From Geodermatophilus siccatus (GTDB taxonomy: Bacteria > Actinomycetota > Actinomycetes > Mycobacteriales > Geodermatophilaceae), in contig NZ_FNHE01000008.1 in NCBI RefSeq assembly GCF_900103785.1, forward strand, positions 129,270 through 193,269: a stretch of DNA of 64,000 bases. Direction: 5' to 3'. Numbering within the stretch: position 1 is the first letter of the stretch; every line of letters starts with the position of its first letter. This document shows positions 1 through 64,000 of this stretch, one piece after another. Position numbers and translations under genes: made by a program. Below the pieces are notes generated by a model. The model made no database searches. It saw only the letters and a list, made by a program, of their open reading frames with translations, and was not told where the DNA came from.

Positions 1-65
1 TCCTGTCGGTTGAAGGCGGCCTCGAAGGCCGCATGGAGCCCCTGGGGAGTGCTGACGGTCGTCAC
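1..65 (-). CDS. N-terminal fragment, possible NTF2-like (SnoaL/DUF4440-type) protein
   Basis: The reverse strand opens with a GTG at 65 preceded by a clear AGGGAGG ribosome site and reads MTTVSTPQGLHAAFEAAFNR before running off the window edge. A start of the type LHAAFEAAFNRQ is common in NTF2-like/SnoaL proteins (small cone-shaped alpha+beta folds). With only about 21 residues visible the family is a guess; the start and ribosome site are the solid part. Confidence 0.45.
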   Translation of the reverse strand, partial: MTTVSTPQGLHAAFEAAFNRQ

Positions 66-793
66 GAGATCGCCTCCCTGGCCTCCGGTGACGCCAGCGC
101 CGGGACCGTCGACCACGCTATGCGGAGGACGTCACAGCAACGTCACCGCGGTGTCACCTGACCAGCGCCACCCGAGGACCGATCAACCCACGACCGACGC
201 ATCACCCACGACGCAGGGATCGACCACCGGTGTCCGACGAGCTGCTCCAGGGCTGACCTGCCCGTTCAGCGTCGGCCGACGGTTCGCAACGACGCCAGGA
301 CCAGCTCGCAGGGGCATCGGCCCGAGTCCGATGGAGGGCAGCACCGCAGGTGGAGGCGGCAAGCCCCCGGGCAGGCCGTGACGAACCCCTGGGTGTCGCG
401 GTCCCGGTCCCCGGTGTGGACGTCCTGGGCACCGGGAGAGCTGAGGCGGGTGGCGGAGCGCTGCGAGTCGCCGGCATGGCCGTCGGGACGCCTGGGGGTG
501 AGCCCGCCACCGTGGTGAGCGTGGCCCGGATGTGCTGCTCCCCATGCCTGCGGGTGAGCCCGTGACCGGAGCAGGCACCGCCCGACGTCACCCTGACCGG
601 GGTGCTCCCCGCGGCCGCGGGTCGGCTCGGCCACCCGGCGCTGATGTCTCGGACGTCACTATCGGGGAGCGAGTCGAGGATGCCGACCGCTGCACCGGAA
701 ACGGCCAGGAGGACACCGGGAAACGGCCAGGAGGGCACCTGAGGAACGGTCGAGCGGGGTCGGCCGGCGCACCGCGGGCCGCGAACGGCCGGC
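66..793. other. Non-coding stretch of about 730 bp
   Basis: I find no convincing gene here. The frames that stay open on either strand have arginine- and proline-rich, low-complexity translations and no ribosome sites, as expected of out-of-frame reading in GC-rich DNA. The region lies between the start of a leftward gene and the 3' end of the leftward GH43 gene. Its only clear feature is a short tandem duplication at 697-739. Confidence 0.5.
697..739. repeat. Tandem duplication of a ~22-bp unit
   Basis: The core GAAACGGCCAGGAGG followed by A/G-CACC occurs twice head to tail, about 22 bp apart, downstream of the GH43 gene. It has no symmetry and contains a ribosome-site-like AGGAGG. It may be replication slippage. 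Confidence 0.6.
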
Positions 794-2146
794 TCACACG
801 GTGGTGGCGAGGCTGTCGGTGTAGCCGTCGTAGGGGAGTGTCGTGGTGGCCACCGTCTCACCGTCCACGATCCGGTTGATCCGGAAGGCGGCGATGTCGG
901 CCTTGTGCACGACCCGGTCGCCGGCGGCCGTGCACACCTCGTTGAAGACCACCGACGGCACGTTGCCGGCGCGTAGGCAGGCGGTGATGCTCTCGCCGTC
1001 CCGGGTCTGCACGTCGATCGAGTACTCACCCCGGGGCGCCGCCCCCCACTGCAGGGCGACGGTGTTGATCGTGTGCAGGGAGCCGTCGGCCTTGAACACC
1101 AGCGGCTGGACGTAGACGTCGCGGCCGGCGAAGACGCCGGCGGAGGTGAACCGGCCGACGTGGTACAGCGTGTAGAACTGGCCGTGCCGGTCGGTGACGG
1201 TGTTGTGCCCCTGGTTCTCGATCAGCTGCCCGTCGTGCGTCTCGAGCGGCGACGAGAGGGAATACCGCTCGCGCTCGCGGGTCAGGTCCCTCACCTGGGC
1301 AGCCATCACGTAGCTCATCGCGTACTGGCTCCGGTAGTGCCCCTGGCTGTAGACGAGGTAGTGCCGGCCGTCACGGCCGAAGAGGGTGGGCGCCTCGTTG
1401 ACGTCCTCCTCGGCCGGCGTCGTCGGCCGGGTCACCTCGAAGAGCTCCTCCGGCGCGTCGAGTGGATAGGCCGACACCACGTTGCCGCCCTCCGGGAGGA
1501 ACCAGGTGTAGTGCATCCACCGGCGGGAGCCGTCGAAGTACACCGACGGGTCCAGCCGCATCGCCTTGTCGCACCCGTCGGCCGGGCAGTCCGCCGTCAC
1601 GTGGGTGCGGGGATGTCCCGTGTCCCCGTCGATCGTCTGCGGTGCACCGAACTGCATGTCGCCGTCCGCCGCCGGCGCCGTCGCGTAGAAGATCGTCGGC
1701 GCGCTGTCGTCCGAGGGGCAGGGCTCGCCCTTGGACACGCGGTTGGCCACGAAGTAGAGGACGTAGTCGTCGCCCTGCTTGTCCAGGTCCGGCGCCCACG
1801 TGGCGCAGTAGTGGTAGAGGGGGTCGTGCTCGCTGGGGTCGTAGCGGCGCAGCAGGCTGAACGTGCGCAGATCGGTCGAGGTGTAGATCGGCAGGTCGTC
1901 CTGGGGTGACGTCCCGGACAGGAAGTACAGGTCGTCGTCGACCTTGTAGACGTCGGGGTCGGCGAGCCCCTCGACGGCGAGCTGCCGGCCGTACGGCGAG
2001 CTCTCGGCCTGCGCGGGCACGGCGCCGACGCCCGCCAGCAGCGGCAGGAGGACGGCGAGCAGGCCGAGCAGCGTGAGCGCCTGCCTGCGGCAACGGGGAC
2101 GCCGGCGCCCGGGACCACGGACGCGAGAGGTGCTCGGACCCGGCAT
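794..2146 (-). CDS. Secreted glycoside hydrolase family 43 protein
   Basis: This 450-residue protein starts at ATG 2146, chosen because GGGAGGG lies just upstream and the next residues form an export signal; a longer frame to 2290 lacks a ribosome site. Residues 1-47 are arginine-rich then hydrophobic and end in AQA; the RR before the hydrophobic core could serve the Tat route. The five-bladed beta-propeller of GH43 (arabinan/xylan side-chain glycosidases) is suggested by ADPDVYK near residue 63 (catalytic base), RLDPS near 199 (second Asp) and NEAPTLF near 251 (acid Glu). Substrate is not predictable. It follows the gntR gene on the same strand, about 200 bp away, and its tie to purine use is unclear. 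Confidence 0.85.
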   Translation of the reverse strand: MPGPSTSRVRGPGRRRPRCRRQALTLLGLLAVLLPLLAGVGAVPAQAESSPYGRQLAVEGLADPDVYKVDDDLYFLSGTSPQDDLPIYTSTDLRTFSLLRRYDPSEHDPLYHYCATWAPDLDKQGDDYVLYFVANRVSKGEPCPSDDSAPTIFYATAPAADGDMQFGAPQTIDGDTGHPRTHVTADCPADGCDKAMRLDPSVYFDGSRRWMHYTWFLPEGGNVVSAYPLDAPEELFEVTRPTTPAEEDVNEAPTLFGRDGRHYLVYSQGHYRSQYAMSYVMAAQVRDLTRERERYSLSSPLETHDGQLIENQGHNTVTDRHGQFYTLYHVGRFTSAGVFAGRDVYVQPLVFKADGSLHTINTVALQWGAAPRGEYSIDVQTRDGESITACLRAGNVPSVVFNEVCTAAGDRVVHKADIAAFRINRIVDGETVATTTLPYDGYTDSLATTV

Positions 2147-2350
2147 CGTGCCCTCCCAGGGGCGGTGGTGCCCTCGGACGACGTCGCGCGGAGGCGTCCC
2201 GCACAGCGGCACGTGCCGGCGCCGTGGGGCGGTCGTGCGGACCCGACGAATATGGCACGGCGGGTGGGCCGGCGGGAGGCCCGGCCGCACCGGGTGCCGC
2301 GACCGACCAGCGCCTGGGCGTCCGGGCCGACCGGGCGCCGTGGCGAGCCC

Positions 2351-3031
2351 TCAGGATGGGTCGGCGGGCGGGTCGGCTGCGGGGCCCGTGCCGAGGAGGG
2401 CTCCGGCGAGGAGGTGCTGCCGGTGCAGCTCCGCTGCTTCGACCAGCTGCTGCTCGTCCCCGGCCAGGAAGGCGTCGAGCATGACCTGGTGCTCGGCCTG
2501 CAGGGTCTTCTGCCCGGTCTCGTCCAGCTTGTTCGCTGCCCGGTAGGTCTCGGTGGCGTCCCACAGGCCGTCGAGGAGACGGAGGAGGCGCGGCATGCGA
2601 CAGGAGGCGAGGACGACGGCGTGGAAACGCCGGCCGTTGTCGCTGAAGGCGTTGACCTGTCCCCGGGCGAGCGCGTCCTCGGCCGCCGCGCAGGCCTCGT
2701 GGGCCGCTGCGCGGTCGGCGTCCGTGGCGTTCGCCACCGCTCGCCGCAGGGCCTCGTCCTCGAGCAGCGCGCGGAGGTAGTAGATCTCCTCGAGCTCCTC
2801 GGCGGTCAGGCTCGGGACGGCGAAGCCCACGTGCGGCCGGTGCGTCACCAGCCCCTCGCCCTCGAGGATCATGAGGGCCTCGCGGACCGGGATCCGGCTG
2901 ACGCCCAGGGCCGCCGCCACCGCGTCGACCCGGATCACGGTCCCCGGCGGCAGCTCACCGTCGTTGATCCGGCGCCGCAGTTCCCGGAGGACCGCCTCCT
3001 GCATGGTCTGCGGTCGGAACGTCGTCACCAC
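2351..3031 (-). CDS. GntR-family transcriptional regulator, FCD subfamily
   Basis: The 226-residue protein has an N-terminal winged helix (about residues 8-75, with LGVSRIPVREALMILEGEGL as the recognition part) and a C-terminal all-helical FCD ligand domain (about 85-210). FCD regulators usually bind carboxylates or sugar acids and repress neighbouring catabolic operons. It is the last gene of the leftward glyoxylate-to-glycerate run, 54 bp after the allophanate-hydrolase-like gene, so it may sense a pathway acid. Two adjacent GTG codons (3031, 3028) can start it. An inverted repeat at 3030-3065 covers its start and ribosome site. Confidence 0.9.
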   Translation of the reverse strand: MVTTFRPQTMQEAVLRELRRRINDGELPPGTVIRVDAVAAALGVSRIPVREALMILEGEGLVTHRPHVGFAVPSLTAEELEEIYYLRALLEDEALRRAVANATDADRAAAHEACAAAEDALARGQVNAFSDNGRRFHAVVLASCRMPRLLRLLDGLWDATETYRAANKLDETGQKTLQAEHQVMLDAFLAGDEQQLVEAAELHRQHLLAGALLGTGPAADPPADPS

Positions 3032-3065
3032 CTGCCACCTCGCTCTGCTGACCTGTGTGGCAGGT
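3030..3065. promoter_or_regulatory. Inverted repeat over the gntR start
   Basis: ACCTGCCAC at 3030-3038 is repeated inverted as GTGGCAGGT at 3057-3065, with 18 bp between. One arm overlaps the GTG start and ribosome site of the GntR gene. It could be an autoregulatory operator or an mRNA hairpin hiding the ribosome site. It is seen once only, so its role is inferred. Confidence 0.35.
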
Positions 3066-3085
3066 AGTGTCCCTCCTCCCGGCCG

Positions 3086-3508
3086 TCAGCGATGCCCTGG
3101 ACTCGCCTGGTGGGCGCGCCAGCCACCGGAGTCGGAGATGTCGACGAGCCCCTCCCCCCGGGCGTGCACCTCGGGACGCAGCACGACGGCCAGGCTGGCC
3201 GACCCGTCGGCGAGCTCGATCACGGCGAGCTCCAGCTCGGGGGGCTCCACGGGCATGAACTCGTCGCGGACGGCCGCCAGCGGCAGTGCGTACAGCTCGC
3301 CGGGAACGGAGACCCCGCCCTCGGTGACCGGCCACAGGGCCGGGAAGCCGCCCTCGCAGGCGTAGAAGCGGTAACGCGGAGCGGTCCTCGCCTCACCGAG
3401 GAACGGGTACCGCGCGATGCCGGGGTGCACCCGACCACCGCGCATGCCCTCACCGTTGAGGAAGAGGGGGACGGGAACGCTCCCCTCGGACCCGGCTGGT
3501 GGTGTCAC
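3086..3508 (-). CDS. Small allophanate-hydrolase-related protein (gamma-glutamylcyclotransferase-like fold)
   Basis: The 140-residue product resembles the C-terminal domain of allophanate hydrolase (AtzF type): it opens with VPLFLNGEGMRGG, then has YRFYACEGGFPALWPV and a VPGELYAL strand. The amidase domain of true allophanate hydrolase is absent, so it is a stand-alone version, not an obvious fragment. The GTG start at 3508 has GAGGAG upstream and lies 59 bp inside the end of the glycerate kinase gene. Its place in the ureide operon suggests it acts on a urea-containing intermediate. Function unproven; ureidoglycolate turnover is one possibility, since no lyase for it is seen. Confidence 0.7.
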   Translation of the reverse strand: MTPPAGSEGSVPVPLFLNGEGMRGGRVHPGIARYPFLGEARTAPRYRFYACEGGFPALWPVTEGGVSVPGELYALPLAAVRDEFMPVEPPELELAVIELADGSASLAVVLRPEVHARGEGLVDISDSGGWRAHQASPGHR

Positions 3509-4646
3509 GTGATCGCTCCTCGTCGTCGTCGGTCAACCAGTCGGCGGCGACCAGCCCGGCCAGCCGCTCCAGGAGGGGGCCGGCCTCGCTCATGCACCGG
3601 GCAGGGTCGGGTTCGATGTCGGTCAGCGCGTACGCGGCGCCGATCCCGGTGGGCGCCAGGTCCGCAGGGGTCAGCAGCGAGCGGCCGGCGACGGCGACGG
3701 CCGGCACGTCCAGCCCGCGGGCGGCCGCGGCGACGCCGGCAGGTGCCTTGCCGTGCAGGGTCTGCTCGTCCAGTGAGCCCTCGCCGGTGACCACCAGGTC
3801 CGCACCGGGCAGCGCGGCGCGGAAGCCGACGAGGTCGAGCACGAGGTCGATGCCCGGTCGCAGCGCGGCGCCGAGCGTGGCCATCGCCGCGAACCCGACC
3901 CCACCGGCCGCGCCGGCGCCCGGGCGGTCGGCCACGTCGATGCCGGTCGCCACCCGCACGGCCTCCGCCCACCGGGCCAGTGCGGCGTCCAGCTCGACGA
4001 CGTCGTCGGGCGAGGCCCCCTTCTGCGGACCGTAGACGGCGGCCGCGCCGCGCGGGCCCAGCAGCGGGTTGTCGACGTCGGAGGCGACGACGACCTCCGC
4101 CTCCCGCAGTGCCGGGTGGAGGCCTGAGAGGTCCAGCGACGCGACGGCCGCCAGAACGGCACCGCCGCGGCCGACCTCGCGGCCCCCGGCGTCCAGGAGA
4201 CGTCCCCCGAGCGCCTGCACCAGCCCCGCGCCGCCGTCGGTGGACGCGCTGCCCCCGATGCCGAGCACGATGCGCCGGCACCCCGCGTCGAGCGCGGCCC
4301 GGACGACCTCACCCGTGCCGTGGCTCGACGCGGTGCGGGCCGCCGGCCGCCCGCCGGGGAGCCGGCGCAGCCCCGACACGTCGGCCATCTCGACGACAGC
4401 GACGCCGTCCCGCTCGGCGTAGGCGGTCCCCACCGGTTCCCCGGTGGGCCCCTGTGCGGACACCGGCACCCGGCGGTACCCGGCGGAGACCGCTGCGTCG
4501 AGCGTCCCGTCACCCCCGTCGGCGACCGGCACCTGGACGACCTCGGTCCCCGGGGCGGCACGGGTCAGCCCGATGGCCAGGTGAGCGGCGACCTCCGGCG
4601 CGGACAGGGAGCCCTTGAACTTGTCCGGCGCCACCACGACGCGCAC
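3450..4646 (-). CDS. glxK: Glycerate kinase
   Basis: This 398-residue protein phosphorylates D-glycerate, by family to 2-phosphoglycerate, delivering glyoxylate carbon to glycolysis. It begins MRVVVAPDKFKGSLSAPEVA, the family signature, and has the glycine-rich GIGGSASTDGGAGL loop near residues 125-140 and the VTGEGSLDEQTL block near 290. The GTG start (4646) has CTGAGGAGG just upstream, which overlaps the stop region of gcl, so the two are translationally coupled. About 30 extra C-terminal residues, rich in Arg and Ser, extend into the next gene's start. Confidence 0.93.
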   Translation of the reverse strand: MRVVVAPDKFKGSLSAPEVAAHLAIGLTRAAPGTEVVQVPVADGGDGTLDAAVSAGYRRVPVSAQGPTGEPVGTAYAERDGVAVVEMADVSGLRRLPGGRPAARTASSHGTGEVVRAALDAGCRRIVLGIGGSASTDGGAGLVQALGGRLLDAGGREVGRGGAVLAAVASLDLSGLHPALREAEVVVASDVDNPLLGPRGAAAVYGPQKGASPDDVVELDAALARWAEAVRVATGIDVADRPGAGAAGGVGFAAMATLGAALRPGIDLVLDLVGFRAALPGADLVVTGEGSLDEQTLHGKAPAGVAAAARGLDVPAVAVAGRSLLTPADLAPTGIGAAYALTDIEPDPARCMSEAGPLLERLAGLVAADWLTDDDEERSRDTTSRVRGERSRPPLPQR

Positions 4647-4655
4647 GTGCCCTCC

Positions 4656-6455
4656 TCAGTCGAGGAGCTGGGCGGACGCGAGCCCGAGCGCGGCGATGGC
4701 GGTGGGCGCGTGCTCGCCCGTGCTGGCCAGCTCCTCGAACTCCACGACCTCGTCGAGCTCGGTGCCCATCGAGATGTTGGTGACCCGCTCGAGGATGACC
4801 TCCACGACCACCGGCACGCGGTGCTCGACCAGCAGCTTCTTGGCCTCCTCCAGGGCGGGGCCGATCCGGTCGGGCTCGTGCACCCGCAGGGCCTTGCAGC
4901 CCAGTCCCTCGGCGACCTTGACGTGGTCCACGCCGTAGCCGCCGAGCTCGGGGGAGTTGACGTTGTCGAAGGCCAGCTGCACGGCGAAGTCCATGTCGAA
5001 GGCGCGCTGCGCCTGCCGGATCAGCCCCAGGTACGAGTTGTTCACCAGCACCTGGATGTAGGGCAGGTTGAACTGCGCCCCGACCGCCAGCTCCTCGATG
5101 AGGAACTGGAGGTCGTAGTCGCCGGACAGCGCCACCACCGTGGCGTCCGGGTCGGCGACGCAGACGCCGAGGGCCGCGGGCACGGTCCAGCCCAGGGGCC
5201 CGGCCTGGCCGGCGTTGATCCAGTGCCGGGGTCGGTAGACGTGGAGGAACTGGCCGCCGGCGATCTGCGAGAGGCCGATGGTGCTGACGTAGCGGGTGTC
5301 CCTCCCGAACGCCTTGTTCATCTCCTCGTACACCCGCTGCGGCTTGATCGGGACGTCGTCGAAGTGGGTGCGGCGCAGCAGGGTCCGCTTGCGCCGGGCG
5401 CACTCCTCGACCCAGTCGCCGCGGTCGGGCAGCTGCCCGGCCGCCCGCCGCTCCCGGGCCACCTCGACGAAGAGCCGCAGCGCCGCTCCGGCGTCGGAGA
5501 CGATGCCGAGGTCGGGGGGGAACACCCGCCCGATCTGGGTCGGCTCGACGTCGACGTGCACGAACGTGCGCCCGCGGGTGTAGGTCTCCAGCCCGCCGGT
5601 GTGCCGGTTGGCCCACCGGTTGCCGATGCCGAGCACGAGGTCCGAGGCCAGCAGGTTCTCGTTGCCGTAGCGCTGCGACGTCTGCAGCCCGGCCATGCCG
5701 GCCTGCAGCCGGTGGTCGTCGGGGATCGCGCCCCAGCCCATCAGCGTCGGGACGACCGGGACGTCGACCAGCTCGGCGAACTCCACCAGCAGGTCGGCGG
5801 CGTCGGCGTTGATGATCCCCCCGCCGGCGACGACCAGCGGCCGCTCGGCGGTGGCGAGCAGGTCGAGCGCCTTCTCGATCTGGGCGCGGGTGGCCTGCGG
5901 CTTGTAGACCGGCAGCGGCTCGTAGGCGTCGACGTCGAACTCGATCTCGGCCATCTGCACGTCGAAGGGCAGGTCGATCAGCACCGGGCCGGGCCGGCCG
6001 GAGCGCATGAGGTGGAAGGCCTGCTGGAAGGCGCGCGGCACCTGCGCCGGCTCCAGGACGGTCGTCGCCATCTTGGTGACCGGCGCGGCGATCGCGGCGA
6101 TGTCGACGGCCTGGAAGTCCTCCTTGTGCATCCGGGCGGTCGGCGCCTGGCCGGTGATGCACAGGATCGGGATGGAGTCGCCGGAGGCCGAGTACAGCCC
6201 GGTGATCATGTCGGTGCCGGCCGGCCCCGACGTCCCGATGCAGACGCCGATGTTCCCGGCCGCGGCCCGGGTGTAGCCCTCCGCCATGTGCGAGGCGCCC
6301 TCGACGTGCCGGGCGAGCACGTGGGAGATGGTGCCGTTCTCGCGGAGCGCGGCGTAGAGCGGGTTGATCGCCGCTCCGGGCACGCCGAAGGCGTGCGTCA
6401 CGCCTTCGCGCTGGAGGATCTGCACCGCGGCCTGGATGGCCCTCATGCGAGGCAT
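4656..6455 (-). CDS. gcl: Glyoxylate carboligase (tartronate-semialdehyde synthase)
   Basis: This thiamine-diphosphate enzyme condenses two glyoxylate molecules to tartronate semialdehyde plus CO2. The 599 residues match the usual size near 590. The N-terminus [20 protein letters not shown] is typical of Gcl. The ThDP-binding third domain holds GDYDLQFL and a following NNSYLG segment around residues 430-465. It sits between glxR and glxK, the two later steps. Nearest alternatives are acetolactate synthases, but the N-terminal match and neighbours argue for Gcl. Confidence 0.95.
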
Positions 6456-6522
6456 GGGTCTCCTGTCTCCGGAGCCCGGGAGCCGGGCCCCGCGTCGTCT
6501 CGTGGGGTGTCGGGAGGAGGGG

Positions 6523-7401
6523 TCAGGAGCGGCCGGACAGCTGCTCGACGAGCTTGAGCAGCGCCGAGTGGTCGAGGGCGCCGTCGCCCTGGGCCTTCAG
6601 GCTGGCGACGAGCTGGGCGACGACCGCCCCGAGCGGGATGACCACCCCGGCCTCGCGGGCGGCGGAGGTCACGATGCCCAGGTCCTTGTGGTGCAGCTCG
6701 ACGCGGAACCCGGGCGTGAAGTCGCGGCGGAGCATCGCCGCCGCCTTGCGGTCGAGGATCGCGTTGCCGGCGAGCCCCCCGGCGAGGACTCTCACCGCGG
6801 CGTCGGTGTCGACGCCGTGGGCCTCGAGGAAGACGATGGCCTCCGCGACGAGCTCGATGGTGCCGGCGACGATGAGCTGGTTGGCCGCCTTGACCGTCTG
6901 GCCGGACCCGGCCGGCCCCACGTGCACGATCGTCCTGCCGACCGCCTCGAGGACGGGCCGGCTGTCGGCGAAGTCCTCCGGGCTGCCGCCGACCATGATC
7001 GAGAGGGTCGCGTCGATCGCGCCCTGCTCGCCGCCGCTCACCGGGGCGTCGAGGACGCGGACCCCGCGCTCGCGGCCCGCCTCGGCGACCCGCTTCGCGA
7101 CGTCCGGGCGGATCGAGCTCGTGTCGATGTGCAGGGTCCCCGGCTTGACCAGGCCGTAGAAGCCGTCCTCGCCGATGGTGACCGCCTCGACGTCCGGGGA
7201 GTCGGGGACCATGGTGACGACGACGTCGGCGTCCCGCACCGCCTCCGCGAGGCTGCCGGCTCCACGCCCGCCCCGCTCGACGAGCCGCTGGACGGGCTCG
7301 GGACTGCGGTTGTGGCCGATGACGTCGAAGCCGGCCGTGACCAGGTTGGCGGCCATCGGGCCGCCCATGATGCCGAGGCCGATGAAGGCGACCGTCGTCA
7401 T
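6523..7401 (-). CDS. glxR: Tartronate semialdehyde reductase (2-hydroxy-3-oxopropionate reductase)
   Basis: This NAD(P)H-dependent enzyme of the beta-hydroxyacid dehydrogenase family reduces tartronate semialdehyde to D-glycerate. Residues 7-16 form the Rossmann loop ([10 protein letters not shown]), [11 protein letters not shown] at 119-129 is the substrate-binding signature, and Lys171 in [12 protein letters not shown] is the catalytic lysine. Its 292 residues are the normal length. It lies between hyi (84 bp upstream) and gcl (67 bp downstream), so one transcript is likely. Confidence 0.94.
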
Positions 7402-7484
7402 AGGAGCTCTTCCTCCGGATCAGTCGGGCGTGGCTCCCTGCAGGGGCCCGCCGCGAGCTCGCGAGTGGTGGGGCAGGGAGGTCC

Positions 7485-8288
7485 TTACTGCAGCCAGCCG
7501 AAGCTGTCGGCCGAGGCGCCGCTGGGCACGTACTCCAGCCCGACCCAGCCGTCGTAACCGGCGTCCGCGAGCCGGCCGAGGTACCGGTCGAGGTCGAGCT
7601 CCCCGGTGCCGGGCTCGTGCCGGCCGGGCGCGTCGGCGATCTGCACGTGCGCGACCCGCGAGCCGTACGTGGCGATCACCCGGTCGAGGTCCTCACCGTT
7701 GACGGCCAGGTGGTACAGGTCGCAGAGGAAGCCCAGGCTCGTCACCCCGGTCTCCTCGGCGACGCGGTCGATCACCCCGACGGCGTCCGCGGCGGTCAGC
7801 AGCGGGTACCGGGGCGCGCCGCTGACCGGCTCGACGAGGACCGTGCCGCCGACCCGGCCCGCGGCCCGGCCGGCGAGCGCGAGGTTCTCCACCGCCAGGG
7901 CGTCCTGCTCCTCCGGCCGGGCGTCGTCGACCCGGTTGCCGTAGAGGGCGTTGAAGGCGCGGCAGCCGAGCTGCTCGCCGATCCCGACGGTGACGTCGAC
8001 GTTGTCCCGGAACTCCGAGGATCGCGCGGGCCAGGACACCAGCCCCCGGTCCCCGCCCGGCATGTCACCGGCGGAGAAGTTGAGCCCGACCAGTCGGACG
8101 CCGGCGTCGCGGACGGCGCGGACGAAGGCGTCGACGTCGGACTCCGACGGCACGGCGACCGGGAACGGCCACCAGAACTCGACGGCGTCGAACCCGGCCC
8201 GCTTCGCGGCCGCCGGGCGCTCCAGCAGTGGCAGCTCGGGAAAGAGAATGGAGCAGTTGACCTCGTACCGGAGGGGGGGAGCGACCAT
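7485..8288 (-). CDS. hyi: Hydroxypyruvate isomerase
   Basis: A TIM-barrel isomerase that interconverts hydroxypyruvate and tartronate semialdehyde, widening entry into the glycerate pathway. I place the start at ATG 8288 (267 residues; MVAPPLRYEVNCSILFPELP), which has GGAAGA upstream and matches the family N-terminus; the frame extends to 8402 but that part would cover the promoter. Family marks are AGFDAVEFWWPFP, LNFSAGD and the metal/substrate segment LVEPVSG. It is the first gene of the leftward operon, driven by the promoter at 8374-8402. Confidence 0.92.
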   Translation of the reverse strand: MVAPPLRYEVNCSILFPELPLLERPAAAKRAGFDAVEFWWPFPVAVPSESDVDAFVRAVRDAGVRLVGLNFSAGDMPGGDRGLVSWPARSSEFRDNVDVTVGIGEQLGCRAFNALYGNRVDDARPEEQDALAVENLALAGRAAGRVGGTVLVEPVSGAPRYPLLTAADAVGVIDRVAEETGVTSLGFLCDLYHLAVNGEDLDRVIATYGSRVAHVQIADAPGRHEPGTGELDLDRYLGRLADAGYDGWVGLEYVPSGASADSFGWLQ

Positions 8289-8373
8289 CACTTCTTCCAT
8301 GATTCGGTCGAGAGGGGGATCCGCGACGAGTCGTGTCGTCGGCATCGCGGACCCCTGCGGAATTGCTGTGGGG

Positions 8374-8402
8374 ACAGTAAGTACGGTGGGAAGCGCGGTC
8401 AA
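8374..8402 (-). promoter_or_regulatory. Promoter of the hyi-glxR-gcl-glxK operon
   Basis: On the reverse strand TTGACC (8397-8402) and TACTGT (8374-8379) are separated by exactly 17 bp, ending about 85 bp before the hyi start. The shared activator-type box at 8426-8440 lies 23 bp upstream of the -35. Both hexamers are close to the consensus for the housekeeping sigma factor. Confidence 0.6.
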
Positions 8403-8425
8403 CGGCCGATCCCGCCTCGAGGGTC

Positions 8426-8440
8426 GATATATCGGATATC
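8426..8440. promoter_or_regulatory. Shared regulatory box 1 (GATAT-N5-ATATC)
   Basis: GATATATCGGATATC is a two-armed AT-rich palindrome standing out from GC-rich surroundings. It matches boxes at 8473-8487 and 17139-17153. Its position upstream of the leftward -35 favours an activator site. The binding protein is unknown; the PucR and GntR proteins of this window are candidates. Confidence 0.6.
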
Positions 8441-8472
8441 TGGAATCGGGCCGGTGGCGCTCTCTCGACGAG

Positions 8473-8487
8473 AGTATTTCGTATATC
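8473..8487. promoter_or_regulatory. Shared regulatory box 2 (AGTAT-N5-ATATC)
   Basis: AGTATTTCGTATATC ends 13 bp before the -35 of the permease promoter, exactly the spacing seen for box 3 before the allantoinase promoter. It differs from box 3 at one base of fifteen. A 13-bp palindrome CTCTCGACGAGAG (8462-8474) abuts its left edge. Confidence 0.65.
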
Positions 8488-8500
8488 GCACGGGATCTCG

Positions 8501-8529
8501 TTGACCCGGTCCATTCGCGCTCCTAGCGT
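8501..8529 (+). promoter_or_regulatory. Promoter of the NCS2/xanthine dehydrogenase operon
   Basis: TTGACC (8501-8506), 17-bp spacer, TAGCGT (8524-8529). The flanking CGCTCCTAGCGT is also present at the allantoinase promoter, so the two promoters share -35, -10 and upstream box. Confidence 0.6.
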
Positions 8530-8781
8530 CCTCCGGCACCGCACCGTCCCGCGGTGCGCCGAGCCCCTGTCCGGGAGGTCCCGTGGACGCTGCGACACCG
8601 GGCCGCCGCGCCCGGCCTCCGCCGGCCGGCTGACCCTCCTCGGACCGGGCCCGGCCGGGGGCGGCAGCGGGGAGGACGCGGGCCTGGTGGTGCGCGGCGT
8701 CGGCACAGACCCTGCGCACGAGCAACGGGGACGACCACTCCGCCCGGCGGAGACCAGCCGACCGGCTCAACGAGGAGCGCC

Positions 8782-10719
8782 ATGTCCACCACAGCCCCAC
8801 CCGCGGCGCCGGGCAAGCGCCGCAAGCACCCCGTCGACGAGGTCCCTCCTGCGGGGAAGCTCGCGGTCTACGGCATCCAGCACCTGCTCGCCTTCTACGC
8901 CGGCGCGGTGATCGTGCCGATCCTGCTGGCCGGCGCCATCGGACTGTCCGACCGCGAGCTCATCCACCTGATCAACGCCGACCTGTTCACCTGCGGCATC
9001 GCGTCGATCATCCAGTCGGTCGGCTTCTGGAAGGTCGGCGTCCGCCTGCCGCTGCTGCAGGGCGTCACCTTCACCGCGGTCTCGCCGATGATCGCCATCG
9101 GGCTGGCCGCGGGCGGCGGGACCGAGGGGCTGCTCGTCATCTACGGCGCGGTCATCGTCGCCGGGCTGTTCACCTTCGCCATCGCCCCGTACTTCAGCCG
9201 CCTCATCCGGTTCTTCCCCCCGGTCGTCACCGGGTCGGTCATCACGATCATCGGCATCGCGCTGCTCCCGGTGGCCGCGGCCGATGCCGTCGGTGGCGCG
9301 GCCGACCCGGACCCGGGCAACGCGCGCAACCTCGCGTACGCGCTGGGCACGCTGGCCCTGATCGTGCTCATGCAGCGGTTCTTCCGCGGCTTCCTGGCGA
9401 CGGTCGCCGTCCTGGTCGGGCTGGTCGTCGGCACGCTGACCGCCTGGGCGCTGGGCGACGCCACCTTCGGCGCGGTGGCCGACTCGTCGTGGATCGGCGT
9501 GACCACGCCGTTCTACTTCGGCTGGCCGAAGTTCAGCCTGGCCGCCATCGTGTCGATGATCGTTGTCATGCTGATCACCGCGGTGGAGACCACCGGTGAC
9601 GTGTTCGCCACGGGCGAGATCGTCGACAAGCGGGTCGGTCGCAAGGACATCGCCGCGGCGCTGCGCGCCGACGGCCTGGCCACCACGATCGGCGGCGTCC
9701 TCAACTCCTTCCCCTACACCTGCTTCGCCGAGAACGTCGGCCTGGTGCGCCTCACCCAGGTGAAGAGCCGCTGGGTCGTCGCCGCGGCGGGCGGCTTCAT
9801 GATCCTCGTCGGCCTGGTGCCCAAGGCCGGTGCCGTGGTGGCCGGCATCCCGCACCCCGTGCTCGGCGGGGCGGCGCTGGCGATGTTCGCGACCGTGGCG
9901 GTCGTCGGCATCCAGACGCTGAGCCGGGTGGACTTCAACGACCACCGCAACGTGGTCATCGTCGCCACCAGCCTGGGGCTGGCGCTGCTGGTCACCGTCC
10001 AGCCGGGGATCGCCGAGGCGGTGCCGTCGTGGGCCCGGATCATCCTCGGCAGCGGCATCACGCTGGGCAGCATCTCCGCGATCGTGCTGAACGCCGTCTT
10101 CCACCACATCGGGCGCCCCCACGGCCCCGCCGTCGCCGGCATCCCGGGGCAGCGGCAGGTCCGGCTGCAGGACGTCAACGCGATGAGCCGCGAGGAGTTC
10201 GTCGCCACCTTCGGCCGGCTGTTCCAGGGCCCGACGTGGGTGGTGGAGAACGCCTACACCCAGCGGCCGTTCGCCGACACCGCCTCGCTGCGGCTGGCCT
10301 TCCAGGAGGCCCTGTTCGCGGCCACCCCGGAGCAGCAGCGGCAGCTGATGGACGCCTACCCGGCGCTGGGCAGCGACACGGTCGCCGAGGGGACGGCGGG
10401 GGAGCAGTCCACCCTCGACCAGGCGACCGCGGGCCTCACCCGGCTGACCGACGAGGACCACGCCGCCTTCCGCGAGGTGACCACCGCGTACCGGGAGAAG
10501 TTCGGCTTCCCGCTCATCGTCTGCGTCCGCGACAACCCCAGCCGGGAGCGGATCCTCGAGCAGGGCCGGGCCCGCATGCAGAACTCGCCCGTCCAGGAGC
10601 ACGCGGCCGCGCTCATCGAGATCGCGAAGATCGCCGGGCACCGGTTCGACGACCTGGTGGCCGACGCCAACCCGATCCACAGCGCGCGGACCCAGCGCTA
10701 CGGCGCGACCGCGCTGTAA
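8782..10719 (+). CDS. NCS2 xanthine/uracil-type permease fused to an OHCU-decarboxylase-like domain
   Basis: The 645-residue product starts at ATG 8782 (AACGAGGAG upstream). Residues about 20-455 form a nucleobase:cation symporter-2 permease with 12-14 membrane helices: VYGIQHLLAFYAGAVIVPIL, then a NAT-type block around TGDVFATGEIVDKR. Residues about 464-630 match 2-oxo-4-hydroxy-4-carboxy-5-ureidoimidazoline decarboxylase (UraD): ENAYTQRPF, YREKFGFPLIVCV and an E-x3-ALIEIAKIAGHR helix. The catalytic His of the family's HPxLG motif is Tyr526 here, and the catalytic Glu of the EQ-x-x-AGL motif appears as Asp546. The domain may be inactive, altered, or a sensor or tether on the cytosolic face. 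It heads the xdh operon. Confidence 0.9.
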   Translation: MSTTAPPAAPGKRRKHPVDEVPPAGKLAVYGIQHLLAFYAGAVIVPILLAGAIGLSDRELIHLINADLFTCGIASIIQSVGFWKVGVRLPLLQGVTFTAVSPMIAIGLAAGGGTEGLLVIYGAVIVAGLFTFAIAPYFSRLIRFFPPVVTGSVITIIGIALLPVAAADAVGGAADPDPGNARNLAYALGTLALIVLMQRFFRGFLATVAVLVGLVVGTLTAWALGDATFGAVADSSWIGVTTPFYFGWPKFSLAAIVSMIVVMLITAVETTGDVFATGEIVDKRVGRKDIAAALRADGLATTIGGVLNSFPYTCFAENVGLVRLTQVKSRWVVAAAGGFMILVGLVPKAGAVVAGIPHPVLGGAALAMFATVAVVGIQTLSRVDFNDHRNVVIVATSLGLALLVTVQPGIAEAVPSWARIILGSGITLGSISAIVLNAVFHHIGRPHGPAVAGIPGQRQVRLQDVNAMSREEFVATFGRLFQGPTWVVENAYTQRPFADTASLRLAFQEALFAATPEQQRQLMDAYPALGSDTVAEGTAGEQSTLDQATAGLTRLTDEDHAAFREVTTAYREKFGFPLIVCVRDNPSRERILEQGRARMQNSPVQEHAAALIEIAKIAGHRFDDLVADANPIHSARTQRYGATAL

Positions 10720-10755
10720 CCAGCACGCGGGAGGCTGGAGGCGACCTCCGGCCCC

Positions 10756-10782
10756 GGCCGGGCGGCGGACCGCCGCCCGGCC
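10756..10782 (+). terminator. Intercistronic hairpin between permease and xdhA
   Basis: GGCCGGGCGGCG pairs perfectly with CGCCGCCCGGCC across a GAC loop (12-bp stem) in the 90-bp gap. No U-tract follows. In an otherwise continuous operon it could cause partial termination or mark an mRNA processing site, lowering xdh relative to the permease or protecting the upstream 3' end. Confidence 0.5.
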
Positions 10783-10809
10783 GGCCCGAGACAGACAGGA
10801 GCAGCAGCG

Positions 10810-12269
10810 ATGCAGTCGCCAGCCGTCACCGTGAACGGGCGGTCGATCCCGCTCGACGGCACCACGCCACACACCACCGCGCTCGACTGGCTGCGGACGC
10901 AGGGACTCGTCGGGTGCAAGGAGGGCTGCGCCGAGGGGGAGTGCGGGGCGTGCTCCGTCCTCGTCGCGCGGCCCGGGAGGACGACCCCCACGCGGTGGAC
11001 GGCCCTCAACGCCTGCCTGGTCCCCGTCGCCGCCCTCGCCGGGCAGGAGCTCGTGACCGCCGAGGGCCTGGGCACCCCGGACGCGCTGCACCCCGTCCAG
11101 CGGGAGATGGCCGAGCGGGGCGGCTCGCAGTGCGGGTACTGCACCCCCGGCTTCGTCTGCAGCATGGCGGCGGAGTACTACCGCGCCGACCGCGCCCCGG
11201 CCGCGGCCTCCGACGGCCACGGGGGCGGCGGGCCGGACCACCTGCACGGCCCGAACGGGTTCGACCTGCACGCCCTCAGCGGCAACCTCTGCCGCTGCAC
11301 CGGTTACCGGCCCATCCGCGACGCCGCCTTCGCGCTCGGCGCCCCGGAGGACGACGACCTGCTGGCGGCCCGGCGCAGCCAGCCGCCACCGGAGGTGCCC
11401 GCGACCCGCGTCGCCGCCGACGGGGCGGAGTTCGTCCGGCCGTCCGGGCTCGCCGAGGCGCTGACCCTGCTGGCCGAGCGGCCCGAGGCGCTGCTCGTCG
11501 CCGGGTGCACCGACTGGGGCGTCGACGTCAACCTGCGCGGGCAGCGCGCGCCGTTGGTGGTGGCGATCGACCAACTCCCGGAGCTGCGCGGCTTCGCCGT
11601 CACGGACTCCGCGGTGGAGATCGGTGCGGCGCTGAGCCTGTCGGAGGTCGAGGAGCGGCTCGCCGGACGGCTCCCGCTGCTCGACCAGGTCTTCCCCCAG
11701 TTCGCCTCGCGGCTGATCCGCAACGGCGCCACGATCGGCGGCAACCTCGGCACCGGCTCGCCCATCGGCGACACGACGCCGGCGCTGCTGGCCCTCGAGG
11801 CCACCGTCGTCCTCGCCTCGCTCGACGGCCAGCGCGAGGTCGAACTGGCCGACTACTTCACCGGGTACCGCCGCAGCGTGCGACGCGCCGACGAGGTCAT
11901 CCGCGCCGTCCGGGTGCCGCTGCCCCCGGCCGGGCTGGCCGCCTTCCACAAGGTGGCCAAGCGGCGCTTCGACGACATCTCCAGCGTCGCGATCGCCTTC
12001 GCCCTCGACGTGCGCGGCGGCGTCGTGCGGCGGGCGCGGATCGGCCTCGGCGGGGTGGCCGCCACGCCGGTGCGCGCCCGGGCCACCGAGGAGGCCCTCA
12101 CCGACCGGCCGTGGGACGCCGACACGGTGCGGGAGGCGGCCGCCGTGCTGGCCGGCGAGGGCACCCCGCTCGACGACCACCGGTCCAGCGCCGCCTACCG
12201 GTCGGCGATGTTGGGCCAGGCCCTGCACCGGCTGTTCGCCGAGAACCCGACGCCTTCGGAGGTGGGAGC

Positions 12270-12273
<4 letters not shown>
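10810..12273 (+). CDS. xdhA: Xanthine dehydrogenase small subunit (2Fe-2S and FAD)
   Basis: The 487-residue subunit carries electrons from the molybdenum site to NAD+. Residues 1-170 hold two 2Fe-2S clusters: GCKEGCAEGECGAC near 35-48 and QCGYCTPGF with GNLCRCTGYRPI further on. Residues about 195-360 are the FAD-binding part (LLVAGCTDWGVDVNL; IRNGATIGGNLGTGSPIGD), and the rest is the CO-dehydrogenase flavoprotein C-terminal domain. A glycine/histidine-rich linker around 155-165 separates the cluster motifs. The stop overlaps the xdhB start as ATGA. Confidence 0.95.
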
Positions 12274-14717
<2,444 letters not shown>

Positions 14718-14727
14718 GGGAGCGGTC

Positions 14728-15597
14728 GTGGAGTGGACGAAGGCGATCGAGGAGCTGCGCGCCGGCCGGCGCCGCGGCGTGCTGGTCACGGTGGCGGCGG
14801 TCCGCGGGCACGCCCCCCGCGGGGCCGGCGCCAAGATGGTCGTGGCCGCCGACCGCACCTGGTGCTCGGTCGGCGGCGGCAACCTCGAGGCGGTCGCGGT
14901 GGCCCGGGCGCGGGAGCTGCTCGGCACCCGGGGGTCGCGGCCCGAGCTGCTGACCGTCGCGCTGTCGGACAAGGCCCCCTACCAGCACGGCGTCCAGTGC
15001 TGCGGGGGAGAGGTGACGCTGCTGCTGGAGCCGCTGCCGGTCGCGCCGGCGGTCGCCGTCTTCGGCATCGGGCACGTCGGGCTGGAGCTGGCGCGGATCC
15101 TCGCCCGGCGGGACCTGGACCTGCACCTGGTCGACTCGCGCCCGGAGCAGCTCGCCGACGAGCGGCTGGCCGTGCTGGCCGACGCGGTGGCGACGGTGCA
15201 CGTGCACCACGTGCCGGTGCTGCCGGAGCTGGTGCTGGCCGAGCTGCCGCCCGGGGCGCACGTGCTGGTCATGACGCACGACCACGCCGAGGACGCCGCC
15301 CTCTGCGACGCCGCGCTGCGCACCCCCGGGCTGGGCTCCATCGGGCTCATCGGCTCGGCGGCGAAGTGGTCCCGATTCCGGCGCAAGCTCGCCGACGAGG
15401 GCCACCCGGACGAGGCGATCGACCGGATCACCACGCCCATCGGGCTGCCCGGGCTGACCGGCAAGGACCCCTCGACCATCGCGATCGGCGTGGCCGCCGC
15501 GCTGGTGGCGACGCTCGAGCGGGAGGCGGAGGGAGCGGACGGCGCGCAGGCCGCCGCGGACCCTGGACGGGTCCCGGCCCCGGGAGCACCGTCGTGA
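14728..15597 (+). CDS. xdhC: XdhC, cofactor insertion protein for xanthine dehydrogenase
   Basis: XdhC binds molybdenum cofactor, promotes its sulfuration and inserts it into XdhB. The 289-residue protein has the N-terminal XdhC/CoxI domain (VRGHAPRGAGAKMVV; HGVQCCGGEV) and a C-terminal Rossmann domain beginning VFGIGHVGLELARIL near residue 111. GTG 14728 follows xdhB by 10 bp with GGGAG before it. The end overlaps guaD as GTGA. Confidence 0.93.
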   Translation: MEWTKAIEELRAGRRRGVLVTVAAVRGHAPRGAGAKMVVAADRTWCSVGGGNLEAVAVARARELLGTRGSRPELLTVALSDKAPYQHGVQCCGGEVTLLLEPLPVAPAVAVFGIGHVGLELARILARRDLDLHLVDSRPEQLADERLAVLADAVATVHVHHVPVLPELVLAELPPGAHVLVMTHDHAEDAALCDAALRTPGLGSIGLIGSAAKWSRFRRKLADEGHPDEAIDRITTPIGLPGLTGKDPSTIAIGVAAALVATLEREAEGADGAQAAADPGRVPAPGAPS

Positions 15598-16892
15598 CGA
15601 TCTACCGCGGCACGGTCCTCGACACCCCCGTCGACCCGTTCACGGGAGGGACGCTCCGCGCCGACGCCGACGCCGGGTTGCTGGTGCGCGACGGGACGAT
15701 CGAGGCCCGGGGCGGCTTCGCCGAGCTGCGCGCGCGGCACCCCGGCGAGGAGGTCGTCTACCTGCGCGGCGGGCTGGTGCTGCCGGGCTTCGTCGACACC
15801 CACGTCCACTTCCCCCAGGTCCGGGCGATCGGCGGGCTGGGCATGCCGCTGCTGGACTGGCTCTCCCGCTGCGCCCTCCCCGAGGAGGCGCGGCTGGCCG
15901 ACGGTGGGTACGCCCGGGCCGTCGCGGCGGAGTTCGTCAGCGGCCTGGTCCAGGCGGGCACGACGACGGCCCTGGTGTTCGGCGCCCACTTCGCCTCGGC
16001 GGTCGACGCGTTGTTCGCCGAGGCCGCCCGCACCGGCCTGCGGATCACCAGCGGTCTGGTCGTCAGCGACCGGCTGCTGCGCGACGAGCTCCACACGACG
16101 CCGCAGCGCGCCTACGACGAGGGGCTCGCCCTGGCCCGGCGCTGGCACGGCGTGGGGGCCAGCCGCTACGCCGTCATCCCGCGGTTCTCGCTGTCGTGCG
16201 GCGACCCCCTCCTGCAGTCGTGCGGGTCGCTGCTCACCGACGTCGAGGGGGCGTGGTTCACCTCGCACGTCAACGAGAACGTCCGGGAGATCGCCGCCGT
16301 CGCCGAGCTCTTCGACGGCCGCCGGTACCTGGACACCTACGACCGGCACGGGCTCATCGGCCGCCGCAGCGTGCTGGCGCACAACGTGCACCCCTCGGAC
16401 GACGAGCTGGCGTGCCTGGCCTCGCGGGGCGCGAGTGTCGCCCACTGCCCGACCAGCAACGCGGCCCTCGGCAGCGGGCTCTTCCCGCTCGCCCGCCACC
16501 TGGCCCACGGCGTCCGGGTGGCGCTCGGCTCCGACGTCGGCGCCGGCACGGGGTTCTGTCTGCTCAAGGAGGGGCTGCAGGCCTACTTCGTGCAGCAGCT
16601 GCTCGGCGACGACGGCGCGCGGCTGACGTCGACCCACCTGCTGCACCTCGCGACCGCCGCCGGAGCCGACGTGCTCGGGCTCCGGGACCGGACCGGTGAC
16701 CTCGGGGCGGGGCGGCGCTTCGACGCCGTGTGGCTGCGGCCCTCCGCAGGCACGGCCCTCGACGTGGCGCTGCGCCACGCGGCGGACCCCGAGGACGCAC
16801 TGGCCAAGGCCTTCGTGCTGGGCTCACCGGCCGACATCGACACGGTGTGGGTGGACGGCCGGCCGTGCCGGAGCAGGAACCCCGTCGCCTGA
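15594..16892 (+). CDS. guaD: Guanine deaminase
   Basis: This amidohydrolase-superfamily enzyme deaminates guanine to xanthine, feeding xanthine dehydrogenase. The 432-residue frame begins at GTG 15594, overlapping the xdhC stop. Metal-binding His70 and His72 lie in VDTHVHFPQ; SHVNENVREI, LAHNVHPSDDELA and the SDVGAGTGFCLL block (metal Asp) follow in order as expected for GuaD. It is the last gene of this operon; a 447-bp control region follows. Confidence 0.94.
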   Translation: MTIYRGTVLDTPVDPFTGGTLRADADAGLLVRDGTIEARGGFAELRARHPGEEVVYLRGGLVLPGFVDTHVHFPQVRAIGGLGMPLLDWLSRCALPEEARLADGGYARAVAAEFVSGLVQAGTTTALVFGAHFASAVDALFAEAARTGLRITSGLVVSDRLLRDELHTTPQRAYDEGLALARRWHGVGASRYAVIPRFSLSCGDPLLQSCGSLLTDVEGAWFTSHVNENVREIAAVAELFDGRRYLDTYDRHGLIGRRSVLAHNVHPSDDELACLASRGASVAHCPTSNAALGSGLFPLARHLAHGVRVALGSDVGAGTGFCLLKEGLQAYFVQQLLGDDGARLTSTHLLHLATAAGADVLGLRDRTGDLGAGRRFDAVWLRPSAGTALDVALRHAADPEDALAKAFVLGSPADIDTVWVDGRPCRSRNPVA

Positions 16893-17114
16893 CGTCCGCC
16901 CGGGTGCGGTGGGCGGCCAGGTCCACGGCGTCGACGGCTCGCTCCGGCACCCGCGGGGGCCCGACGTCGCCGGTCCGACCGGGCGCACCCGGTGCACGGG
17001 CCGGGGGTCCCTGCGCAATTCTCCCACCGGTCTCCCGGGAATTCGGCTGCCCGGACGCCGGGTGCGTCCGGTGTGATGGTCGGTCCTCCGCGGCGGAGCA
17101 AATGTCGGGCCAAT

Positions 17115-17131
17115 GTCGAATGCATTTCGAC
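17115..17131. promoter_or_regulatory. Perfect palindrome upstream of the allantoin promoter
   Basis: GTCGAA at 17115-17120 and TTCGAC at 17126-17131 are exact inverted arms around TGCAT. It lies 8 bp upstream of the shared box and has no counterpart at the permease promoter, so it may be a second operator specific to the allantoin branch. Confidence 0.4.
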
Positions 17132-17138
17132 GGCGCGC

Positions 17139-17153
17139 AGTATGTCGTATATC
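17139..17153. promoter_or_regulatory. Shared regulatory box 3 (AGTAT-N5-ATATC)
   Basis: AGTATGTCGTATATC is identical to box 2 except for one central base and ends 13 bp before the -35, as box 2 does. The conserved distance supports an activator that touches RNA polymerase. Confidence 0.65.
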
Positions 17154-17166
17154 CAGCCGTCGCCCA

Positions 17167-17196
17167 TTGACCGGGACACTCGCCCGCTCCTAGCGT
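17167..17196 (+). promoter_or_regulatory. Promoter of the allantoin/urate operon
   Basis: TTGACC (17167-17172), 18-bp spacer and TAGCGT (17191-17196), embedded in CGCTCCTAGCGT shared with the permease promoter. It would drive allB through the second permease and perhaps beyond. Confidence 0.6.
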
Positions 17197-17339
17197 TCCG
17201 GACAACGGACAAGCGTTTCGACGGGGTCCGGGAAACGTGCGACCGGCACCCGCTGCCGGTGCTCCCGCACCCACTCCTGCGCCGTTCGTCCGTGCCCGGA
17301 CCACTCCACCGCCCTCATCCCTCGGCAACGGGAGGCCTC

Positions 17340-18692
17340 GTGACCCGGTACGACACGGTCCTGCGCGCTCGCCGTCTCGTGACGGCCGGGCGCGAGCAGG
17401 CCGGCTGCGTCGGGATCAGCGACGGGCGCATCGTCGCCGTCGAGCCGCTGGAGTCCGGTCTGGAGGGACGACGCGTCGTCGAGCTCGGCGAGGACGTCGT
17501 CCTGCTCCCCGGCCTGGTCGACGCCCACGTGCACGTCAACGAGCCCGGCCGCACCGAGTGGGAGGGGTTCGCGTCGGCGACGCGGGCGGCTGCCGCCGGT
17601 GGCGTCACCACGATCCTCGACATGCCCCTCAACAGCATCCCGCCGACCGTGGACGTGGCCGCGCTGGAGGTGAAGCGCAAGAGCGCCCTGGGCCAGATCT
17701 CCGTCGACGTCGGCTTCTGGGGTGGCGCCGTCCCCGGGAACCTGGGGGAGCTGACCGCGCTGCACGCCGCGGGCGTCTTCGGCTTCAAGTGCTTCCTGGT
17801 GCACTCGGGTGTCGAGGAGTTCCCCCCGCTGCGTCCGGAGGACCTCGAGGACTACCTGCGGGTCCTGCGGACCGTCGACGGGCTGCTCATCGTCCACGCC
17901 GAGGACGGCGACGAGATCGAGCAGGCCCCCAGCGCGCACAGCGACGACTACCGCGACTTCCTGTCCTCCCGGCCACGGGTGGCGGAGGACCGGGCCATCG
18001 GCCGGGTCATCGACGCCGCCCGGGCCACGGGTGCGCGGGCGCACATCCTGCACCTGTCCAGCAGCGACGCCCTGCCGCTGATCGCCGAGGCGCGCCGCGA
18101 CGGCGTCCGGATCACCGCCGAGACCTGCCCGCACTACCTGACGTTCGCGGCCGAGGAGATCCCCGCGGGGGCGACGCAGTTCAAGTGCTGCCCGCCCATC
18201 CGGGAGGCGGCCAACCGCGAGCGGCTGTGGCAGGGACTCGCCGACGGGACGATCGACTGCATCGTCTCCGACCACTCGCCGTGCACCCCGGAGCTCAAGC
18301 GGCTCGACCTGGGCGACTTCGCGCAGGCGTGGGGCGGCATCTCCTCGCTGCAGCTCGGCCTCTCCGACGTGTGGACCGAGGCCCGGCGGCGCGGCTTCGC
18401 CCTCCCCGACGTCGTGCGCTGGATGGCCGAGCGGCCGGCACAGCTCGCCGGGCTGCAGCGCAAGGGCCGCATCGAGCCCGGCTACGACGCCGACTTCTGC
18501 GTCTTCGCGCCGGACGACGGTTTCGTCGTCGACCCCGCCACGCTCTTCCACCGCAACCCCATCACCCCCTACGCGGGCCGGCGGCTCGACGGGGTCGTCC
18601 GCAGCACCTGGCTGCGCGGCCTCGAGACCGGCGGCGCAGAGCCGGCCGGCGACCGCCCGCGGGGGCACCTGCTGACCCGAGGAGAGGCATGA
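17340..18692 (+). CDS. allB: Allantoinase
   Basis: This zinc amidohydrolase opens allantoin to allantoate. The 450-residue frame begins at GTG 17340 (ACGGGAGG upstream); the frame stays open further upstream but only through the promoter. Metal ligands are His63 and His65 in VDAHVHVNEPG; the modified-lysine position is expected in GFKCFLVHSG; later ligands lie in IVHAED, ILHLSSS and SDHSPCTPE. Dihydropyrimidinases and dihydroorotases are relatives, but the position next to allantoicase settles the call. The end overlaps alc as ATGA. Confidence 0.95.
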   Translation: MTRYDTVLRARRLVTAGREQAGCVGISDGRIVAVEPLESGLEGRRVVELGEDVVLLPGLVDAHVHVNEPGRTEWEGFASATRAAAAGGVTTILDMPLNSIPPTVDVAALEVKRKSALGQISVDVGFWGGAVPGNLGELTALHAAGVFGFKCFLVHSGVEEFPPLRPEDLEDYLRVLRTVDGLLIVHAEDGDEIEQAPSAHSDDYRDFLSSRPRVAEDRAIGRVIDAARATGARAHILHLSSSDALPLIAEARRDGVRITAETCPHYLTFAAEEIPAGATQFKCCPPIREAANRERLWQGLADGTIDCIVSDHSPCTPELKRLDLGDFAQAWGGISSLQLGLSDVWTEARRRGFALPDVVRWMAERPAQLAGLQRKGRIEPGYDADFCVFAPDDGFVVDPATLFHRNPITPYAGRRLDGVVRSTWLRGLETGGAEPAGDRPRGHLLTRGEA

Positions 18693-19918
18693 CAGTGAGC
18701 AGCCCCGTGCAGGAACGGTCCGGCGTCGCGACGGTGGACCCCGGAGCCGACGCGGCGCCGGTGCAGGACTCCACCCGCCTGCCCGACCTGGCCTCGCGCA
18801 GCCTGGGCGGCAGCGTCGTCCACGCCAACGACGAGCTGTTCGCCGAGCGGGAGAACCTGATCAAGCCGGGGGCGCCGACCTACTCGACGTACACCTTCGG
18901 CCACAAGGGTCAGGTCTACGACGGCTGGGAGACGCGCCGGCGCCGCGAGCCCGGCCACGACCACGCCATCGTGCGCCTGGGTGTGCCGGGGATCGTGCGG
19001 GGCGTCGTCGTCGACACCGCCTTCTTCACGGGCAACTACCCGCCCGCCGTGTCGGTCGAGGGCGCCGCGGTCGAGGGCTATCCCTCCCCGGCGGAGCTGC
19101 TGGACGCGGAGTGGGTCCCCCTGGTGCCCCGCTCGCCGGCCGCCGGTGACACGCGGAACGTCTTCGCGGTCGACCAGCCGCAGCGCTTCACCCACGTCCG
19201 CCTGTGCATGTACCCCGACGGCGGGGTGGCCCGGCTGCGGGTGCACGGCGAGGTGGTCCCCGACCCCCGGTTCCTGACGGACGGAGCCGTCGACCTGGCG
19301 GCCCTCGCCAACGGGGGCGTGGTCAGCGGCTGCAGCAACATGTTCTTCTCCTCGCCGACGAACCTCATCTCGCCCGGACTGGCGCGGCTGATGGGGGAGG
19401 GCTGGGAGACCGCCCGCCGCCGCGACGACGGCAACGACTGGGTGGAGTTCTCCCTCGCCGGGCCCGGCGTGGTGCGCCTGGCCGAGCTGGACACGAGCTG
19501 GTTCCTGGGCAACGCCCCCGGCTGGGCCTCCCTCCGCGGCACCCGCCGCCGGGGCGGTGCGGCGGACGGCCCCGAGGAGTGGACCGAGCTGCTGCCCCGG
19601 ACCCGGCTGCAGCCCGACACCCGCCACCTGTTCCGCCTGCCCGACGTCGGCGAGGTCGACACCGTCCGGCTCGACGTCTTCCCCGACGGCGGGATGGCCC
19701 GGGTGCGGCTGCACGGCACGCTCAGCGACCAGGGGCGGGCCGAGCTGGGACTGCGCTGGTTCAACAGCCTGCCGGCCGCCCAGGCCCGGCAGGTGCTGGC
19801 CCGGGAGTGCGGCCTGGACGGCACGGCGGCCGACGACGTCCTCGCCGGCCGGCCGGTTCCCGACCCGAGCGCGCTGCCCGGCGCCGTCCGCTCCCTGCTG
19901 ACCGGAGGTGCCCGGTGA
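18689..19918 (+). CDS. alc: Allantoicase
   Basis: Allantoicase hydrolyses allantoate to ureidoglycolate and urea. The 409-residue protein has the family's internal duplication: two jelly-roll repeats, about residues 45-200 and 215-375, each with a DTAFFTGN / DTSWFLGN element and a later F/YPDGG-x-ARL/VR element. Start ATG 18689 follows GGAGAGG and overlaps allB. About 35 N-terminal residues before the first repeat look disordered. The urea and ureidoglycolate products need enzymes not recognised in this window. Confidence 0.95.
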   Translation: MTVSSPVQERSGVATVDPGADAAPVQDSTRLPDLASRSLGGSVVHANDELFAERENLIKPGAPTYSTYTFGHKGQVYDGWETRRRREPGHDHAIVRLGVPGIVRGVVVDTAFFTGNYPPAVSVEGAAVEGYPSPAELLDAEWVPLVPRSPAAGDTRNVFAVDQPQRFTHVRLCMYPDGGVARLRVHGEVVPDPRFLTDGAVDLAALANGGVVSGCSNMFFSSPTNLISPGLARLMGEGWETARRRDDGNDWVEFSLAGPGVVRLAELDTSWFLGNAPGWASLRGTRRRGGAADGPEEWTELLPRTRLQPDTRHLFRLPDVGEVDTVRLDVFPDGGMARVRLHGTLSDQGRAELGLRWFNSLPAAQARQVLARECGLDGTAADDVLAGRPVPDPSALPGAVRSLLTGGAR

Positions 19919-20439
19919 GCGGGTCCGTGGACGAGCTGCGGGCCGGTCTGGAGACGCTGGACGCGCTGCCCGCCGACCGGGCCGAGGAGCAGCTGGCCGC
20001 CTGCTGCGCGGCCCGCGCCTGGGTCGCCCGCATGGTCGCCGGCCGGCCCTACGCCGACGTCGACGACCTCCTGGCCGCCAGCGACCGGGCGATCGAGGAC
20101 CTCGGACCCGGCGACCTGGCCGAGGCGCTGGCGGCGCACCCCCGCATCGGACAGCGGGTGGCCGGCTCCTCTCCCGAGGCCGCCTGGTCCCGGCAGGAGC
20201 AGTCCGGGATGGACGACGCCGACACCGAGGTCCGCGCCGCGCTGCGCGAGGGCAACCTCGCCTACGAGGAGCGCTTCGACCAGGTCTTCCTGATCCGCGC
20301 GGCCGGCCGGTCACCCGCGGAGATGCTCACCGAGCTCCGCCGACGGCTCGGCAACGACCCCGAGACCGAACGGCGCGAGGTCGCCGAGCAGCTGCGGCAG
20401 ATCACCCGCCTCCGGCTGGAGAGGTCGCTGCAGCCGTGA
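19915..20439 (+). CDS. uraD: OHCU decarboxylase
   Basis: This enzyme decarboxylates OHCU to S-allantoin, the last step from urate. The 174-residue protein retains the catalytic His75 (AAHPRIGQ) and Glu95 (RQEQSGM), unlike the domain fused to the permease at 8782-10719. YEERFDQVFLIRAAGRS matches the family's substrate-pocket strand. GTG 19915 overlaps the alc stop, and its end overlaps the next gene, so it is tightly coupled. Confidence 0.93.
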   Translation: MSGSVDELRAGLETLDALPADRAEEQLAACCAARAWVARMVAGRPYADVDDLLAASDRAIEDLGPGDLAEALAAHPRIGQRVAGSSPEAAWSRQEQSGMDDADTEVRAALREGNLAYEERFDQVFLIRAAGRSPAEMLTELRRRLGNDPETERREVAEQLRQITRLRLERSLQP

Positions 20440-20768
20440 GCTCCCTGTCGACGCACGTCCTCGACGCCGTCTCCGGGCAGCCCGCCGCAGGCGTGCGGGT
20501 GACCCTGGAACGCCGTGCGGGGGAGGACTGGCAGCCGCTCGGCACCGGCGTCACCGACGCCGACGGCCGCCTGCGCGACCTGGCGCCCGACGGACTCGAC
20601 GCCGGTGTGCACCGCCTGACCTTCGCCACGGGCGACTACTTCGCGGCGACCGGCCAGACCGGCTTCTACCCCGAGGTGACGGTGGCCTTCACCGTCACCG
20701 AGGACCGGCACCACCACGTCCCCCTGCTGCTCAGCCCGTACGCCTACTCCACCTACCGAGGTTCCTAG
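20436..20768 (+). CDS. uraH: 5-hydroxyisourate hydrolase (transthyretin-like)
   Basis: Hydrolyses 5-hydroxyisourate, the product of urate oxidase, to OHCU. The 110 residues show the N-terminal STHVLDAVSGQPAAGV element with catalytic His and the invariant C-terminal YRGS tail. Start GTG 20436 overlaps the uraD stop. It acts between the flanking urate oxidase and OHCU decarboxylase. Confidence 0.95.
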   Translation: MSSLSTHVLDAVSGQPAAGVRVTLERRAGEDWQPLGTGVTDADGRLRDLAPDGLDAGVHRLTFATGDYFAATGQTGFYPEVTVAFTVTEDRHHHVPLLLSPYAYSTYRGS

Positions 20769-20784
20769 AACAGGAGTGATCCCC

Positions 20785-21663
20785 ATGGCAGTCGTGCTCG
20801 GCCACAACCAGTACGGCAAGGCGGAGAACCGGGTCGTCCGGGTCTTCCGCGACAGCGACCCCCACGAGATCGTCGACTACAACGTCAGCGTCGCGCTGTG
20901 GGGCGGCCAGGAGGCACCGCACCTGACCGGCGACAACGCGCCGGTGCTGCCGACGGACACGCAGAAGAACACCGTCTACGCCTTCGCCAAGGAGGACGAC
21001 GTCGTCGCGCAGCCGGAGTCGTTCGGCATCCGGCTGGCCCGCCACTTCGTCGACGAGACCGAGCCGATCACCCACGCGCGGGTCCGCATCGAGATGTACC
21101 CGTGGACCCGGCTGGGCAACCCGCACGCCTTCACCCGCGACGGCCGCTTCGTCCGCACCGCGACGGTGACCTACGACGGCTCGACCACCTGGGTCGTCTC
21201 CGGGGTCGAGGACCTGTGGATCCTCAAGACCACCGACTCGGAGTTCGCGGACTTCCTGGAGGACCGGTTCACGACGCTGGCGCCCACGCACGACCGCCTC
21301 ATGGCGACCTCGCTGCGCGCCCAGTGGTGGCACACCGGCGAGGACGTCGACTGGGGCAAGTCCCACGACCGGGTCGTGCAGACGGTGCTGGAGACCTACG
21401 GCAACCACCACAGCCTGGCGCACCAGCAGACCCTGTTCGACTGCGGCGCAGCCGTGCTGGAGGAGCAGCCGGAGATCGCCGAGTTCCGCGTCACCGCCCC
21501 GAACAAGCACCACTTCGTCTACGACCTGGCCCGCTTCGGGATCGAGAACGCCGGCGAGGTCTTCCACGCCGACGACCGTCCCTACGGGCTCCAGGAGCTC
21601 ACGGTCCGCCGCGACGACGCCCCCGCCCCCGGCCTGGCCTTCGACCCCGGTCAGGGCTGGTGA
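20785..21663 (+). CDS. uox: Urate oxidase (uricase)
   Basis: This cofactor-free T-fold enzyme oxidises urate to 5-hydroxyisourate. The 292-residue frame begins at ATG 20785 with CAGGAG eight bases before it; a GTG at 20776 is too close to that ribosome site. The protein opens VVLGHNQYGKAENRVVRVFR, has LKTTDSEF in the middle and PNKHHF for substrate binding late in the second repeat. It lies 16 bp after uraH. Confidence 0.95.
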   Translation: MAVVLGHNQYGKAENRVVRVFRDSDPHEIVDYNVSVALWGGQEAPHLTGDNAPVLPTDTQKNTVYAFAKEDDVVAQPESFGIRLARHFVDETEPITHARVRIEMYPWTRLGNPHAFTRDGRFVRTATVTYDGSTTWVVSGVEDLWILKTTDSEFADFLEDRFTTLAPTHDRLMATSLRAQWWHTGEDVDWGKSHDRVVQTVLETYGNHHSLAHQQTLFDCGAAVLEEQPEIAEFRVTAPNKHHFVYDLARFGIENAGEVFHADDRPYGLQELTVRRDDAPAPGLAFDPGQGW

Positions 21664-21695
21664 CCGCACCCGACCGGCTGACCCGAGGAGGACCG

Positions 21696-23183
21696 ATGGC
21701 CCTGTGGAACAAGAAGCGGCGCACGGGTGCGGCCGGGACGGGTGGGCACCCGGTGGACGAGGTGCTGCCACCGGGACCGATGGTGGCCTACGGCCTGCAG
21801 CACGTGCTGAGCATGTACGCGGGGGTGGTCGCGGTGCCGATCATCATCGGTACCGCGCTGGGGCTCTCCACCCAGCAGACCACGTACCTGATCAGCGCCG
21901 GCCTATTCATGTCCGGCCTGGCCACGCTCCTGCAGACGCTCGGCGTCTGGCGGATCGGCGCCCGGCTGCCGATCGTGCAGGGGACGTCGTTCGCGGCCGT
22001 CTCCACCATGCTGGCCATCGGCGCACCGCTGGGCGGTGAGGCGGGGCTGCGCGCCATCTTCGGGGCGCTCATCGTCGCCGGCGCCATCGCGCTGCTGATC
22101 GCGCCGTTCTTCACCAGGCTGCTCCGGTTCTTCCCCCCGGTCGTGACCGGCACGGTCATCACGGTCATCGGGGTGTCGCTGCTGCCGGTGGCGATGCGGT
22201 GGGCGCTCGGGACGGCGAACACCCCCGGGTACGGCTCGATGCGCAACATCGGCCTGGCCGGGGCGACCCTGCTGATCATCGTCCTGATCTACCGCTTCCT
22301 GGGCGGCTTCTTCAACCGCGTGGCCATCCTCTTCGGGCTCGTGCTCGGGACGCTGGTGGCCATCCCGTTCGGCGCCACGGACTTCGGCCGTCTCGGGGAC
22401 GCCGCTCCCTTCCAGCTGACCGAGCCGTTCCACTTCGGCATGCCGACCTTCGCCGTCGGGGCGATCGTCTCGATGCTCGTCGTGATGCTGGTGATCATGA
22501 CCGAGACGACGGCCGACATCCTGGCCATCGGTGAGGTCGTCGACAAGCGGCTCACCCGCCGCGACGTCACCGGCGGACTGCAGGCCGACATGCTCTCCAC
22601 CACCGTCGCCGGCGTCTTCAACGGCTTCTCGGTCAGCGCGTTCGCCCAGAACGTCGGCCTGGTCGCCGTGACCGGGATCAAGAGCCGGTTCGTCGTCGCG
22701 GTGAGCGGCGTCATCCTCCTCCTGCTCGGCCTCTTCCCGGTCCTCGGCGCGATCGTGGCGGTCGTGCCGCTGCCCGTCCTCGGGGGCGCGGGGCTGGTGC
22801 TGTTCGGCACGGTCGCCGCCAGCGGCATCCGCACGCTGAGCAAGGTGGAGTACGACGGCAACGCCAACCTGGTCATCGTCGCGGCCGCCCTGGCGATGGG
22901 CGTCATCCCCATCGCCATCCCCGAGTTCTACGAGCCCTTCCCGAGCTGGTTCGAGGTCGTCTTCGACTCGGGCATCAGCGCCGCCGCGATCACCGCCATC
23001 CTGCTCAACCTGCTGTTCAACGTGCGGCGCGGGCAGCCGGAGGAGGCGCCGATCTTCGCGGAGGCGCCGGCGATCGGCACCACCTACGAAGGGGACACGG
23101 AGGGGATCGTGGTCGAGCACACCGACACCGCCCACCCGACCCCCACCAGGCCGAGGCGCCGGGTCCCCGACAGCCACCACTGA
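21696..23183 (+). CDS. NCS2 purine permease (urate/xanthine type)
   Basis: The 495-residue membrane protein has 12-14 predicted helices and no C-terminal enzyme domain, unlike the permease at 8782. It opens VDEVLPPGPMVAYGLQHVLS, shared in style with the first permease; the signature region reads TETTADILAIGEVVDKRLTR. Position directly after uox suggests urate or xanthine uptake by proton or sodium symport. Start ATG 21696 has GAGGAGGACCG upstream. Confidence 0.92.
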   Translation: MALWNKKRRTGAAGTGGHPVDEVLPPGPMVAYGLQHVLSMYAGVVAVPIIIGTALGLSTQQTTYLISAGLFMSGLATLLQTLGVWRIGARLPIVQGTSFAAVSTMLAIGAPLGGEAGLRAIFGALIVAGAIALLIAPFFTRLLRFFPPVVTGTVITVIGVSLLPVAMRWALGTANTPGYGSMRNIGLAGATLLIIVLIYRFLGGFFNRVAILFGLVLGTLVAIPFGATDFGRLGDAAPFQLTEPFHFGMPTFAVGAIVSMLVVMLVIMTETTADILAIGEVVDKRLTRRDVTGGLQADMLSTTVAGVFNGFSVSAFAQNVGLVAVTGIKSRFVVAVSGVILLLLGLFPVLGAIVAVVPLPVLGGAGLVLFGTVAASGIRTLSKVEYDGNANLVIVAAALAMGVIPIAIPEFYEPFPSWFEVVFDSGISAAAITAILLNLLFNVRRGQPEEAPIFAEAPAIGTTYEGDTEGIVVEHTDTAHPTPTRPRRRVPDSHH

Positions 23184-23193
23184 CCGGGACCGG

Positions 23194-23228
23194 CGACGGA
23201 ACGGGACCCGCCGGAGCCCGTTCCGTCG
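23194..23228 (+). terminator. Hairpin terminator after the allantoin/urate operon
   Basis: CGACGGAACGGG (23194-23205) pairs exactly with CCCGTTCCGTCG (23217-23228) across an 11-nt loop, 10 bp after the permease stop. No U-tract, as is common in this GC range. Some read-through into malic enzyme is possible. Confidence 0.65.
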
Positions 23229-23288
23229 TCGCCCGGCCACCCCCGCCCCCGACAGCCACCGGCCGAGCCCGACGAACAGGAGGACCAC

Positions 23289-25001
23289 GTGTACGAACGG
23301 CCCTACGAGCTGGTCGGTGCGGCCGACAGCCTGACCGCGCGCGTTCGCGCCCGGGGCAACGACGTGCTGCGCAACCCGATGCTCAACCGCGGCACGGCCT
23401 TCACCGAGGCCGAGCGGGAGGCACTGGGCCTGGAGGGCCTGCTGCCCAGCGCGGTGTCGTCGATGGACGGGCAGGTGCGCCGCACGGAGCAGCAGTACCG
23501 GGGGCAGCCCGACCCCCTCGCCAAGCACGTGTACCTGGCCAGCCTCCGGGACCGCAACGAGGTCCTGTTCTACCGGCTGCTCAGCGAGCACCTGGAGGAG
23601 ATGCTGCCGATCGTCTACACGCCGACCATCGGCGACGTCATCGAGCGCTTCAGCCACGACTACAACCGCCCGCGCGGGGTCTTCCTGTCCATCGACGAAC
23701 CGGACGCCATCGAGGGCGCGCTGCGCGCCTACGGCCTCGGGCCGGACGACTGCGACCTCATCGTCGCCACCGACTCCGAGGGGATCCTCGGCATCGGGGA
23801 CCAGGGCGTCGGCGGCATCCAGATCTCCATCGGCAAGCTGACCGTCTACACCGCGGCCGGGGGCATCCACCCGCGGCGGGTCATCCCCGTCGTCCTCGAC
23901 GTCGGCACGGACAACCTCCGTCTGCTCGACGACCCGATGTACCTCGGCAACCGGCACCCCCGGGTGCGCGGCCAGCGCTACGACGACTTCATCGACGCGT
24001 TCGTGACCGCGGCCACCGCGCTGTTCCCGAACGCCCTGCTGCACTGGGAGGACTTCGGCGCCAGCAACGCCCGACGGATCCTCGAGCGGTACGACCCGAC
24101 CCGCTGCACCTTCAACGACGACATGCAGGGCACGGCGGCGGTCGTGCTCGCCGCGGTCTTCGCCGCGATGAGGGCCACCGGCGAGCGGCTGCGCGACCAG
24201 CGCGTGGTCGTCTACGGCGCCGGGACCGCGGGGATCGGGATCGCCGACATGCTGCGCGACGCGATGGTGCGGGAGGGGCTGTCCCGCGAGGAGGCGACGC
24301 AGCGGTTCTGGGCGCTGGGCAGCCGCGGGCTCCTGACCGAGGAACGCGCCGCCGAGCTGCGGGACTTCCAGGTGCCGTACGCCCGCCCCGCCGGCGAGAC
24401 GGCCGGCTGGGCCGGGGCGAACGGGTCCATCGGGCTCGCCGAGGTCGTGACCCGGGCCCGGCCGACGATCCTGATCGGCACCTCCACCCAGCCCGGGGCC
24501 TTCAGCGAGCCGATCGTGCGCACGATGGCGGCCTCCACAGAGCGACCGGTCATCCTGCCGCTGTCCAACCCCACCTCCCTGTGCGAGGCGCTGCCGGAGG
24601 ACCTCGTGGCCTGGACCGACGGCCGCGCCCTGGTGGCGACCGGCAGCCCGTTCCCGCCGGTGCACCACGACGGCACGGAGCACGTCATCGCGCAGGCGAA
24701 CAACGCCCTGGTCTTCCCCGGTCTGGGGCTGGGGGTCTCGGTGGTCAGGGCACGGCGGGTCAGCACCGGCATGCTGACCGCGGCCGCCGCCGCGGTCGCC
24801 GAGCTGTCCGACGCGGGGACGCCCGGGTCGGCGCTCCTCCCACCGGTGGACGACCTGCGGTCGGTGTCCGCGGCGGTCGGCATCGCGGTCGCGCAGGCCG
24901 CGGCGGCCGAGGGGCTGGCCCAGGTCGAGCTGCACGACCCGGTCCGGCAGGTGCACGCCGCGATGTGGCGGCCGGAGTACCCGCGGATCGAGGCCGTCTG
25001 A
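23289..25001 (+). CDS. NAD-type malic enzyme
   Basis: Oxidatively decarboxylates malate to pyruvate. The 570 residues match the long eukaryote/MaeA-like class rather than the MaeB class. Seen are LPIVYTPTIGDVIERFS, the metal site HWEDFGASNARRILERY, FNDDMQGTAAV and the Rossmann loop VVVYGAGTAGIGIADML. GTG 23289 follows an AGGAGG site. Its place between the ureide genes and a CitE-like aldolase suggests a glyoxylate-to-malate-to-pyruvate branch. Confidence 0.92.
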   Translation: MYERPYELVGAADSLTARVRARGNDVLRNPMLNRGTAFTEAEREALGLEGLLPSAVSSMDGQVRRTEQQYRGQPDPLAKHVYLASLRDRNEVLFYRLLSEHLEEMLPIVYTPTIGDVIERFSHDYNRPRGVFLSIDEPDAIEGALRAYGLGPDDCDLIVATDSEGILGIGDQGVGGIQISIGKLTVYTAAGGIHPRRVIPVVLDVGTDNLRLLDDPMYLGNRHPRVRGQRYDDFIDAFVTAATALFPNALLHWEDFGASNARRILERYDPTRCTFNDDMQGTAAVVLAAVFAAMRATGERLRDQRVVVYGAGTAGIGIADMLRDAMVREGLSREEATQRFWALGSRGLLTEERAAELRDFQVPYARPAGETAGWAGANGSIGLAEVVTRARPTILIGTSTQPGAFSEPIVRTMAASTERPVILPLSNPTSLCEALPEDLVAWTDGRALVATGSPFPPVHHDGTEHVIAQANNALVFPGLGLGVSVVRARRVSTGMLTAAAAAVAELSDAGTPGSALLPPVDDLRSVSAAVGIAVAQAAAAEGLAQVELHDPVRQVHAAMWRPEYPRIEAV

Positions 25002-25111
25002 CCGCCGGGCAGGTCGCCGGGCCCTCGGCCTGGTGTGACGGGGACGGGCCGGCACGGCAGGGCTCTCGACGGCGCCGACGGGGCACGACCGACACGCGGA
25101 GGACCACACGG

Positions 25112-26368
25112 ATGACACGACTGAGCGACGAGATCGCTGACGACCTGGACCACCGGCTCGCGGACGCCGACCGGGAACTGGGGGCGCGGTACCCCGGTGA
25201 CACCGGCGCCCGGCAGCCGGTGCACACCGTCTACGTCCCGGCCGACCGGTTCTCCGCCGACGTCCCCGGCGCGTGGGGCGCAGCGGCGGGTGCGCTGCTC
25301 GACCGGCACGCACCGACGGCGGACGCGCTGGCCGGCGTCACCGGCATGCCCGTCCCCCTGGTGGACGACGTCTACGACCGGGTGACCGCGAAGCTCGCCC
25401 GGGAACCGATCGAGGACCTGCGCGTCGACTTCGAGGACGGCTACGGCCGGCGCTCCGACGAGGAGGAGGACCGGGCGGCCACCGAGGCGGTCGCCGCGCT
25501 CGCCGCGGTGGCCGGAGCCGAGGGCGGGCCGCCGTTCCTGGGCATCCGGTTCAAGAGCCTCGAGGCGCCGACCCGCCGGCGGGGTCTGCGCACCCTCGAC
25601 CTGGTCGTCGCCGGACTGGTCGCTGCCGGGGGCCTGCCGGAGGGGTTCGTCGTGACCCTGCCGAAGGTGACCTCGGTGGACCAGGTCGAGGCGATGGTGG
25701 AGGTCTGCACCCGGCTCGAGCAGGCCCACGGGTTGCCCGCCGGCCGGCTGCGGTTCGAGATCCAGGTGGAGACGCCGCAGGCCGTCCTCGGCGCGGACGG
25801 GACCGCCCCCGTGGCCCGCATGATCCCCGCGGCGGAGGGGCGCTGCACCGGACTGCACTACGGCACCTACGACTACAGCGCCGCCCTCGGGATCACCGCC
25901 ACCCAGCAGAGCCTGGAGCACCCGGCCGCGGACCACGCGAAGGCGGTGCTGCAGGTCGCCGCAGCCGGCACCGGGGTGCGCCTGTCCGACGGGTCGACCA
26001 ACGTGCTCCCGACAGGGGACGAGGGTGCGGTGCACGCGGCGTGGCGCCTGCACGCCCGGCTCGTCACGCGGTCGCTGGAACGCGGCTACTACCAGGGCTG
26101 GGACATGCACCCCGGGCACCTGCCGACCCGCTACCTGGCCACGTACTCCTTCTTCCGCGCGAGCCTGCCGGCGACGGCGGCGCGGATCAGGGCCTACCTC
26201 GGCCGCGCGGAAGGCGGGGTCATGGACGAACCCGCGACGGCCCAGGCGCTCGCCGGCGCCGTCCTGCGCGGGGTCGACTGCGGTGCCGTGACGCCGGAGG
26301 AGGCCGGCGAGCTGACGGGTGTCGACCGCGCCCGGCTCGAGGGGCTGGCCCGGCGCGCCGGGGTCTGA
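25112..26368 (+). CDS. Aldolase/citrate lyase-like protein (CitE/HpcH superfamily, probably DUF6986)
   Basis: This 418-residue TIM-barrel protein has LRVDFEDGYG near residue 105, a TLPKVTS strand and FEIQVETPQAV with the usual metal-binding Glu. It belongs to the superfamily of citrate lyase beta chains, malyl-CoA lyases and malate synthases, but not to a characterised branch I can name with certainty. Next to malic enzyme and downstream of glyoxylate-forming genes, a malate-synthase- or malyl-CoA-lyase-like reaction on glyoxylate is a reasonable inference. ATG 25112 has CGGAGGACC upstream. Confidence 0.75.
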   Translation: MTRLSDEIADDLDHRLADADRELGARYPGDTGARQPVHTVYVPADRFSADVPGAWGAAAGALLDRHAPTADALAGVTGMPVPLVDDVYDRVTAKLAREPIEDLRVDFEDGYGRRSDEEEDRAATEAVAALAAVAGAEGGPPFLGIRFKSLEAPTRRRGLRTLDLVVAGLVAAGGLPEGFVVTLPKVTSVDQVEAMVEVCTRLEQAHGLPAGRLRFEIQVETPQAVLGADGTAPVARMIPAAEGRCTGLHYGTYDYSAALGITATQQSLEHPAADHAKAVLQVAAAGTGVRLSDGSTNVLPTGDEGAVHAAWRLHARLVTRSLERGYYQGWDMHPGHLPTRYLATYSFFRASLPATAARIRAYLGRAEGGVMDEPATAQALAGAVLRGVDCGAVTPEEAGELTGVDRARLEGLARRAGV

Positions 26369-26725
26369 CGGCGCTTCTCGGGCTGGTCGGCGGGGTCGGG
26401 TGGTGTCCTGGCAGTGCGGCCTCGCCCGGGCACGCGTCGTGCGGGCCGGACACCGCCGGACGGCCGGCCACCCCCTGATCGGGCACCGCCGTGACCGCCG
26501 AGGGGCCCGCCCGGTGCGGCACCCCGGGGAGCTCCACCCCTGCTTCCAGGGAGGAGCAGGGGTGGAGCTCCCACGGGGGGTGTTCAGCTGGCGTGTCCCG
26601 GGACGCGGTCGGGGTCGGGCGGGCGAGCCGGATCGGGTGACGCCAGCCGACTCGCCCGCGCCGCTCACCCCGACGCGTCAACCGATCGGACACCGCTGTG
26701 ACCCCACCGGGACCCGCCGGGCGGG
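26369..26725. other. Intergenic region between convergent genes
   Basis: The 357 bp hold no gene; they separate the aldolase from the leftward SDR and contain the long hairpin at 26527-26572. The rest shows no further structure I can support. Confidence 0.55.
26527..26572. terminator. Long hairpin, bidirectional terminator, copy A
   Basis: GGGAGCTCCACCCCTGCT (26527-26544) and AGCAGGGGTGGAGCTCCC (26555-26572) form a perfect 18-bp stem with a 10-nt loop. It lies between converging genes. A second hairpin with almost the same stem is at 63139-63184; the single stem difference is a C-G to G-C swap on both arms. Confidence 0.75.
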
Positions 26726-27472
26726 TCAGCCGCGGCCGACGTAGGGCATCCCGGTGGCCAGCACGGTCATGGTCGCGACGTTCGCCCCGAGCGGCAGGCC
26801 GGCCATGTAGACGACCGCGCGGGCCACGTCCTCGGCCGCCATCCGCGGCTCCGGTCGGATGCTGCCGTCGGCCTGGCGGACCCCCTCCGCCATCGCCTCG
26901 GTCATGTCGGTCGCGGCGTTGCCGACGTCGATCTGGCCGCAGGCGATGCCGTAGGGGCGGCCGTCCAGGGACGTGGACTTCGTCAGACCGGTGACGGCGT
27001 GCTTGGTCGCGGTGTAGGCCGCGGACATCGGCCGGGGGACCTGGGCGGAGATGGAGCCGTTGTTGATGATGCGGCCGCCCTGCGGCTCCTGGTCGCGCAT
27101 GACGCGGAACGCCTCGCGGGTGCAGAGGAAGACGCCGGTGAGGTTGACCGCGACGGCCGCCTGCCACTCGGCCAGCGGGATGTCGGCGACCTCCCGCGCG
27201 GCAGCGAAGGAACCCGCGTTGTTGAACAGCAGGTCGACCCGCCCGCAGGCGTCGACGGCGGTGTGGAAGAGCGCGCGCACCGACGCCTCGTCGGTCACGT
27301 CGGTCGGGACCGGGCGCAGCCTCCCCGCACCGCCGCGCTCGGCGACCGCCTGCAGCGCTGCCTGCCGGCGTCCGGCCAGGACGACGTGCCAGCCGTCCGC
27401 GGCGAGGGCCAGGGCGGTGGCCGCGCCGATGCCGCTGCCCCCGCCGGTCACGACGGCGACCTTCTCGCTCAC
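26726..27472 (-). CDS. Short-chain dehydrogenase/reductase
   Basis: The 248-residue NAD(P)-dependent oxidoreductase has the TGGGSGIG cofactor loop near residue 8, NNAG near 85, an active-site Ser in NNGSIS and the Tyr/Lys pair in YTATKHA. GTG 27472 is chosen for its GAGGAG site; the frame continues upstream without one. It precedes no other gene on its strand and lies about 100 bp downstream of the PucR-type regulator. Substrate unknown; a link to purine use is by position only. Confidence 0.85.
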
Positions 27473-27574
27473 GTCTCCTCCTCGCTGCGCCTCGGCCCCT
27501 GCTCCACCGGACCGGGGACGTCCCCGGAGGTCATGGGACCACCTCGGCCGATCCGCCACACACCGGGCACCCGC

Positions 27575-28798
27575 TCACGGGTCGGCCGGGAGCGGTCGGG
27601 TGGGCCACTCGAGCAGGCGGGCGCCGAGCACCGCGGTCTGCAGGGCGAACCGCTGGTCGGCCCGGGACGCGCTGTACCCGGTCAGCTGGGCGACCCGGGC
27701 GAGGCGGTAGGTCACCGTGCGGACCGAGACGTGCAGCCGCCGGGCGGCCTCGGTCGCGACGTCGCCGGCGTCGAAGTAGGCCTGCAGGGTCTCCAGCAGC
27801 ACCTGCGCGCCGCCGCGGACCTGCTCCAGGGGGCCGAGCACGTCGCGGACCAGGTCCACGATCGCCGCCTGGTCGCGGCCGAGCACCCGGTACACCAGCA
27901 GGTCGCGGGCGTGCACCACGTCGTCGTCGGAGTCCAGCCGATCGGCGAGGGAGAGCGCCTCCCGCGCCTCCTCGTAGCTGCGCGGCACGCCCCAGACCCC
28001 GGGGAACGCCCGTCCCGCGACCACCCGCCACCGGCCCGCGACCCGCAGCCGGCGCAGGTCCTGCTGCAGCAGCTCACCGATGTGGGCACCACGCGCGGCG
28101 GCACCCGCGGGCGTGGCGGCGCTCGGGACCAGGACGACGACGCGGCCGTCCTTCATCGCGACCAGCACCTCGCGGTCGCCGAACCGGTCGACGACCGCGC
28201 GCTCCAGCACGGTGGCGGCGCGGGCGACGTCGCCGTCGGGGTCGCGGGGCGCGACCAGCGCGACGTGGTGCGGCTTGCCCAGGTCGATCCCGAACAGCTC
28301 GGCGCGCTCCACCATCCGGGACACGTCGGCGTCCCCGCGGAGCAGGTCGTCGACGAACTCCGCCCGCACGGCCTCCTCGCGGCGGATCATCTCCCGGCGC
28401 TCGACCTGGTGCCCGTCGACGAGCACGCCGACGGCGTCGTCGAGGACGCGCAGCACCGCCTCGGCCGCCGCGCGGACCTCCTCGGCATCGGACGAGCGCA
28501 CGACGACGGGCAGCTGCCGCCACAACCGCCACGCCGCGGACAGGTACAGGTCGACCGCGCGCCGCGCGCCGACGCCCTGCGCCGCCGCACGCCGTCCCTG
28601 CTCCCGGACGGCGTCGAGCTCCCAGGTCTCGGGACGGCGCCCGTGGATCGCGGCGTCGGCCAGCAGCGGCAGGTACTCGTCCAGCAGGTCGGCCGGCGCC
28701 CGGGTGGCGGCCGCCGCCGAGGCGCCGACCGAGGCCAGCCAGTCCTCCGACGGCGGCGCGGCCCGGCCGGGGCGCCGCCGACCGACACCAGGGGACAC
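27575..28798 (-). CDS. PucR/CdaR-type transcriptional regulator
   Basis: The 407-residue protein ends in the PucR C-terminal helix-turn-helix (about 345-400: QAYFDAGDVATEAARRLHVS then VRTVTYRLARV), preceded by a central GGDEF-like sensory fold. It lacks the classic N-terminal PucR purine domain; residues 30-160 are helical. GTG 28798 has AAGGAG six bases upstream. Such proteins usually activate neighbouring catabolic operons, which fits the upstream-of-minus-35 boxes at the purine promoters, so it is the leading candidate for their regulator. Confidence 0.85.
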   Translation of the reverse strand: MSPGVGRRRPGRAAPPSEDWLASVGASAAAATRAPADLLDEYLPLLADAAIHGRRPETWELDAVREQGRRAAAQGVGARRAVDLYLSAAWRLWRQLPVVVRSSDAEEVRAAAEAVLRVLDDAVGVLVDGHQVERREMIRREEAVRAEFVDDLLRGDADVSRMVERAELFGIDLGKPHHVALVAPRDPDGDVARAATVLERAVVDRFGDREVLVAMKDGRVVVLVPSAATPAGAAARGAHIGELLQQDLRRLRVAGRWRVVAGRAFPGVWGVPRSYEEAREALSLADRLDSDDDVVHARDLLVYRVLGRDQAAIVDLVRDVLGPLEQVRGGAQVLLETLQAYFDAGDVATEAARRLHVSVRTVTYRLARVAQLTGYSASRADQRFALQTAVLGARLLEWPTRPLPADP

Positions 28799-28852
28799 GT
28801 GCGCTCCTTCCCCGGCCGCGGCTGGTGGGTGAGAGGTGCGGCCGCTGGCCAT

Positions 28853-28873
28853 CCTTGCCGATCACCGGCAAGG
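28853..28873. promoter_or_regulatory. TTGCCG palindrome, site 1
   Basis: CCTTGCCG-ATCAC-CGGCAAGG lies in the divergent region between the pucR-like gene and the DUF3040 gene, 87 bp before the latter. It belongs to a four-member set with consensus YTTGCCR-N5-CGGCAAR. Confidence 0.55.
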
Positions 28874-28960
28874 AGAGCGGGCTCCATCCGGCCGACGGGG
28901 ACCGTAGCCGGGCACCGCCGGCAGCGGGCATGGTCGGGGTCGTCGAGAAGGGAGTCGGGA

Positions 28961-29341
28961 GTGCTCAGCGATCACGAGCAGCGGGTGTGGGACGACGTCG
29001 AGCGGTTCTGGGCCGAGGAGGCCGAGGAACCGCCCCGGCCCGCACCCCTCCCGCGCCGGCGGGCGTCCCGGGACCCGGCCGACCTGCCCGCCCTCGTGGT
29101 CGCCGGCGCCTGGGGCGCGATCCTGCTGGTCCTCTTCGGAGCGCTGGCCGCGGGCCTGGCGGTCGGTGTCTCGACCGCGCTGGGCTGGGCCCTGTGGCGG
29201 TACTGGCCCCGGCTGGGCCGGGCGGACCCGACCGCGACCCGGTCGGTGCTGGACGAGGTCGGCCGGGGTCTGCGGGCGGCCCGCCGTCCGGCGGAGCAGC
29301 GGGGACCGCGGCAGCAGCGTGGCGGGTCGCCGGACCGGTGA
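28961..29341 (+). CDS. DUF3040-type small membrane protein
   Basis: The 126-residue protein starts VLSDHEQRVWDDVERFWAEE, the typical DUF3040 opening, followed by a basic/proline stretch and one or two hydrophobic segments (about 48-85). Such actinobacterial proteins have no established function; they are probably anchored to the inner face of the membrane. GTG 28961 follows AAGGGAG. A TTGCCG palindrome lies upstream. Confidence 0.75.
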   Translation: MLSDHEQRVWDDVERFWAEEAEEPPRPAPLPRRRASRDPADLPALVVAGAWGAILLVLFGALAAGLAVGVSTALGWALWRYWPRLGRADPTATRSVLDEVGRGLRAARRPAEQRGPRQQRGGSPDR

Positions 29342-29574
29342 CCGGCCGCCGTCGTCGGGGACCGCGCGGGCCCGTCCCGACTGGTGGATCCGCGTCCCAC
29401 CGACCACGCTGACCGCCGTGGCTCCCCGCGGGCCGACCGGCCGCGGGGACCGGCGTGCTGCGGGAGTCCGGGCCGCACCGCTCCCGGAGGTGATCGTCTG
29501 GTCGGGACACCGGTCGTCGTCGGCACCCGCTCGCGCGCCGGGCGGGGGAGCTCCCGGACGCGGAGGCCGATCGC

Positions 29575-30351
29575 GTGACCACGGACGTGTGGGGAGCGTC
29601 GGCCGCGCCCCGGTCGCTGCGTGCCGAGTGGGCACGGCTCGCTGCCGCACCGGCGGCGCCTGGCCGGTTCAGCCCCGATCTCGTGACCGGGCTGCCGGAG
29701 CCGGCCCGCCGCTGGCTGACCCACGCCCTCGCCCCGGGGACACCGCTGTGGCCCTCGGTGCAGCTGCGGATGCGCGGCCGGATCCGCATCGGGGCGTGGC
29801 GGTCCTTCACCGCCTCCCAGGTGCTCGCTCCACCGCACGGCTTCATCTGGGCGGCCACCGCCCGCGTCGCGGGGCTGCCGGTCACCGGCTTCGACCGGTA
29901 CGGCTCCGGCGCCGGTCAGATGCGCTGGCGGCTGCTCGGCCTCGTGTCGGTGGTGAGCGGAGCGGGGCCCGACGTCGCCCGCAGCGCCGCCGGACGGCTC
30001 GCCGGCGAGGGGGTCTGCTGGCTGCCGAGCGCCTTCGGCGCGGCCCGTTGGTCGGCCGGGCCCGAGCCGGACACGGCCGTGGCCACCTGGCGGATCGGCG
30101 ACGCCGACGAGTCCGTCCACCTGCGGGTCGACCCGGACGGCGCGCTGCGAGAGGTCCGGCTGCAACGCTGGGGCAACCCGGACGGGCAGGCGTTCGGCCG
30201 CCACCCGTTCGGTGTCGCCGTCGAGACCGAACGCTCCTTCGGCGGCGTGACGATCCCGTCGGCGCTGCGCGCCGGCTGGTGGTGGGGCACCGACCGGCAG
30301 GACGCCGGGGAGTTCTTCCGCGCCGAGGTCACCGACGCCACCTTCGGTTGA
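29575..30351 (+). CDS. Conserved protein of unknown function (DUF6920/DUF6544-like)
   Basis: The 258-residue product has the pattern LPEPARRWLTHALAPGTPL near residue 42, then beta-rich segments (MRGRIRIGAWRSF; GFDRYGSGAGQMRWRLLG) and an ETERSFGGVTIP stretch near the end. I recognise the family by this layout only; no enzymatic motif is evident and no signal peptide is seen. GTG 29575 has CGGAGG 10 bases upstream. It converges on the DUF2254 gene with 25 bp between stops. Confidence 0.65.
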   Translation: MTTDVWGASAAPRSLRAEWARLAAAPAAPGRFSPDLVTGLPEPARRWLTHALAPGTPLWPSVQLRMRGRIRIGAWRSFTASQVLAPPHGFIWAATARVAGLPVTGFDRYGSGAGQMRWRLLGLVSVVSGAGPDVARSAAGRLAGEGVCWLPSAFGAARWSAGPEPDTAVATWRIGDADESVHLRVDPDGALREVRLQRWGNPDGQAFGRHPFGVAVETERSFGGVTIPSALRAGWWWGTDRQDAGEFFRAEVTDATFG

Positions 30352-30376
30352 CCGCGGGCGGCGGGGACGGCGTCGG

Positions 30377-31774
30377 TCAGGGCGTACCGGCCGCCGCGTG
30401 GGAGCCGTTCAGCCCCCCGGCTCCGGCGCCGGCCGGTGCGGCGTCCCAGTGGCTGCTGTGGTCGGCCGGATCGGCGGCGGTGGCGACGGCCTCCAGGCGC
30501 GCGAGGTCGGCCGGGTGCAGGCCGGAGGTGCGCAGCGACTCGAGGAGCAGGTCGATCTGGCGGTGCAGGGCCGGCACGTGCTCGGCCCGGCCCGCGACCT
30601 GGACGTGCGCGATCAACATCCGCAGGACCCGCAGCAGCGCGGCGGCGACCTGCGGCTGCGCGGGAGCGGCGTGGCGGAGCTGGTCGAAGCCGTGCGCGAT
30701 GTACTCCTCGGCCGACAGCTGCCAGGGGCGCAGCAGCACCCGCCTGTCGGGACCGGCGACCGCGTCGGCGGGGGCGTCGGCGGTCAGCAGCCGCCGCAGC
30801 AGGCTGCCGATCCGGAGGCCGGCCTCGACGGCGGTGGTGGGGTCGTTGACCGCCGCGCTCAGCGCGCGCAGCCCGATGTCGACCAGCTGCCGCAGAGCGA
30901 AGTCGACGTCGTACTGCATGGTGCGGCTGGCGGAGACGAGCACCGTCGCCGCCAGGCGGCGGGCGGTCGCTCCCCGGTCCTCGGGTGCGGGCCAGACGGT
31001 GACCAGGGGCTCACCGCCGTGGACGTAGGCGCCCACGCGGGTCTCCAGGCGCACGGTGGTGCCCGGCGGCACGGCGAGCAGCAGTCGGTCGCTGGGGGCC
31101 TGGGTGACCCAGCCGTCGCACGGCGCCGGCACCGTCAGCGCCGGTTGCCCGGCCGGCTGCGTCCGGACCACGGCCGGTCGCTCCGCGGCGGTCGTGCGGT
31201 CGGTGGCGGCGAGGACCTGCCGGCCCTCGGCACTGATGCGTTCGACGACCCGGCCGACCTGCAGCCCGTGGGCGAGGTGGTCCAGGTGCGCCACGATCAG
31301 CAGGACCGTGACCACGGTGAGCAGTACCGCGACGGTCAGCGAGATCCGCGGCGCCGTCGCCCGGCTGTCGGCGTCGACCGCGCGCAGGACCAGCACCGCG
31401 TAGACGAACGTCGCGACCAGCAGGCCGATGACGACCTGGCTGAGCCGGTCGCGGATGAACGAGCGCATCACCCGCGGGGAGAACTGGCTGCTGGCCAGCT
31501 GGAGGCTGACGACGGTCAGGGAGAACACGACCCCGGCGGTGGTGATGGTCGCCCCGGCGACGGTGCTCAGCAGCCAGGTGGCGGTGCTGCTGTGCATCGA
31601 CAGGGTGAGCGGGAGGGCTCGCGCGGCGGCGGCCCGGTCGACCGCGGTGGCGACCTCGGCCAGGGCGATGCTGCCGAGGACGAGCAGCGCGGGCAGGGCG
31701 AACAGGCTCTCGCGGAACCGGTAGGCCGCCGCCGCGGCGCGCATGGGCAGCGGCGACCGGGCCGTACCGCTCAC
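30377..31774 (-). CDS. DUF2254 family membrane protein
   Basis: The 465-residue protein has four membrane helices in its first 170 residues, with the family hallmark TTAGVVFSLTVVSLQLASSQ between helices 2 and 3, and a long cytosolic C-terminal part. DUF2254 proteins are poorly characterised, possibly channel- or stress-related. I start it at GTG 31774, because this overlaps the upstream stop as GTGA; longer readings would overlap the STAS gene. About 30 C-terminal residues are Gly/Ala-rich and likely disordered. Confidence 0.85.
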   Translation of the reverse strand: MSGTARSPLPMRAAAAAYRFRESLFALPALLVLGSIALAEVATAVDRAAAARALPLTLSMHSSTATWLLSTVAGATITTAGVVFSLTVVSLQLASSQFSPRVMRSFIRDRLSQVVIGLLVATFVYAVLVLRAVDADSRATAPRISLTVAVLLTVVTVLLIVAHLDHLAHGLQVGRVVERISAEGRQVLAATDRTTAAERPAVVRTQPAGQPALTVPAPCDGWVTQAPSDRLLLAVPPGTTVRLETRVGAYVHGGEPLVTVWPAPEDRGATARRLAATVLVSASRTMQYDVDFALRQLVDIGLRALSAAVNDPTTAVEAGLRIGSLLRRLLTADAPADAVAGPDRRVLLRPWQLSAEEYIAHGFDQLRHAAPAQPQVAAALLRVLRMLIAHVQVAGRAEHVPALHRQIDLLLESLRTSGLHPADLARLEAVATAADPADHSSHWDAAPAGAGAGGLNGSHAAAGTP

Positions 31775-32235
31775 CGGCACACCCGGCGGGGACGCCGGGT
31801 CGACGCCCGCCGCTGCCGGGGCCGCGGTCGCGCGGCCGTCTGCGGACCGCTTCCCTGCGGCTCCGGCTCGCTCGGGTCGATCGCGACGCGGTCGGCGAAC
31901 CCGGTGAGCTGCAGCGGGCGGAGCACGCGGCGCCGTCCGCCCGTGTGGACCACCAGCCGCGCGCCGCGCATCCGGCACCGGCGGTCCGCCTGGGCCAGCA
32001 CCGTGACGCCGGCGGCGCCGATGAAGGTCACCCGGCTCAGGTCGACGACGAGCACGCGGACGCCGCGCTGTCGCGCCTGCGAGTGCAGGCAGACGTCCAG
32101 CGCCGGAGCGGTGTAGGCGTCCACCTCGCCGATGACCTCGACCACCACGCGGCCGGGGCGACCGCCGGGCACGACGGTGACCGACAACAGCTGACCGGTC
32201 TCGGGAGCGGCCGGGGGGGCGGGCGTGTGCAGCAC
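31771..32235 (-). CDS. STAS-domain protein, anti-sigma factor antagonist type
   Basis: The 154-residue protein has one STAS domain (about 18-120): VIGEVDAYTAPALDVCL then VDLSRVTFIGAAGVTVLAQA, where the Ser/Thr that such antagonists phosphorylate would sit in the TFIGAAG loop. The position normally held by Ser is Gly/Ala here, so switching by phosphorylation is uncertain. The tail from about 120 is Arg/Pro-rich. GTG 32235 follows AAGGAG. Coupled to DUF2254 by a 4-bp overlap, suggesting joint regulation of a stress response. Confidence 0.85.
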   Translation of the reverse strand: MLHTPAPPAAPETGQLLSVTVVPGGRPGRVVVEVIGEVDAYTAPALDVCLHSQARQRGVRVLVVDLSRVTFIGAAGVTVLAQADRRCRMRGARLVVHTGGRRRVLRPLQLTGFADRVAIDPSEPEPQGSGPQTAARPRPRQRRASTRRPRRVCR

Positions 32236-32308
32236 GGGGAGCTCCTTGCGGGGAGGTCCGCCCGTCGGCGACGGGGAGGGGGCGCCGACGGGTGGGGGTG
32301 CGGGCGGG

Positions 32309-32629
32309 TCAGCGCGACTGCTGGCAGGAGACGCAGCCGGCCGCGAACGGCCGGAACTCCAGCCGCTCGGCGGGGATGGCGCCGCCGCAGTACACGCAGG
32401 CGCCGTAGGTGCCGGTGGCGATGCGCTGGAGCGCCGCGTCGATCTCCTCGATCGTGCGCAGCAGGGCGGCCGCGCGGCTCTGCGCGACCGGGTCCGGCAC
32501 GGAGGTGGCCGTCTCGGCCAGGGCGAGCTCGCGCTGCCGGACGCAGTCGGCCCGCTGGGTCTCGAGCAGCACCCGGAACGGCGTCCGGTCCGGGGACGCG
32601 GTGGTCGGGGCGGGGCTGAGGGTGGTCAT
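32309..32629 (-). CDS. DksA/TraR-type zinc-finger protein
   Basis: The 106-residue protein has an N-terminal helical hairpin (about 20-70) and a C4 zinc finger, CVYC-x17-CVSC, near the end. DksA-like proteins enter the RNA polymerase secondary channel; actinobacterial TraR-type versions often accompany stress genes. The hairpin tip has Glu/Asp (EEIDAAL region) but I cannot confirm the DxxDxA motif of DksA. ATG 32629 has CGGGAGG upstream. A CGCGTCCC/GGGACGCG inverted repeat lies just upstream (32654-32677). Confidence 0.88.
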   Translation of the reverse strand: MTTLSPAPTTASPDRTPFRVLLETQRADCVRQRELALAETATSVPDPVAQSRAAALLRTIEEIDAALQRIATGTYGACVYCGGAIPAERLEFRPFAAGCVSCQQSR

Positions 32630-32653
32630 GGAGTCCTCCCGGTACGACGAGGA

Positions 32654-32677
32654 CGCGTCCCACCGGAGCGGGACGCG
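32654..32677. promoter_or_regulatory. Inverted repeat upstream of the zinc-finger gene
   Basis: CGCGTCCC and GGGACGCG flank an 8-bp centre, 25 bp before the start codon of the DksA-like gene and 27 bp after the end of the small gene at 32705. It could be a weak terminator for the latter or an operator for the former. Confidence 0.4.
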
Positions 32678-32704
32678 CGGGACGGGGGCGGAGACCCGGA
32701 GGGG

Positions 32705-32884
32705 TCAGGCCCCCGCCGGTGGCGCGCGGTCCTGACTGCGGCGCAGCACGTCCAGGCCGCGCAGGCCCCGGGCCCGCAGGCTCGTCGCCAGGGCCAGCAG
32801 CCCGCCGCCGGTCACCGGGGACGGACGGCGCGCGGGCGACCCGGCGAGCACGGCGGGGCCAGGAGGCGAGGTCTGCGCGTCCAC
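32705..32884 (-). CDS. Small hypothetical protein, 59 residues
   Basis: Starting at GTG 32884 (GAGGAGGGGGG upstream) this frame encodes a basic, alanine/proline-rich peptide ending RRSQDRAPPAGA, with a hydrophobic-basic middle (GGGLLALATSLRARGLRGLD). I recognise no family. The good ribosome site and same-strand position before the zinc-finger gene support it; the composition does not, so it stays tentative. Confidence 0.45.
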   Translation of the reverse strand: MDAQTSPPGPAVLAGSPARRPSPVTGGGLLALATSLRARGLRGLDVLRRSQDRAPPAGA

Positions 32885-33217
32885 CGGGTCCCCCCTCCTC
32901 GTCGTGGGTCGGCCGGCCCGCACCTCCCGCGGGCCTGAGCCCACCATGCCCGTCGCCTGCTGACCGGGACACGGCAGCGGCCGGTCAACTCAGGCGCCTC
33001 GAGGTTGCCGACGACCGGCAACGAGGTCGGCGGAGACTGCGGCGGTGGACCCCCGGTGAGCGCGCCGCTGCGGTCGGGCCCGACCGACCGCAGCTGACGC
33101 TCGAGGCCGACCGGGTCGGCGACCGCGTGCACCCGGCGCCGAGGCGGGTAGAGCGACGCACTCAGGCCGGACGGACCGTCCCGCCGGTGGCCGGAGGGCC
33201 CGAGGAGAGGGAAGTCG
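32885..33217. other. Divergent region before the universal stress gene
   Basis: The 333 bp contain no gene but carry the TTGCCG palindrome at 33004-33022. I see no clear -10/-35 pair. Confidence 0.5.
33004..33022. promoter_or_regulatory. TTGCCG palindrome, site 2
   Basis: GTTGCCG-ACGAC-CGGCAAC is a perfect inverted repeat, about 195 bp upstream of the universal stress protein start, and matches the sites at 28853, 38588 and 38675. Confidence 0.55.
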
Positions 33218-34123
33218 ATGACACAGCGGGCAGACCGGGTGCGCGAGGTCGTCGTCGGGGTCGACGGCTCCGACGAGGCGCGACGGGCGCTGGCCTGGGG
33301 CTTCCGGGAGGCCGGGCTGCGCGAGGTCGCGGTCCGGGTGCTCACCGTCTGGACCGGGTCGCCGCCGTCCGGTGCCGGGGAGGGGTCGCGCCCGACGGCG
33401 GAGTTCGAACGCGAGGTCGGGGCCCGGGTCCGTGCCGACGCCGTCGAGGCGGCCCGGGCCACGGGGACCGCGGCGGTCCCGTTCGAGACGCAGGTGCGGT
33501 ACGGCCACCCCGCGGAGTCGCTCATCGAGGGAGCCGGTGCCGACGGCCTGCTGGTCGTGGGTCAGCGCGGGCTGGGGGGCCTGCGCGGCCAGCTGTTCGG
33601 CTCGGTCAGCCAGCAGTGCGCCCAGTACGCGACCGGTCCGGTCGTCGTCGTCCGCGGGGACCGCCCCGTCGAGGGAGCCGCACCGGCCGGGCGGGTCGTG
33701 GTCGGGGTGGACGGCTCGCCCGACTCGGTCACCGCGGCGCGGTTCGCCGCGGCCGAGGCGCGGGCGCGCGGCGCGGAGCTGCACGTCGTCCACGCCTGGA
33801 GCGACACCGTCTCCGGCTACGGCGGGCCGCCGTGGGCGGTGCCGGGCGCGACACTGCAGGAGGAGGCCGCTTCGGCTCTGCGGCGCAGCGTCCAGGACGC
33901 CGGGCTGGACGGGGGACCCGGCCTGCGGGTCCGGGCGGAGGCGGTCGAGGGGATCGACTGGGACGTCCTGCTCGACGTGGCCGAGGGCGCCGACCTGCTG
34001 GTGGTGGGCTCCCGCGGCCGGTCCGGGTGGGCCGCGCTGCTCCTAGGTTCTGTGGCCCTGCACTGCGTGACCGCCGCACCGTGCCCGGTCGCGGTCGTCG
34101 GGCCGCCCCGGGACCGGCGGTGA
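33218..34123 (+). CDS. Universal stress protein, two tandem UspA domains
   Basis: The 301-residue protein has two UspA folds (about 8-150 and 158-298), each opening with VVVGVDGS and each ending in the ATP-binding G-x2-G-x9-G-S pattern: GQRGLGGLRGQLFGS and GSRGRSGWAALLLGS. Tandem, ATP-binding Usp proteins in actinobacteria respond to hypoxia and stationary phase. ATG 33218 follows a GAGGAGAGGG site. The TRIC-type gene begins 22 bp after it, so they probably share a transcript. Confidence 0.93.
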   Translation: MTQRADRVREVVVGVDGSDEARRALAWGFREAGLREVAVRVLTVWTGSPPSGAGEGSRPTAEFEREVGARVRADAVEAARATGTAAVPFETQVRYGHPAESLIEGAGADGLLVVGQRGLGGLRGQLFGSVSQQCAQYATGPVVVVRGDRPVEGAAPAGRVVVGVDGSPDSVTAARFAAAEARARGAELHVVHAWSDTVSGYGGPPWAVPGATLQEEAASALRRSVQDAGLDGGPGLRVRAEAVEGIDWDVLLDVAEGADLLVVGSRGRSGWAALLLGSVALHCVTAAPCPVAVVGPPRDRR

Positions 34124-34145
34124 CCGCCCTCGGGAGGACCGCCGG

Positions 34146-34799
34146 ATGACGACGGACCTCCCGGTGCTGCTGGTCCTGGACCTCCTGGGCACCTTCGCCT
34201 TCGCCCTCAACGGCGCGCTGACCGCGTTGCGCGTGGTCCGGCTGGACATCGTCGGCGTCGTCACCCTGGGCGTGATCACCGCGCTCGGCGGCGGCATCAT
34301 CCGCGACGTCCTGCTCGACGTCCCGCCGGCCACGTTCAACGACTGGCGCTACCTGGCCGTGGCGGGCGGCGGCGGCCTGATCGCCTTCGTGTTCGGCCGC
34401 CACCTCGAACGCCTCACCACACCCATCACCGTGCTCGACGCCGTGGGTCTGAGCCTGTTCGCGGTCACCGGTGCCGGGAAGGCGCTGGACCTGGGCCTGG
34501 GCCCGGCCCAGGCGGTCATCCTCGGCGCGACCACCGGCGTGGGGGGCGGCACGCTGCGCGACGTCCTGGTCCGGCAGGTCCCGTCGGTGCTCAGCAGCGG
34601 CCTCTACGCCATCCCCGCCCTGGTCGGCGCCACGGCCACCGTCGTCGTGACGCTGCTCGGCGTCCACGGTCCCGCGACCGCGGTCGGTGCGGCGGCCCTG
34701 TGCTTCCTGATCCGCATGGTCGGCGTCCACTACGACCTGGACGCACCGCTGCCCCCGCGGGCGTTCGGCCCGCCGCCCGACGACGACGGGCCGCGCTGA
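34146..34799 (+). CDS. TRIC-type (UPF0126/YicG) cation channel family protein
   Basis: The 217-residue membrane protein has seven predicted helices arranged as two repeats, each with a glycine-rich kink: ALGGGIIRDVLL and GVGGGTLRDVLV. Structures of bacterial TRIC proteins show trimeric monovalent-cation channels; physiological role in bacteria is unclear. ATG 34146 has CGGGAGG upstream. The stop lies only 10 bp from the converging M20 gene. Confidence 0.9.
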   Translation: MTTDLPVLLVLDLLGTFAFALNGALTALRVVRLDIVGVVTLGVITALGGGIIRDVLLDVPPATFNDWRYLAVAGGGGLIAFVFGRHLERLTTPITVLDAVGLSLFAVTGAGKALDLGLGPAQAVILGATTGVGGGTLRDVLVRQVPSVLSSGLYAIPALVGATATVVVTLLGVHGPATAVGAAALCFLIRMVGVHYDLDAPLPPRAFGPPPDDDGPR

Positions 34800-34809
34800 G
34801 CGGCGGTCG

Positions 34810-36063
34810 CTACGCGGCCAGCCACGCCAGGGCGCCGACGACGAGGGCCTGGGTGCCGGTGTCCAGGGTCGGTTGGACGACCGGCGCGAAGCCGGCGGAG
34901 TGGTTGACCGGGACGTCCTGGGCGACCCGGCCGGCCGCCTCCGCCGCGCGGTACACCTCGGGGTCGGTCCCGCCGACGAACCAGTAGGTGTAGGGCACGC
35001 CCAGTGCGGTCGGGATGTCGCTGAAGTCCTCGCTCGCGGACTGCTGGCCGGCCGGCGCGGACCGCTCGCCGAAGAAGTCCGCGAAGGCCGCGGCCACCCG
35101 CTCGGTGGTGGCGACGTCGTTGTCGGTCAGCGGGAACCGGTCGAACAGCTCGAACTCCGGCTCCCGCGGGCACCCCGACGCCTGGCACTCGGCCCGGACG
35201 ATCCGCTCGACGGCGTCCAGCACCGTGCGGCGGGTGGCGTCGCTGAACGTGCGCACGTTGAGCTGCAGCGTGGCCCGGTCCGGGATGACGTTGCTCTTCG
35301 TCCCGGCCTGGATGCTGCCGACCGTCAGCACCGCGGTCTCGCCGGGAGGGACCTCGCGGGAGACGACGGTCTGCAGCCGGACCACGATCATCGCGGCCAG
35401 GACGACCGGGTCGACGGCGGCCTGCGGCATCGAGCCGTGGGCGCCGCGCCCGTGCACGGTGACGCGCATGCTGTCGGCCGCCGACAGCGCGGCGCCGGCG
35501 TGCGTGCGCACCTGCCCGGCGGGCGCGGGCGCCACGTGCTGGGCCAGGGCCACCTGCGGGGTCGGCACCAGGTCGGACAGCCCGGCCTCGACCATCCCGC
35601 GGGCGCCGTCGCCGGTCTCCTCCGCGGGTTGGAACAGCGCGATCAGGGTGCCGCGCCAGTGCTCCCGGCCATCGGCGAGCAGCTGCGCGGCGCCGGCCAG
35701 GCACGCCACGTGCGCGTCGTGGGCGCAGGCGTGCATCACGGGCACCTCGGCGCCGTCGGCGTCGGTGGTGGTGACCCGGCTGGCGTAGGGCAGCCCGGTC
35801 GCCTCCTGCACCGGGAGGGCGTCCATGTCCGCCCGCAGCAGCACCGTCGCGCCGTCCCCGTTCCGCAGGACGCCGACCACCCCGGTGCCGCCGACCCGCT
35901 CGTGCACCTCGAACCCGGCGCCGCGCAGCCGGTCCGCCGCCAGGCCCGCGGTCCGCGTCTCCTGGTGCGACAGCTCCGGGTGCTGGTGGACGTCCCGGTA
36001 GAGCTCCTCCTGCCACGGCCTCGTGTCCTCCAGGCCGGCGAGGACGGCGGAGACGGCGGTCAT
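34810..36063 (-). CDS. M20 family amidohydrolase (aminoacylase/hippurate hydrolase type)
   Basis: The 417-residue di-zinc peptidase-family protein has LLRADMDALPVQEATGLPYA, the metal site HACAHDAHVA near residue 115, FQPAEETGDGARGM near 150 and a closing VNHSAGFAPV. It removes acyl or carbamoyl-type groups from amino acids; the exact substrate cannot be read. ATG 36063 is preceded by GGAG. Upstream on the same strand is the phospholipase D-like gene (112 bp). Confidence 0.9.
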   Translation of the reverse strand: MTAVSAVLAGLEDTRPWQEELYRDVHQHPELSHQETRTAGLAADRLRGAGFEVHERVGGTGVVGVLRNGDGATVLLRADMDALPVQEATGLPYASRVTTTDADGAEVPVMHACAHDAHVACLAGAAQLLADGREHWRGTLIALFQPAEETGDGARGMVEAGLSDLVPTPQVALAQHVAPAPAGQVRTHAGAALSAADSMRVTVHGRGAHGSMPQAAVDPVVLAAMIVVRLQTVVSREVPPGETAVLTVGSIQAGTKSNVIPDRATLQLNVRTFSDATRRTVLDAVERIVRAECQASGCPREPEFELFDRFPLTDNDVATTERVAAAFADFFGERSAPAGQQSASEDFSDIPTALGVPYTYWFVGGTDPEVYRAAEAAGRVAQDVPVNHSAGFAPVVQPTLDTGTQALVVGALAWLAA

Positions 36064-36175
36064 GGCCCACTCCGATCTGGGGACGGACGGTCGGGCCGCA
36101 CCCCGCGCCAGTGTGCGCGCACGTCGCCGTCCGCGCTCCGGTTGACGAGCACCCCGGGGCCCGGTCCGGAGGCGG

Positions 36176-37807
36176 TCAGAACTCGTGCCGGAGGCGCGTG
36201 GGCCACGGGCGGCCGTCCGGGTCGTAGGCCAGGTCGTACACCGGGGTGACCAGCGCGCGGGCCAACGAGCCGCCGCCGGTCCGCCGGGGGTGGGCGCGCA
36301 GCTGGCCGGCCGGGCGCGGACCGCGGCGGCCGCCGTCGTGCCAGGCGTCCAGCTCGGCGGCGGCCCGGCGCATCGCCTCGGCCGCCTCGTCGAGGTCGAG
36401 CAGGCCGGCGTCGTCGCCGGCGGCCCGGCCGAGGTGCTCGCGCACCAGGGCGAGCCGGAGCTCGCGGGCGAAGGTCCGTGCGCCGTCACCCAGCCCGGCG
36501 GGGTCGACCGGGTCGCGGCCGTCGCGCTGCTCGTCGAGGACGGCGGCGGTGAGCTCGGAGTCGTGCGTCCAGGACCGCCGGTTGAGGTTGGCGCTGCCCA
36601 CCGCGGCCCACACGTCGTCGACGACGCAGACCTTGGCGTGCACGTAGACCGGGCGGCCGGCCTCGTTCTCCAGGTCGAACAGCTGCACCCGGTCCCCGCC
36701 GGCCGCGAGCACGGTCCTCCAGGCCGTGTCCTGCCCGAGCAGGGAGGCGGGGAAGTCGAAGCCGCCCTCGCGGTCGACGTACCGGGGGACGACGGCGACC
36801 AGGCGCAGCGTGGGCGAGCGGCGCAGCGCGGCGGCGAAGATGCGCGCGACGTCGCGCGACCAGAGGTACTGGTCCTCGACGTAGACCAGCCGGCGGGCGC
36901 GGGCGAGGGCCTTGGCGTAGCCCCGGGCCACGCTGCGCTCGCCGTCCGGGGCGAACGGGTACCGGGGCCGTCGCCGGGGGTAGGTGCGCAGCAGCTGCAC
37001 CGTGCAGGTGCCGGCCGGGTCCGGTGGCGGCGCGGGTGGGGGGAGGGGATCGGGCGCGCGGTCGATCCCGTGCAGCCGGTCGGGGACGGTGTGCCAGGGC
37101 CACCGGGTCGGCGGGGCCGGATCGGCCCACCGCTGCCGGAACACCGTCTCGACGTCGCGGACGGCGGGGCCGCGCACCTGCAGCTGGACGTCGTGCCAGG
37201 CCGGGGTCGGGCCGTACACCCGGGCGAAGGACCGCGCCTGCGGGTCCCCCGGGTGACCCCCGCCGTCGCGCCGCGAGCGTGCGGGGTCGATGCCCCCGAG
37301 GAAGGCCACCTCGTCAGCCCTCCCGTCGCCGGTCACCACGACGGACTTCTGGTGGTGGGCGCCCAGCGGCCGCACCCGCTGGTCCAGCAGCACCCGCCCG
37401 CCCGCGGCGGTCACCGCCCGCGCCAGGGCCCGGTTCGCCTCCAGGGTGTAGCCGATCGCCTCGGGGTGCGAGCGCCACAGCAGCCCGCGCACCAGCGCGC
37501 CCCGGCGGGCCGCCCGGACCAGCGCGGCGCCCAGCGGTGGTCCGCCGTCGTCGAGCAGCTCCTCGCCCTCGGCCCGCCACCCGGCGAACAGGACGGCGTC
37601 CCCCGTCCCCGCGCGGGCCACGGCCTCGGCCAGCACGGGCAGGTAGCTGCGACCGTCCACGAGGGCGCGCACCGCGTTGCCCTCGCGCCAGGCGGGCAGC
37701 CCGGCGTGCTGGTTGCCCCGCTGGGCGGAGGAGAGCAGCCACGGGTGCCCGCCGCGCAGTTCCCGCGCCCAGCGTGGCTCGCGACGGGAGGCCGGCGACC
37801 TGGACAT
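36176..37807 (-). CDS. Phospholipase D-like protein
   Basis: The 543-residue protein has two HKD-type sites: AHHQKSVVV near residue 151 and VHAKVCVVDD near 405, the latter followed by GSANLNRRSW. The first site has the next Asp one turn later than the usual HxKx4D spacing. No signal peptide is evident, so it may act at the inner membrane face. Such proteins transfer or hydrolyse phosphatidyl groups, but some are nucleases. The ribosome site before ATG 37807 is weak. Confidence 0.85.
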   Translation of the reverse strand: MSRSPASRREPRWARELRGGHPWLLSSAQRGNQHAGLPAWREGNAVRALVDGRSYLPVLAEAVARAGTGDAVLFAGWRAEGEELLDDGGPPLGAALVRAARRGALVRGLLWRSHPEAIGYTLEANRALARAVTAAGGRVLLDQRVRPLGAHHQKSVVVTGDGRADEVAFLGGIDPARSRRDGGGHPGDPQARSFARVYGPTPAWHDVQLQVRGPAVRDVETVFRQRWADPAPPTRWPWHTVPDRLHGIDRAPDPLPPPAPPPDPAGTCTVQLLRTYPRRRPRYPFAPDGERSVARGYAKALARARRLVYVEDQYLWSRDVARIFAAALRRSPTLRLVAVVPRYVDREGGFDFPASLLGQDTAWRTVLAAGGDRVQLFDLENEAGRPVYVHAKVCVVDDVWAAVGSANLNRRSWTHDSELTAAVLDEQRDGRDPVDPAGLGDGARTFARELRLALVREHLGRAAGDDAGLLDLDEAAEAMRRAAAELDAWHDGGRRGPRPAGQLRAHPRRTGGGSLARALVTPVYDLAYDPDGRPWPTRLRHEF

Positions 37808-38024
37808 GACCGGCGATCCACCCCTCGTGCCGCCCGCACCCGCCGCCCGCTGAGGGGCCGCCCGACCGTCCGCGTGCTACCCCTGCCCCGGGCCGGGCAG
37901 TCGTCAGGGGAGGACGGGGGTGCCGTCGCCCGCCGGTGGAGGGTGCGGCACTCGATGACGTCGACCGCGAGGCCGTCGCGGGACGTTCCCTCGTACTCGA
38001 CCTCCACGTCCCGGCCGGTGTCGC

Positions 38025-38276
38025 TCAGGTCGTGCTGCGTGGGTCGGGAGCTCCGCGACCCTGGGGCGGTGGCTCCTCCCGCGTGGTCGGTGCTCCACCG
38101 GCCGTCCCGCCCTCGGGAGAGGGCAGGGCGGCGACCGCGACCGCGAGCCCGAGCGTGGAGCGCAGGCCCGCCAACCGGGGGCTCTCCAGCTCTCGTCTGA
38201 GTCGTGTGAGGTCGTGCGTCAGCAACTCGTTCTCCTCGTTCCTGTCGGTGTCGCCACCACTGCGGGGGTCGGTCAC
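38025..38276 (-). CDS. Small hypothetical protein, 83 residues
   Basis: GTG 38276 overlaps the stop of the preceding small gene as GTGA, which is the main support. The protein starts acidic-helical (ENELLTHDLTRLRRELESPR), has a short hydrophobic stretch (LGLAVAVAALP) near residue 43, then a Pro/Gly-rich tail. It could be a single-pass or peripheral membrane peptide. No family recognised. Confidence 0.6.
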   Translation of the reverse strand: MTDPRSGGDTDRNEENELLTHDLTRLRRELESPRLAGLRSTLGLAVAVAALPSPEGGTAGGAPTTREEPPPQGRGAPDPRSTT

Positions 38277-38494
38277 CAGTTCGTCGGGGGATCGCTGGCG
38301 GGGAAGGACTGCAGTCCCCACTCCTCGACGATGTCGATGAGCGGTTCCGTCCTCGCGTTCCTCGTCCGCCCGGCGACGAGTCCGTCCACGGTCGTCCGGG
38401 TGCGACCGAGGACCTCGACAGCGGCCGGGTGGACCTCGGGCGTCGCGGCGGGACGTGACCTGACCGCTGGACTGCGGGGGAGGGTGAGGGTCAT
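38273..38494 (-). CDS. Small hypothetical protein, 73 residues, SFPASDPP motif
   Basis: ATG 38494 has GAGGAG upstream. The C-terminus reads IVEEWGLQSFPASDPPTNW, a motif I associate with small uncharacterised actinobacterial proteins; the middle (VEVLGRTRTTVDGLVAGRTR) is probably helical. It is the first gene of a two-gene unit with 38025-38276. Two TTGCCG palindromes lie upstream. Confidence 0.65.
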   Translation of the reverse strand: MTLTLPRSPAVRSRPAATPEVHPAAVEVLGRTRTTVDGLVAGRTRNARTEPLIDIVEEWGLQSFPASDPPTNW

Positions 38495-38587
38495 GCAGGC
38501 ATCTCCTCTACTGGGGGGCGTACCTCCAGCGTGCTCCTCGGTCGCCCGATCCCCCAGGGGGCGTCCGGTCAGTCGGGCCTGGCTCTG

Positions 38588-38606
38588 CTTGCCGACGGTC
38601 GGCAAC
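38588..38606. promoter_or_regulatory. TTGCCG palindrome, site 3
   Basis: CTTGCCG-ACGGT-CGGCAAC, 94 bp upstream of the small-protein unit and about 280 bp upstream of the DUF7455 gene. Confidence 0.55.
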
Positions 38607-38674
38607 ATGCGGCTGGGCGGGTCCCCGGAGGCGGCCGCCCGCTGCGCCTGCTCCGGGCGGCCGCCCCCGCGGTC

Positions 38675-38693
38675 GTTGCCAGCGCTCGGCAAG
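38675..38693. promoter_or_regulatory. TTGCCG palindrome, site 4
   Basis: GTTGCCA-GCGCT-CGGCAAG; one arm departs from the consensus by one base. It is paired with site 3 in the same divergent region. Confidence 0.5.
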
Positions 38694-38886
38694 GTCGATG
38701 GGCACCAGCTGACCGGCGACGTCCCTGGCCGGGCCGACGTCCGGAGGGCATGGTCGGGTGCAGCCGGTCGGGACCGCTGAGGCGATCGCCGTCGAGCGAT
38801 CGCCCTCCGGGTCCCGCGGTCACCGGGAGCCGGCGTTCCCGGCCACCGACGACCTGACCCGTACGAGACCCCACCGGAGGAACCAG

Positions 38887-39159
38887 GTGTCCATCGCCAC
38901 CGGGGACGCGGACGTCGCGTCTGCCGCGCCCGCCGTCGCTCCCCCGACGCTCGCCGACCGCTGCGACGCGTCCGCTGTCGTAGGCGGCCCCGACGGCAGG
39001 ACCGGACGTGGTGCCTGCGGCGCGCAGGCACTCATCCGTGCCGTGCTGCCCAGCGGCGAGGACCTGGTCTTCTGCGCCCACCACGGCCGGGAGCACGAGG
39101 TGGCGCTCGCCGCTGCCGGTGCGACCGTCCACGACGGGACGGGCGCGATCACCGCCTAG
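38887..39159 (+). CDS. DUF7455-like small cysteine protein with an insertion
   Basis: The 90-residue protein matches the actinobacterial family whose members read DRCDxCGAQA, LPSG-x-LLFCAHHGREHE. Here LADRCDASAV is followed by about 14 Gly/Arg-rich residues before ACGAQALIRAVLPSGEDLVF, then CAHHGREHE. The Cys and His residues suggest a small zinc-binding fold; function unknown. GTG 38887 has CGGAGG upstream. Confidence 0.75.
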   Translation: MSIATGDADVASAAPAVAPPTLADRCDASAVVGGPDGRTGRGACGAQALIRAVLPSGEDLVFCAHHGREHEVALAAAGATVHDGTGAITA

Positions 39160-39209
39160 CCCGGCGCCCGACCCGGTGGAGACGCCGGTCAGGGGCCGTC
39201 GCCCCGGAC

Positions 39210-40154
39210 TCAGGCCCAGGGCAGCCGGCTGCGGGTGCCCCAGTAGTCCTCGGGGTCCTGCGGCTCGACCAGTCCGCCGACGTCGAGGCCGGCGACCCGG
39301 GGCGCGTCCGCGTTGCTGGTCAGCTGGGCCACGGTCACCGCGCCGCTGAGCACGACGTCGCACCACGACTGGGCGAGCGCCGCCCCCAGCGCGAGGGCGT
39401 CGACCCCGACGCCGTGCTCCCGCGCGGCCGCGGCGAGCGGGCTGTCGGCCGGCAGCCCGTGGTCGGTGAGGCGCCCGTTGGCGACGCCCTCCTTGACGAC
39501 GACGCGCAGGCCGGCGGCGTGCGCCTCGGCCAGCGCGTCGCCCGCCGACGTCTCGAGCAGGTTCCAGGTCGACTGGACGCTGGAGAACAGCGGCCGGCCG
39601 TCGACGGTGAGCTCCAGGCCGCGGCGGACGGCGGCGGCCTGCTCCGGCCCGGAGGTCGAGAACCCGATCCCGGTGCCGGCGTCCCGGACCTCGGCCAGCC
39701 GGCGCTGCAGCGGCTCGTCGTCCCACAGCGGGCTCTCCGCGGTCAGCGAGTGCACCTGGTAGAGCCGCAGCCAGGGGCCGAGCAGCTCGGTGCTCTCCCG
39801 GTACTGGCGCTCGAACGCCGCCGCGGTGTGCTCCTTGACCTCGTGGCGGTCGGCGTCGGTGCGCCAGTCGCCGGTGTACCGGTAGCCCCACTTGCTGGCG
39901 ACGAACGGCACCTGCTCGCGGCCCTGCAGCCAGGAGGCGAGGAACTCCTCGGCGCGGCCGTAGGAGCGGGCGGCGTCGACGTAGCCGATGCCCAGGGACG
40001 CCGCGGTGTCGAGCAGCTCGGAGGTGCGGGCGCGCAGCGCCGCCGGCGTCCGGTCGGCGGGCAGGTCGCGGTCGCGGCCGAGGGTGATGTAGGCCGGCCG
40101 CCCCACCGCCGCCAGGCCGAGCCCGAGCACCGCGGTCGGGGTGTCCCCGGTCAT
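39210..40154 (-). CDS. Aldo/keto reductase
   Basis: The 314-residue TIM-barrel oxidoreductase shows the tetrad positions: Asp in DAARSYGRAEEFL, Lys in ASKWGY and His in YQVHSL. ATG 40154 follows GGGGAAGGGG and lies 19 bp after the GH3 gene, so the two are one operon. A role in reducing or oxidising a sugar released by the glycosidase is plausible; the substrate is not readable. Confidence 0.88.
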   Translation of the reverse strand: MTGDTPTAVLGLGLAAVGRPAYITLGRDRDLPADRTPAALRARTSELLDTAASLGIGYVDAARSYGRAEEFLASWLQGREQVPFVASKWGYRYTGDWRTDADRHEVKEHTAAAFERQYRESTELLGPWLRLYQVHSLTAESPLWDDEPLQRRLAEVRDAGTGIGFSTSGPEQAAAVRRGLELTVDGRPLFSSVQSTWNLLETSAGDALAEAHAAGLRVVVKEGVANGRLTDHGLPADSPLAAAAREHGVGVDALALGAALAQSWCDVVLSGAVTVAQLTSNADAPRVAGLDVGGLVEPQDPEDYWGTRSRLPWA

Positions 40155-40173
40155 CGTCGTCCCCTTCCCCGGG

Positions 40174-42639
40174 TCAGCCCGGCACGTGCACGTCGAGCGC
40201 CAGCGGCAGGACGCCGGACAACGGCCCCACGTGCAGCCGGAAGACACCCGCCTCGGTGGCCCAGCGGTGCCCGGTCTCGTCCCAGTGCCGGTAGGCGCGC
40301 TCGGGCAGCTCCACCGTCACCGCCACCTCCTCCGCCGGGGCGGCCTCTGCCACGGCGAAGCCGGCCAGCCAGCGGACCGGCCGCTCGACCGCGCCGTCCG
40401 GCCGGGCGGCGTAGACCTGCACGACCTCCCGCCCCCGCCGGCTGCCGGTGTTGCGCAGCCGCACGGTGACCGCCGAGGCGCCCCCCTCGGCGGACAGGTA
40501 CTCCCACGCGGTGTAGCCGAGACCGGAGCCGAACCGGAACCGCGGCTCCCGGCCGTCGCGGTCGTGGCCGCGGTGGCCGACGAACAGGCCCTCGTCGTAG
40601 CGCAGCGTCCCGTCGACCGGTCGCGGGGAGGGCAGGCCCGCCTCGTCGGCCGGCCAGGTGACCGGCAGCCGGCCGCCGGGCTCGACGGCCCCGAGGAGGA
40701 CGTCGGCGAGGGCGTTGCCGCACTCCTGCCCCGGGAACCAGGTCAGCAGCACCGCCGGCACGTCGCCGGCCCACGGCAGCAGCACCGGGGCGCCGGAGTT
40801 GACGACCACCACCGTGCGCGGGTTGGCCTCGACCACCCGGCGGACCAGCTCGTCCTGCCGGCCCGGCAGCGCGAGCGAGGTGCGGTCGAAGCCCTCGCTC
40901 TCCACCTCCTCGGTGGTCCCCACGACGACGACGGCCACGTCGGCGTCCCGGGCCAGCGCCACGGCCTGCTCGAGCTCGGCGTCGTCGTCGGTGTCGCGGG
41001 CGGCGTGGACCTGGACCGTCACCGACTCCACGGCCGTGCCCTCGACGCCCCCGGCCGGCTCCGGCACGTGGCCGACGACGACCTCGACCTCCTCACCGGC
41101 CCGCAGTTCCACGGCTCCGGACGCCTGCGGGGGCCGCATCATGCCCTCGACGGGGTCCGCGCCCGGCGGCAGGCCGATCCGGGTGTCCAGGCGGACCTCC
41201 CCGCCGACCGTGACCCGGAACGAGCCCACGCCGGAGGCGCCGATCCGGTGGGGGCCGTCCTCCTCGGCCCGCACGCGGGTGCGCACCTCCACCGCCCGCA
41301 CCCGGTCCATCGGCAGGTCCGGGCCGTAGGAGCCCAGCCCGGTGAAGGCCGCCGCCTCGCGCGTCTCGGTGCCGAGCACGGCGCCCTCCGCGTCGAGGAA
41401 GCGCACCTCCACGCCCCGGCCGCCGTCGGGGCGGCGCAGCATGTCGGGGTCCGCCGGCGGCAGGCGGTGCGTGCTGCGGCCGCCGCGGCCGTGCACGACC
41501 TCGACGTCCGACCCGAGGGCGGCGCGCAGCCCGGCCAGCGGGGAGACGGTGTACGGCGGGAACACCGTCGCACTGCCGCCGCCGAGGGTGCGGGCCTCGA
41601 CCGCGTTGGGCCCGAGGACGGCGACCCGCCGCAACCGGCTCCGCTCGAGCGGCAGCAGGGGGCCCTCCGCGGAGCCGGCCGGCTCGTTGCGGGCCAGGAC
41701 GAAGCCCGCCGCGGCGGTGGCCCGCAGCTCCGCGCCGACCTCCTCGGCGGTCCAGGCGGTGGCGTCCCGGCCGGCGACCCCCTCCAGGGCGCCGACCCGC
41801 CCGGCCAGCCGGAGCACCCGCAGCACCTTGTCCTCGACCGCGGACTCCGGCACCTCCCCGGCGCGCACCGCCGCGACGAGGGCCTCCCCCCAGGGGCTCC
41901 GCGGACCGGGCATCACCAGGTCCAGCAGCCCGTCCCCGGCCGCGGCGAGCGACCTGGCGGCGAACCAGTCGGAGACGACGACCCCGTCGAAGCCCCACTC
42001 GCCCTTGAGGACGTCGCGCTGCAGCGGGCTCTCGGTCATCGTCGTCCCGTTGACGCCGTTGTAGGCCGCCATGACCGCCCAGACGCCGCCCTCCCGCACG
42101 ATCGCCTCGAAGGGCGCCAGGTACACCTCGCGCAGCACGCGCTCGTCGACCCGGACGTCGGCGGAGAAGCGCTCGGTCTCCTGGTCGTTGGCGACGAAGT
42201 GCTTCACGCTGGCCCCGACGCCCTCCTCCTGCAGCCCGCGGACGTAGGCGACGCCGATCCGGCCGGTGAGCAGCGGGTCCTCGCTGAAGCACTCGAAGTG
42301 TCGCCCGCCGTAGGGGGTGCGGTGCAGGTTGACGGTCGGGGCGAGCAGCACGTCGACGCCCCGGCGCCGGGCCTCCGCGGCCAGCAGCCGGCCCAGGCGC
42401 TCGACGCGGTCGACGTCCCAGGTCGCGGCCAGCGCCGTGGGGGAGGGGACGTTCGCGGAGGAGTCCCGCTCGTCCCAGCGCTCGCCGCGGACGCCGGCCG
42501 GACCGTCCGAGACGACGAGGCGGCGCAGCCCCGCGACCGGCTCGGGGTGCAGCGACCAGAAGTCCGCCCCGGTGAGCAGGCGCACCTGCTGCTCGAGGTC
42601 CAGCCGCTCGAGCCGCGCGCGCAGGTCGTCGTCGTGCAC
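40174..42639 (-). CDS. Glycoside hydrolase family 3 beta-glycosidase
   Basis: The 821-residue enzyme has a TIM barrel (1-290) with KHFVANDQE near 146 and nucleophile Asp224 in GVVVSDWFA, then the second catalytic domain, a PA14-like insertion (about 390-520) and a C-terminal fibronectin-like domain. No signal peptide, so it works on imported oligosaccharides or glycosides. I prefer GTG 42639 (GAGGAGGGAACG upstream) to the longer reading from 42672, which lacks a ribosome site. The layout with PA14 resembles bacterial beta-glucosidases active on aryl or short glycosides. Confidence 0.92.
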   Translation of the reverse strand: MHDDDLRARLERLDLEQQVRLLTGADFWSLHPEPVAGLRRLVVSDGPAGVRGERWDERDSSANVPSPTALAATWDVDRVERLGRLLAAEARRRGVDVLLAPTVNLHRTPYGGRHFECFSEDPLLTGRIGVAYVRGLQEEGVGASVKHFVANDQETERFSADVRVDERVLREVYLAPFEAIVREGGVWAVMAAYNGVNGTTMTESPLQRDVLKGEWGFDGVVVSDWFAARSLAAAGDGLLDLVMPGPRSPWGEALVAAVRAGEVPESAVEDKVLRVLRLAGRVGALEGVAGRDATAWTAEEVGAELRATAAAGFVLARNEPAGSAEGPLLPLERSRLRRVAVLGPNAVEARTLGGGSATVFPPYTVSPLAGLRAALGSDVEVVHGRGGRSTHRLPPADPDMLRRPDGGRGVEVRFLDAEGAVLGTETREAAAFTGLGSYGPDLPMDRVRAVEVRTRVRAEEDGPHRIGASGVGSFRVTVGGEVRLDTRIGLPPGADPVEGMMRPPQASGAVELRAGEEVEVVVGHVPEPAGGVEGTAVESVTVQVHAARDTDDDAELEQAVALARDADVAVVVVGTTEEVESEGFDRTSLALPGRQDELVRRVVEANPRTVVVVNSGAPVLLPWAGDVPAVLLTWFPGQECGNALADVLLGAVEPGGRLPVTWPADEAGLPSPRPVDGTLRYDEGLFVGHRGHDRDGREPRFRFGSGLGYTAWEYLSAEGGASAVTVRLRNTGSRRGREVVQVYAARPDGAVERPVRWLAGFAVAEAAPAEEVAVTVELPERAYRHWDETGHRWATEAGVFRLHVGPLSGVLPLALDVHVPG

Positions 42640-42754
42640 CGGGTGCGTTCCCTCCTCGGCAGGGCAGGCCACCGCAAGGTCTAGTTCGGTCCGACGGGCG
42701 CGGTCAACCGGAGCGCCGTGCGCCGGACGTCGTCCCTCGGGCAGGGTGGTCCCC

Positions 42755-43696
42755 GTGAAGCTGCTGCTGCCCGACTCCGTGCCGCTGGACCCCGCTCTGC
42801 CCGAGGGGGTCGAGGCGGTGCGCTACGACGCCGCGGCCCCGGTGCCCGACGAGCACCTCGACGCCGAGGCGCTGGTGGTGTGGGGCAACCGCCCGGGCGA
42901 CCTGCGCGCCGTCGCCGGCCGGATGCCGGGGCTGCGCTGGGTGCAGACCCTGGCGGCCGGGCCGGACGTCGTCCTGGGCGCGGGCTTCCCGGAGGACGTC
43001 GTCGTGACCTCCGGCGTGGGACTGCACGACCGGCCGGTCACCGAGCACGCCCTCGCCCTGGTGCTCGCGCTGCTGCGCCGGCTCCCGGAGGCGATCGCCG
43101 CGCAGGCCGGGCACCGCTGGGCCGACGAGCTCGGCGGGCTGCAGCCGCTGCACCCCGACGGCCGGGTGACCACCCTGCTCGGCGCCCGGGTGCTCGTGTG
43201 GGGCTTCGGCAACATCGGGCAGCACCTGGCACCGCTGCTGCAGGCCCTCGGCGCGCAGGTGCGGGGCGTGGGGCGCAGCGCGGGGGAGCGGGCCGGGTTC
43301 CCCGTCGTCGCCCAGGACGAGCTGGAGGACGAGCTCCGGCGGACCGACGTCCTGGTGATGATCCTGCCCGCCACCGAGGCCACGACCCACGCGCTGGACG
43401 CCGCCCGGCTGGCCGCGCTGCCGCGGCACGCGCTCGTCGTGAACGTCGGCCGGGGGACGACGGTCGACGAGCCCGCCCTCGTCGCCGCGCTCACCGAGGG
43501 GGGCATCGCCGGTGCCGCGCTCGACGTCACGGAGGTGGAGCCGCTGCCGGCCGACTCCCCGCTGTGGGACGCGCCGAACCTGCTGCTCACCCCGCACGCC
43601 GCCGGCGGCCGGCCGGTCGGTGCCGACGAGCTCGTCGGCACCAACCTGGAGGCCCTGCTCGCCGGGCGCGAGCTGCGCAACGTCGTGGCGCGCTGA
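42755..43696 (+). CDS. D-isomer-specific 2-hydroxyacid dehydrogenase
   Basis: The 313-residue NAD-dependent enzyme has the Rossmann loop VWGFGNIGQHLAPLL near 145 and the catalytic Arg (VNVGRGTTVDE), Glu (VTEVEPLP) and His (LLTPHAAGG). It interconverts a 2-hydroxyacid and its 2-keto acid, for example glyoxylate or hydroxypyruvate. It lies divergent to the GH3 gene and 85 bp before the GntR gene. Confidence 0.9.
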   Translation: MKLLLPDSVPLDPALPEGVEAVRYDAAAPVPDEHLDAEALVVWGNRPGDLRAVAGRMPGLRWVQTLAAGPDVVLGAGFPEDVVVTSGVGLHDRPVTEHALALVLALLRRLPEAIAAQAGHRWADELGGLQPLHPDGRVTTLLGARVLVWGFGNIGQHLAPLLQALGAQVRGVGRSAGERAGFPVVAQDELEDELRRTDVLVMILPATEATTHALDAARLAALPRHALVVNVGRGTTVDEPALVAALTEGGIAGAALDVTEVEPLPADSPLWDAPNLLLTPHAAGGRPVGADELVGTNLEALLAGRELRNVVAR

Positions 43697-43713
43697 CCCC
43701 CCGAGGGGGGAAC

Positions 43714-43725
43714 ACTGTCGACAGT
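43714..43725. promoter_or_regulatory. Probable GntR operator 1 (ACTGT-CG-ACAGT)
   Basis: ACTGTCGACAGT is a perfect 12-bp palindrome ending 56 bp before the GntR start. The same arms occur at 44578-44591 before the transporter gene. A possible -10 (TACGAT, 43752-43757) follows, so binding would block the promoter: autoregulation. Confidence 0.65.
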
Positions 43726-43781
43726 CGGCACGACCGCCGGGACGGCGCGGCTACGATGACGGTCGACGAGGAGGCTGCTGC

Positions 43782-44441
43782 GTGAGCGTTGAGTCACTGT
43801 CGGCACTGGACCGGAGCACGCTGCGCGAGCGGTCCCTCGAGGCGCTCCGGTCGGCCATCCTCTCCGGCCGGTACCGGCCCGGTGACCACCTCGGGGAGGT
43901 CGAGCTGGCGGGGTCGCTCGGGGTCAGTCGCGGCACGGTGCGCGAGGCGCTGCGGCACCTCCAGCAGGAGGGGCTGGTCACCGCCGGCAACCGCGGCATG
44001 CTGCGGGTCAACAGCCTGTCCTCCGCCGAGGTGCACGAGCTCTTCCGCGTCCGCGCCGCCCTCGAGGGGCTCGCCGTCCGGGAGGTCATCGCCTCGCCGC
44101 GGCGGGAGGCCGCCGCCGAGACGCTGCGGACGGCCGTGGAGCGGCTCTCCGACGAGGGCGAGCCGGCCGCGCGGATGGAGGCCGACCTGGCGTTCCACCT
44201 GCTGCTCTGCCGGCTGTCGGGCAACTCCATGCTGGTCGAGGCCTGGCAGCGGCTCGAGGGCCGGATGCGGGTCGCCATCCTCAACGGCGCGGCCTGGCAG
44301 GCGCCGATGATGGCCCGCGACCGGCACGTGCCGATCGTCGAGGCCATCGAGCGCGGGGACGTCGAGGCCGCCGTGCGGGTCGTCGACGAGCACATGGCCG
44401 GCGCCGCGGAGCACTTCGCGCGGGCCACCGAGTCCTCCTGA
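43782..44441 (+). CDS. GntR-family regulator, FCD subfamily
   Basis: The 219-residue protein has the winged helix at about 15-80 (LGVSRGTVREALRHLQQEGL) and an FCD domain at about 90-212 with EADLAFHLLLCRLSGN and metal-site histidines (RDRHVPIVEAI; VDEHMAGAAEHF). GTG 43782 has GACGAGGAGG upstream. Matching palindromes in its own promoter and in that of the transporter/transketolase operon make it the likely repressor of that operon, relieved by a carboxylate or sugar-acid ligand. Confidence 0.92.
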   Translation: MSVESLSALDRSTLRERSLEALRSAILSGRYRPGDHLGEVELAGSLGVSRGTVREALRHLQQEGLVTAGNRGMLRVNSLSSAEVHELFRVRAALEGLAVREVIASPRREAAAETLRTAVERLSDEGEPAARMEADLAFHLLLCRLSGNSMLVEAWQRLEGRMRVAILNGAAWQAPMMARDRHVPIVEAIERGDVEAAVRVVDEHMAGAAEHFARATESS

Positions 44442-44455
44442 GCCTCCCGACCTGA

Positions 44456-44481
44456 GGGGGCGGCCGCCGACGGCCGCCTCC
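44456..44481 (+). terminator. Hairpin terminator after the GntR gene
   Basis: GGGGGCGGCCG (44456-44466) pairs with CGGCCGCCTCC (44471-44481), one G-U pair, 4-nt loop, 15 bp after the stop. It separates gntR from the transporter promoter. Confidence 0.6.
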
Positions 44482-44537
44482 TCCGTCGTGCTGCCTCCGG
44501 GCTGACCTGCGCCGACGCAGGCGGCCGGAAGTGACCC

Positions 44538-44591
44538 TTGACACCGTGACGGCCGCCACCCACTCTAGTCGGCAGTTGACTGTCAACAGTC
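44538..44591 (+). promoter_or_regulatory. Promoter and GntR operator 2 before the transporter operon
   Basis: A TTGACA -35 lies near 44539-44544; the -10 is not clear. GACTGTCAACAGTC at 44578-44591 repeats the ACTGT-NN-ACAGT arms found before the GntR gene, and a second overlapping palindrome GTTGAC-T-GTCAAC shares its left half. It ends 45 bp before the transporter start, a typical repressor position. Confidence 0.6.
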
Positions 44592-44636
44592 GACGGACAA
44601 CGGGGATCCGACGCCCACCGCCCACTGGAGGTCACC

Positions 44637-46061
44637 GTGACCGAGCGGCACCCACCCGTCCGCGATCCGCACCTCGAGGAGGTCGCCGCCTGGCACCCGA
44701 TCGAGGGGACGCCGGAGAAGAAGAAGGTCGCCATCGGCTGTTCGGTCGGCGCGACGATCGAGACCTACGACTTCATCGGCTTCGGCATCGCGGCGGCGCT
44801 GTACTTCAACACCGCCTTCTTCCCGGCCGACGACCCGCTGTCGAGCACGCTGCTGTCCTTCGCCACGCTGGGCATCGGCTTCGCCGTCCGCCCGCTCGGC
44901 GGCATCATCGGCGGCTACCTCGGCGACAAGATCGGCCGCAAGCCCGTTCTCGTCGGCTCCCTGCTGCTCATGGGGATCGCGACGGTCCTCATCGGCTGCC
45001 TGCCCACCTACGACCAGGTCGGCGTCTGGGCCGGGGTCCTGCTCGTCGCGGTGCGCGTGGTGCAGGGGCTGGCGTTCGGCGCGGAGTGGGGCGGGGCGAT
45101 CCTCATGTGCTTCGAACACGCCCCCTGGCGCAAGAAGGGCCTGTACACCGGCATCACGCAGGCCGGCTTCCCGGTCGGGCTGCTGCTGGCCAACCTGGCC
45201 TTCCTGGCCAGCGTCCCGCTGGGCGGCTCGTGGGCGTGGCGGGTGCCGTTCCTGCTGTCGGCCGTGCTGATCGTCGTGGGCATCGTGATCCGGCTCAAGG
45301 TCGAGGAGTCGCCGGAGTTCGAGGAGCTCAAGGAGGAGGGCGAGCTCTCCAAGAACCCGCTCCTCGAGGTGCTCCGCGACGACTGGCGCAACATCCTGCG
45401 CGCCTTCTGCCTGCGGATCACCGAGACCGCCGGCTACGCGGTGTCGGTCACGTTCATGCTCTCCTACGTCGCCGCCGAGGGGCTGGCCGACCGGTCGGTC
45501 ACCCTCACCGGGACGATGATCGCCGCCGCGATCGGCATCTTCGCCACCACCTACTGGGGCGCGCTGACCGACCGCATCGGACGGCGCCCCGTGTACCTGC
45601 TGGGCACCGCGCTGCACGTGCTGTGGGGCATCCCGCTGTTCCTCACGGTCAACACCGGCGCAGCCGTGGCGATCGTCATCGCCTTCGTCGTCAGCTACGC
45701 GGTCCTGCAGAACTCGCTGGCCGGGGTGCAGGGCGCCTGGTTCTCCGAGCTGTTCGCGACCAAGACCCGCACCACGGGCGCGTCGCTGGCCTACCAGATG
45801 TCGGCGGTCGTGTCCGGGTTCACCCCGCTGATCGCCGCCGCCCTCTACGGGACCTACGGCTGGATCGGCCCGGCCCTGCTGTTCATGGGCTACGGCCTCC
45901 TCGGCCTGGTCGCCACCCTGTCGACCAGGGAGACCTGGGGCCGCGCCGAGCGGGAAGAGGTCGCCGTGCTCGAGCGCACCCTCGCCGCCGAAGCCGCCGT
46001 CCCCACCCCCCGGACCCGGACGTCCGAGCACCGGCCGACGGCCGACTCGGCGACCGACTGA
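44637..46061 (+). CDS. MFS transporter, metabolite:H+ symporter (MHS) type
   Basis: The 474-residue protein has 12 membrane helices and MHS signatures: ATIETYDFIGFGIAAAL in helix 1, RPLGGIIGGYLGDKIGRKP after helix 2 and VQGLAFGAEWGGA in helix 4. Family members import osmolytes, shikimate, 2-oxoglutarate or aromatic acids with protons. GTG 44637 has TGGAGG upstream. It heads the split transketolase operon and therefore probably brings in its substrate. Confidence 0.9.
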   Translation: MTERHPPVRDPHLEEVAAWHPIEGTPEKKKVAIGCSVGATIETYDFIGFGIAAALYFNTAFFPADDPLSSTLLSFATLGIGFAVRPLGGIIGGYLGDKIGRKPVLVGSLLLMGIATVLIGCLPTYDQVGVWAGVLLVAVRVVQGLAFGAEWGGAILMCFEHAPWRKKGLYTGITQAGFPVGLLLANLAFLASVPLGGSWAWRVPFLLSAVLIVVGIVIRLKVEESPEFEELKEEGELSKNPLLEVLRDDWRNILRAFCLRITETAGYAVSVTFMLSYVAAEGLADRSVTLTGTMIAAAIGIFATTYWGALTDRIGRRPVYLLGTALHVLWGIPLFLTVNTGAAVAIVIAFVVSYAVLQNSLAGVQGAWFSELFATKTRTTGASLAYQMSAVVSGFTPLIAAALYGTYGWIGPALLFMGYGLLGLVATLSTRETWGRAEREEVAVLERTLAAEAAVPTPRTRTSEHRPTADSATD

Positions 46062-46085
46062 GCTCACTCCCGAGAGGAGCACGAC

Positions 46086-46961
46086 ATGACCTCGCTGACC
46101 ACACCGCAGGCCGCACCGGCCGCCGGGGACCGGGCGGAGCGGATCGAGCGCATCCGCCAGGCCGCGTACCGGATCCGCCGCAACGCCCTGGACATGGGGG
46201 AGGTGCAGGGCCAGGGCTACATCGGGCAGGCGCTCGGCGTGGCCGACGTCCTGGCCGCCGTCTACACCGACCAGCTCCGGTACCGCCCGGAGGACCCGCA
46301 CTGGCCCGCCCGGGACCGCTTCCTGCTCTCCATCGGCCACTACGCCATCGCCCTCTACGCGGCGCTGGCCGAGGCCGGCACGATCCCGGCCGAGGAGCTG
46401 GAGACCTACGGCTCGGACGACTCCCGGCTGCCGATGTCGGCCATGGCCTCCTACACGCCCGGCGTGGAGATCTCCGGCGGGTCGCTCGGCCACGGGCTGG
46501 CCGTGGCCGCCGGCATGGCGATCGGGCTGCGCCACCAGGGCAACGGGGCGCGGGTCTACAACCTGCTCTCCGACGGCGAGCTGGACGAGGGCTCGACCTG
46601 GGAGGCCGCGCTGGCCTGCGCCCACCACGGCCTGGACAACGTCACCGCGATCGTCGACGTCAACGCGCTGCAGGCCGACGGCCCCACCGCCGGCGTGCTG
46701 CGCACCGAGCCGGTGACCGACAAGTGGCGGGCCTTCGGCTGGCACGCCCTGCGCGTCGACGGCAACGACGTCGCCGCGCTCGTCGACGCCCTCGACGAGC
46801 TCCGCGCGCACCGCGGCTCGCCGGGGGTGCTCGTCTGCGACACCCGCATCGGTCGCGGGGTGCCGCTGCTCGAGGGCCGGGAGAAGGCCCACTTCATGCG
46901 GGTCGAGGAGCACGAGTGGCAGATCGCCCGCGACCAACTGCAGGAGGGGACGACCCGATGA
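46086..46961 (+). CDS. Transketolase N-terminal subunit
   Basis: The 291-residue half carries the thiamine-diphosphate pyrophosphate site: SGGSLGHGLAVAAGMAIGL and LLSDGELDEGSTWEAA (GDGE-type motif with Ser for Gly) near residues 130-175. Split transketolases often act in dedicated catabolic routes rather than the pentose phosphate pathway. Its stop overlaps the start of the C-terminal half by 4 bp. Confidence 0.92.
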   Translation: MTSLTTPQAAPAAGDRAERIERIRQAAYRIRRNALDMGEVQGQGYIGQALGVADVLAAVYTDQLRYRPEDPHWPARDRFLLSIGHYAIALYAALAEAGTIPAEELETYGSDDSRLPMSAMASYTPGVEISGGSLGHGLAVAAGMAIGLRHQGNGARVYNLLSDGELDEGSTWEAALACAHHGLDNVTAIVDVNALQADGPTAGVLRTEPVTDKWRAFGWHALRVDGNDVAALVDALDELRAHRGSPGVLVCDTRIGRGVPLLEGREKAHFMRVEEHEWQIARDQLQEGTTR

Positions 46962-48028
46962 CCAGCACCACGCCGAAGAAGCGGCTCACCACCTCGGCGA
47001 TGATCGCCTCGTTCGCCGACCCCGGTCAGCGCACCACCAGCGCACCGTTCGGGCACGCGCTCAACCGGCTGGCCGAGCAGCGGCCCGAGATCGTCGGGCT
47101 GTCGGCCGACCTGGCCAAGTACACCGACATGCACGTGTTCCGCGACGCCCACCCGGACCGGTTCTTCCAGATGGGCATGGCCGAGCAGTCGCTGCTCGGG
47201 ACGGCGGCCGGCATGGCGGAGGTCGGGCTGGTGCCGTTTGCCTCCACCTACTCGGTGTTCGCCACCCGGCGGGCCTACGACTTCCTCTGCCTGGACATCG
47301 CCGAGCCGAACCTGAACGTCAACGTCGTCGGCGCGCTGCCCGGCCTCACCACCGGGTACGGGCCGAGCCACCAGGCCACCGAGGACCTGGCGATCCTCCG
47401 CGGCTGCCCCAACCTCACCATCGTCGACCCCTGCGACTCGGTCGACATCGAGCAGGCCGTGCCCGCGCTGGCCGACGCCCCCGGCCCCACCTATCTGCGG
47501 CTGCTCCGCGGGGCGGTCCCGACGGTGCTGGACGAGTACGACTACCGCTTCGAGCTGGGCAAGGCCGCCGAGCTGCGCACCGGGCGGGACGTCGTCCTCA
47601 TCTCGACCGGGCTGATGACGATGCGGGCGCTGCAGGCCGCGGCCCGGCTCGAGGCCGATCACGTGGACGTCGCCGTGCTGCACGTGCCGACGATCAAGCC
47701 GCTGGACACCGAGGCGATCCTGCGGGGCGCCCGCACCGACCGGCTCGTCGTCACGCTGGAGAACCACACCGTCGTCGGCGGCCTCGCCGAGTCGGTCGCC
47801 TCCACCCTGGCCTTCGCCGGGGTGGGTACCCGCGTGGTGCCCATCGCCCTGCCCGACGAGTTCCTCGCCGCCGGCGCCCTGCCCACGCTGCACGACCGCT
47901 ACGGCCTGTCGACCGACGCCGTCGTCGCCCGGGTCCGGGACGAGCTCAGCGGTCCCGCCGGGCACCGCCCGCCGACGTCCCCGCACGTCGCAGCAGCACC
48001 TGCCGACCCCGCCCCCGCCACCGCCTGA
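46958..48028 (+). CDS. Transketolase C-terminal subunit
   Basis: The 356-residue half has the pyrimidine-binding domain (FGHALNRLAEQ; FFQMGMAEQSLLGTAAGMAE with the catalytic Glu) and the C-terminal domain (VAVLHVPTIKPLDTEAI). It pairs with the preceding gene to form one active enzyme. The last 40 residues are Pro/Ala-rich and probably disordered. ATG 46958 overlaps the previous stop. Confidence 0.92.
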   Translation: MTSTTPKKRLTTSAMIASFADPGQRTTSAPFGHALNRLAEQRPEIVGLSADLAKYTDMHVFRDAHPDRFFQMGMAEQSLLGTAAGMAEVGLVPFASTYSVFATRRAYDFLCLDIAEPNLNVNVVGALPGLTTGYGPSHQATEDLAILRGCPNLTIVDPCDSVDIEQAVPALADAPGPTYLRLLRGAVPTVLDEYDYRFELGKAAELRTGRDVVLISTGLMTMRALQAAARLEADHVDVAVLHVPTIKPLDTEAILRGARTDRLVVTLENHTVVGGLAESVASTLAFAGVGTRVVPIALPDEFLAAGALPTLHDRYGLSTDAVVARVRDELSGPAGHRPPTSPHVAAAPADPAPATA

Positions 48029-48045
48029 GATCCCTGGAGGAACCC

Positions 48046-48807
48046 GTGTCCGTCTCCGACAAGACCGTCGTCATCACCGGCGCCGGCTCCAAGCGCGGCA
48101 TCGGCCGCGCCACCGCCCACACCCTGGCCGCCGCCGGCTGGAACGTCGCGATCCTCGACCTCGACGAGGCCAGCGCCAAGGACGCCGCCCACGAGGTGGC
48201 CGAGCGCAACCGCGTCCAGGCCGTGGGCGTGGGCTGCGACATCACCGACGAGGCCTCCGTGGAGAACGCGCTGACCGTCCTCGACGGCGCGCTGCCCCCG
48301 GTCGGGGCCCTGGTGAACAACGCCGGCATCACCTCGCCGACGCCCTTCCTCGAGGTCAGCGGCGAGGAGTGGGACCGCATCTTCGCGGTCAACGTGCGAG
48401 GGGCGTTCAACGTGACCCGCCGCCTCGCGCCCGGCATGGCCGAGCGCGGCTTCGGCCGCATCGTCTTCCTCTCCTCGGTCTCCGCCGAGCGGGGTGGCGG
48501 GGTCTTCGGCGGGGTGGCCTACTCCGCCGCCAAGGCCGCCGAGCTCGGCTTCACCCGGGCGCTGGCCCGCGAGCTCGGGCCGCACGGCATCACCGTGAAC
48601 GCCGTCGCGCCGGGGCTCATCGACACCGACATCACCGGCGGCGCGCTGGAGGGGGAGCGCAAGGCGGAGCTGGTCGCCGGGATCCCCGTGGGCCGCAACG
48701 GCCGGGTCGCCGACGTCGCCGACCTCATCACCTACCTGTGCCGGGAGGAGACCGGCTACGTCACCGGCGCGACCTACGACGTCAACGGCGGGTCGCACAT
48801 CCACTGA
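48046..48807 (+). CDS. Short-chain dehydrogenase (FabG-like)
   Basis: The 253-residue enzyme has the TGAGSKRGIG cofactor loop, NNAG, catalytic Ser in LSSVSAERGG and Tyr/Lys in YSAAKAA, and ends GATYDVNGGSHIH. It lies 17 bp after the transketolase half, so it probably oxidises the imported polyol, sugar or hydroxyacid to the ketone that transketolase uses. GTG 48046 has CTGGAGGAA upstream. Confidence 0.9.
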   Translation: MSVSDKTVVITGAGSKRGIGRATAHTLAAAGWNVAILDLDEASAKDAAHEVAERNRVQAVGVGCDITDEASVENALTVLDGALPPVGALVNNAGITSPTPFLEVSGEEWDRIFAVNVRGAFNVTRRLAPGMAERGFGRIVFLSSVSAERGGGVFGGVAYSAAKAAELGFTRALARELGPHGITVNAVAPGLIDTDITGGALEGERKAELVAGIPVGRNGRVADVADLITYLCREETGYVTGATYDVNGGSHIH

Positions 48808-48877
48808 GGACCCCGTCCTCCTCACCGCTCGCGAGCTCGCGGCGAGCCTCTGGACGGGGCCGGTCCCCGGCCTCCTG

Positions 48878-48917
48878 CCGGCGCGGCCCGTCCCCTCCGG
48901 GGGGCGGGCCGCGCCGG
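48878..48917. terminator. Hairpin between convergent operons
   Basis: CCGGCGCGGCCCG (48878-48890) pairs perfectly with CGGGCCGCGCCGG (48905-48917). It lies between the SDR stop (48807) and the stop of the leftward metallo-hydrolase (48925), so it can serve both. Confidence 0.7.
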
Positions 48918-48924
48918 CGGTGGC

Positions 48925-49503
48925 TCAGCGGGGTGTCGCCCCGCTCGGGCGGAACGGCGCGCCGTGGCCGGGGACGACGAGCGTGGCGAGCTCGAGCACC
49001 CGCTCCCGCTGGCGTCGCAGCTCGTCGCGGTCGGGGGAGTAGGGGTCGTCGGCCGGGCCCTCGCCGGTCCACCACAGGTGGGTGAGCGCGACGACGTCGT
49101 CGGGCGTGCCCACCAGCGTCGTGACGTCCTGCGGGGTGTGCCCCGGCGTGGCCAGCAGGCGCACCGAGGGGGTGAGGTCGACGCCGTCGGCAGCCCGCCG
49201 GGTGAACACGTCGCCCTCGATCACCGACTGGAAGTCGTGCACCGGCACCACGGGGAACAGCGCCACGTTGAGCGTGTGGTCGAGGTGGTGGTGGCTGAGG
49301 ACGACGTCGGTGATGTCCTCGGGCGCGACGCCGAGCTCGCGCAGCGGCCGCAGGATGAGCTCCCGGTCGGCCACCATGCCGGGGTCGACGACCACCACCC
49401 GCCCGGCGTCGCGCACCAGGCTCACCGTTCCCGCCACGTGCGGCAGGCGGGCGTAGCCCTCGACCAGGACGTCGACGCGGGCGGTGCGGGAGAGGTCGGC
49501 CAC
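48925..49503 (-). CDS. Metallo-beta-lactamase-fold hydrolase
   Basis: The 192-residue protein has the zinc motif SHHHLDHTLN (HxHxDH) near residue 72, TPGHTPQD near 115 and VPGHGAPF near 182. The small size and layout resemble MBLAC1-like hydrolases. The start is uncertain: GTG 49503 has only a weak ribosome site and may rely on coupling to the gene before it, 20 bp away. A thioester, lactone or phosphodiester substrate is possible. Confidence 0.82.
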   Translation of the reverse strand: MADLSRTARVDVLVEGYARLPHVAGTVSLVRDAGRVVVVDPGMVADRELILRPLRELGVAPEDITDVVLSHHHLDHTLNVALFPVVPVHDFQSVIEGDVFTRRAADGVDLTPSVRLLATPGHTPQDVTTLVGTPDDVVALTHLWWTGEGPADDPYSPDRDELRRQRERVLELATLVVPGHGAPFRPSGATPR

Positions 49504-49523
49504 CCGCGGACCGTAACCCGGGC

Positions 49524-50411
49524 TCAGCCCGCCAGCGAGCGGCGCAGCGCCCGCACCGAGGCGGCCGCCCCGGAGTCGGTCATCACCACACCCGCGTGGT
49601 CGTGCCCGGGCAGCAGCTCCGCCGTCACCAGGCCGTCCGACGCGGCCACCACCGCGGCGACCTCGTCGTCGGTGTAGGCCGGCGGTGACCCGGCGCCGAC
49701 GCTCCACTCGGCGTGCAGCAGCTGCGTGGGCACCGAGAGCCGGCGCAGCGCGTCGGCGGCCGTGTCGGTGAGGAAGACGTCCGCGGCGTCGTCGACCAGC
49801 GCCCGGCCGTCCAGCCGCACCCGGCCGCCGTCCCGGCCGCGCTCCAGGTCGTGCGCCAGGCAGGTGGCCAGGTGCGGGTCGGCGGGGTCGAGCAGCGGCG
49901 CGGTGTGCGCGACGACGACGTCGACGTAGCTCGCCAGGTCGGGCCAGTCGGTGCCCAGCCGGGCGGTGCGGTCGGCGAAGGCCGCCTCCAGCTGCTCGCG
50001 GCTGGTGGGCCGGCGCACCGTCGGCGGCCCGCCGTCGAGCAGGGTCAGGCTGCGCACCCGCTCCGGTGCGGTGACCGCGAGCTGCACGGCGATGAAGCCG
50101 CCCAGCGACATGCCGAGGACGTCGACGGTCTCCAGCCCCAGCGCGTCGAGGACGGCGAGCTGGTCGGCGACGTGCCCGGCCAGGGTCGAGGCGTCCGGTC
50201 GCGGCGTGCTCGACCCGCGGCCGCTGAGGTCGGCGGCGACGAGGTCGACGTCCGGCGCCGCGGCGAGGGTCCAGGACCACAGCCGCGAGGTGCTGCTGAG
50301 GCCGTGGATCCCCAGCACCGGACGGGTGCTGCCCGGTCGCCGCCAGGCGTGCACGCAGCGGCCGCCGGGCCGCCGGACCTCGACGTGCTGGGAGAAGTCG
50401 TCGGCGCTCAC
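49524..50411 (-). CDS. Alpha/beta hydrolase
   Basis: The 295-residue protein has the nucleophile elbow GMSLGG near 100, the oxyanion strand LGIHGLSSTSRLW and a late His in PGHDHAGVV. DLSGRGSSTPRP follows strand 4 as in ester and lactone hydrolases. GTG 50411 overlaps the preceding oxidase stop by 4 bp. Together they could open an ester or lactone and oxidise the released hydroxyacid. Confidence 0.88.
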   Translation of the reverse strand: MSADDFSQHVEVRRPGGRCVHAWRRPGSTRPVLGIHGLSSTSRLWSWTLAAAPDVDLVAADLSGRGSSTPRPDASTLAGHVADQLAVLDALGLETVDVLGMSLGGFIAVQLAVTAPERVRSLTLLDGGPPTVRRPTSREQLEAAFADRTARLGTDWPDLASYVDVVVAHTAPLLDPADPHLATCLAHDLERGRDGGRVRLDGRALVDDAADVFLTDTAADALRRLSVPTQLLHAEWSVGAGSPPAYTDDEVAAVVAASDGLVTAELLPGHDHAGVVMTDSGAAASVRALRRSLAG

Positions 50412-51817
50412 GCGGGCACCGCGTCGGGGAAGACCTTCCCGGGGTTGAGGATGCCGTGCGGGTCGAGCGCGGCCTTGACCGCGCGCTGCATGGCGACCAC
50501 CTCCGGGGCCAGCTCGACCGCCAGCCCGTCGCGCTTGAGCAGGCCGACGCCGTGCTCGCCGGTCACCGTCCCGCCCAGCGCCACGGCGTCGCGCATGATC
50601 TCGCCGAACGCGACCTGCGCCCGGGCCCGCGCCTCGGCGTCGCCGGGCGGGGTGATGAGCAGCGGGTGCAGGTTGCCGTCGCCGGCGTGCGCGATGTTGG
50701 CGATGAGCACGTCGTTGCGGGCGGCGGCCGCCTCGATCCGGGCGAGCATCTCCGGGACGGCGGCCTTGGGCACGCAGACGTCCTCGGTCAGCAGGGGGCC
50801 CAGCCGCTCCAGCGCCGGGTAGGCCAGCCGGCGCGCGGCGAACAGCGCCTCGGCCTCGGCCGGGTCGGTGGACGCCGCGGCCCACGTGGCACCGCCGAGC
50901 TCGAAGCTGCGCAGCATCGCGTCGGCCTCGGCGTCGCCGGCCGGGCCGGGGGCGTCGGTGCGGCCGAGCAGCACCACGGCGGCGTCGACCGACAGGCCCA
51001 TGTTCTTCCACTCGTCGACGGCGGCCAGGCAGTGCCGGTCGACCAGCTCCAGCGCCGAGGGCGTCACCCCCGCCGCGCCGAGCGCCTCGACCGCGCGGCC
51101 GGCGTCGACCACGGAGTCGAAGTAGCCGACGACGGTCCGCTCCGGCGCCCGCGCCGGCCGCAGCCGCACGGTCACCTCGGTGACCACGCCGAGGGTGCCC
51201 TCGGAGCCGACCACCAGCCCGACCATGTCGTAGCCGACCACGCCCTTCGCGGTGCGCCGCCCGAGCCGCACGACCTCGCCGAGCCCGTTGACCACCTCGA
51301 GCTCGAGCACGTAGTCGCGGGTCACGCCGTACTTCACGCAGCACACGCCGCCGGCGTTGGTGGCCACGTTGCCGCCGATGGTCGACCAGGGGGAGCTGGC
51401 CGGGTCCGGCGGGTACCACAGGCCCTGCTCGGCGCAGGCGGCGCGCAGGTCGTCGTTGACCACGCCGGGCTGGACGACGGCGTAGCGCTCCACCGGGTCG
51501 ATGGCGACCACGTCCCGCATGTGCTCGGTGGACAGCACGACGCACCCGTCGACGGCGTTCGCCCCGCCGGACAGGCCGGTGCCGGCGCCGCGCGGCACCA
51601 GCGGCGTCCGGTGCGCCAGGCAGGCGCGCACCACGGCCTGCACCTCGGCCGTGGACCGGGGGCGGACGACGGCCACCGGCGCGCCGTGGGGCGCCCACTC
51701 GGCCTCGTCGTGGACGTAGGAGCCGACGACGTCGTCGTCGGACAGGACGCGGTCGGCCGGGAGGGCGGCCAGCAGGGCGGCCACGACGCCGGACTGCAGT
51801 GCGGGAGCCTGTGTCAC
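50408..51817 (-). CDS. FAD-linked 2-hydroxyacid oxidase/dehydrogenase (GlcD/DLD type)
   Basis: The 469-residue flavoprotein has the FAD-binding PRGAGTGLSGGAN block near 75, GGNVATNAGG near 145 and the C-terminal HAGDGNLHP and GEHGVGLLKR motifs. It oxidises a D-2-hydroxyacid such as glycolate or D-lactate to the 2-keto acid. GlcE and GlcF partners are absent, so it may work alone with another electron acceptor. GTG 51817 has GAGGGG upstream. Confidence 0.9.
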   Translation of the reverse strand: MTQAPALQSGVVAALLAALPADRVLSDDDVVGSYVHDEAEWAPHGAPVAVVRPRSTAEVQAVVRACLAHRTPLVPRGAGTGLSGGANAVDGCVVLSTEHMRDVVAIDPVERYAVVQPGVVNDDLRAACAEQGLWYPPDPASSPWSTIGGNVATNAGGVCCVKYGVTRDYVLELEVVNGLGEVVRLGRRTAKGVVGYDMVGLVVGSEGTLGVVTEVTVRLRPARAPERTVVGYFDSVVDAGRAVEALGAAGVTPSALELVDRHCLAAVDEWKNMGLSVDAAVVLLGRTDAPGPAGDAEADAMLRSFELGGATWAAASTDPAEAEALFAARRLAYPALERLGPLLTEDVCVPKAAVPEMLARIEAAAARNDVLIANIAHAGDGNLHPLLITPPGDAEARARAQVAFGEIMRDAVALGGTVTGEHGVGLLKRDGLAVELAPEVVAMQRAVKAALDPHGILNPGKVFPDAVPA

Positions 51818-51858
51818 GCCCCTCAGTCAAGCACCGCGGCCCGCCCGCGCACCGGGGC

Positions 51859-53199
51859 TCAGCCGAGCACCGCGTCGCGCCCGCCCGCCGTCGTCGCGAC
51901 GGGTGCCCGGCGGCGCGACAGCAGGAGGGCGCCGGCCGCCGACAGCAGCATGGCGATGCCGACCAGCCACAGCGCGGGCCGGATGCTGCCGGTGGCGTCG
52001 GAGACCCACCCGGTGATGTAGGGGGCGGCGAAGCCGGCGGTGTTGCCCAGGGAGTTGATCAGCGCGATGCCTGCTGCGGCCCCGGCGCCGGCGAGGAACA
52101 GCGGCGGGAAGTGCCAGAACACCGGCAGCGCGCAGCAGATGCCGACCGCGGTCAGGGTGATGACGGCCATGACGGTGAACGGCGAGTCGAGGTAGAGGGC
52201 CACCGGGATGGTCACCCCGCCCAGCGCCGCCGGGAGGGCCAGGTGCCAGCGGCGCTCGCCCGTCCGGTCGGAGTGCCGGCTCCACAGCACCATCGTGAGC
52301 GCGCCGGCGAGGAACGGGACCGCGACGATGGCGCCGGTCTCGAAGATCGAGTAGCTGGCGTCGAAGCGCTCCGCGAAGCCCGCCACCACGGTCGGCAGGA
52401 AGAACGAGACCGCGTACAGGCCGTAGACGACGCCGAAGTAGACGAAGCCGAGACCGACCACCCGCAGGTCGGCCATCGCCCGCCACGGGGAGGCCTCCCG
52501 CGGGCCGGACGTCTCGCCCTCGGCGGCGATGGTCCGGGCCAGCCAGGTCCGCTCCTCGGCGGTGAGCCAGCGGGCGTCCTCGGGGCGGTCGGTCAGGTAG
52601 AACCAGCACGCGACCCCGAGCAGCACGGCGGGCAGGCCCTCGACGAGGAACATCACCCGCCAGCCCTCCAGGCCGAACAGCCCGTCGGCGTACTGGATGA
52701 TCGCGCCCGACAGCGGTGCCCCCAGGGCCGAGGAGAGCGGGACGGCCACCAGGAAGGCCCCGATCAGCTGCACCCGCTGGGCCCGCGGCAGCCACCAGGT
52801 CAGGTAGAGCAGGACCCCGGGGAAGAAGCCGGCCTCGGCGACGCCGAGCAGCACCCGCAGCGCGTACAACCAGCCCGCCGAGTCGACGAAGGCCATCGCG
52901 CTGGCGACGATCCCCCAGCTGACCATGATCCGGGCGATCCAGCGCCGGGCGCCGAAGCGGTGCAGCGCCAGGTTGCTCGGGACCTCGAAGAGCAGATAAC
53001 CGATGAAGAACAGCCCCGACGCCAACCCGAACATCGTCTCGGTCAGCCCCAGGTCCTCGCTCATCGTGAGCTTGGCGAAGCCGATGTTGGTGCGGTCGAG
53101 GTAGTTGACGAAGTAGAGGAGCCCGAGGAAGGGCACCAGCCGCCACGCGACCTTGCGCAGCGCGCTCCTCCCGACCGGGTCGGTCTCGGTGTGGGCCAC
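51859..53199 (-). CDS. MFS transporter, anion:cation symporter (ACS) type
   Basis: The 446-residue protein has 12 helices and the family mark NYLDRTNIGFAK in helix 1 plus LLGVAEAGFFPG in helix 4. ACS members import tartrate, glucarate, phthalate, hydroxyphenylacetate and similar carboxylates. It is the first gene of the leftward operon, 41 bp before the oxidase, so the oxidised hydroxyacid is probably what it imports. Divergent from the aldehyde dehydrogenase at 53370. Confidence 0.92.
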   Translation of the reverse strand: MAHTETDPVGRSALRKVAWRLVPFLGLLYFVNYLDRTNIGFAKLTMSEDLGLTETMFGLASGLFFIGYLLFEVPSNLALHRFGARRWIARIMVSWGIVASAMAFVDSAGWLYALRVLLGVAEAGFFPGVLLYLTWWLPRAQRVQLIGAFLVAVPLSSALGAPLSGAIIQYADGLFGLEGWRVMFLVEGLPAVLLGVACWFYLTDRPEDARWLTAEERTWLARTIAAEGETSGPREASPWRAMADLRVVGLGFVYFGVVYGLYAVSFFLPTVVAGFAERFDASYSIFETGAIVAVPFLAGALTMVLWSRHSDRTGERRWHLALPAALGGVTIPVALYLDSPFTVMAVITLTAVGICCALPVFWHFPPLFLAGAGAAAGIALINSLGNTAGFAAPYITGWVSDATGSIRPALWLVGIAMLLSAAGALLLSRRRAPVATTAGGRDAVLG

Positions 53200-53369
53200 G
53201 GCTCCTCCAGACGACGTCCGTGCGGGTGTCCGCGGTCACGGTAGAGCCGCTGGCTCGCGTGCCAGGTCGGCGCGTCGGGACCCCTCCGGGTGGACGGACC
53301 GGCACTGGCCCGGTGGCGCCGGGTCTCGCACATTCAGCGGGGACACCGCCCACGTCCCGAGGAGGACGC

Positions 53370-54803
53370 ATGACCACCCCCTACTGGGTCGCCGGCCGGC
53401 CCCGGACCGGCACCGACGTCGTCGAGGTGCGCTCGCCGTTCGACGGCGCCGAGGCGGGCCGGACGACGAACGCCACCGCCGAGGACGTCGAGGCCGCGGT
53501 GTCGGCCGCCCACGCCGCCCGCGCCGCCTGTGCCGCGCTCCCCGCCCACGCGCGGGCCGCCGCCCTCGACCACGTGTCCCGGCGGCTGGCCGAGCGCAGC
53601 GAGGAGGTCGCCGCGCTGATCACCGCGGAGTCCGGCAAGCCGCTCAAGTGGGCCCGGCTCGAGGTGGCCCGTGCGGTGTCGACCTTCCGCTGGGGCGCGG
53701 AGGAGGCGCGGCGCTGGTCGGGCAGCCTGCAGCGGCTGGACACCGACCCGGCCGCGACCGGGCGGATGGCGCTGGTGCGGCGGGTGCCGCGCGGCCCGGT
53801 GCTGGGCATCGCGCCGTTCAACTTCCCGCTCAACCTGGTGGCGCACAAGGTGGCGCCGGCGATCGCCGCCGGGGCGCCGATCGTCGTCAAGCCCGCCCCC
53901 GCGACGCCGCTGTCGGCGCTGCTGCTCGGCGAGATCCTGGCCGAGACCGAGCTGCCGGCCGGCGCCTGGTCGGTGCTGCCGGTGCCCAACGAGGTCGCCG
54001 CAGCGCTGGTGCAGGACCCGCGGCTGCCGGTCGTCTCCTTCACCGGGTCGGTGCCGGTCGGCTGGTCGATCCGCGAGTCCGCGCCGCGCAAGCACGTCAC
54101 CCTCGAGCTCGGCGGCAACGCCGCGGTCGTCGTCGCCCCCGACCAGGACGACGCGGCGCTGGACCGGGCCGCCTCCCGCATCGCGACCTTCGCGATGTAC
54201 CAGGCCGGGCAGTCCTGCATCTCGGTGCAGCGGGTGTTCGCCCACCGGGCGGTCGCCGACGCGCTGACCACCCGCGTGGTGGAGGCCGTGGAGAAGCTGG
54301 TCACCGGCATCCCGACCGACCCGGCGACCGACGTCGGGCCGCTGATCGACGAGCGGGCCGCCCGGCGGGTGGAGAGCTGGGTCGACGAGGCCGTGGCCGC
54401 GGGCGCCCGCGTGCTCACCGGCGGCACCCGCGACGGCGCCACCTACGCACCCACGGTGCTCACCGACGTCCCGACCGACGCGAAGGTTTCCTGCGAGGAG
54501 GTGTTCGGGCCGGTCGTCGTCCTGGACACCGTGGACTCCGTGGACGAGGCGTTCGCCCGGGTGAACGACAGCCGCTTCGGGCTGCAGACCGGCGTCTTCA
54601 CCCGCGACCTGCAGGTGGCCTTCCGCGCGGCCTCGGTGCTCGAGGTCGGGGGAGTGGTGGTCGGCGACGTCCCGAGCTTCCGCGCCGACCAGATGCCCTA
54701 CGGCGGTGTGAAGGACTCCGGCACCGGCCGCGAGGGCGTGCACGCGGCGATGGAGGACCTCACCGAGGAGCGCGTCCTCGTCCTCACCGGCATCGACGTC
54801 TGA
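53370..54803 (+). CDS. Aldehyde dehydrogenase (NAD(P)-dependent)
   Basis: The 477-residue enzyme has the catalytic Cys in AGQSCISVQRV near 285, Glu in HVTLELGGNA near 250 and the cofactor loop FTGSVPVGWSI. ATG 53370 follows a CGAGGAGG site. The ISVQRV pattern after the Cys resembles aldehyde dehydrogenases of the lactaldehyde/succinate-semialdehyde or phosphonoacetaldehyde groups. Being near a 4-aminobutyrate aminotransferase, succinate semialdehyde is a candidate; being divergent to the ACS operon, an acid-related aldehyde is the other. Confidence 0.88.
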   Translation: MTTPYWVAGRPRTGTDVVEVRSPFDGAEAGRTTNATAEDVEAAVSAAHAARAACAALPAHARAAALDHVSRRLAERSEEVAALITAESGKPLKWARLEVARAVSTFRWGAEEARRWSGSLQRLDTDPAATGRMALVRRVPRGPVLGIAPFNFPLNLVAHKVAPAIAAGAPIVVKPAPATPLSALLLGEILAETELPAGAWSVLPVPNEVAAALVQDPRLPVVSFTGSVPVGWSIRESAPRKHVTLELGGNAAVVVAPDQDDAALDRAASRIATFAMYQAGQSCISVQRVFAHRAVADALTTRVVEAVEKLVTGIPTDPATDVGPLIDERAARRVESWVDEAVAAGARVLTGGTRDGATYAPTVLTDVPTDAKVSCEEVFGPVVVLDTVDSVDEAFARVNDSRFGLQTGVFTRDLQVAFRAASVLEVGGVVVGDVPSFRADQMPYGGVKDSGTGREGVHAAMEDLTEERVLVLTGIDV

Positions 54804-54882
54804 GCACTCCGTCGTCCTGCACCACGGCACGCCGCAGGCCCCCCGGCCGCCGCTGACGACCTCGAGGCGGCCGGGATGCGGC

Positions 54883-54912
54883 GAGGCCCCGGTCCGATCG
54901 GACCGGGGCCTC
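54883..54912 (+). terminator. Terminator of the first aldehyde dehydrogenase gene
   Basis: GAGGCCCCGGTCCGA and its exact complement TCGGACCGGGGCCTC form a 30-bp perfect palindrome, followed by GTTGTTCT. Strongest candidate for an intrinsic terminator in this part of the window. Confidence 0.8.
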
Positions 54913-54940
54913 GTTGTTCTCCGTCGTCCTACCGGACGAC

Positions 54941-55154
54941 ACCGCGGCCACGTGCCGTCCCCGACCTGCGCTGAGCCGCTGCCCGTGTCCCGGTCGGGGA
55001 CCCTCCGGGCCCCGCGACCGGGCCACCGCGGCCACGTGCCGTCCCCGACCTGCGCTGAGCCGCTGCCCGTGTCCCAGTCGGGGACCCTCCAGGCCCCGCG
55101 ACCGGGCCACCGCGGCCAGGTGCCGTCCCCGACCTGCGCTGAGCCGCTGCCCGT
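54941..55154. repeat. 84-bp tandem repeat, about 2.5 copies
   Basis: Units begin ACCGCGGCCA at 54941, 55025 and 55109, exactly 84 bp apart, and differ at only a few bases; the third stops after 46 bp. Inside each full unit GTCCCCGACC and GGTCGGGGAC (AGTCGGGGAC in unit 2) are inverted arms about 25 nt apart, so each unit can fold into the same hairpin. Confidence 0.9.
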
Positions 55155-55272
55155 CGCCCCCCGCAGAGTCGACCATGGGGTTGTCGCCGGTTCGCGCGGC
55201 GTGTCCTCGCGTGTCGCCTGCACCACCCCATGATCAACTCGGTGGGCCGGGCGTAGGGCCCCCGAACGCGCA

Positions 55273-55303
55273 ACGGCCCCGGGAGGGGTCCTCCCGGGGC
55301 CGT
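55273..55303 (-). terminator. Terminator of the second aldehyde dehydrogenase gene
   Basis: ACGGCCCCGGGAGG (55273-55286) and CCTCCCGGGGCCGT (55290-55303) form a perfect 14-bp stem with a 3-nt loop, 12 bp past the leftward gene's stop at 55315. Confidence 0.8.
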
Positions 55304-55314
55304 CCTGCGGGCGA

Positions 55315-56760
55315 TCAGCTGTCGAGGTTGGCCATGACGTGCTTGATGCGGGTGTAGTCCTCGAACCCGTACATGGACAGGTCCTTGCCGTAGCCGGAGT
55401 GCTTGAAGCCGCCGTGCGGCATCTCGGCGACCAGCGGGATGTGCGTGTTGATCCAGACGCAGCCGAAGTCCAGCGCCTTGCTCATCCGCATCGCCCGGCC
55501 GAAGTCCTTCGTCCAGACGCTGGAGGCCAGCCCGTACTCCACCCCGTTGGCCCAGGCGAGGGCCTGCTCCTCGTCGGAGAACCGCTGCACGGTGATGACC
55601 GGCCCGAAGACCTCCTTCTGCACCAGCTCGTCGTCCTGCCGCAGCCCGGCCACGACGGTCGGCTCGACGAAGAAGCCGCGGTCGCCCTGCCGGCGCCCAC
55701 CGGCGGTGATCTCGGCGTGGTCGGGTGCGCGGTCGAGGAACCCGGTGACGTGCGCGAGCTGGTTGGCGTTGTTCACCGGCGGCACCAGGGCGTCCTCGTC
55801 GCCGGCACCGTTCTCGTACGTCGTCCGGGTGTTCCTCGCCTGCTCGGTCAGCGCCGCGACGAAGTCGTCGTGGATGCCCGGCCCGGCCAGCACCCGGGTG
55901 GCGGCGGTGCAGTCCTGTCCGGCGTTGAAGTAGCCGGCGACCGCGATGGCCTCGGCCGCGGCCTCGAGGTCGGCGTCGTCGAAGACGACGACCGGCGCCT
56001 TGCCGCCGAGCTCCAGGTGCACCCGCTTGACGTCGCGGGCGGCCGACTCGGCCACCGCCATGCCCGCCCGCACCGACCCGGTGATCGAGACCATCTGCGG
56101 GGTGCGGTGCTCGACCAGCGCCCGGCCGGTGTCCCGGTCGCCGCAGACCACGTTGAACACGCCCGGCGGGAGGAACTCGGCGGCCAGCTCGGCCATCCGC
56201 AGCGTCGTCGCCGGGGTGGTGTCGCTGGGCTTGAGGACGACGGTGTTGCCGGCCGCGATCGCCGGCGCGAACTTCCAGACCGCCATCATCATCGGGTAGT
56301 TCCACGGCGTCACCTGGCCGATGACCCCGACCGGCTCGCGTCGGATCCAGGACGTGTGGCCGGCCATGTACTCCGCGGCCGCCTTGCCCTCGAGGTTGCG
56401 CGCGGCACCGGCGAAGAACCGGATCTGGTCGACCATCGGCGGGATCTCCTCGCTGGCGGTCAGCCCGAGCGGCTTGCCGGTGTTGCGGCTCTCCAGCGCC
56501 ACCAGCTCCTCGCCGTGCGCCTCGATCGCGTCGGCGAGCCGGAACAGCGCCAGGGAGCGCTCCGACGGGGTGGCGTCCCGCCAGCCCGGGAACGCCCGCG
56601 CCGCGGCGGTGTAGGCGCGGTCGACGTCCTCGGCCGACGACACCGGGGCCGAGGCGAACACCTCACCGGTGGCCGGGTCCACCAGGTCGGCCCGGCGGCC
56701 GTCGGTGGCGTCGACGTGCTCCCCGCCGACGAAGTTGCGCAGCTCGAGCTTCTCGCTCAC
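55315..56760 (-). CDS. Aldehyde dehydrogenase, probably 4-aminobutyraldehyde type
   Basis: The 481-residue enzyme has [20 protein letters not shown], Glu in [12 protein letters not shown] and the catalytic Cys in [18 protein letters not shown]-x-A is typical of gamma-aminobutyraldehyde dehydrogenases (PatD/YdcW type), which make GABA from putrescine-derived aldehyde. GTG 56760 (AGAGGGA upstream) gives the usual length. It follows the PucR gene on the same strand, and an agmatinase and a GABA-type aminotransferase lie nearby. Confidence 0.88.
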
Positions 56761-56874
56761 CGGAGGTCCCTCTCGTTCGGGCGTCCCGGCGTTCCCGGAA
56801 CCGCTGATCCGGTGGCAATCGTCACTGCAGGCGGCCGATCTGTCCAGCCTCACGGCACATTGGCGACGGATTCC

Positions 56875-58383
56875 TCAGGACGACGGCGGGTGCAGGGCCA
56901 GCCAGAGCTCGGCCCGGACGCCGGGGGAGTCCAGGTCGCGGCCGAGCAGCTCCTCGGCCCGCCGGATCCGCTTGCGCAGCGTGTGCCGGTGGACGCCCAG
57001 GCGGGCCGCGGCCGGCTCCCACTGCCCGTGGGCGGCCAGCCAGACGCGCAGCGACTCCACCAGGTCGCCGGGGCCGGCCCGGTCGGCCGCGGCCAGCGGT
57101 GCCAGCGCGGCCTCGGCGAACGCGGTGGTGGCGCCCGGGTCGAGCAGGGCCGCCAGTCCGCGGCCGGCCAGGTCGGCGAAGGCGGTGACCGGCCGTCCCG
57201 CGGCCCGGCCGTGCCCGGCCGCCTGCCGGGCCTGGCGCACGCCGTCGGCGAGCCGCGCCCACGGCACCGGCGGCGCGGTCCCGAGGACGGCGCCGGGCAC
57301 CCGCTCGGGCAGGTCGGCCAGCCGCCCGGCCAGCGGGCCCTCGGCCGGCACCAGGACGACGAGGGCGTCGTCGAGCTCGGCCGACAGCACCGGCTCGCGG
57401 ACGTGCGCGGCCGCGTCGGCGGCCACGTCGACGGCGGCGGCCCGCTGCTCGGGGCTGCCCAGCACCGCCAGCGCCAGCACCGGCTCGCCCGGGAGCCGCT
57501 CGCCCAGCGCCGCCACCACCGGCTCGGCCGCGGCGGTCTGCCCGGCCAGCAGCAGCTGCAGGATCGCCGCCCGCAGCGCCGCGGTGCCGCTGTCGAGCGC
57601 GCGGGACTGCTCCAGCCGCAGCGTGAGCAGCAGCGCGGCCGCGTTGACCACGTGCCGGTCGCCCGCCGAGAAGGGGTCCGGCCGGCCGACGGCGAGGAAG
57701 CCGCGGACCCGCGAGCCGGTGCCCAGCGACTGCAGCAGCACCGTCTCGCCGGGCTGGGTGAGCGCGGCGCCGGCCGGGGGCCGGGCCGTGCGCAGCCGGT
57801 CGACCGCCCCCGTCAGGCTGCCGGCGCGACCCCGGGCGGACGGCGGCGCTGCCTCCAGCGGCGTCCCCGCGGCGTCGACCAGCAGTGCCCAGCCGCCGAG
57901 GTGCCGGGCCAGCCGGTCCACGACGGTGCCCGGAGCGCCGGGGGCGACCGCGGCGCGGGTCAGCTCGCGCTGCACCGTCGACGTCCGGGTGACCGCCGCG
58001 TACTCCTCGGCGGCCAGTGCGCTGGAGACCGCCCGCGACAGGGCGATGAACGGCGTCTGCCGCGGCACCTCGAGCACCGCCAGGCCGTGCTCGTCGGCCG
58101 CGGCGACCAGTTCCGCGGGCACCTCCGCGTGGGTGAGGCCGGTGCCCAGGCCGAGGCCGACCACGCCGGCCCCGGCCAGCCGGCGGACGTACCCGTCGGC
58201 CATGCCGGGCGTCAGCGCCAGGCCGGTGGTGAGCAGCAGCTCGCCGCCCTCGAGGAACGGTGTGGGTTCGGCGAGCTCGCTGACGTGCACCCAGGAGATC
58301 GCGCGGTCCACCTGTGCGCTGCGGGTGTGCAGCGTCAGCGCGAGCGACGGAGTGCCGAGCAGGGTCGCGACGGTGACCGGCAC
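56875..58383 (-). CDS. PucR-family transcriptional regulator
   Basis: The 502-residue protein has the full architecture: an N-terminal PucR ligand domain (1-125, with HVSELAEPTPFLEGGELLLT), a central GGDEF-like part, and a C-terminal helix-turn-helix (about 430-490: LAAHGQWEPAAARLGVHRHT). GTG 58383 is preceded by GAGAGG. Divergent from the aminotransferase and followed by the aldehyde dehydrogenase, it probably activates polyamine or GABA use rather than purine use despite its family name. Confidence 0.9.
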   Translation of the reverse strand: MPVTVATLLGTPSLALTLHTRSAQVDRAISWVHVSELAEPTPFLEGGELLLTTGLALTPGMADGYVRRLAGAGVVGLGLGTGLTHAEVPAELVAAADEHGLAVLEVPRQTPFIALSRAVSSALAAEEYAAVTRTSTVQRELTRAAVAPGAPGTVVDRLARHLGGWALLVDAAGTPLEAAPPSARGRAGSLTGAVDRLRTARPPAGAALTQPGETVLLQSLGTGSRVRGFLAVGRPDPFSAGDRHVVNAAALLLTLRLEQSRALDSGTAALRAAILQLLLAGQTAAAEPVVAALGERLPGEPVLALAVLGSPEQRAAAVDVAADAAAHVREPVLSAELDDALVVLVPAEGPLAGRLADLPERVPGAVLGTAPPVPWARLADGVRQARQAAGHGRAAGRPVTAFADLAGRGLAALLDPGATTAFAEAALAPLAAADRAGPGDLVESLRVWLAAHGQWEPAAARLGVHRHTLRKRIRRAEELLGRDLDSPGVRAELWLALHPPSS

Positions 58384-58522
58384 GGGAGGACCTCTCGACG
58401 ATCTGGACACCCGGACGTCCCGGGAGTGCCGATCCGGACGGTACCGGGAGAGACGCACGCCACGGACCCTGGACGCGAGGACCTCCCCCGTCGGGGGAGG
58501 CCGGCCCCACGAGGAGACAGCG
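58384..58522. promoter_or_regulatory. Divergent control region of the pucR-like and aminotransferase genes
   Basis: GATCTGGAC (58400-58408) and GATCCGGAC (58431-58439) are direct repeats 31 bp apart, about three helical turns, possible activator half-sites. CCTCCCCC-GTC-GGGGGAGG (58482-58500) forms a hairpin just before the aminotransferase ribosome site and could affect its translation. Promoter hexamers are not clear. Confidence 0.4.
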
Positions 58523-59881
58523 ATGACCGACCTGCTGACCGGCCCCCACCCCGTCGTCGCCCAGGAGCGGCGCCTCGTCACCGAGCTGCCCGGTCCCCGC
58601 TCGCGCGAGCTGGCCGCCCGCCGCGCCGCCGCGGTCACCTCCGCCGTGGGCAGCGTCCTGCCGGTCTACGTCGAGCGCGCGGCCGGCGGCGTGGTGGTCG
58701 ACGTCGACGGCAACTCCTTCATCGACCTGGGCTCGGGCATCGCCGTCACCAACGTCGGCCACGCCGCGCCCGAGGTCGTGGCCGCCGTCCAGGCGCAGGT
58801 CGCCGCCTTCACCCACACCTGCTTCATGGTCGGCCCGTACGAGGGCTACGTCGCCGTCGCCGAGGAGCTCGACCGGCTGACCCCCGGTGACCACGAGAAG
58901 CGCACGGCGCTGTTCAACACCGGCGCCGAGGCCGTGGAGAACGCGGTCAAGGTGGCCCGGGTGGCCACCGGCCGCTCCGCCGTCGTCGTCTTCGACCACG
59001 CCTACCACGGCCGCACCAACCTCACGATGGCCCTGACGGCGAAGAACATGCCGTACAAGCACGGCTTCGGGCCCTTCGCCGGCGAGGTCTACCGGGTGCC
59101 GATGTCCTACCCGTACCGCGACGCACCGGGGATGACCGGCGAGCAGGCCGCCGCGCGGGCGATCGACCTGATCGAGACGCAGATCGGCGCCGCCAACGTG
59201 GCCGCCGTGCTCATCGAGCCGATCCAGGGCGAGGGCGGTTTCGTCGTCCCGGCGCCGGGCTTCCTGTCCGCCCTGACCGACTGGTGCCGCCGCTCGGGCG
59301 CGGTCTTCATCGCCGACGAGGTGCAGACCGGCTTCTGCCGCACCGGCGCCTGGTTCGCCTCGGAGCACGAGGGCGTCGTCCCCGACCTGATCACCACCGC
59401 CAAGGGCATCGCCGGTGGGATGCCGCTGGCCGGGGTGACCGGCCGCGCCGAGCTGATGGACGCCGTGCACACCGGTGGCCTGGGCGGCACCTACGGCGGC
59501 AACCCGGTGTCCTGCGCCGCCGCGCTGGCCAGCATCCGCACCATGCGGGAGCTGGACCTGAACGCCGCCGCGCGCGCGATCGAGGCCACCATGCTGCCGC
59601 GGCTGCGCGCGCTCCAGGAGCGCACCGGCGTGGTCGGCGACGTCCGCGGACGCGGCGCGATGCTCGCCGTCGAGCTGGTCAAGCCGGGCACCGACGAGCC
59701 CGACTCCGCGCTGACCAACGCGATCTCCAAGGCCTGCCACGCCGAGGGCGTCATCACCCTGACCGCCGGCACGCACAGCAACGTGCTGCGCTTCCTGCCC
59801 CCGCTGGTCATCGGGCAGGACCTGCTCACCGAGGGGCTCGACGTCCTCGACGCCGCCTTCGACGCGCACGCGGGGAAGTGA
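58523..59881 (+). CDS. gabT: 4-aminobutyrate-type aminotransferase (class III, PLP)
   Basis: The 452-residue enzyme transfers the amino group of GABA to 2-oxoglutarate, giving succinate semialdehyde and glutamate. The PLP lysine is in TTAKGIAGGMPLAGVTG; DEVQTGFCRTG precedes it and NTGAEAVENAVKVAR is the N-terminal PLP loop. LGGTYGGNPV fits GabT more than ornithine aminotransferases. ATG 58523 has GAGGAG upstream. The glutamate made can be returned to 2-oxoglutarate by the next gene. Confidence 0.92.
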   Translation: MTDLLTGPHPVVAQERRLVTELPGPRSRELAARRAAAVTSAVGSVLPVYVERAAGGVVVDVDGNSFIDLGSGIAVTNVGHAAPEVVAAVQAQVAAFTHTCFMVGPYEGYVAVAEELDRLTPGDHEKRTALFNTGAEAVENAVKVARVATGRSAVVVFDHAYHGRTNLTMALTAKNMPYKHGFGPFAGEVYRVPMSYPYRDAPGMTGEQAAARAIDLIETQIGAANVAAVLIEPIQGEGGFVVPAPGFLSALTDWCRRSGAVFIADEVQTGFCRTGAWFASEHEGVVPDLITTAKGIAGGMPLAGVTGRAELMDAVHTGGLGGTYGGNPVSCAAALASIRTMRELDLNAAARAIEATMLPRLRALQERTGVVGDVRGRGAMLAVELVKPGTDEPDSALTNAISKACHAEGVITLTAGTHSNVLRFLPPLVIGQDLLTEGLDVLDAAFDAHAGK

Positions 59882-59950
59882 GCGCCCCGGCCGCAGCCGG
59901 CGCCGACCGCCGGCTGACAGACCCGGGAGCATCGCAGCGAGCGCCGGCGA

Positions 59951-60000
59951 GCGAGGAGCGCACCGGGTCGCGGAAGCCGGCCAGTGGGCACCGCCGGCTG
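59951..60000 (+). repeat. 50-bp direct repeat, left copy
   Basis: Begins GCGAGGAGCG and ends CACCGCCGGCTG; an equally long copy with about 78% identity is at 63247-63296. The two copies flank the glutamate dehydrogenase gene in the same orientation. Confidence 0.55.
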
Positions 60001-60036
60001 ACCCTGCGTCCCGAGGGCCCCGCCGGGAGCGACCGG

Positions 60037-63000
60037 GTGGGCGGTCTGGTCACCTGGCCGGCCACCCGGCCGCTGCTGGCCGACGTCGTGCCGGTCTTCG
60101 ACCGGCTCGGGGTGCGGGTGGCCGACGCCGCCGCCGTCCCCGGGGACGACGGCGCGCCGGCCACCCGGCTGGAGCTGCTGCTGCCGCCCGGCACGGCGGC
60201 GGCCACGGCACTGCCCCGCCTGGAGCAGGCCCTGGCCGCGGCCTGGGCCGGGGAGACCGAGCTCGACGGGCTCTCCCGGCTGACCGTCGGCGCCGGCCTG
60301 CCGGTCCCGGACGTCGCCGTGCTGCGCGCCGCCTGCCGCTACCTCGCGCAGGTGGGGCTGGGCCTGTCCCGCGGCTACGTGGAGGAGACGGTGCTCGCCG
60401 CGCCGGAGTTCGCCCGCGCGCTGCTGGCCTCCTTCGCGGCGAGGCACGACCCCGACGCCGCCGACCCCGCGGCCGCCGCGGCGGCGGCCGACCACCTCGC
60501 CGAGCTGCTCACCCGCACGACGAGCCTGGACCAGGACCGCATCCTGCGCGGCTTGCGCGACGTGCTGGGCGCCGTGGTGCGCACCAACCGCTACCAGACC
60601 GACGCCGCCGGGGCGCCCCGCCCGGCACTGGCGCTGAAGATCGCCTCCGCGGAGCTGGACCTGCTGCCCCGGCCGCGGCCGGAGGTCGAGACCTTCGTGT
60701 GCTCGCCGTCGATGGAGGGGCTGCACCTGCGCGGCGCCTGCGTCGCCCGCGGCGGGCTGCGCTGGTCCGAGCGCCCGGAGGACTTCCGCACCGAGGTGCT
60801 CGGCCTGGTCAAGGCGCAGATGGTCAAGAACGCGGTGATCGTGCCGGCCGGCGCCAAGGGGGCGTTCGTCGTCCGGCAGGACCTGCGCGGCCTGGACCGC
60901 GCGGCGGTGCAGGCGCGGGTGGCCGACGCGTACCGCACCTTCGTCGGCGCGCTGCTCGACGTCACCGACGACCGGGACGGCGACCGGGTCGTGCACCCGC
61001 CGCGCACCGTCGTCCACGACGGCGACGACCCCTACCTGGTGGTGGCCGCCGACAAGGGGACGGCGACCTTCTCCGACCTGGCCAACGAGGTGTCCGAGCG
61101 CCGCGGCTTCTGGCTGGGCGACGCGTTCGCCTCCGGCGGCTCGAGCGGCTACGACCACAAGGCCATGGGCATCACCGCCCGCGGCGCGTGGGTGTCGGTG
61201 CGCCGGCACCTGCGCGAGCTGGGCGTGGACCCCGACGGCCCGCTGACGGCGGTCGGCGTCGGCGACATGTCCGGCGACGTCTTCGGCAACGGGATGCTGC
61301 TGTCCGACGAGCTGCGGCTGGTGGCGGCCTTCGACCACCGGCACGTCTTCCTCGACCCGGACCCCGACCCCGCGCGGTCCGCGGCCGAGCGCCGCCGGCT
61401 GTTCGCGCTGCCGGGCTCGTCGTGGCACGACTACGACCGCGGCGCCCTGTCCGCGGGCGGCGGCGTGCACCGCCGCGACGCCAAGCGGGTGCCGCTCTCG
61501 CCGCAGGTGCGGGCCCGCCTCGGGGTGGACGCCGAGGAGCTGTCGCCGGCCGAGCTGGTGCGGGCGGTGCTGCGGGCGCCGGTCGACCTGCTGTGGAACG
61601 GCGGCATCGGCACCTACGTCCGCGCCGCCGACGAGACCGACGCGCAGGTCGGCGACCGCGCCAACGACGCCGTCCGCGTGACCGCCGACGAGCTGCGCTG
61701 CCGGGTGGTGGGGGAGGGCGGCAACCTGGGCCTGACCCAGCGCGCCCGCATCGCCGCGGCACGGGCCGGGGTGGCGCTGAACACCGACTTCATCGACAAC
61801 TCCGCCGGCGTGGACACCTCCGACCGCGAGGTCAACCTCAAGGTCCTGCTGGCCGGGGTGCCGCGCGCCGAGCGGGACGCGGTGCTGCGCTCGGTCGAGG
61901 ACGAGGTGGCCGCGGCGGTGCTCGCGGACAACGCGCTGCAGGCCCGGGCGCTGTCGGTGTGCGCGGCCCAGGCGCCGTTCCTGCTCGACCGGCACGCGCA
62001 GCTGATCGGCGACCTCGAGCGGCAGGGCCTGGACCGCGACCTGGAGGGGTTGCCGTCGGAGGCGGAGGTCGAGCGGCTGCGGCAGGCGGGGGCCGGCCTC
62101 ACCCGGCCCGAGGCCGCGGTGCTGCTCGCCCACTCCAAGAACCTGGTGCGCGAGGAGCTGCTGGCCAGCGACCTGCCCGACGACCCGTCGGTGGCCGGGG
62201 TGCTGGCGGCCTACTTCCCGCGGGCGGTGCGCGAGCGCTGGCCCGACCGGGTGGCCGGTCACCCGCTGGCCCGCGAGATCACCGCCACCCAGCTGGCCAA
62301 CGACCTGGTCAACCGGGTGGGCCCGGGCTTCCTGCTGCGGCTGGAGGAGCGCCACGGCGTCCCCACCCCGGTGGCGGCCCGCGCCTACACGGTGGCCACC
62401 CGGGTGCTCGACCTCGGTTCCCTGTGGGCGCTGGTGGACGACGACGTGCCGCTGGCCGTGGAGCGGCTGGCGCTGCCCGAGCTGCAGGCGGCCACCGAGC
62501 GCGCGGCCGACCGGCTGCTGGCGGCCCACCCCGACCCGGCGGCGCTGACCGCGGCGGCACCGGCGCTGGCCGCGGTCGTCGCCGAGCTCGAGCCGGCCGC
62601 GTGGCTGGCCCGGCCGGGTGCCGCGGGCGACCGGGCCCGCGCGCTGCAGGCCGAGCTGACCGCCGCGGGCGCGCCCCCGGAGCTCGCCGCACGGGTCGCC
62701 GTCCTGGGGTGCCAGACCGACCTCGTCGACCTGGCCGGGGTGGCCCGCACCGCGGGGGTCGGCATCGGCCGGGCGGTCGAGGCCGACGCCGCCGTCGAGG
62801 AGCTGCTGGCGCTCCCGCGGGTGCACGCCTGGACCGCGGAGGAGGCCGGCATCTCGCACTGGGCCGTCGCCGCCCGCGCGGCCCTGCGGGAGGAGGTGGA
62901 CCAGCTGCGGTGGGCCCTCGTGGCGGCGCTGCTCCGGGACGCCGACGGCGACGCGGCCGCCTTCGCCGAACGGCACGCCGGGGCGCTGGACCGCTTCACC

Positions 63001-63099
63001 GCCGTGCGCCGGCAGGCCGGGTCCGCCCGCGACGACGTCCTGGGCCGGGCGTGCGTGGTGGTCGCGGAGCTGCGCCGCTTGGTGCGGACCGTGGGCTGA
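60037..63099 (+). CDS. gdh: NAD-dependent glutamate dehydrogenase, short form of the large class
   Basis: The 1020-residue protein matches the C-terminal two-thirds of the ~1600-residue NAD-GDH class: GGLRWSERPEDFRTEVLGL and VKAQMVKNAVIVPAGAKG near 245-275, GVGDMSGDVFGNGML near 405, LWNGGIGTYVRA near 520 and a helical C-terminal domain. The N-terminal ACT-like regulatory region is missing, and the gene upstream is gabT, so no remnant is left. I choose GTG 60037 (GGGAGCGACC upstream); a GTG at 59878 overlaps gabT but would place the repeated intergenic element inside the protein. It converts glutamate to 2-oxoglutarate. Confidence 0.85.
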   Translation: MGGLVTWPATRPLLADVVPVFDRLGVRVADAAAVPGDDGAPATRLELLLPPGTAAATALPRLEQALAAAWAGETELDGLSRLTVGAGLPVPDVAVLRAACRYLAQVGLGLSRGYVEETVLAAPEFARALLASFAARHDPDAADPAAAAAAADHLAELLTRTTSLDQDRILRGLRDVLGAVVRTNRYQTDAAGAPRPALALKIASAELDLLPRPRPEVETFVCSPSMEGLHLRGACVARGGLRWSERPEDFRTEVLGLVKAQMVKNAVIVPAGAKGAFVVRQDLRGLDRAAVQARVADAYRTFVGALLDVTDDRDGDRVVHPPRTVVHDGDDPYLVVAADKGTATFSDLANEVSERRGFWLGDAFASGGSSGYDHKAMGITARGAWVSVRRHLRELGVDPDGPLTAVGVGDMSGDVFGNGMLLSDELRLVAAFDHRHVFLDPDPDPARSAAERRRLFALPGSSWHDYDRGALSAGGGVHRRDAKRVPLSPQVRARLGVDAEELSPAELVRAVLRAPVDLLWNGGIGTYVRAADETDAQVGDRANDAVRVTADELRCRVVGEGGNLGLTQRARIAAARAGVALNTDFIDNSAGVDTSDREVNLKVLLAGVPRAERDAVLRSVEDEVAAAVLADNALQARALSVCAAQAPFLLDRHAQLIGDLERQGLDRDLEGLPSEAEVERLRQAGAGLTRPEAAVLLAHSKNLVREELLASDLPDDPSVAGVLAAYFPRAVRERWPDRVAGHPLAREITATQLANDLVNRVGPGFLLRLEERHGVPTPVAARAYTVATRVLDLGSLWALVDDDVPLAVERLALPELQAATERAADRLLAAHPDPAALTAAAPALAAVVAELEPAAWLARPGAAGDRARALQAELTAAGAPPELAARVAVLGCQTDLVDLAGVARTAGVGIGRAVEADAAVEELLALPRVHAWTAEEAGISHWAVAARAALREEVDQLRWALVAALLRDADGDAAAFAERHAGALDRFTAVRRQAGSARDDVLGRACVVVAELRRLVRTVG

Positions 63100-63138
63100 C
63101 GGTGCCTCCGGCTGGCCCACGAGACGCAGCACCTCGGC

Positions 63139-63184
63139 GGGAGCTCCACCGCTGCTCACAGGAGGAAGCAGCGGTGGAGCTCCC
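63139..63184 (+). terminator. Long hairpin terminator, copy B
   Basis: GGGAGCTCCACCGCTGCT (63139-63156) and AGCAGCGGTGGAGCTCCC (63167-63184): perfect 18-bp stem, 10-nt loop, 39 bp after the glutamate dehydrogenase stop. Same stem as 26527-26572 apart from one compensated pair. Confidence 0.75.
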
Positions 63185-63246
63185 GCGGACGTGGATCGGT
63201 GGCCACGGCGCCGGGGCGCAATCCGTGCCGGCGGACCCCGACGGGG

Positions 63247-63296
63247 GCGAGGAGCGGACGGGGGCGCGACGCCCCACCAGTGGACACCGTCGGCTG
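63247..63296 (+). repeat. 50-bp direct repeat, right copy
   Basis: Begins GCGAGGAGCG and ends CACCGTCGGCTG; partner of 59951-60000. The conserved runs are GCGAGGAGCG, CCAGTGG, CACCG and CGGCTG. It lies between the hairpin and the Lrp-type gene. Confidence 0.55.
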
Positions 63297-63396
63297 GGGT
63301 TCCCCCGGACGGAGGGCGGCCGGGCCCCGAGGTGGTCGTTACCATCCGGGGGCCCGGAACCGCCGGGTCTGTCGTGACCGAGGCGGGAGGGGACCG

Positions 63397-63894
63397 GTGA
63401 CCATCCGTCGGCAGTTCGTGCTGGACGACGTCTCGCGGGCGATCATCGAGCAGCTGCAGGAGGACGGCCGCCGTCCCTACGCGCGCATCGCCGCGGCGGT
63501 CGGGCTGTCGGAGGCCGCCGTCCGGCAGCGCGTGCAGCGGCTGCTCGACGCCGGCGTCATGCAGATCGTCGGCGTCACCGACCCGCTGCAGGTCGGCTTC
63601 TCGCGGCAGGCGATGGTCGGGGTGCGCACCAGCGGCGACGCCCGTGCGGCCGCCGAGCGCATCGCCGCGTTCACCGAGGTCGACTACGTCGTCATCACCG
63701 CGGGCTCGGTCGACCTGCTGGTGGAGGTCGTCTGCGAGGACGACGACCAGCTGCTCGACGTCGTCGCCCGCATCCGCGCGGTGGAGGGCGTGGAGTCCAC
63801 CGAGACCCACCTCTACCTGGGCCTGGCCAAGCAGACCTACGCCTGGGGCACCCGCGGGCCGCAGGGCCCGACGTCGTCCGACGCCGGGCTCTGA
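63397..63894 (+). CDS. Lrp/AsnC-family transcriptional regulator
   Basis: The 165-residue protein has an N-terminal helix-turn-helix (about 10-60: LSEAAVRQRVQRLLDAGV) and a C-terminal RAM ligand-binding fold (about 70-150). Family members respond to amino acids. GTG 63397 has GGGAGGGG upstream; a longer open frame lacks a ribosome site. Facing the agmatinase gene and next to gabT/gdh, it probably adjusts polyamine or amino-acid use. Confidence 0.9.
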   Translation: MTIRRQFVLDDVSRAIIEQLQEDGRRPYARIAAAVGLSEAAVRQRVQRLLDAGVMQIVGVTDPLQVGFSRQAMVGVRTSGDARAAAERIAAFTEVDYVVITAGSVDLLVEVVCEDDDQLLDVVARIRAVEGVESTETHLYLGLAKQTYAWGTRGPQGPTSSDAGL

Positions 63895-63903
63895 GGCCCG
63901 GGC

Positions 63904-64000
63904 TCAGGCGCGGTTGAGCGCCAGGACCGACAGCAGCTCGTAGCCCACGTGGGCCGCGGCGATGCCGGTGAGCTCGGCGTGGTCGTAGGGCGGGGACACC
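63904..64000 (-). CDS. speB: C-terminal end of an agmatinase
   Basis: The reverse strand ends SPPYDHAELTGIAAAHVGYE followed by LLSVLALNRA and a stop at 63904. YDHAExTGxAAAHVxYExL is the usual C-terminus of ureohydrolases of the agmatinase branch, which cleave agmatine to putrescine and urea. Only 31 residues are inside the window. It completes an agmatine-putrescine-aminobutyraldehyde-GABA series with the neighbouring genes. Confidence 0.8.
   Translation of the reverse strand, partial: VSPPYDHAELTGIAAAHVGYELLSVLALNRA

Follow-up and report, generated by a model that had tools for sequence, protein, structure and literature searches.

Several described proteins resemble parts of the gene product analyzed here. 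Carriers of the SLC26/SulP family bear a C-terminal STAS domain with a regulatory role, and the OHCU decarboxylase UraD, itself a dimer, is fused to uricase in PucL. NCS2/NAT permeases, exemplified by UapA, XanQ, UacT and the PbuX family (TIGR03173), work as dimers. In Arabidopsis TTL, UraD is joined to HIU hydrolase, and OHCU decarboxylase activity has been shown for this fusion according to the accessible part of the report (PMC2834698).

The gene studied here lies in a 64,000-nucleotide stretch of Geodermatophilus siccatus DNA, referred to as the window. It encodes a complete NCS2/NAT domain with the NAT signature motif but, unlike other members of that family, adds a C-terminal domain of about 180 aa. 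This domain resembles UraD of the UHCUDC type, represented by the zebrafish enzyme 2o70, in fold and ancestry and differs from it in being tethered to a permease. As in PucL and TTL, UraD is fused to a purine-pathway protein; unlike in TTL, where the partner is an enzyme, it is joined to a transporter, and the catalytic His is gone. With SLC26/SulP proteins, the fusion shares the transmembrane fold and the presence of a C-terminal cytosolic domain, but STAS is unrelated to UraD and the likeness is a functional analogy only. No description of an NCS2–UraD fusion was found in the accessible text of the open-licence literature, among the matches listed. Databases already show the domain pair, naming such proteins solute carrier family 23 or uraD. 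What appears to be new is a transporter-linked pseudoenzyme built from UraD.

The fusion gene and its surroundings

The fusion occupies a single open reading frame, with an ATG at 8782, a TAA stop at 10717–10719 and GAGGAG at 8772–8777 upstream of the start (Table 1). Pfam assigned residues 26–408 to Xan_ur_permease (PF00860, 347 bits) and residues 466–622 to OHCU_decarbox (PF09349, 141 bits versus a cut-off of 24); these were the sole matches at E 0.001, and no STAS domain was detected in the fusion protein by this search. The NCBIfam model pbuX (TIGR03173) matched with 525.5 bits versus 414.15 over profile positions 1–407 of 407, corresponding to a full-length NCS2/NAT domain, and UHCUDC (TIGR03164) scored 127.8 bits versus 96.25 on the fused domain. 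Comparison of an AlphaFold model of the whole protein with 2o70 gave a TM score of 0.93 (target length) and an rmsd of about 1.5. By its profile scores over the cut-offs and its UraD fold, the fused domain is a member of the OHCU decarboxylase family by descent. The arrangement proposed in an earlier note on this DNA, a complete NCS2 permease followed in frame by a UraD-like domain, was thus confirmed by the reading frame, its coordinates, Pfam and NCBIfam. Two separate genes or a frameshift are ruled out by the single open frame and by the spacing from the NAT motif to the aromatic residue discussed below, which amounts to 209–218 residues in 92 of 94 fusions.

Table 1 Features of the fusion gene and the neighboring purine genes in the window
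Feature	Position	Strand	Evidence or remark
NCS2–pseudoUraD fusion gene	8782..10719	+	645 aa plus stop
NCS2 permease domain, residues 26–441	8857..10104	+	TIGR03173 pbuX; UraA/UapA fold
Glu317, NAT-motif position 4 (Gln408 in UapA)	9730..9732	+	Gln in unfused NCS2 of same cluster
Linker, residues 442–465	10105..10176	+	Loosely constrained; dN/dS 0.20 to 1.24 (five pairs, 24 codons each)
OHCU-decarboxylase-like domain (pseudoUraD), residues 466–622	10177..10647	+	Pfam/NCBIfam profiles, phmmer, structure
Tyr526, at catalytic His position (His67 of zebrafish UraD)	10357..10359	+	phmmer, MAFFT
Asp546, at catalytic Glu position (Glu87 of zebrafish UraD)	10417..10419	+	phmmer, MAFFT
Arg621, conserved (aligned with Arg161 of zebrafish UraD)	10642..10644	+	Present in 95/95 fused domains
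xdhA, xdhB, xdhC and guanine deaminase, after fusion gene	10810..16892	+	
Allantoinase and allantoicase	17340..19918	+	
Separate catalytic-type uraD (UraD_2 type, His75/Glu95)	19915..20439	+	Pfam, NCBIfam
Hydroxyisourate hydrolase (uraH) and urate oxidase	20442..21663	+	
Second NCS2 permease, not fused, with Gln at NAT-motif position 4	21696..23183	+	Pfam, NCBIfam

In the zebrafish OHCU decarboxylase, His67 and Glu87 are the catalytic pair, and Arg161 is a pocket residue; the letters at these three numbers agreed with these assignments in the MAFFT alignment. Both phmmer and MAFFT aligned His67 with Tyr526 and Glu87 with Asp546, exactly the replacements that had been claimed for the fused copy. 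Of the residues expected in a functional OHCU decarboxylase, the catalytic His and the catalytic Glu are therefore both absent from the window’s fused domain. Misalignment is ruled out, as phmmer, MAFFT and structure concur on the domain and the positions, and the catalytic residues are not displaced elsewhere. Loss of the ordinary catalytic pair in the fused domain is well supported. The separate uraD of the cluster, about 9 kb from the fusion gene, does keep His75 and Glu95, as previously stated. A third UraD, with His and Glu intact, was observed on another contig of the same genome (L215, 2437–3585, minus strand, G000:C7).

Catalytic positions in fused and unfused domains

UraD domains from all loci were pooled after collapsing identical ones and discarding those of ≤90 aa or with a score ≤25. 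His was found at the catalytic position in none of the 94 distinct fused first domains, which carried Tyr and Asp (84), Phe and Asp (six) or Tyr and Glu (four). Among 138 domains not seen fused, 136 had the pair His and Glu; the two exceptions, L102 and L033, both have Tyr and Glu, L102 being of the fused type and located where its contig ends. The window’s fusion is, thus, not alone, and a lone exception among fusions with intact His, an outcome that would have spoken against the earlier note, did not emerge. Whether Tyr and Asp are both conserved has a divided answer: all fused domains found have an aromatic residue, but four of the 94 still have Glu as the acid. Because the aromatic residue is universal and the acid is Asp in 90 yet Glu in four, it is the loss of His that defines the fused domains. 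A lone degenerate copy is also ruled out, given 94 distinct fused domains without His and purifying selection on the domain (see below).

An order-level search identified the fusion in ten of 200 genomes, including the window’s own. When 84,980 species genomes were scanned using the domain alignment, the best 80 of 220 loci were kept and, judged by their titles, all of these belonged to Actinomycetota except the one from Bosea caraganae. In a phylum sample, 12 of 396 genomes, again including the own one, contained a one-frame match across both sides of the junction; an insert splits four of the 12 matches in two. The gene of B. caraganae, an alphaproteobacterium (L108, 3699–5585), encodes an Actinomycetota-type fusion with Phe and Asp. 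Within its class, a junction-spanning match (E at most 1e-12) was obtained in one of 240 genomes, Bosea itself, suggesting that the gene was probably acquired by horizontal transfer. Plasmid searches returned 602 matching records, and at least 39 of them, among the matches listed, cover at least 80% of the query. Of five plasmid records examined, those from Rhodococcus qingshengii and Rubrobacter radiotolerans contained fusions, two others contained adjacent gene pairs and one, from Sinorhizobium, was a non-fusion match. Ten further UraD loci from the order search, most with long open frames, included no intact-His fusion, as none was fused to NCS2; most searches were seeded with the fused domain, favoring relatives of the same kind, and fusions of a different type may have escaped detection.

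Some sequences showed individual peculiarities. In L158, L170 and L035, about 22 additional residues directly follow the Tyr-Pro-x-Leu-Gly motif. A second fusion-like match at G080:C1:1534156-1534711 is spread over two frames and, therefore, looks broken. In Pseudonocardia sp. CNS-004 (L043, about 3651–3720), the permease frame appears interrupted near its start, by an assembly error or in a broken gene.

Origin of the fused domain and its live counterparts

Phylogenetic relationships were studied with 110 of the 234 domains after removal of the His and Glu columns, using a short tree search with SH-aLRT support only. The fused domains formed one clade consisting of 34 fused rows and L102 (SH-aLRT 99). 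It was nested among solo enzymes of the UHCUDC type, with family f32 and Deinococcus as nearest relatives, and the surrounding steps had moderate support (SH-aLRT 80–93). The aromatic state required two changes on this tree, one for the fused clade and one for L033. The latter, a UraD from G159 that was not seen fused, has Tyr for His with Glu kept and represents a second, separate loss of His. Since the fused domains form one clade, His was probably lost a single time among them, near the time of fusion.

Gene order offers a view of the preceding state. Family f32 looks Rubrobacter-like, judging from the similarity of its fusions to the one in R. radiotolerans, and in four of its loci (L198, L202, L203 and L204) a live uraD of the UHCUDC type lies directly 3′ of the fusion. 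In Deinococcus and Priestia, NCS2 and a uraD with His and Glu are adjacent but separate genes, and a table row in PMC4016543 lists adjacent, separate permease and uraD genes for Rubrobacter xylanophilus. These three sets of gene pairs were considered as counter-examples and rejected, as they represent the unfused state. From the live uraD following the f32 fusions and the adjacent separate genes in these genera, the likely course started with neighboring genes, after which one uraD copy was fused and lost its His and a live one was retained. Most other lineages examined have a live enzyme belonging to the distant UraD_2 type.

A live enzyme accompanies the fusion almost throughout. Among 25 genomes from which fused loci were taken, 24 had a further UraD with His and Glu, the one without it (G224) being a metagenome assembly. 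All of 20 more genomes, including the window’s own, have a UraD with His and Glu, which in two cases forms the third domain encoded by the fusion frame itself, bringing the total with a catalytic-type UraD besides the fused domain to 44 of 45 genomes.

Pocket, permease half and possible roles

To the 94 fused domains, L102 was added for pocket counts, giving 95. Relative to 2o70, fused domains keep Arg161 and Tyr111 and mostly Pro68, Ser84 and Gln88 (Arg621 in 95/95, Tyr570 in 95/95, Pro527 in 91/95, Ser543 in 82/95 and Gln547 in 73/95). They differ in that an aromatic residue always replaces His and Asp mostly replaces Glu. Furthermore, enzyme Asn108, found in 136 of 137 other domains, is Thr or Ala in 82/95, Phe119 is Leu in 95/95 and the loop Glu before a conserved Trp, present in 47/47 enzymes of the UHCUDC type, is Gln in 88/95. 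The pattern of kept and changed residues is more suggestive of a remodeled pocket than of decay. An acid in 95/95 domains and the retention of much of the pocket would suit an enzyme with changed activity, which would either use a different route on OHCU or accept a different substrate; we consider this improbable, as His is missing in all fused domains and replaced by Phe in 6/94, Asn108 and Phe119 are altered too and 44/45 genomes possess a UraD with His and Glu.

In comparisons with five relatives, dN/dS values of the fused UraD domain were 0.25, 0.23, 0.39, 0.50 and 0.52, and those of the permease part ranged from 0.08 to 0.27; the row of L043 was left out because of its interrupted frame. 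Two solo UraD pairs (0.74 and 0.91), the members of which may not be orthologous, were omitted from the comparison. Judged by these ratios, the fused domain is under purifying selection, though less constrained than the permease. Its faster evolution, the loose linker and the drift of some pocket residues would also be in keeping with a tail that stabilizes the permease dimer or its folding without any ligand. Such a purely structural function seems quite improbable, since Arg621 and Tyr570 in 95/95 domains and an always-aromatic catalytic position are more than a stabilizer needs.

The reading that we favor, and to which we give an even chance, is that the fused domain works in the cytosol without being an enzyme, dimerizing, binding a purine or ureide and regulating the permease as STAS does on SLC26. 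Its basis is sequence, from which we infer dimer pairing, ligand binding and a transport response. NCS2 carriers and UraD are both dimeric and, therefore, the two tails of a permease dimer could pair beneath the membrane. With an aromatic residue filling the catalytic position, the pocket could accommodate a purine or ureide ligand (xanthine, urate, OHCU or allantoin) but not convert it, and binding would report the cytosolic level of this ligand, upon which transport would be adjusted. The kept pocket residues favor binding, while the aromatic substitute, including the Phe of 6/94 domains with no proton to give, and the other pocket changes disfavor chemistry. SLC26 carriers ranked directly behind NCS2 structures in both fold comparisons; the match list of VIA-align is taken up by the permease half and carries no information on the UraD half. 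Against regulation, Arg621 and Tyr570 may be structural instead, and the fused domain is, by dN/dS, evolving faster than the permease. Gln547 is lost in 22/95 domains, so ligand contacts, if any, would differ between lineages. In addition, the live UraD on the same chain in two genomes fits a docking function equally.

In that alternative, the main rival, the dead domain would pair with catalytic UraD or other pathway enzymes and hold the reactions that have unstable intermediates close to the importer, an arrangement favored by the dimeric nature of UraD. Two triple fusions (L007, 931–3354, minus strand; L009, 208–2637, plus strand) encode NCS2, a dead UraD and a live UraD of the UraD_2 type in one frame, the second UraD having His and Glu in both. 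Within flanks of up to 5 kb on each side, the 80 named loci contained xdhA (53), guanine deaminase (42), uox (38), uraH (38) and UraD_2-type uraD (38). The latter is the next gene after the fusion in R. qingshengii, and the live uraD directly following the four f32 fusions points in the same direction. However, 42 of the 80 loci have no UraD_2-type uraD within these flanks, as in the window with its distance of about 9 kb, live partners come from two distant UraD clades in different lineages and a pure dock has no need of kept pocket residues. We, therefore, regard docking as rather unlikely. Of the roles originally offered for the domain, we would rank sensor or regulator first, scaffold second and changed enzyme third.

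The permease half provides a further clue. The fusion contains the NAT signature (F315 A316 E317 N318 V319 G320 and T325; Gln/Glu, Asn, Gly, Thr), in which the Gln at position 4 of the urate–xanthine carrier UapA is absent. Glu at this site characterizes 90/94 fusions: it occurs in 90/90 of the Asp type, and the four of the Glu type have Gln (three) or Gly (one). Unfused NCS2 proteins with a readable motif had Gln in 15/15, including the window’s second NCS2 (12 by pattern, three by eye); three unreadable fragments were left out of this count, and L011, labeled unfused with Glu, is a fusion. The association of Asp or Glu in the pseudo-active site with Glu or Gln in the NAT motif is complete across these sequences but stems from few independent changes. 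Position 4 corresponds to Gln408 of UapA, and the accessible part of PMC5972032 reports that Q408E broadened the specificity of this carrier, rendering it promiscuous for hypoxanthine, guanine or uracil. This suggests a division of labor between the two NCS2 proteins of the window, in which the fused permease might serve guanine, hypoxanthine or xanthine and the second one would be urate/xanthine-like.

A joint reading of all these observations is tentative, and we hold it a little less probable than not. Around one fusion event, an OHCU decarboxylase would have turned into a dead, ligand-binding regulator of the permease. The live enzyme would have been kept under a gene of its own, which in most descendants comes from a different UraD clade. 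The specificity site of the permease would have changed with the pseudo-active site, creating a purine transceptor and a new class of transporter-linked pseudoenzymes in many Actinomycetota. If true, STAS would no longer be the one type of cytosolic regulatory domain on UraA-fold carriers but would be joined by a second, and the family would provide a natural test of a dead enzyme regulating a carrier, for which comparison forms are still extant as unfused neighbors, live paralogues, forms with Tyr and Glu and triple fusions. Annotation would also be affected. The fusion of R. radiotolerans carries the name uraD, an NCBIfam equivalog-domain model scores the window’s domain over its cut-off and databases can, thus, label the fused domain an active decarboxylase; under this reading, such labels would be wrong across the whole clade. 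Regarding expression, the relevant part of PMC4617892 reports that msmeg_1293 of M. smegmatis, a permease by description, was up 3.98-fold together with msmeg_1294–1296 on nitrogen limitation.
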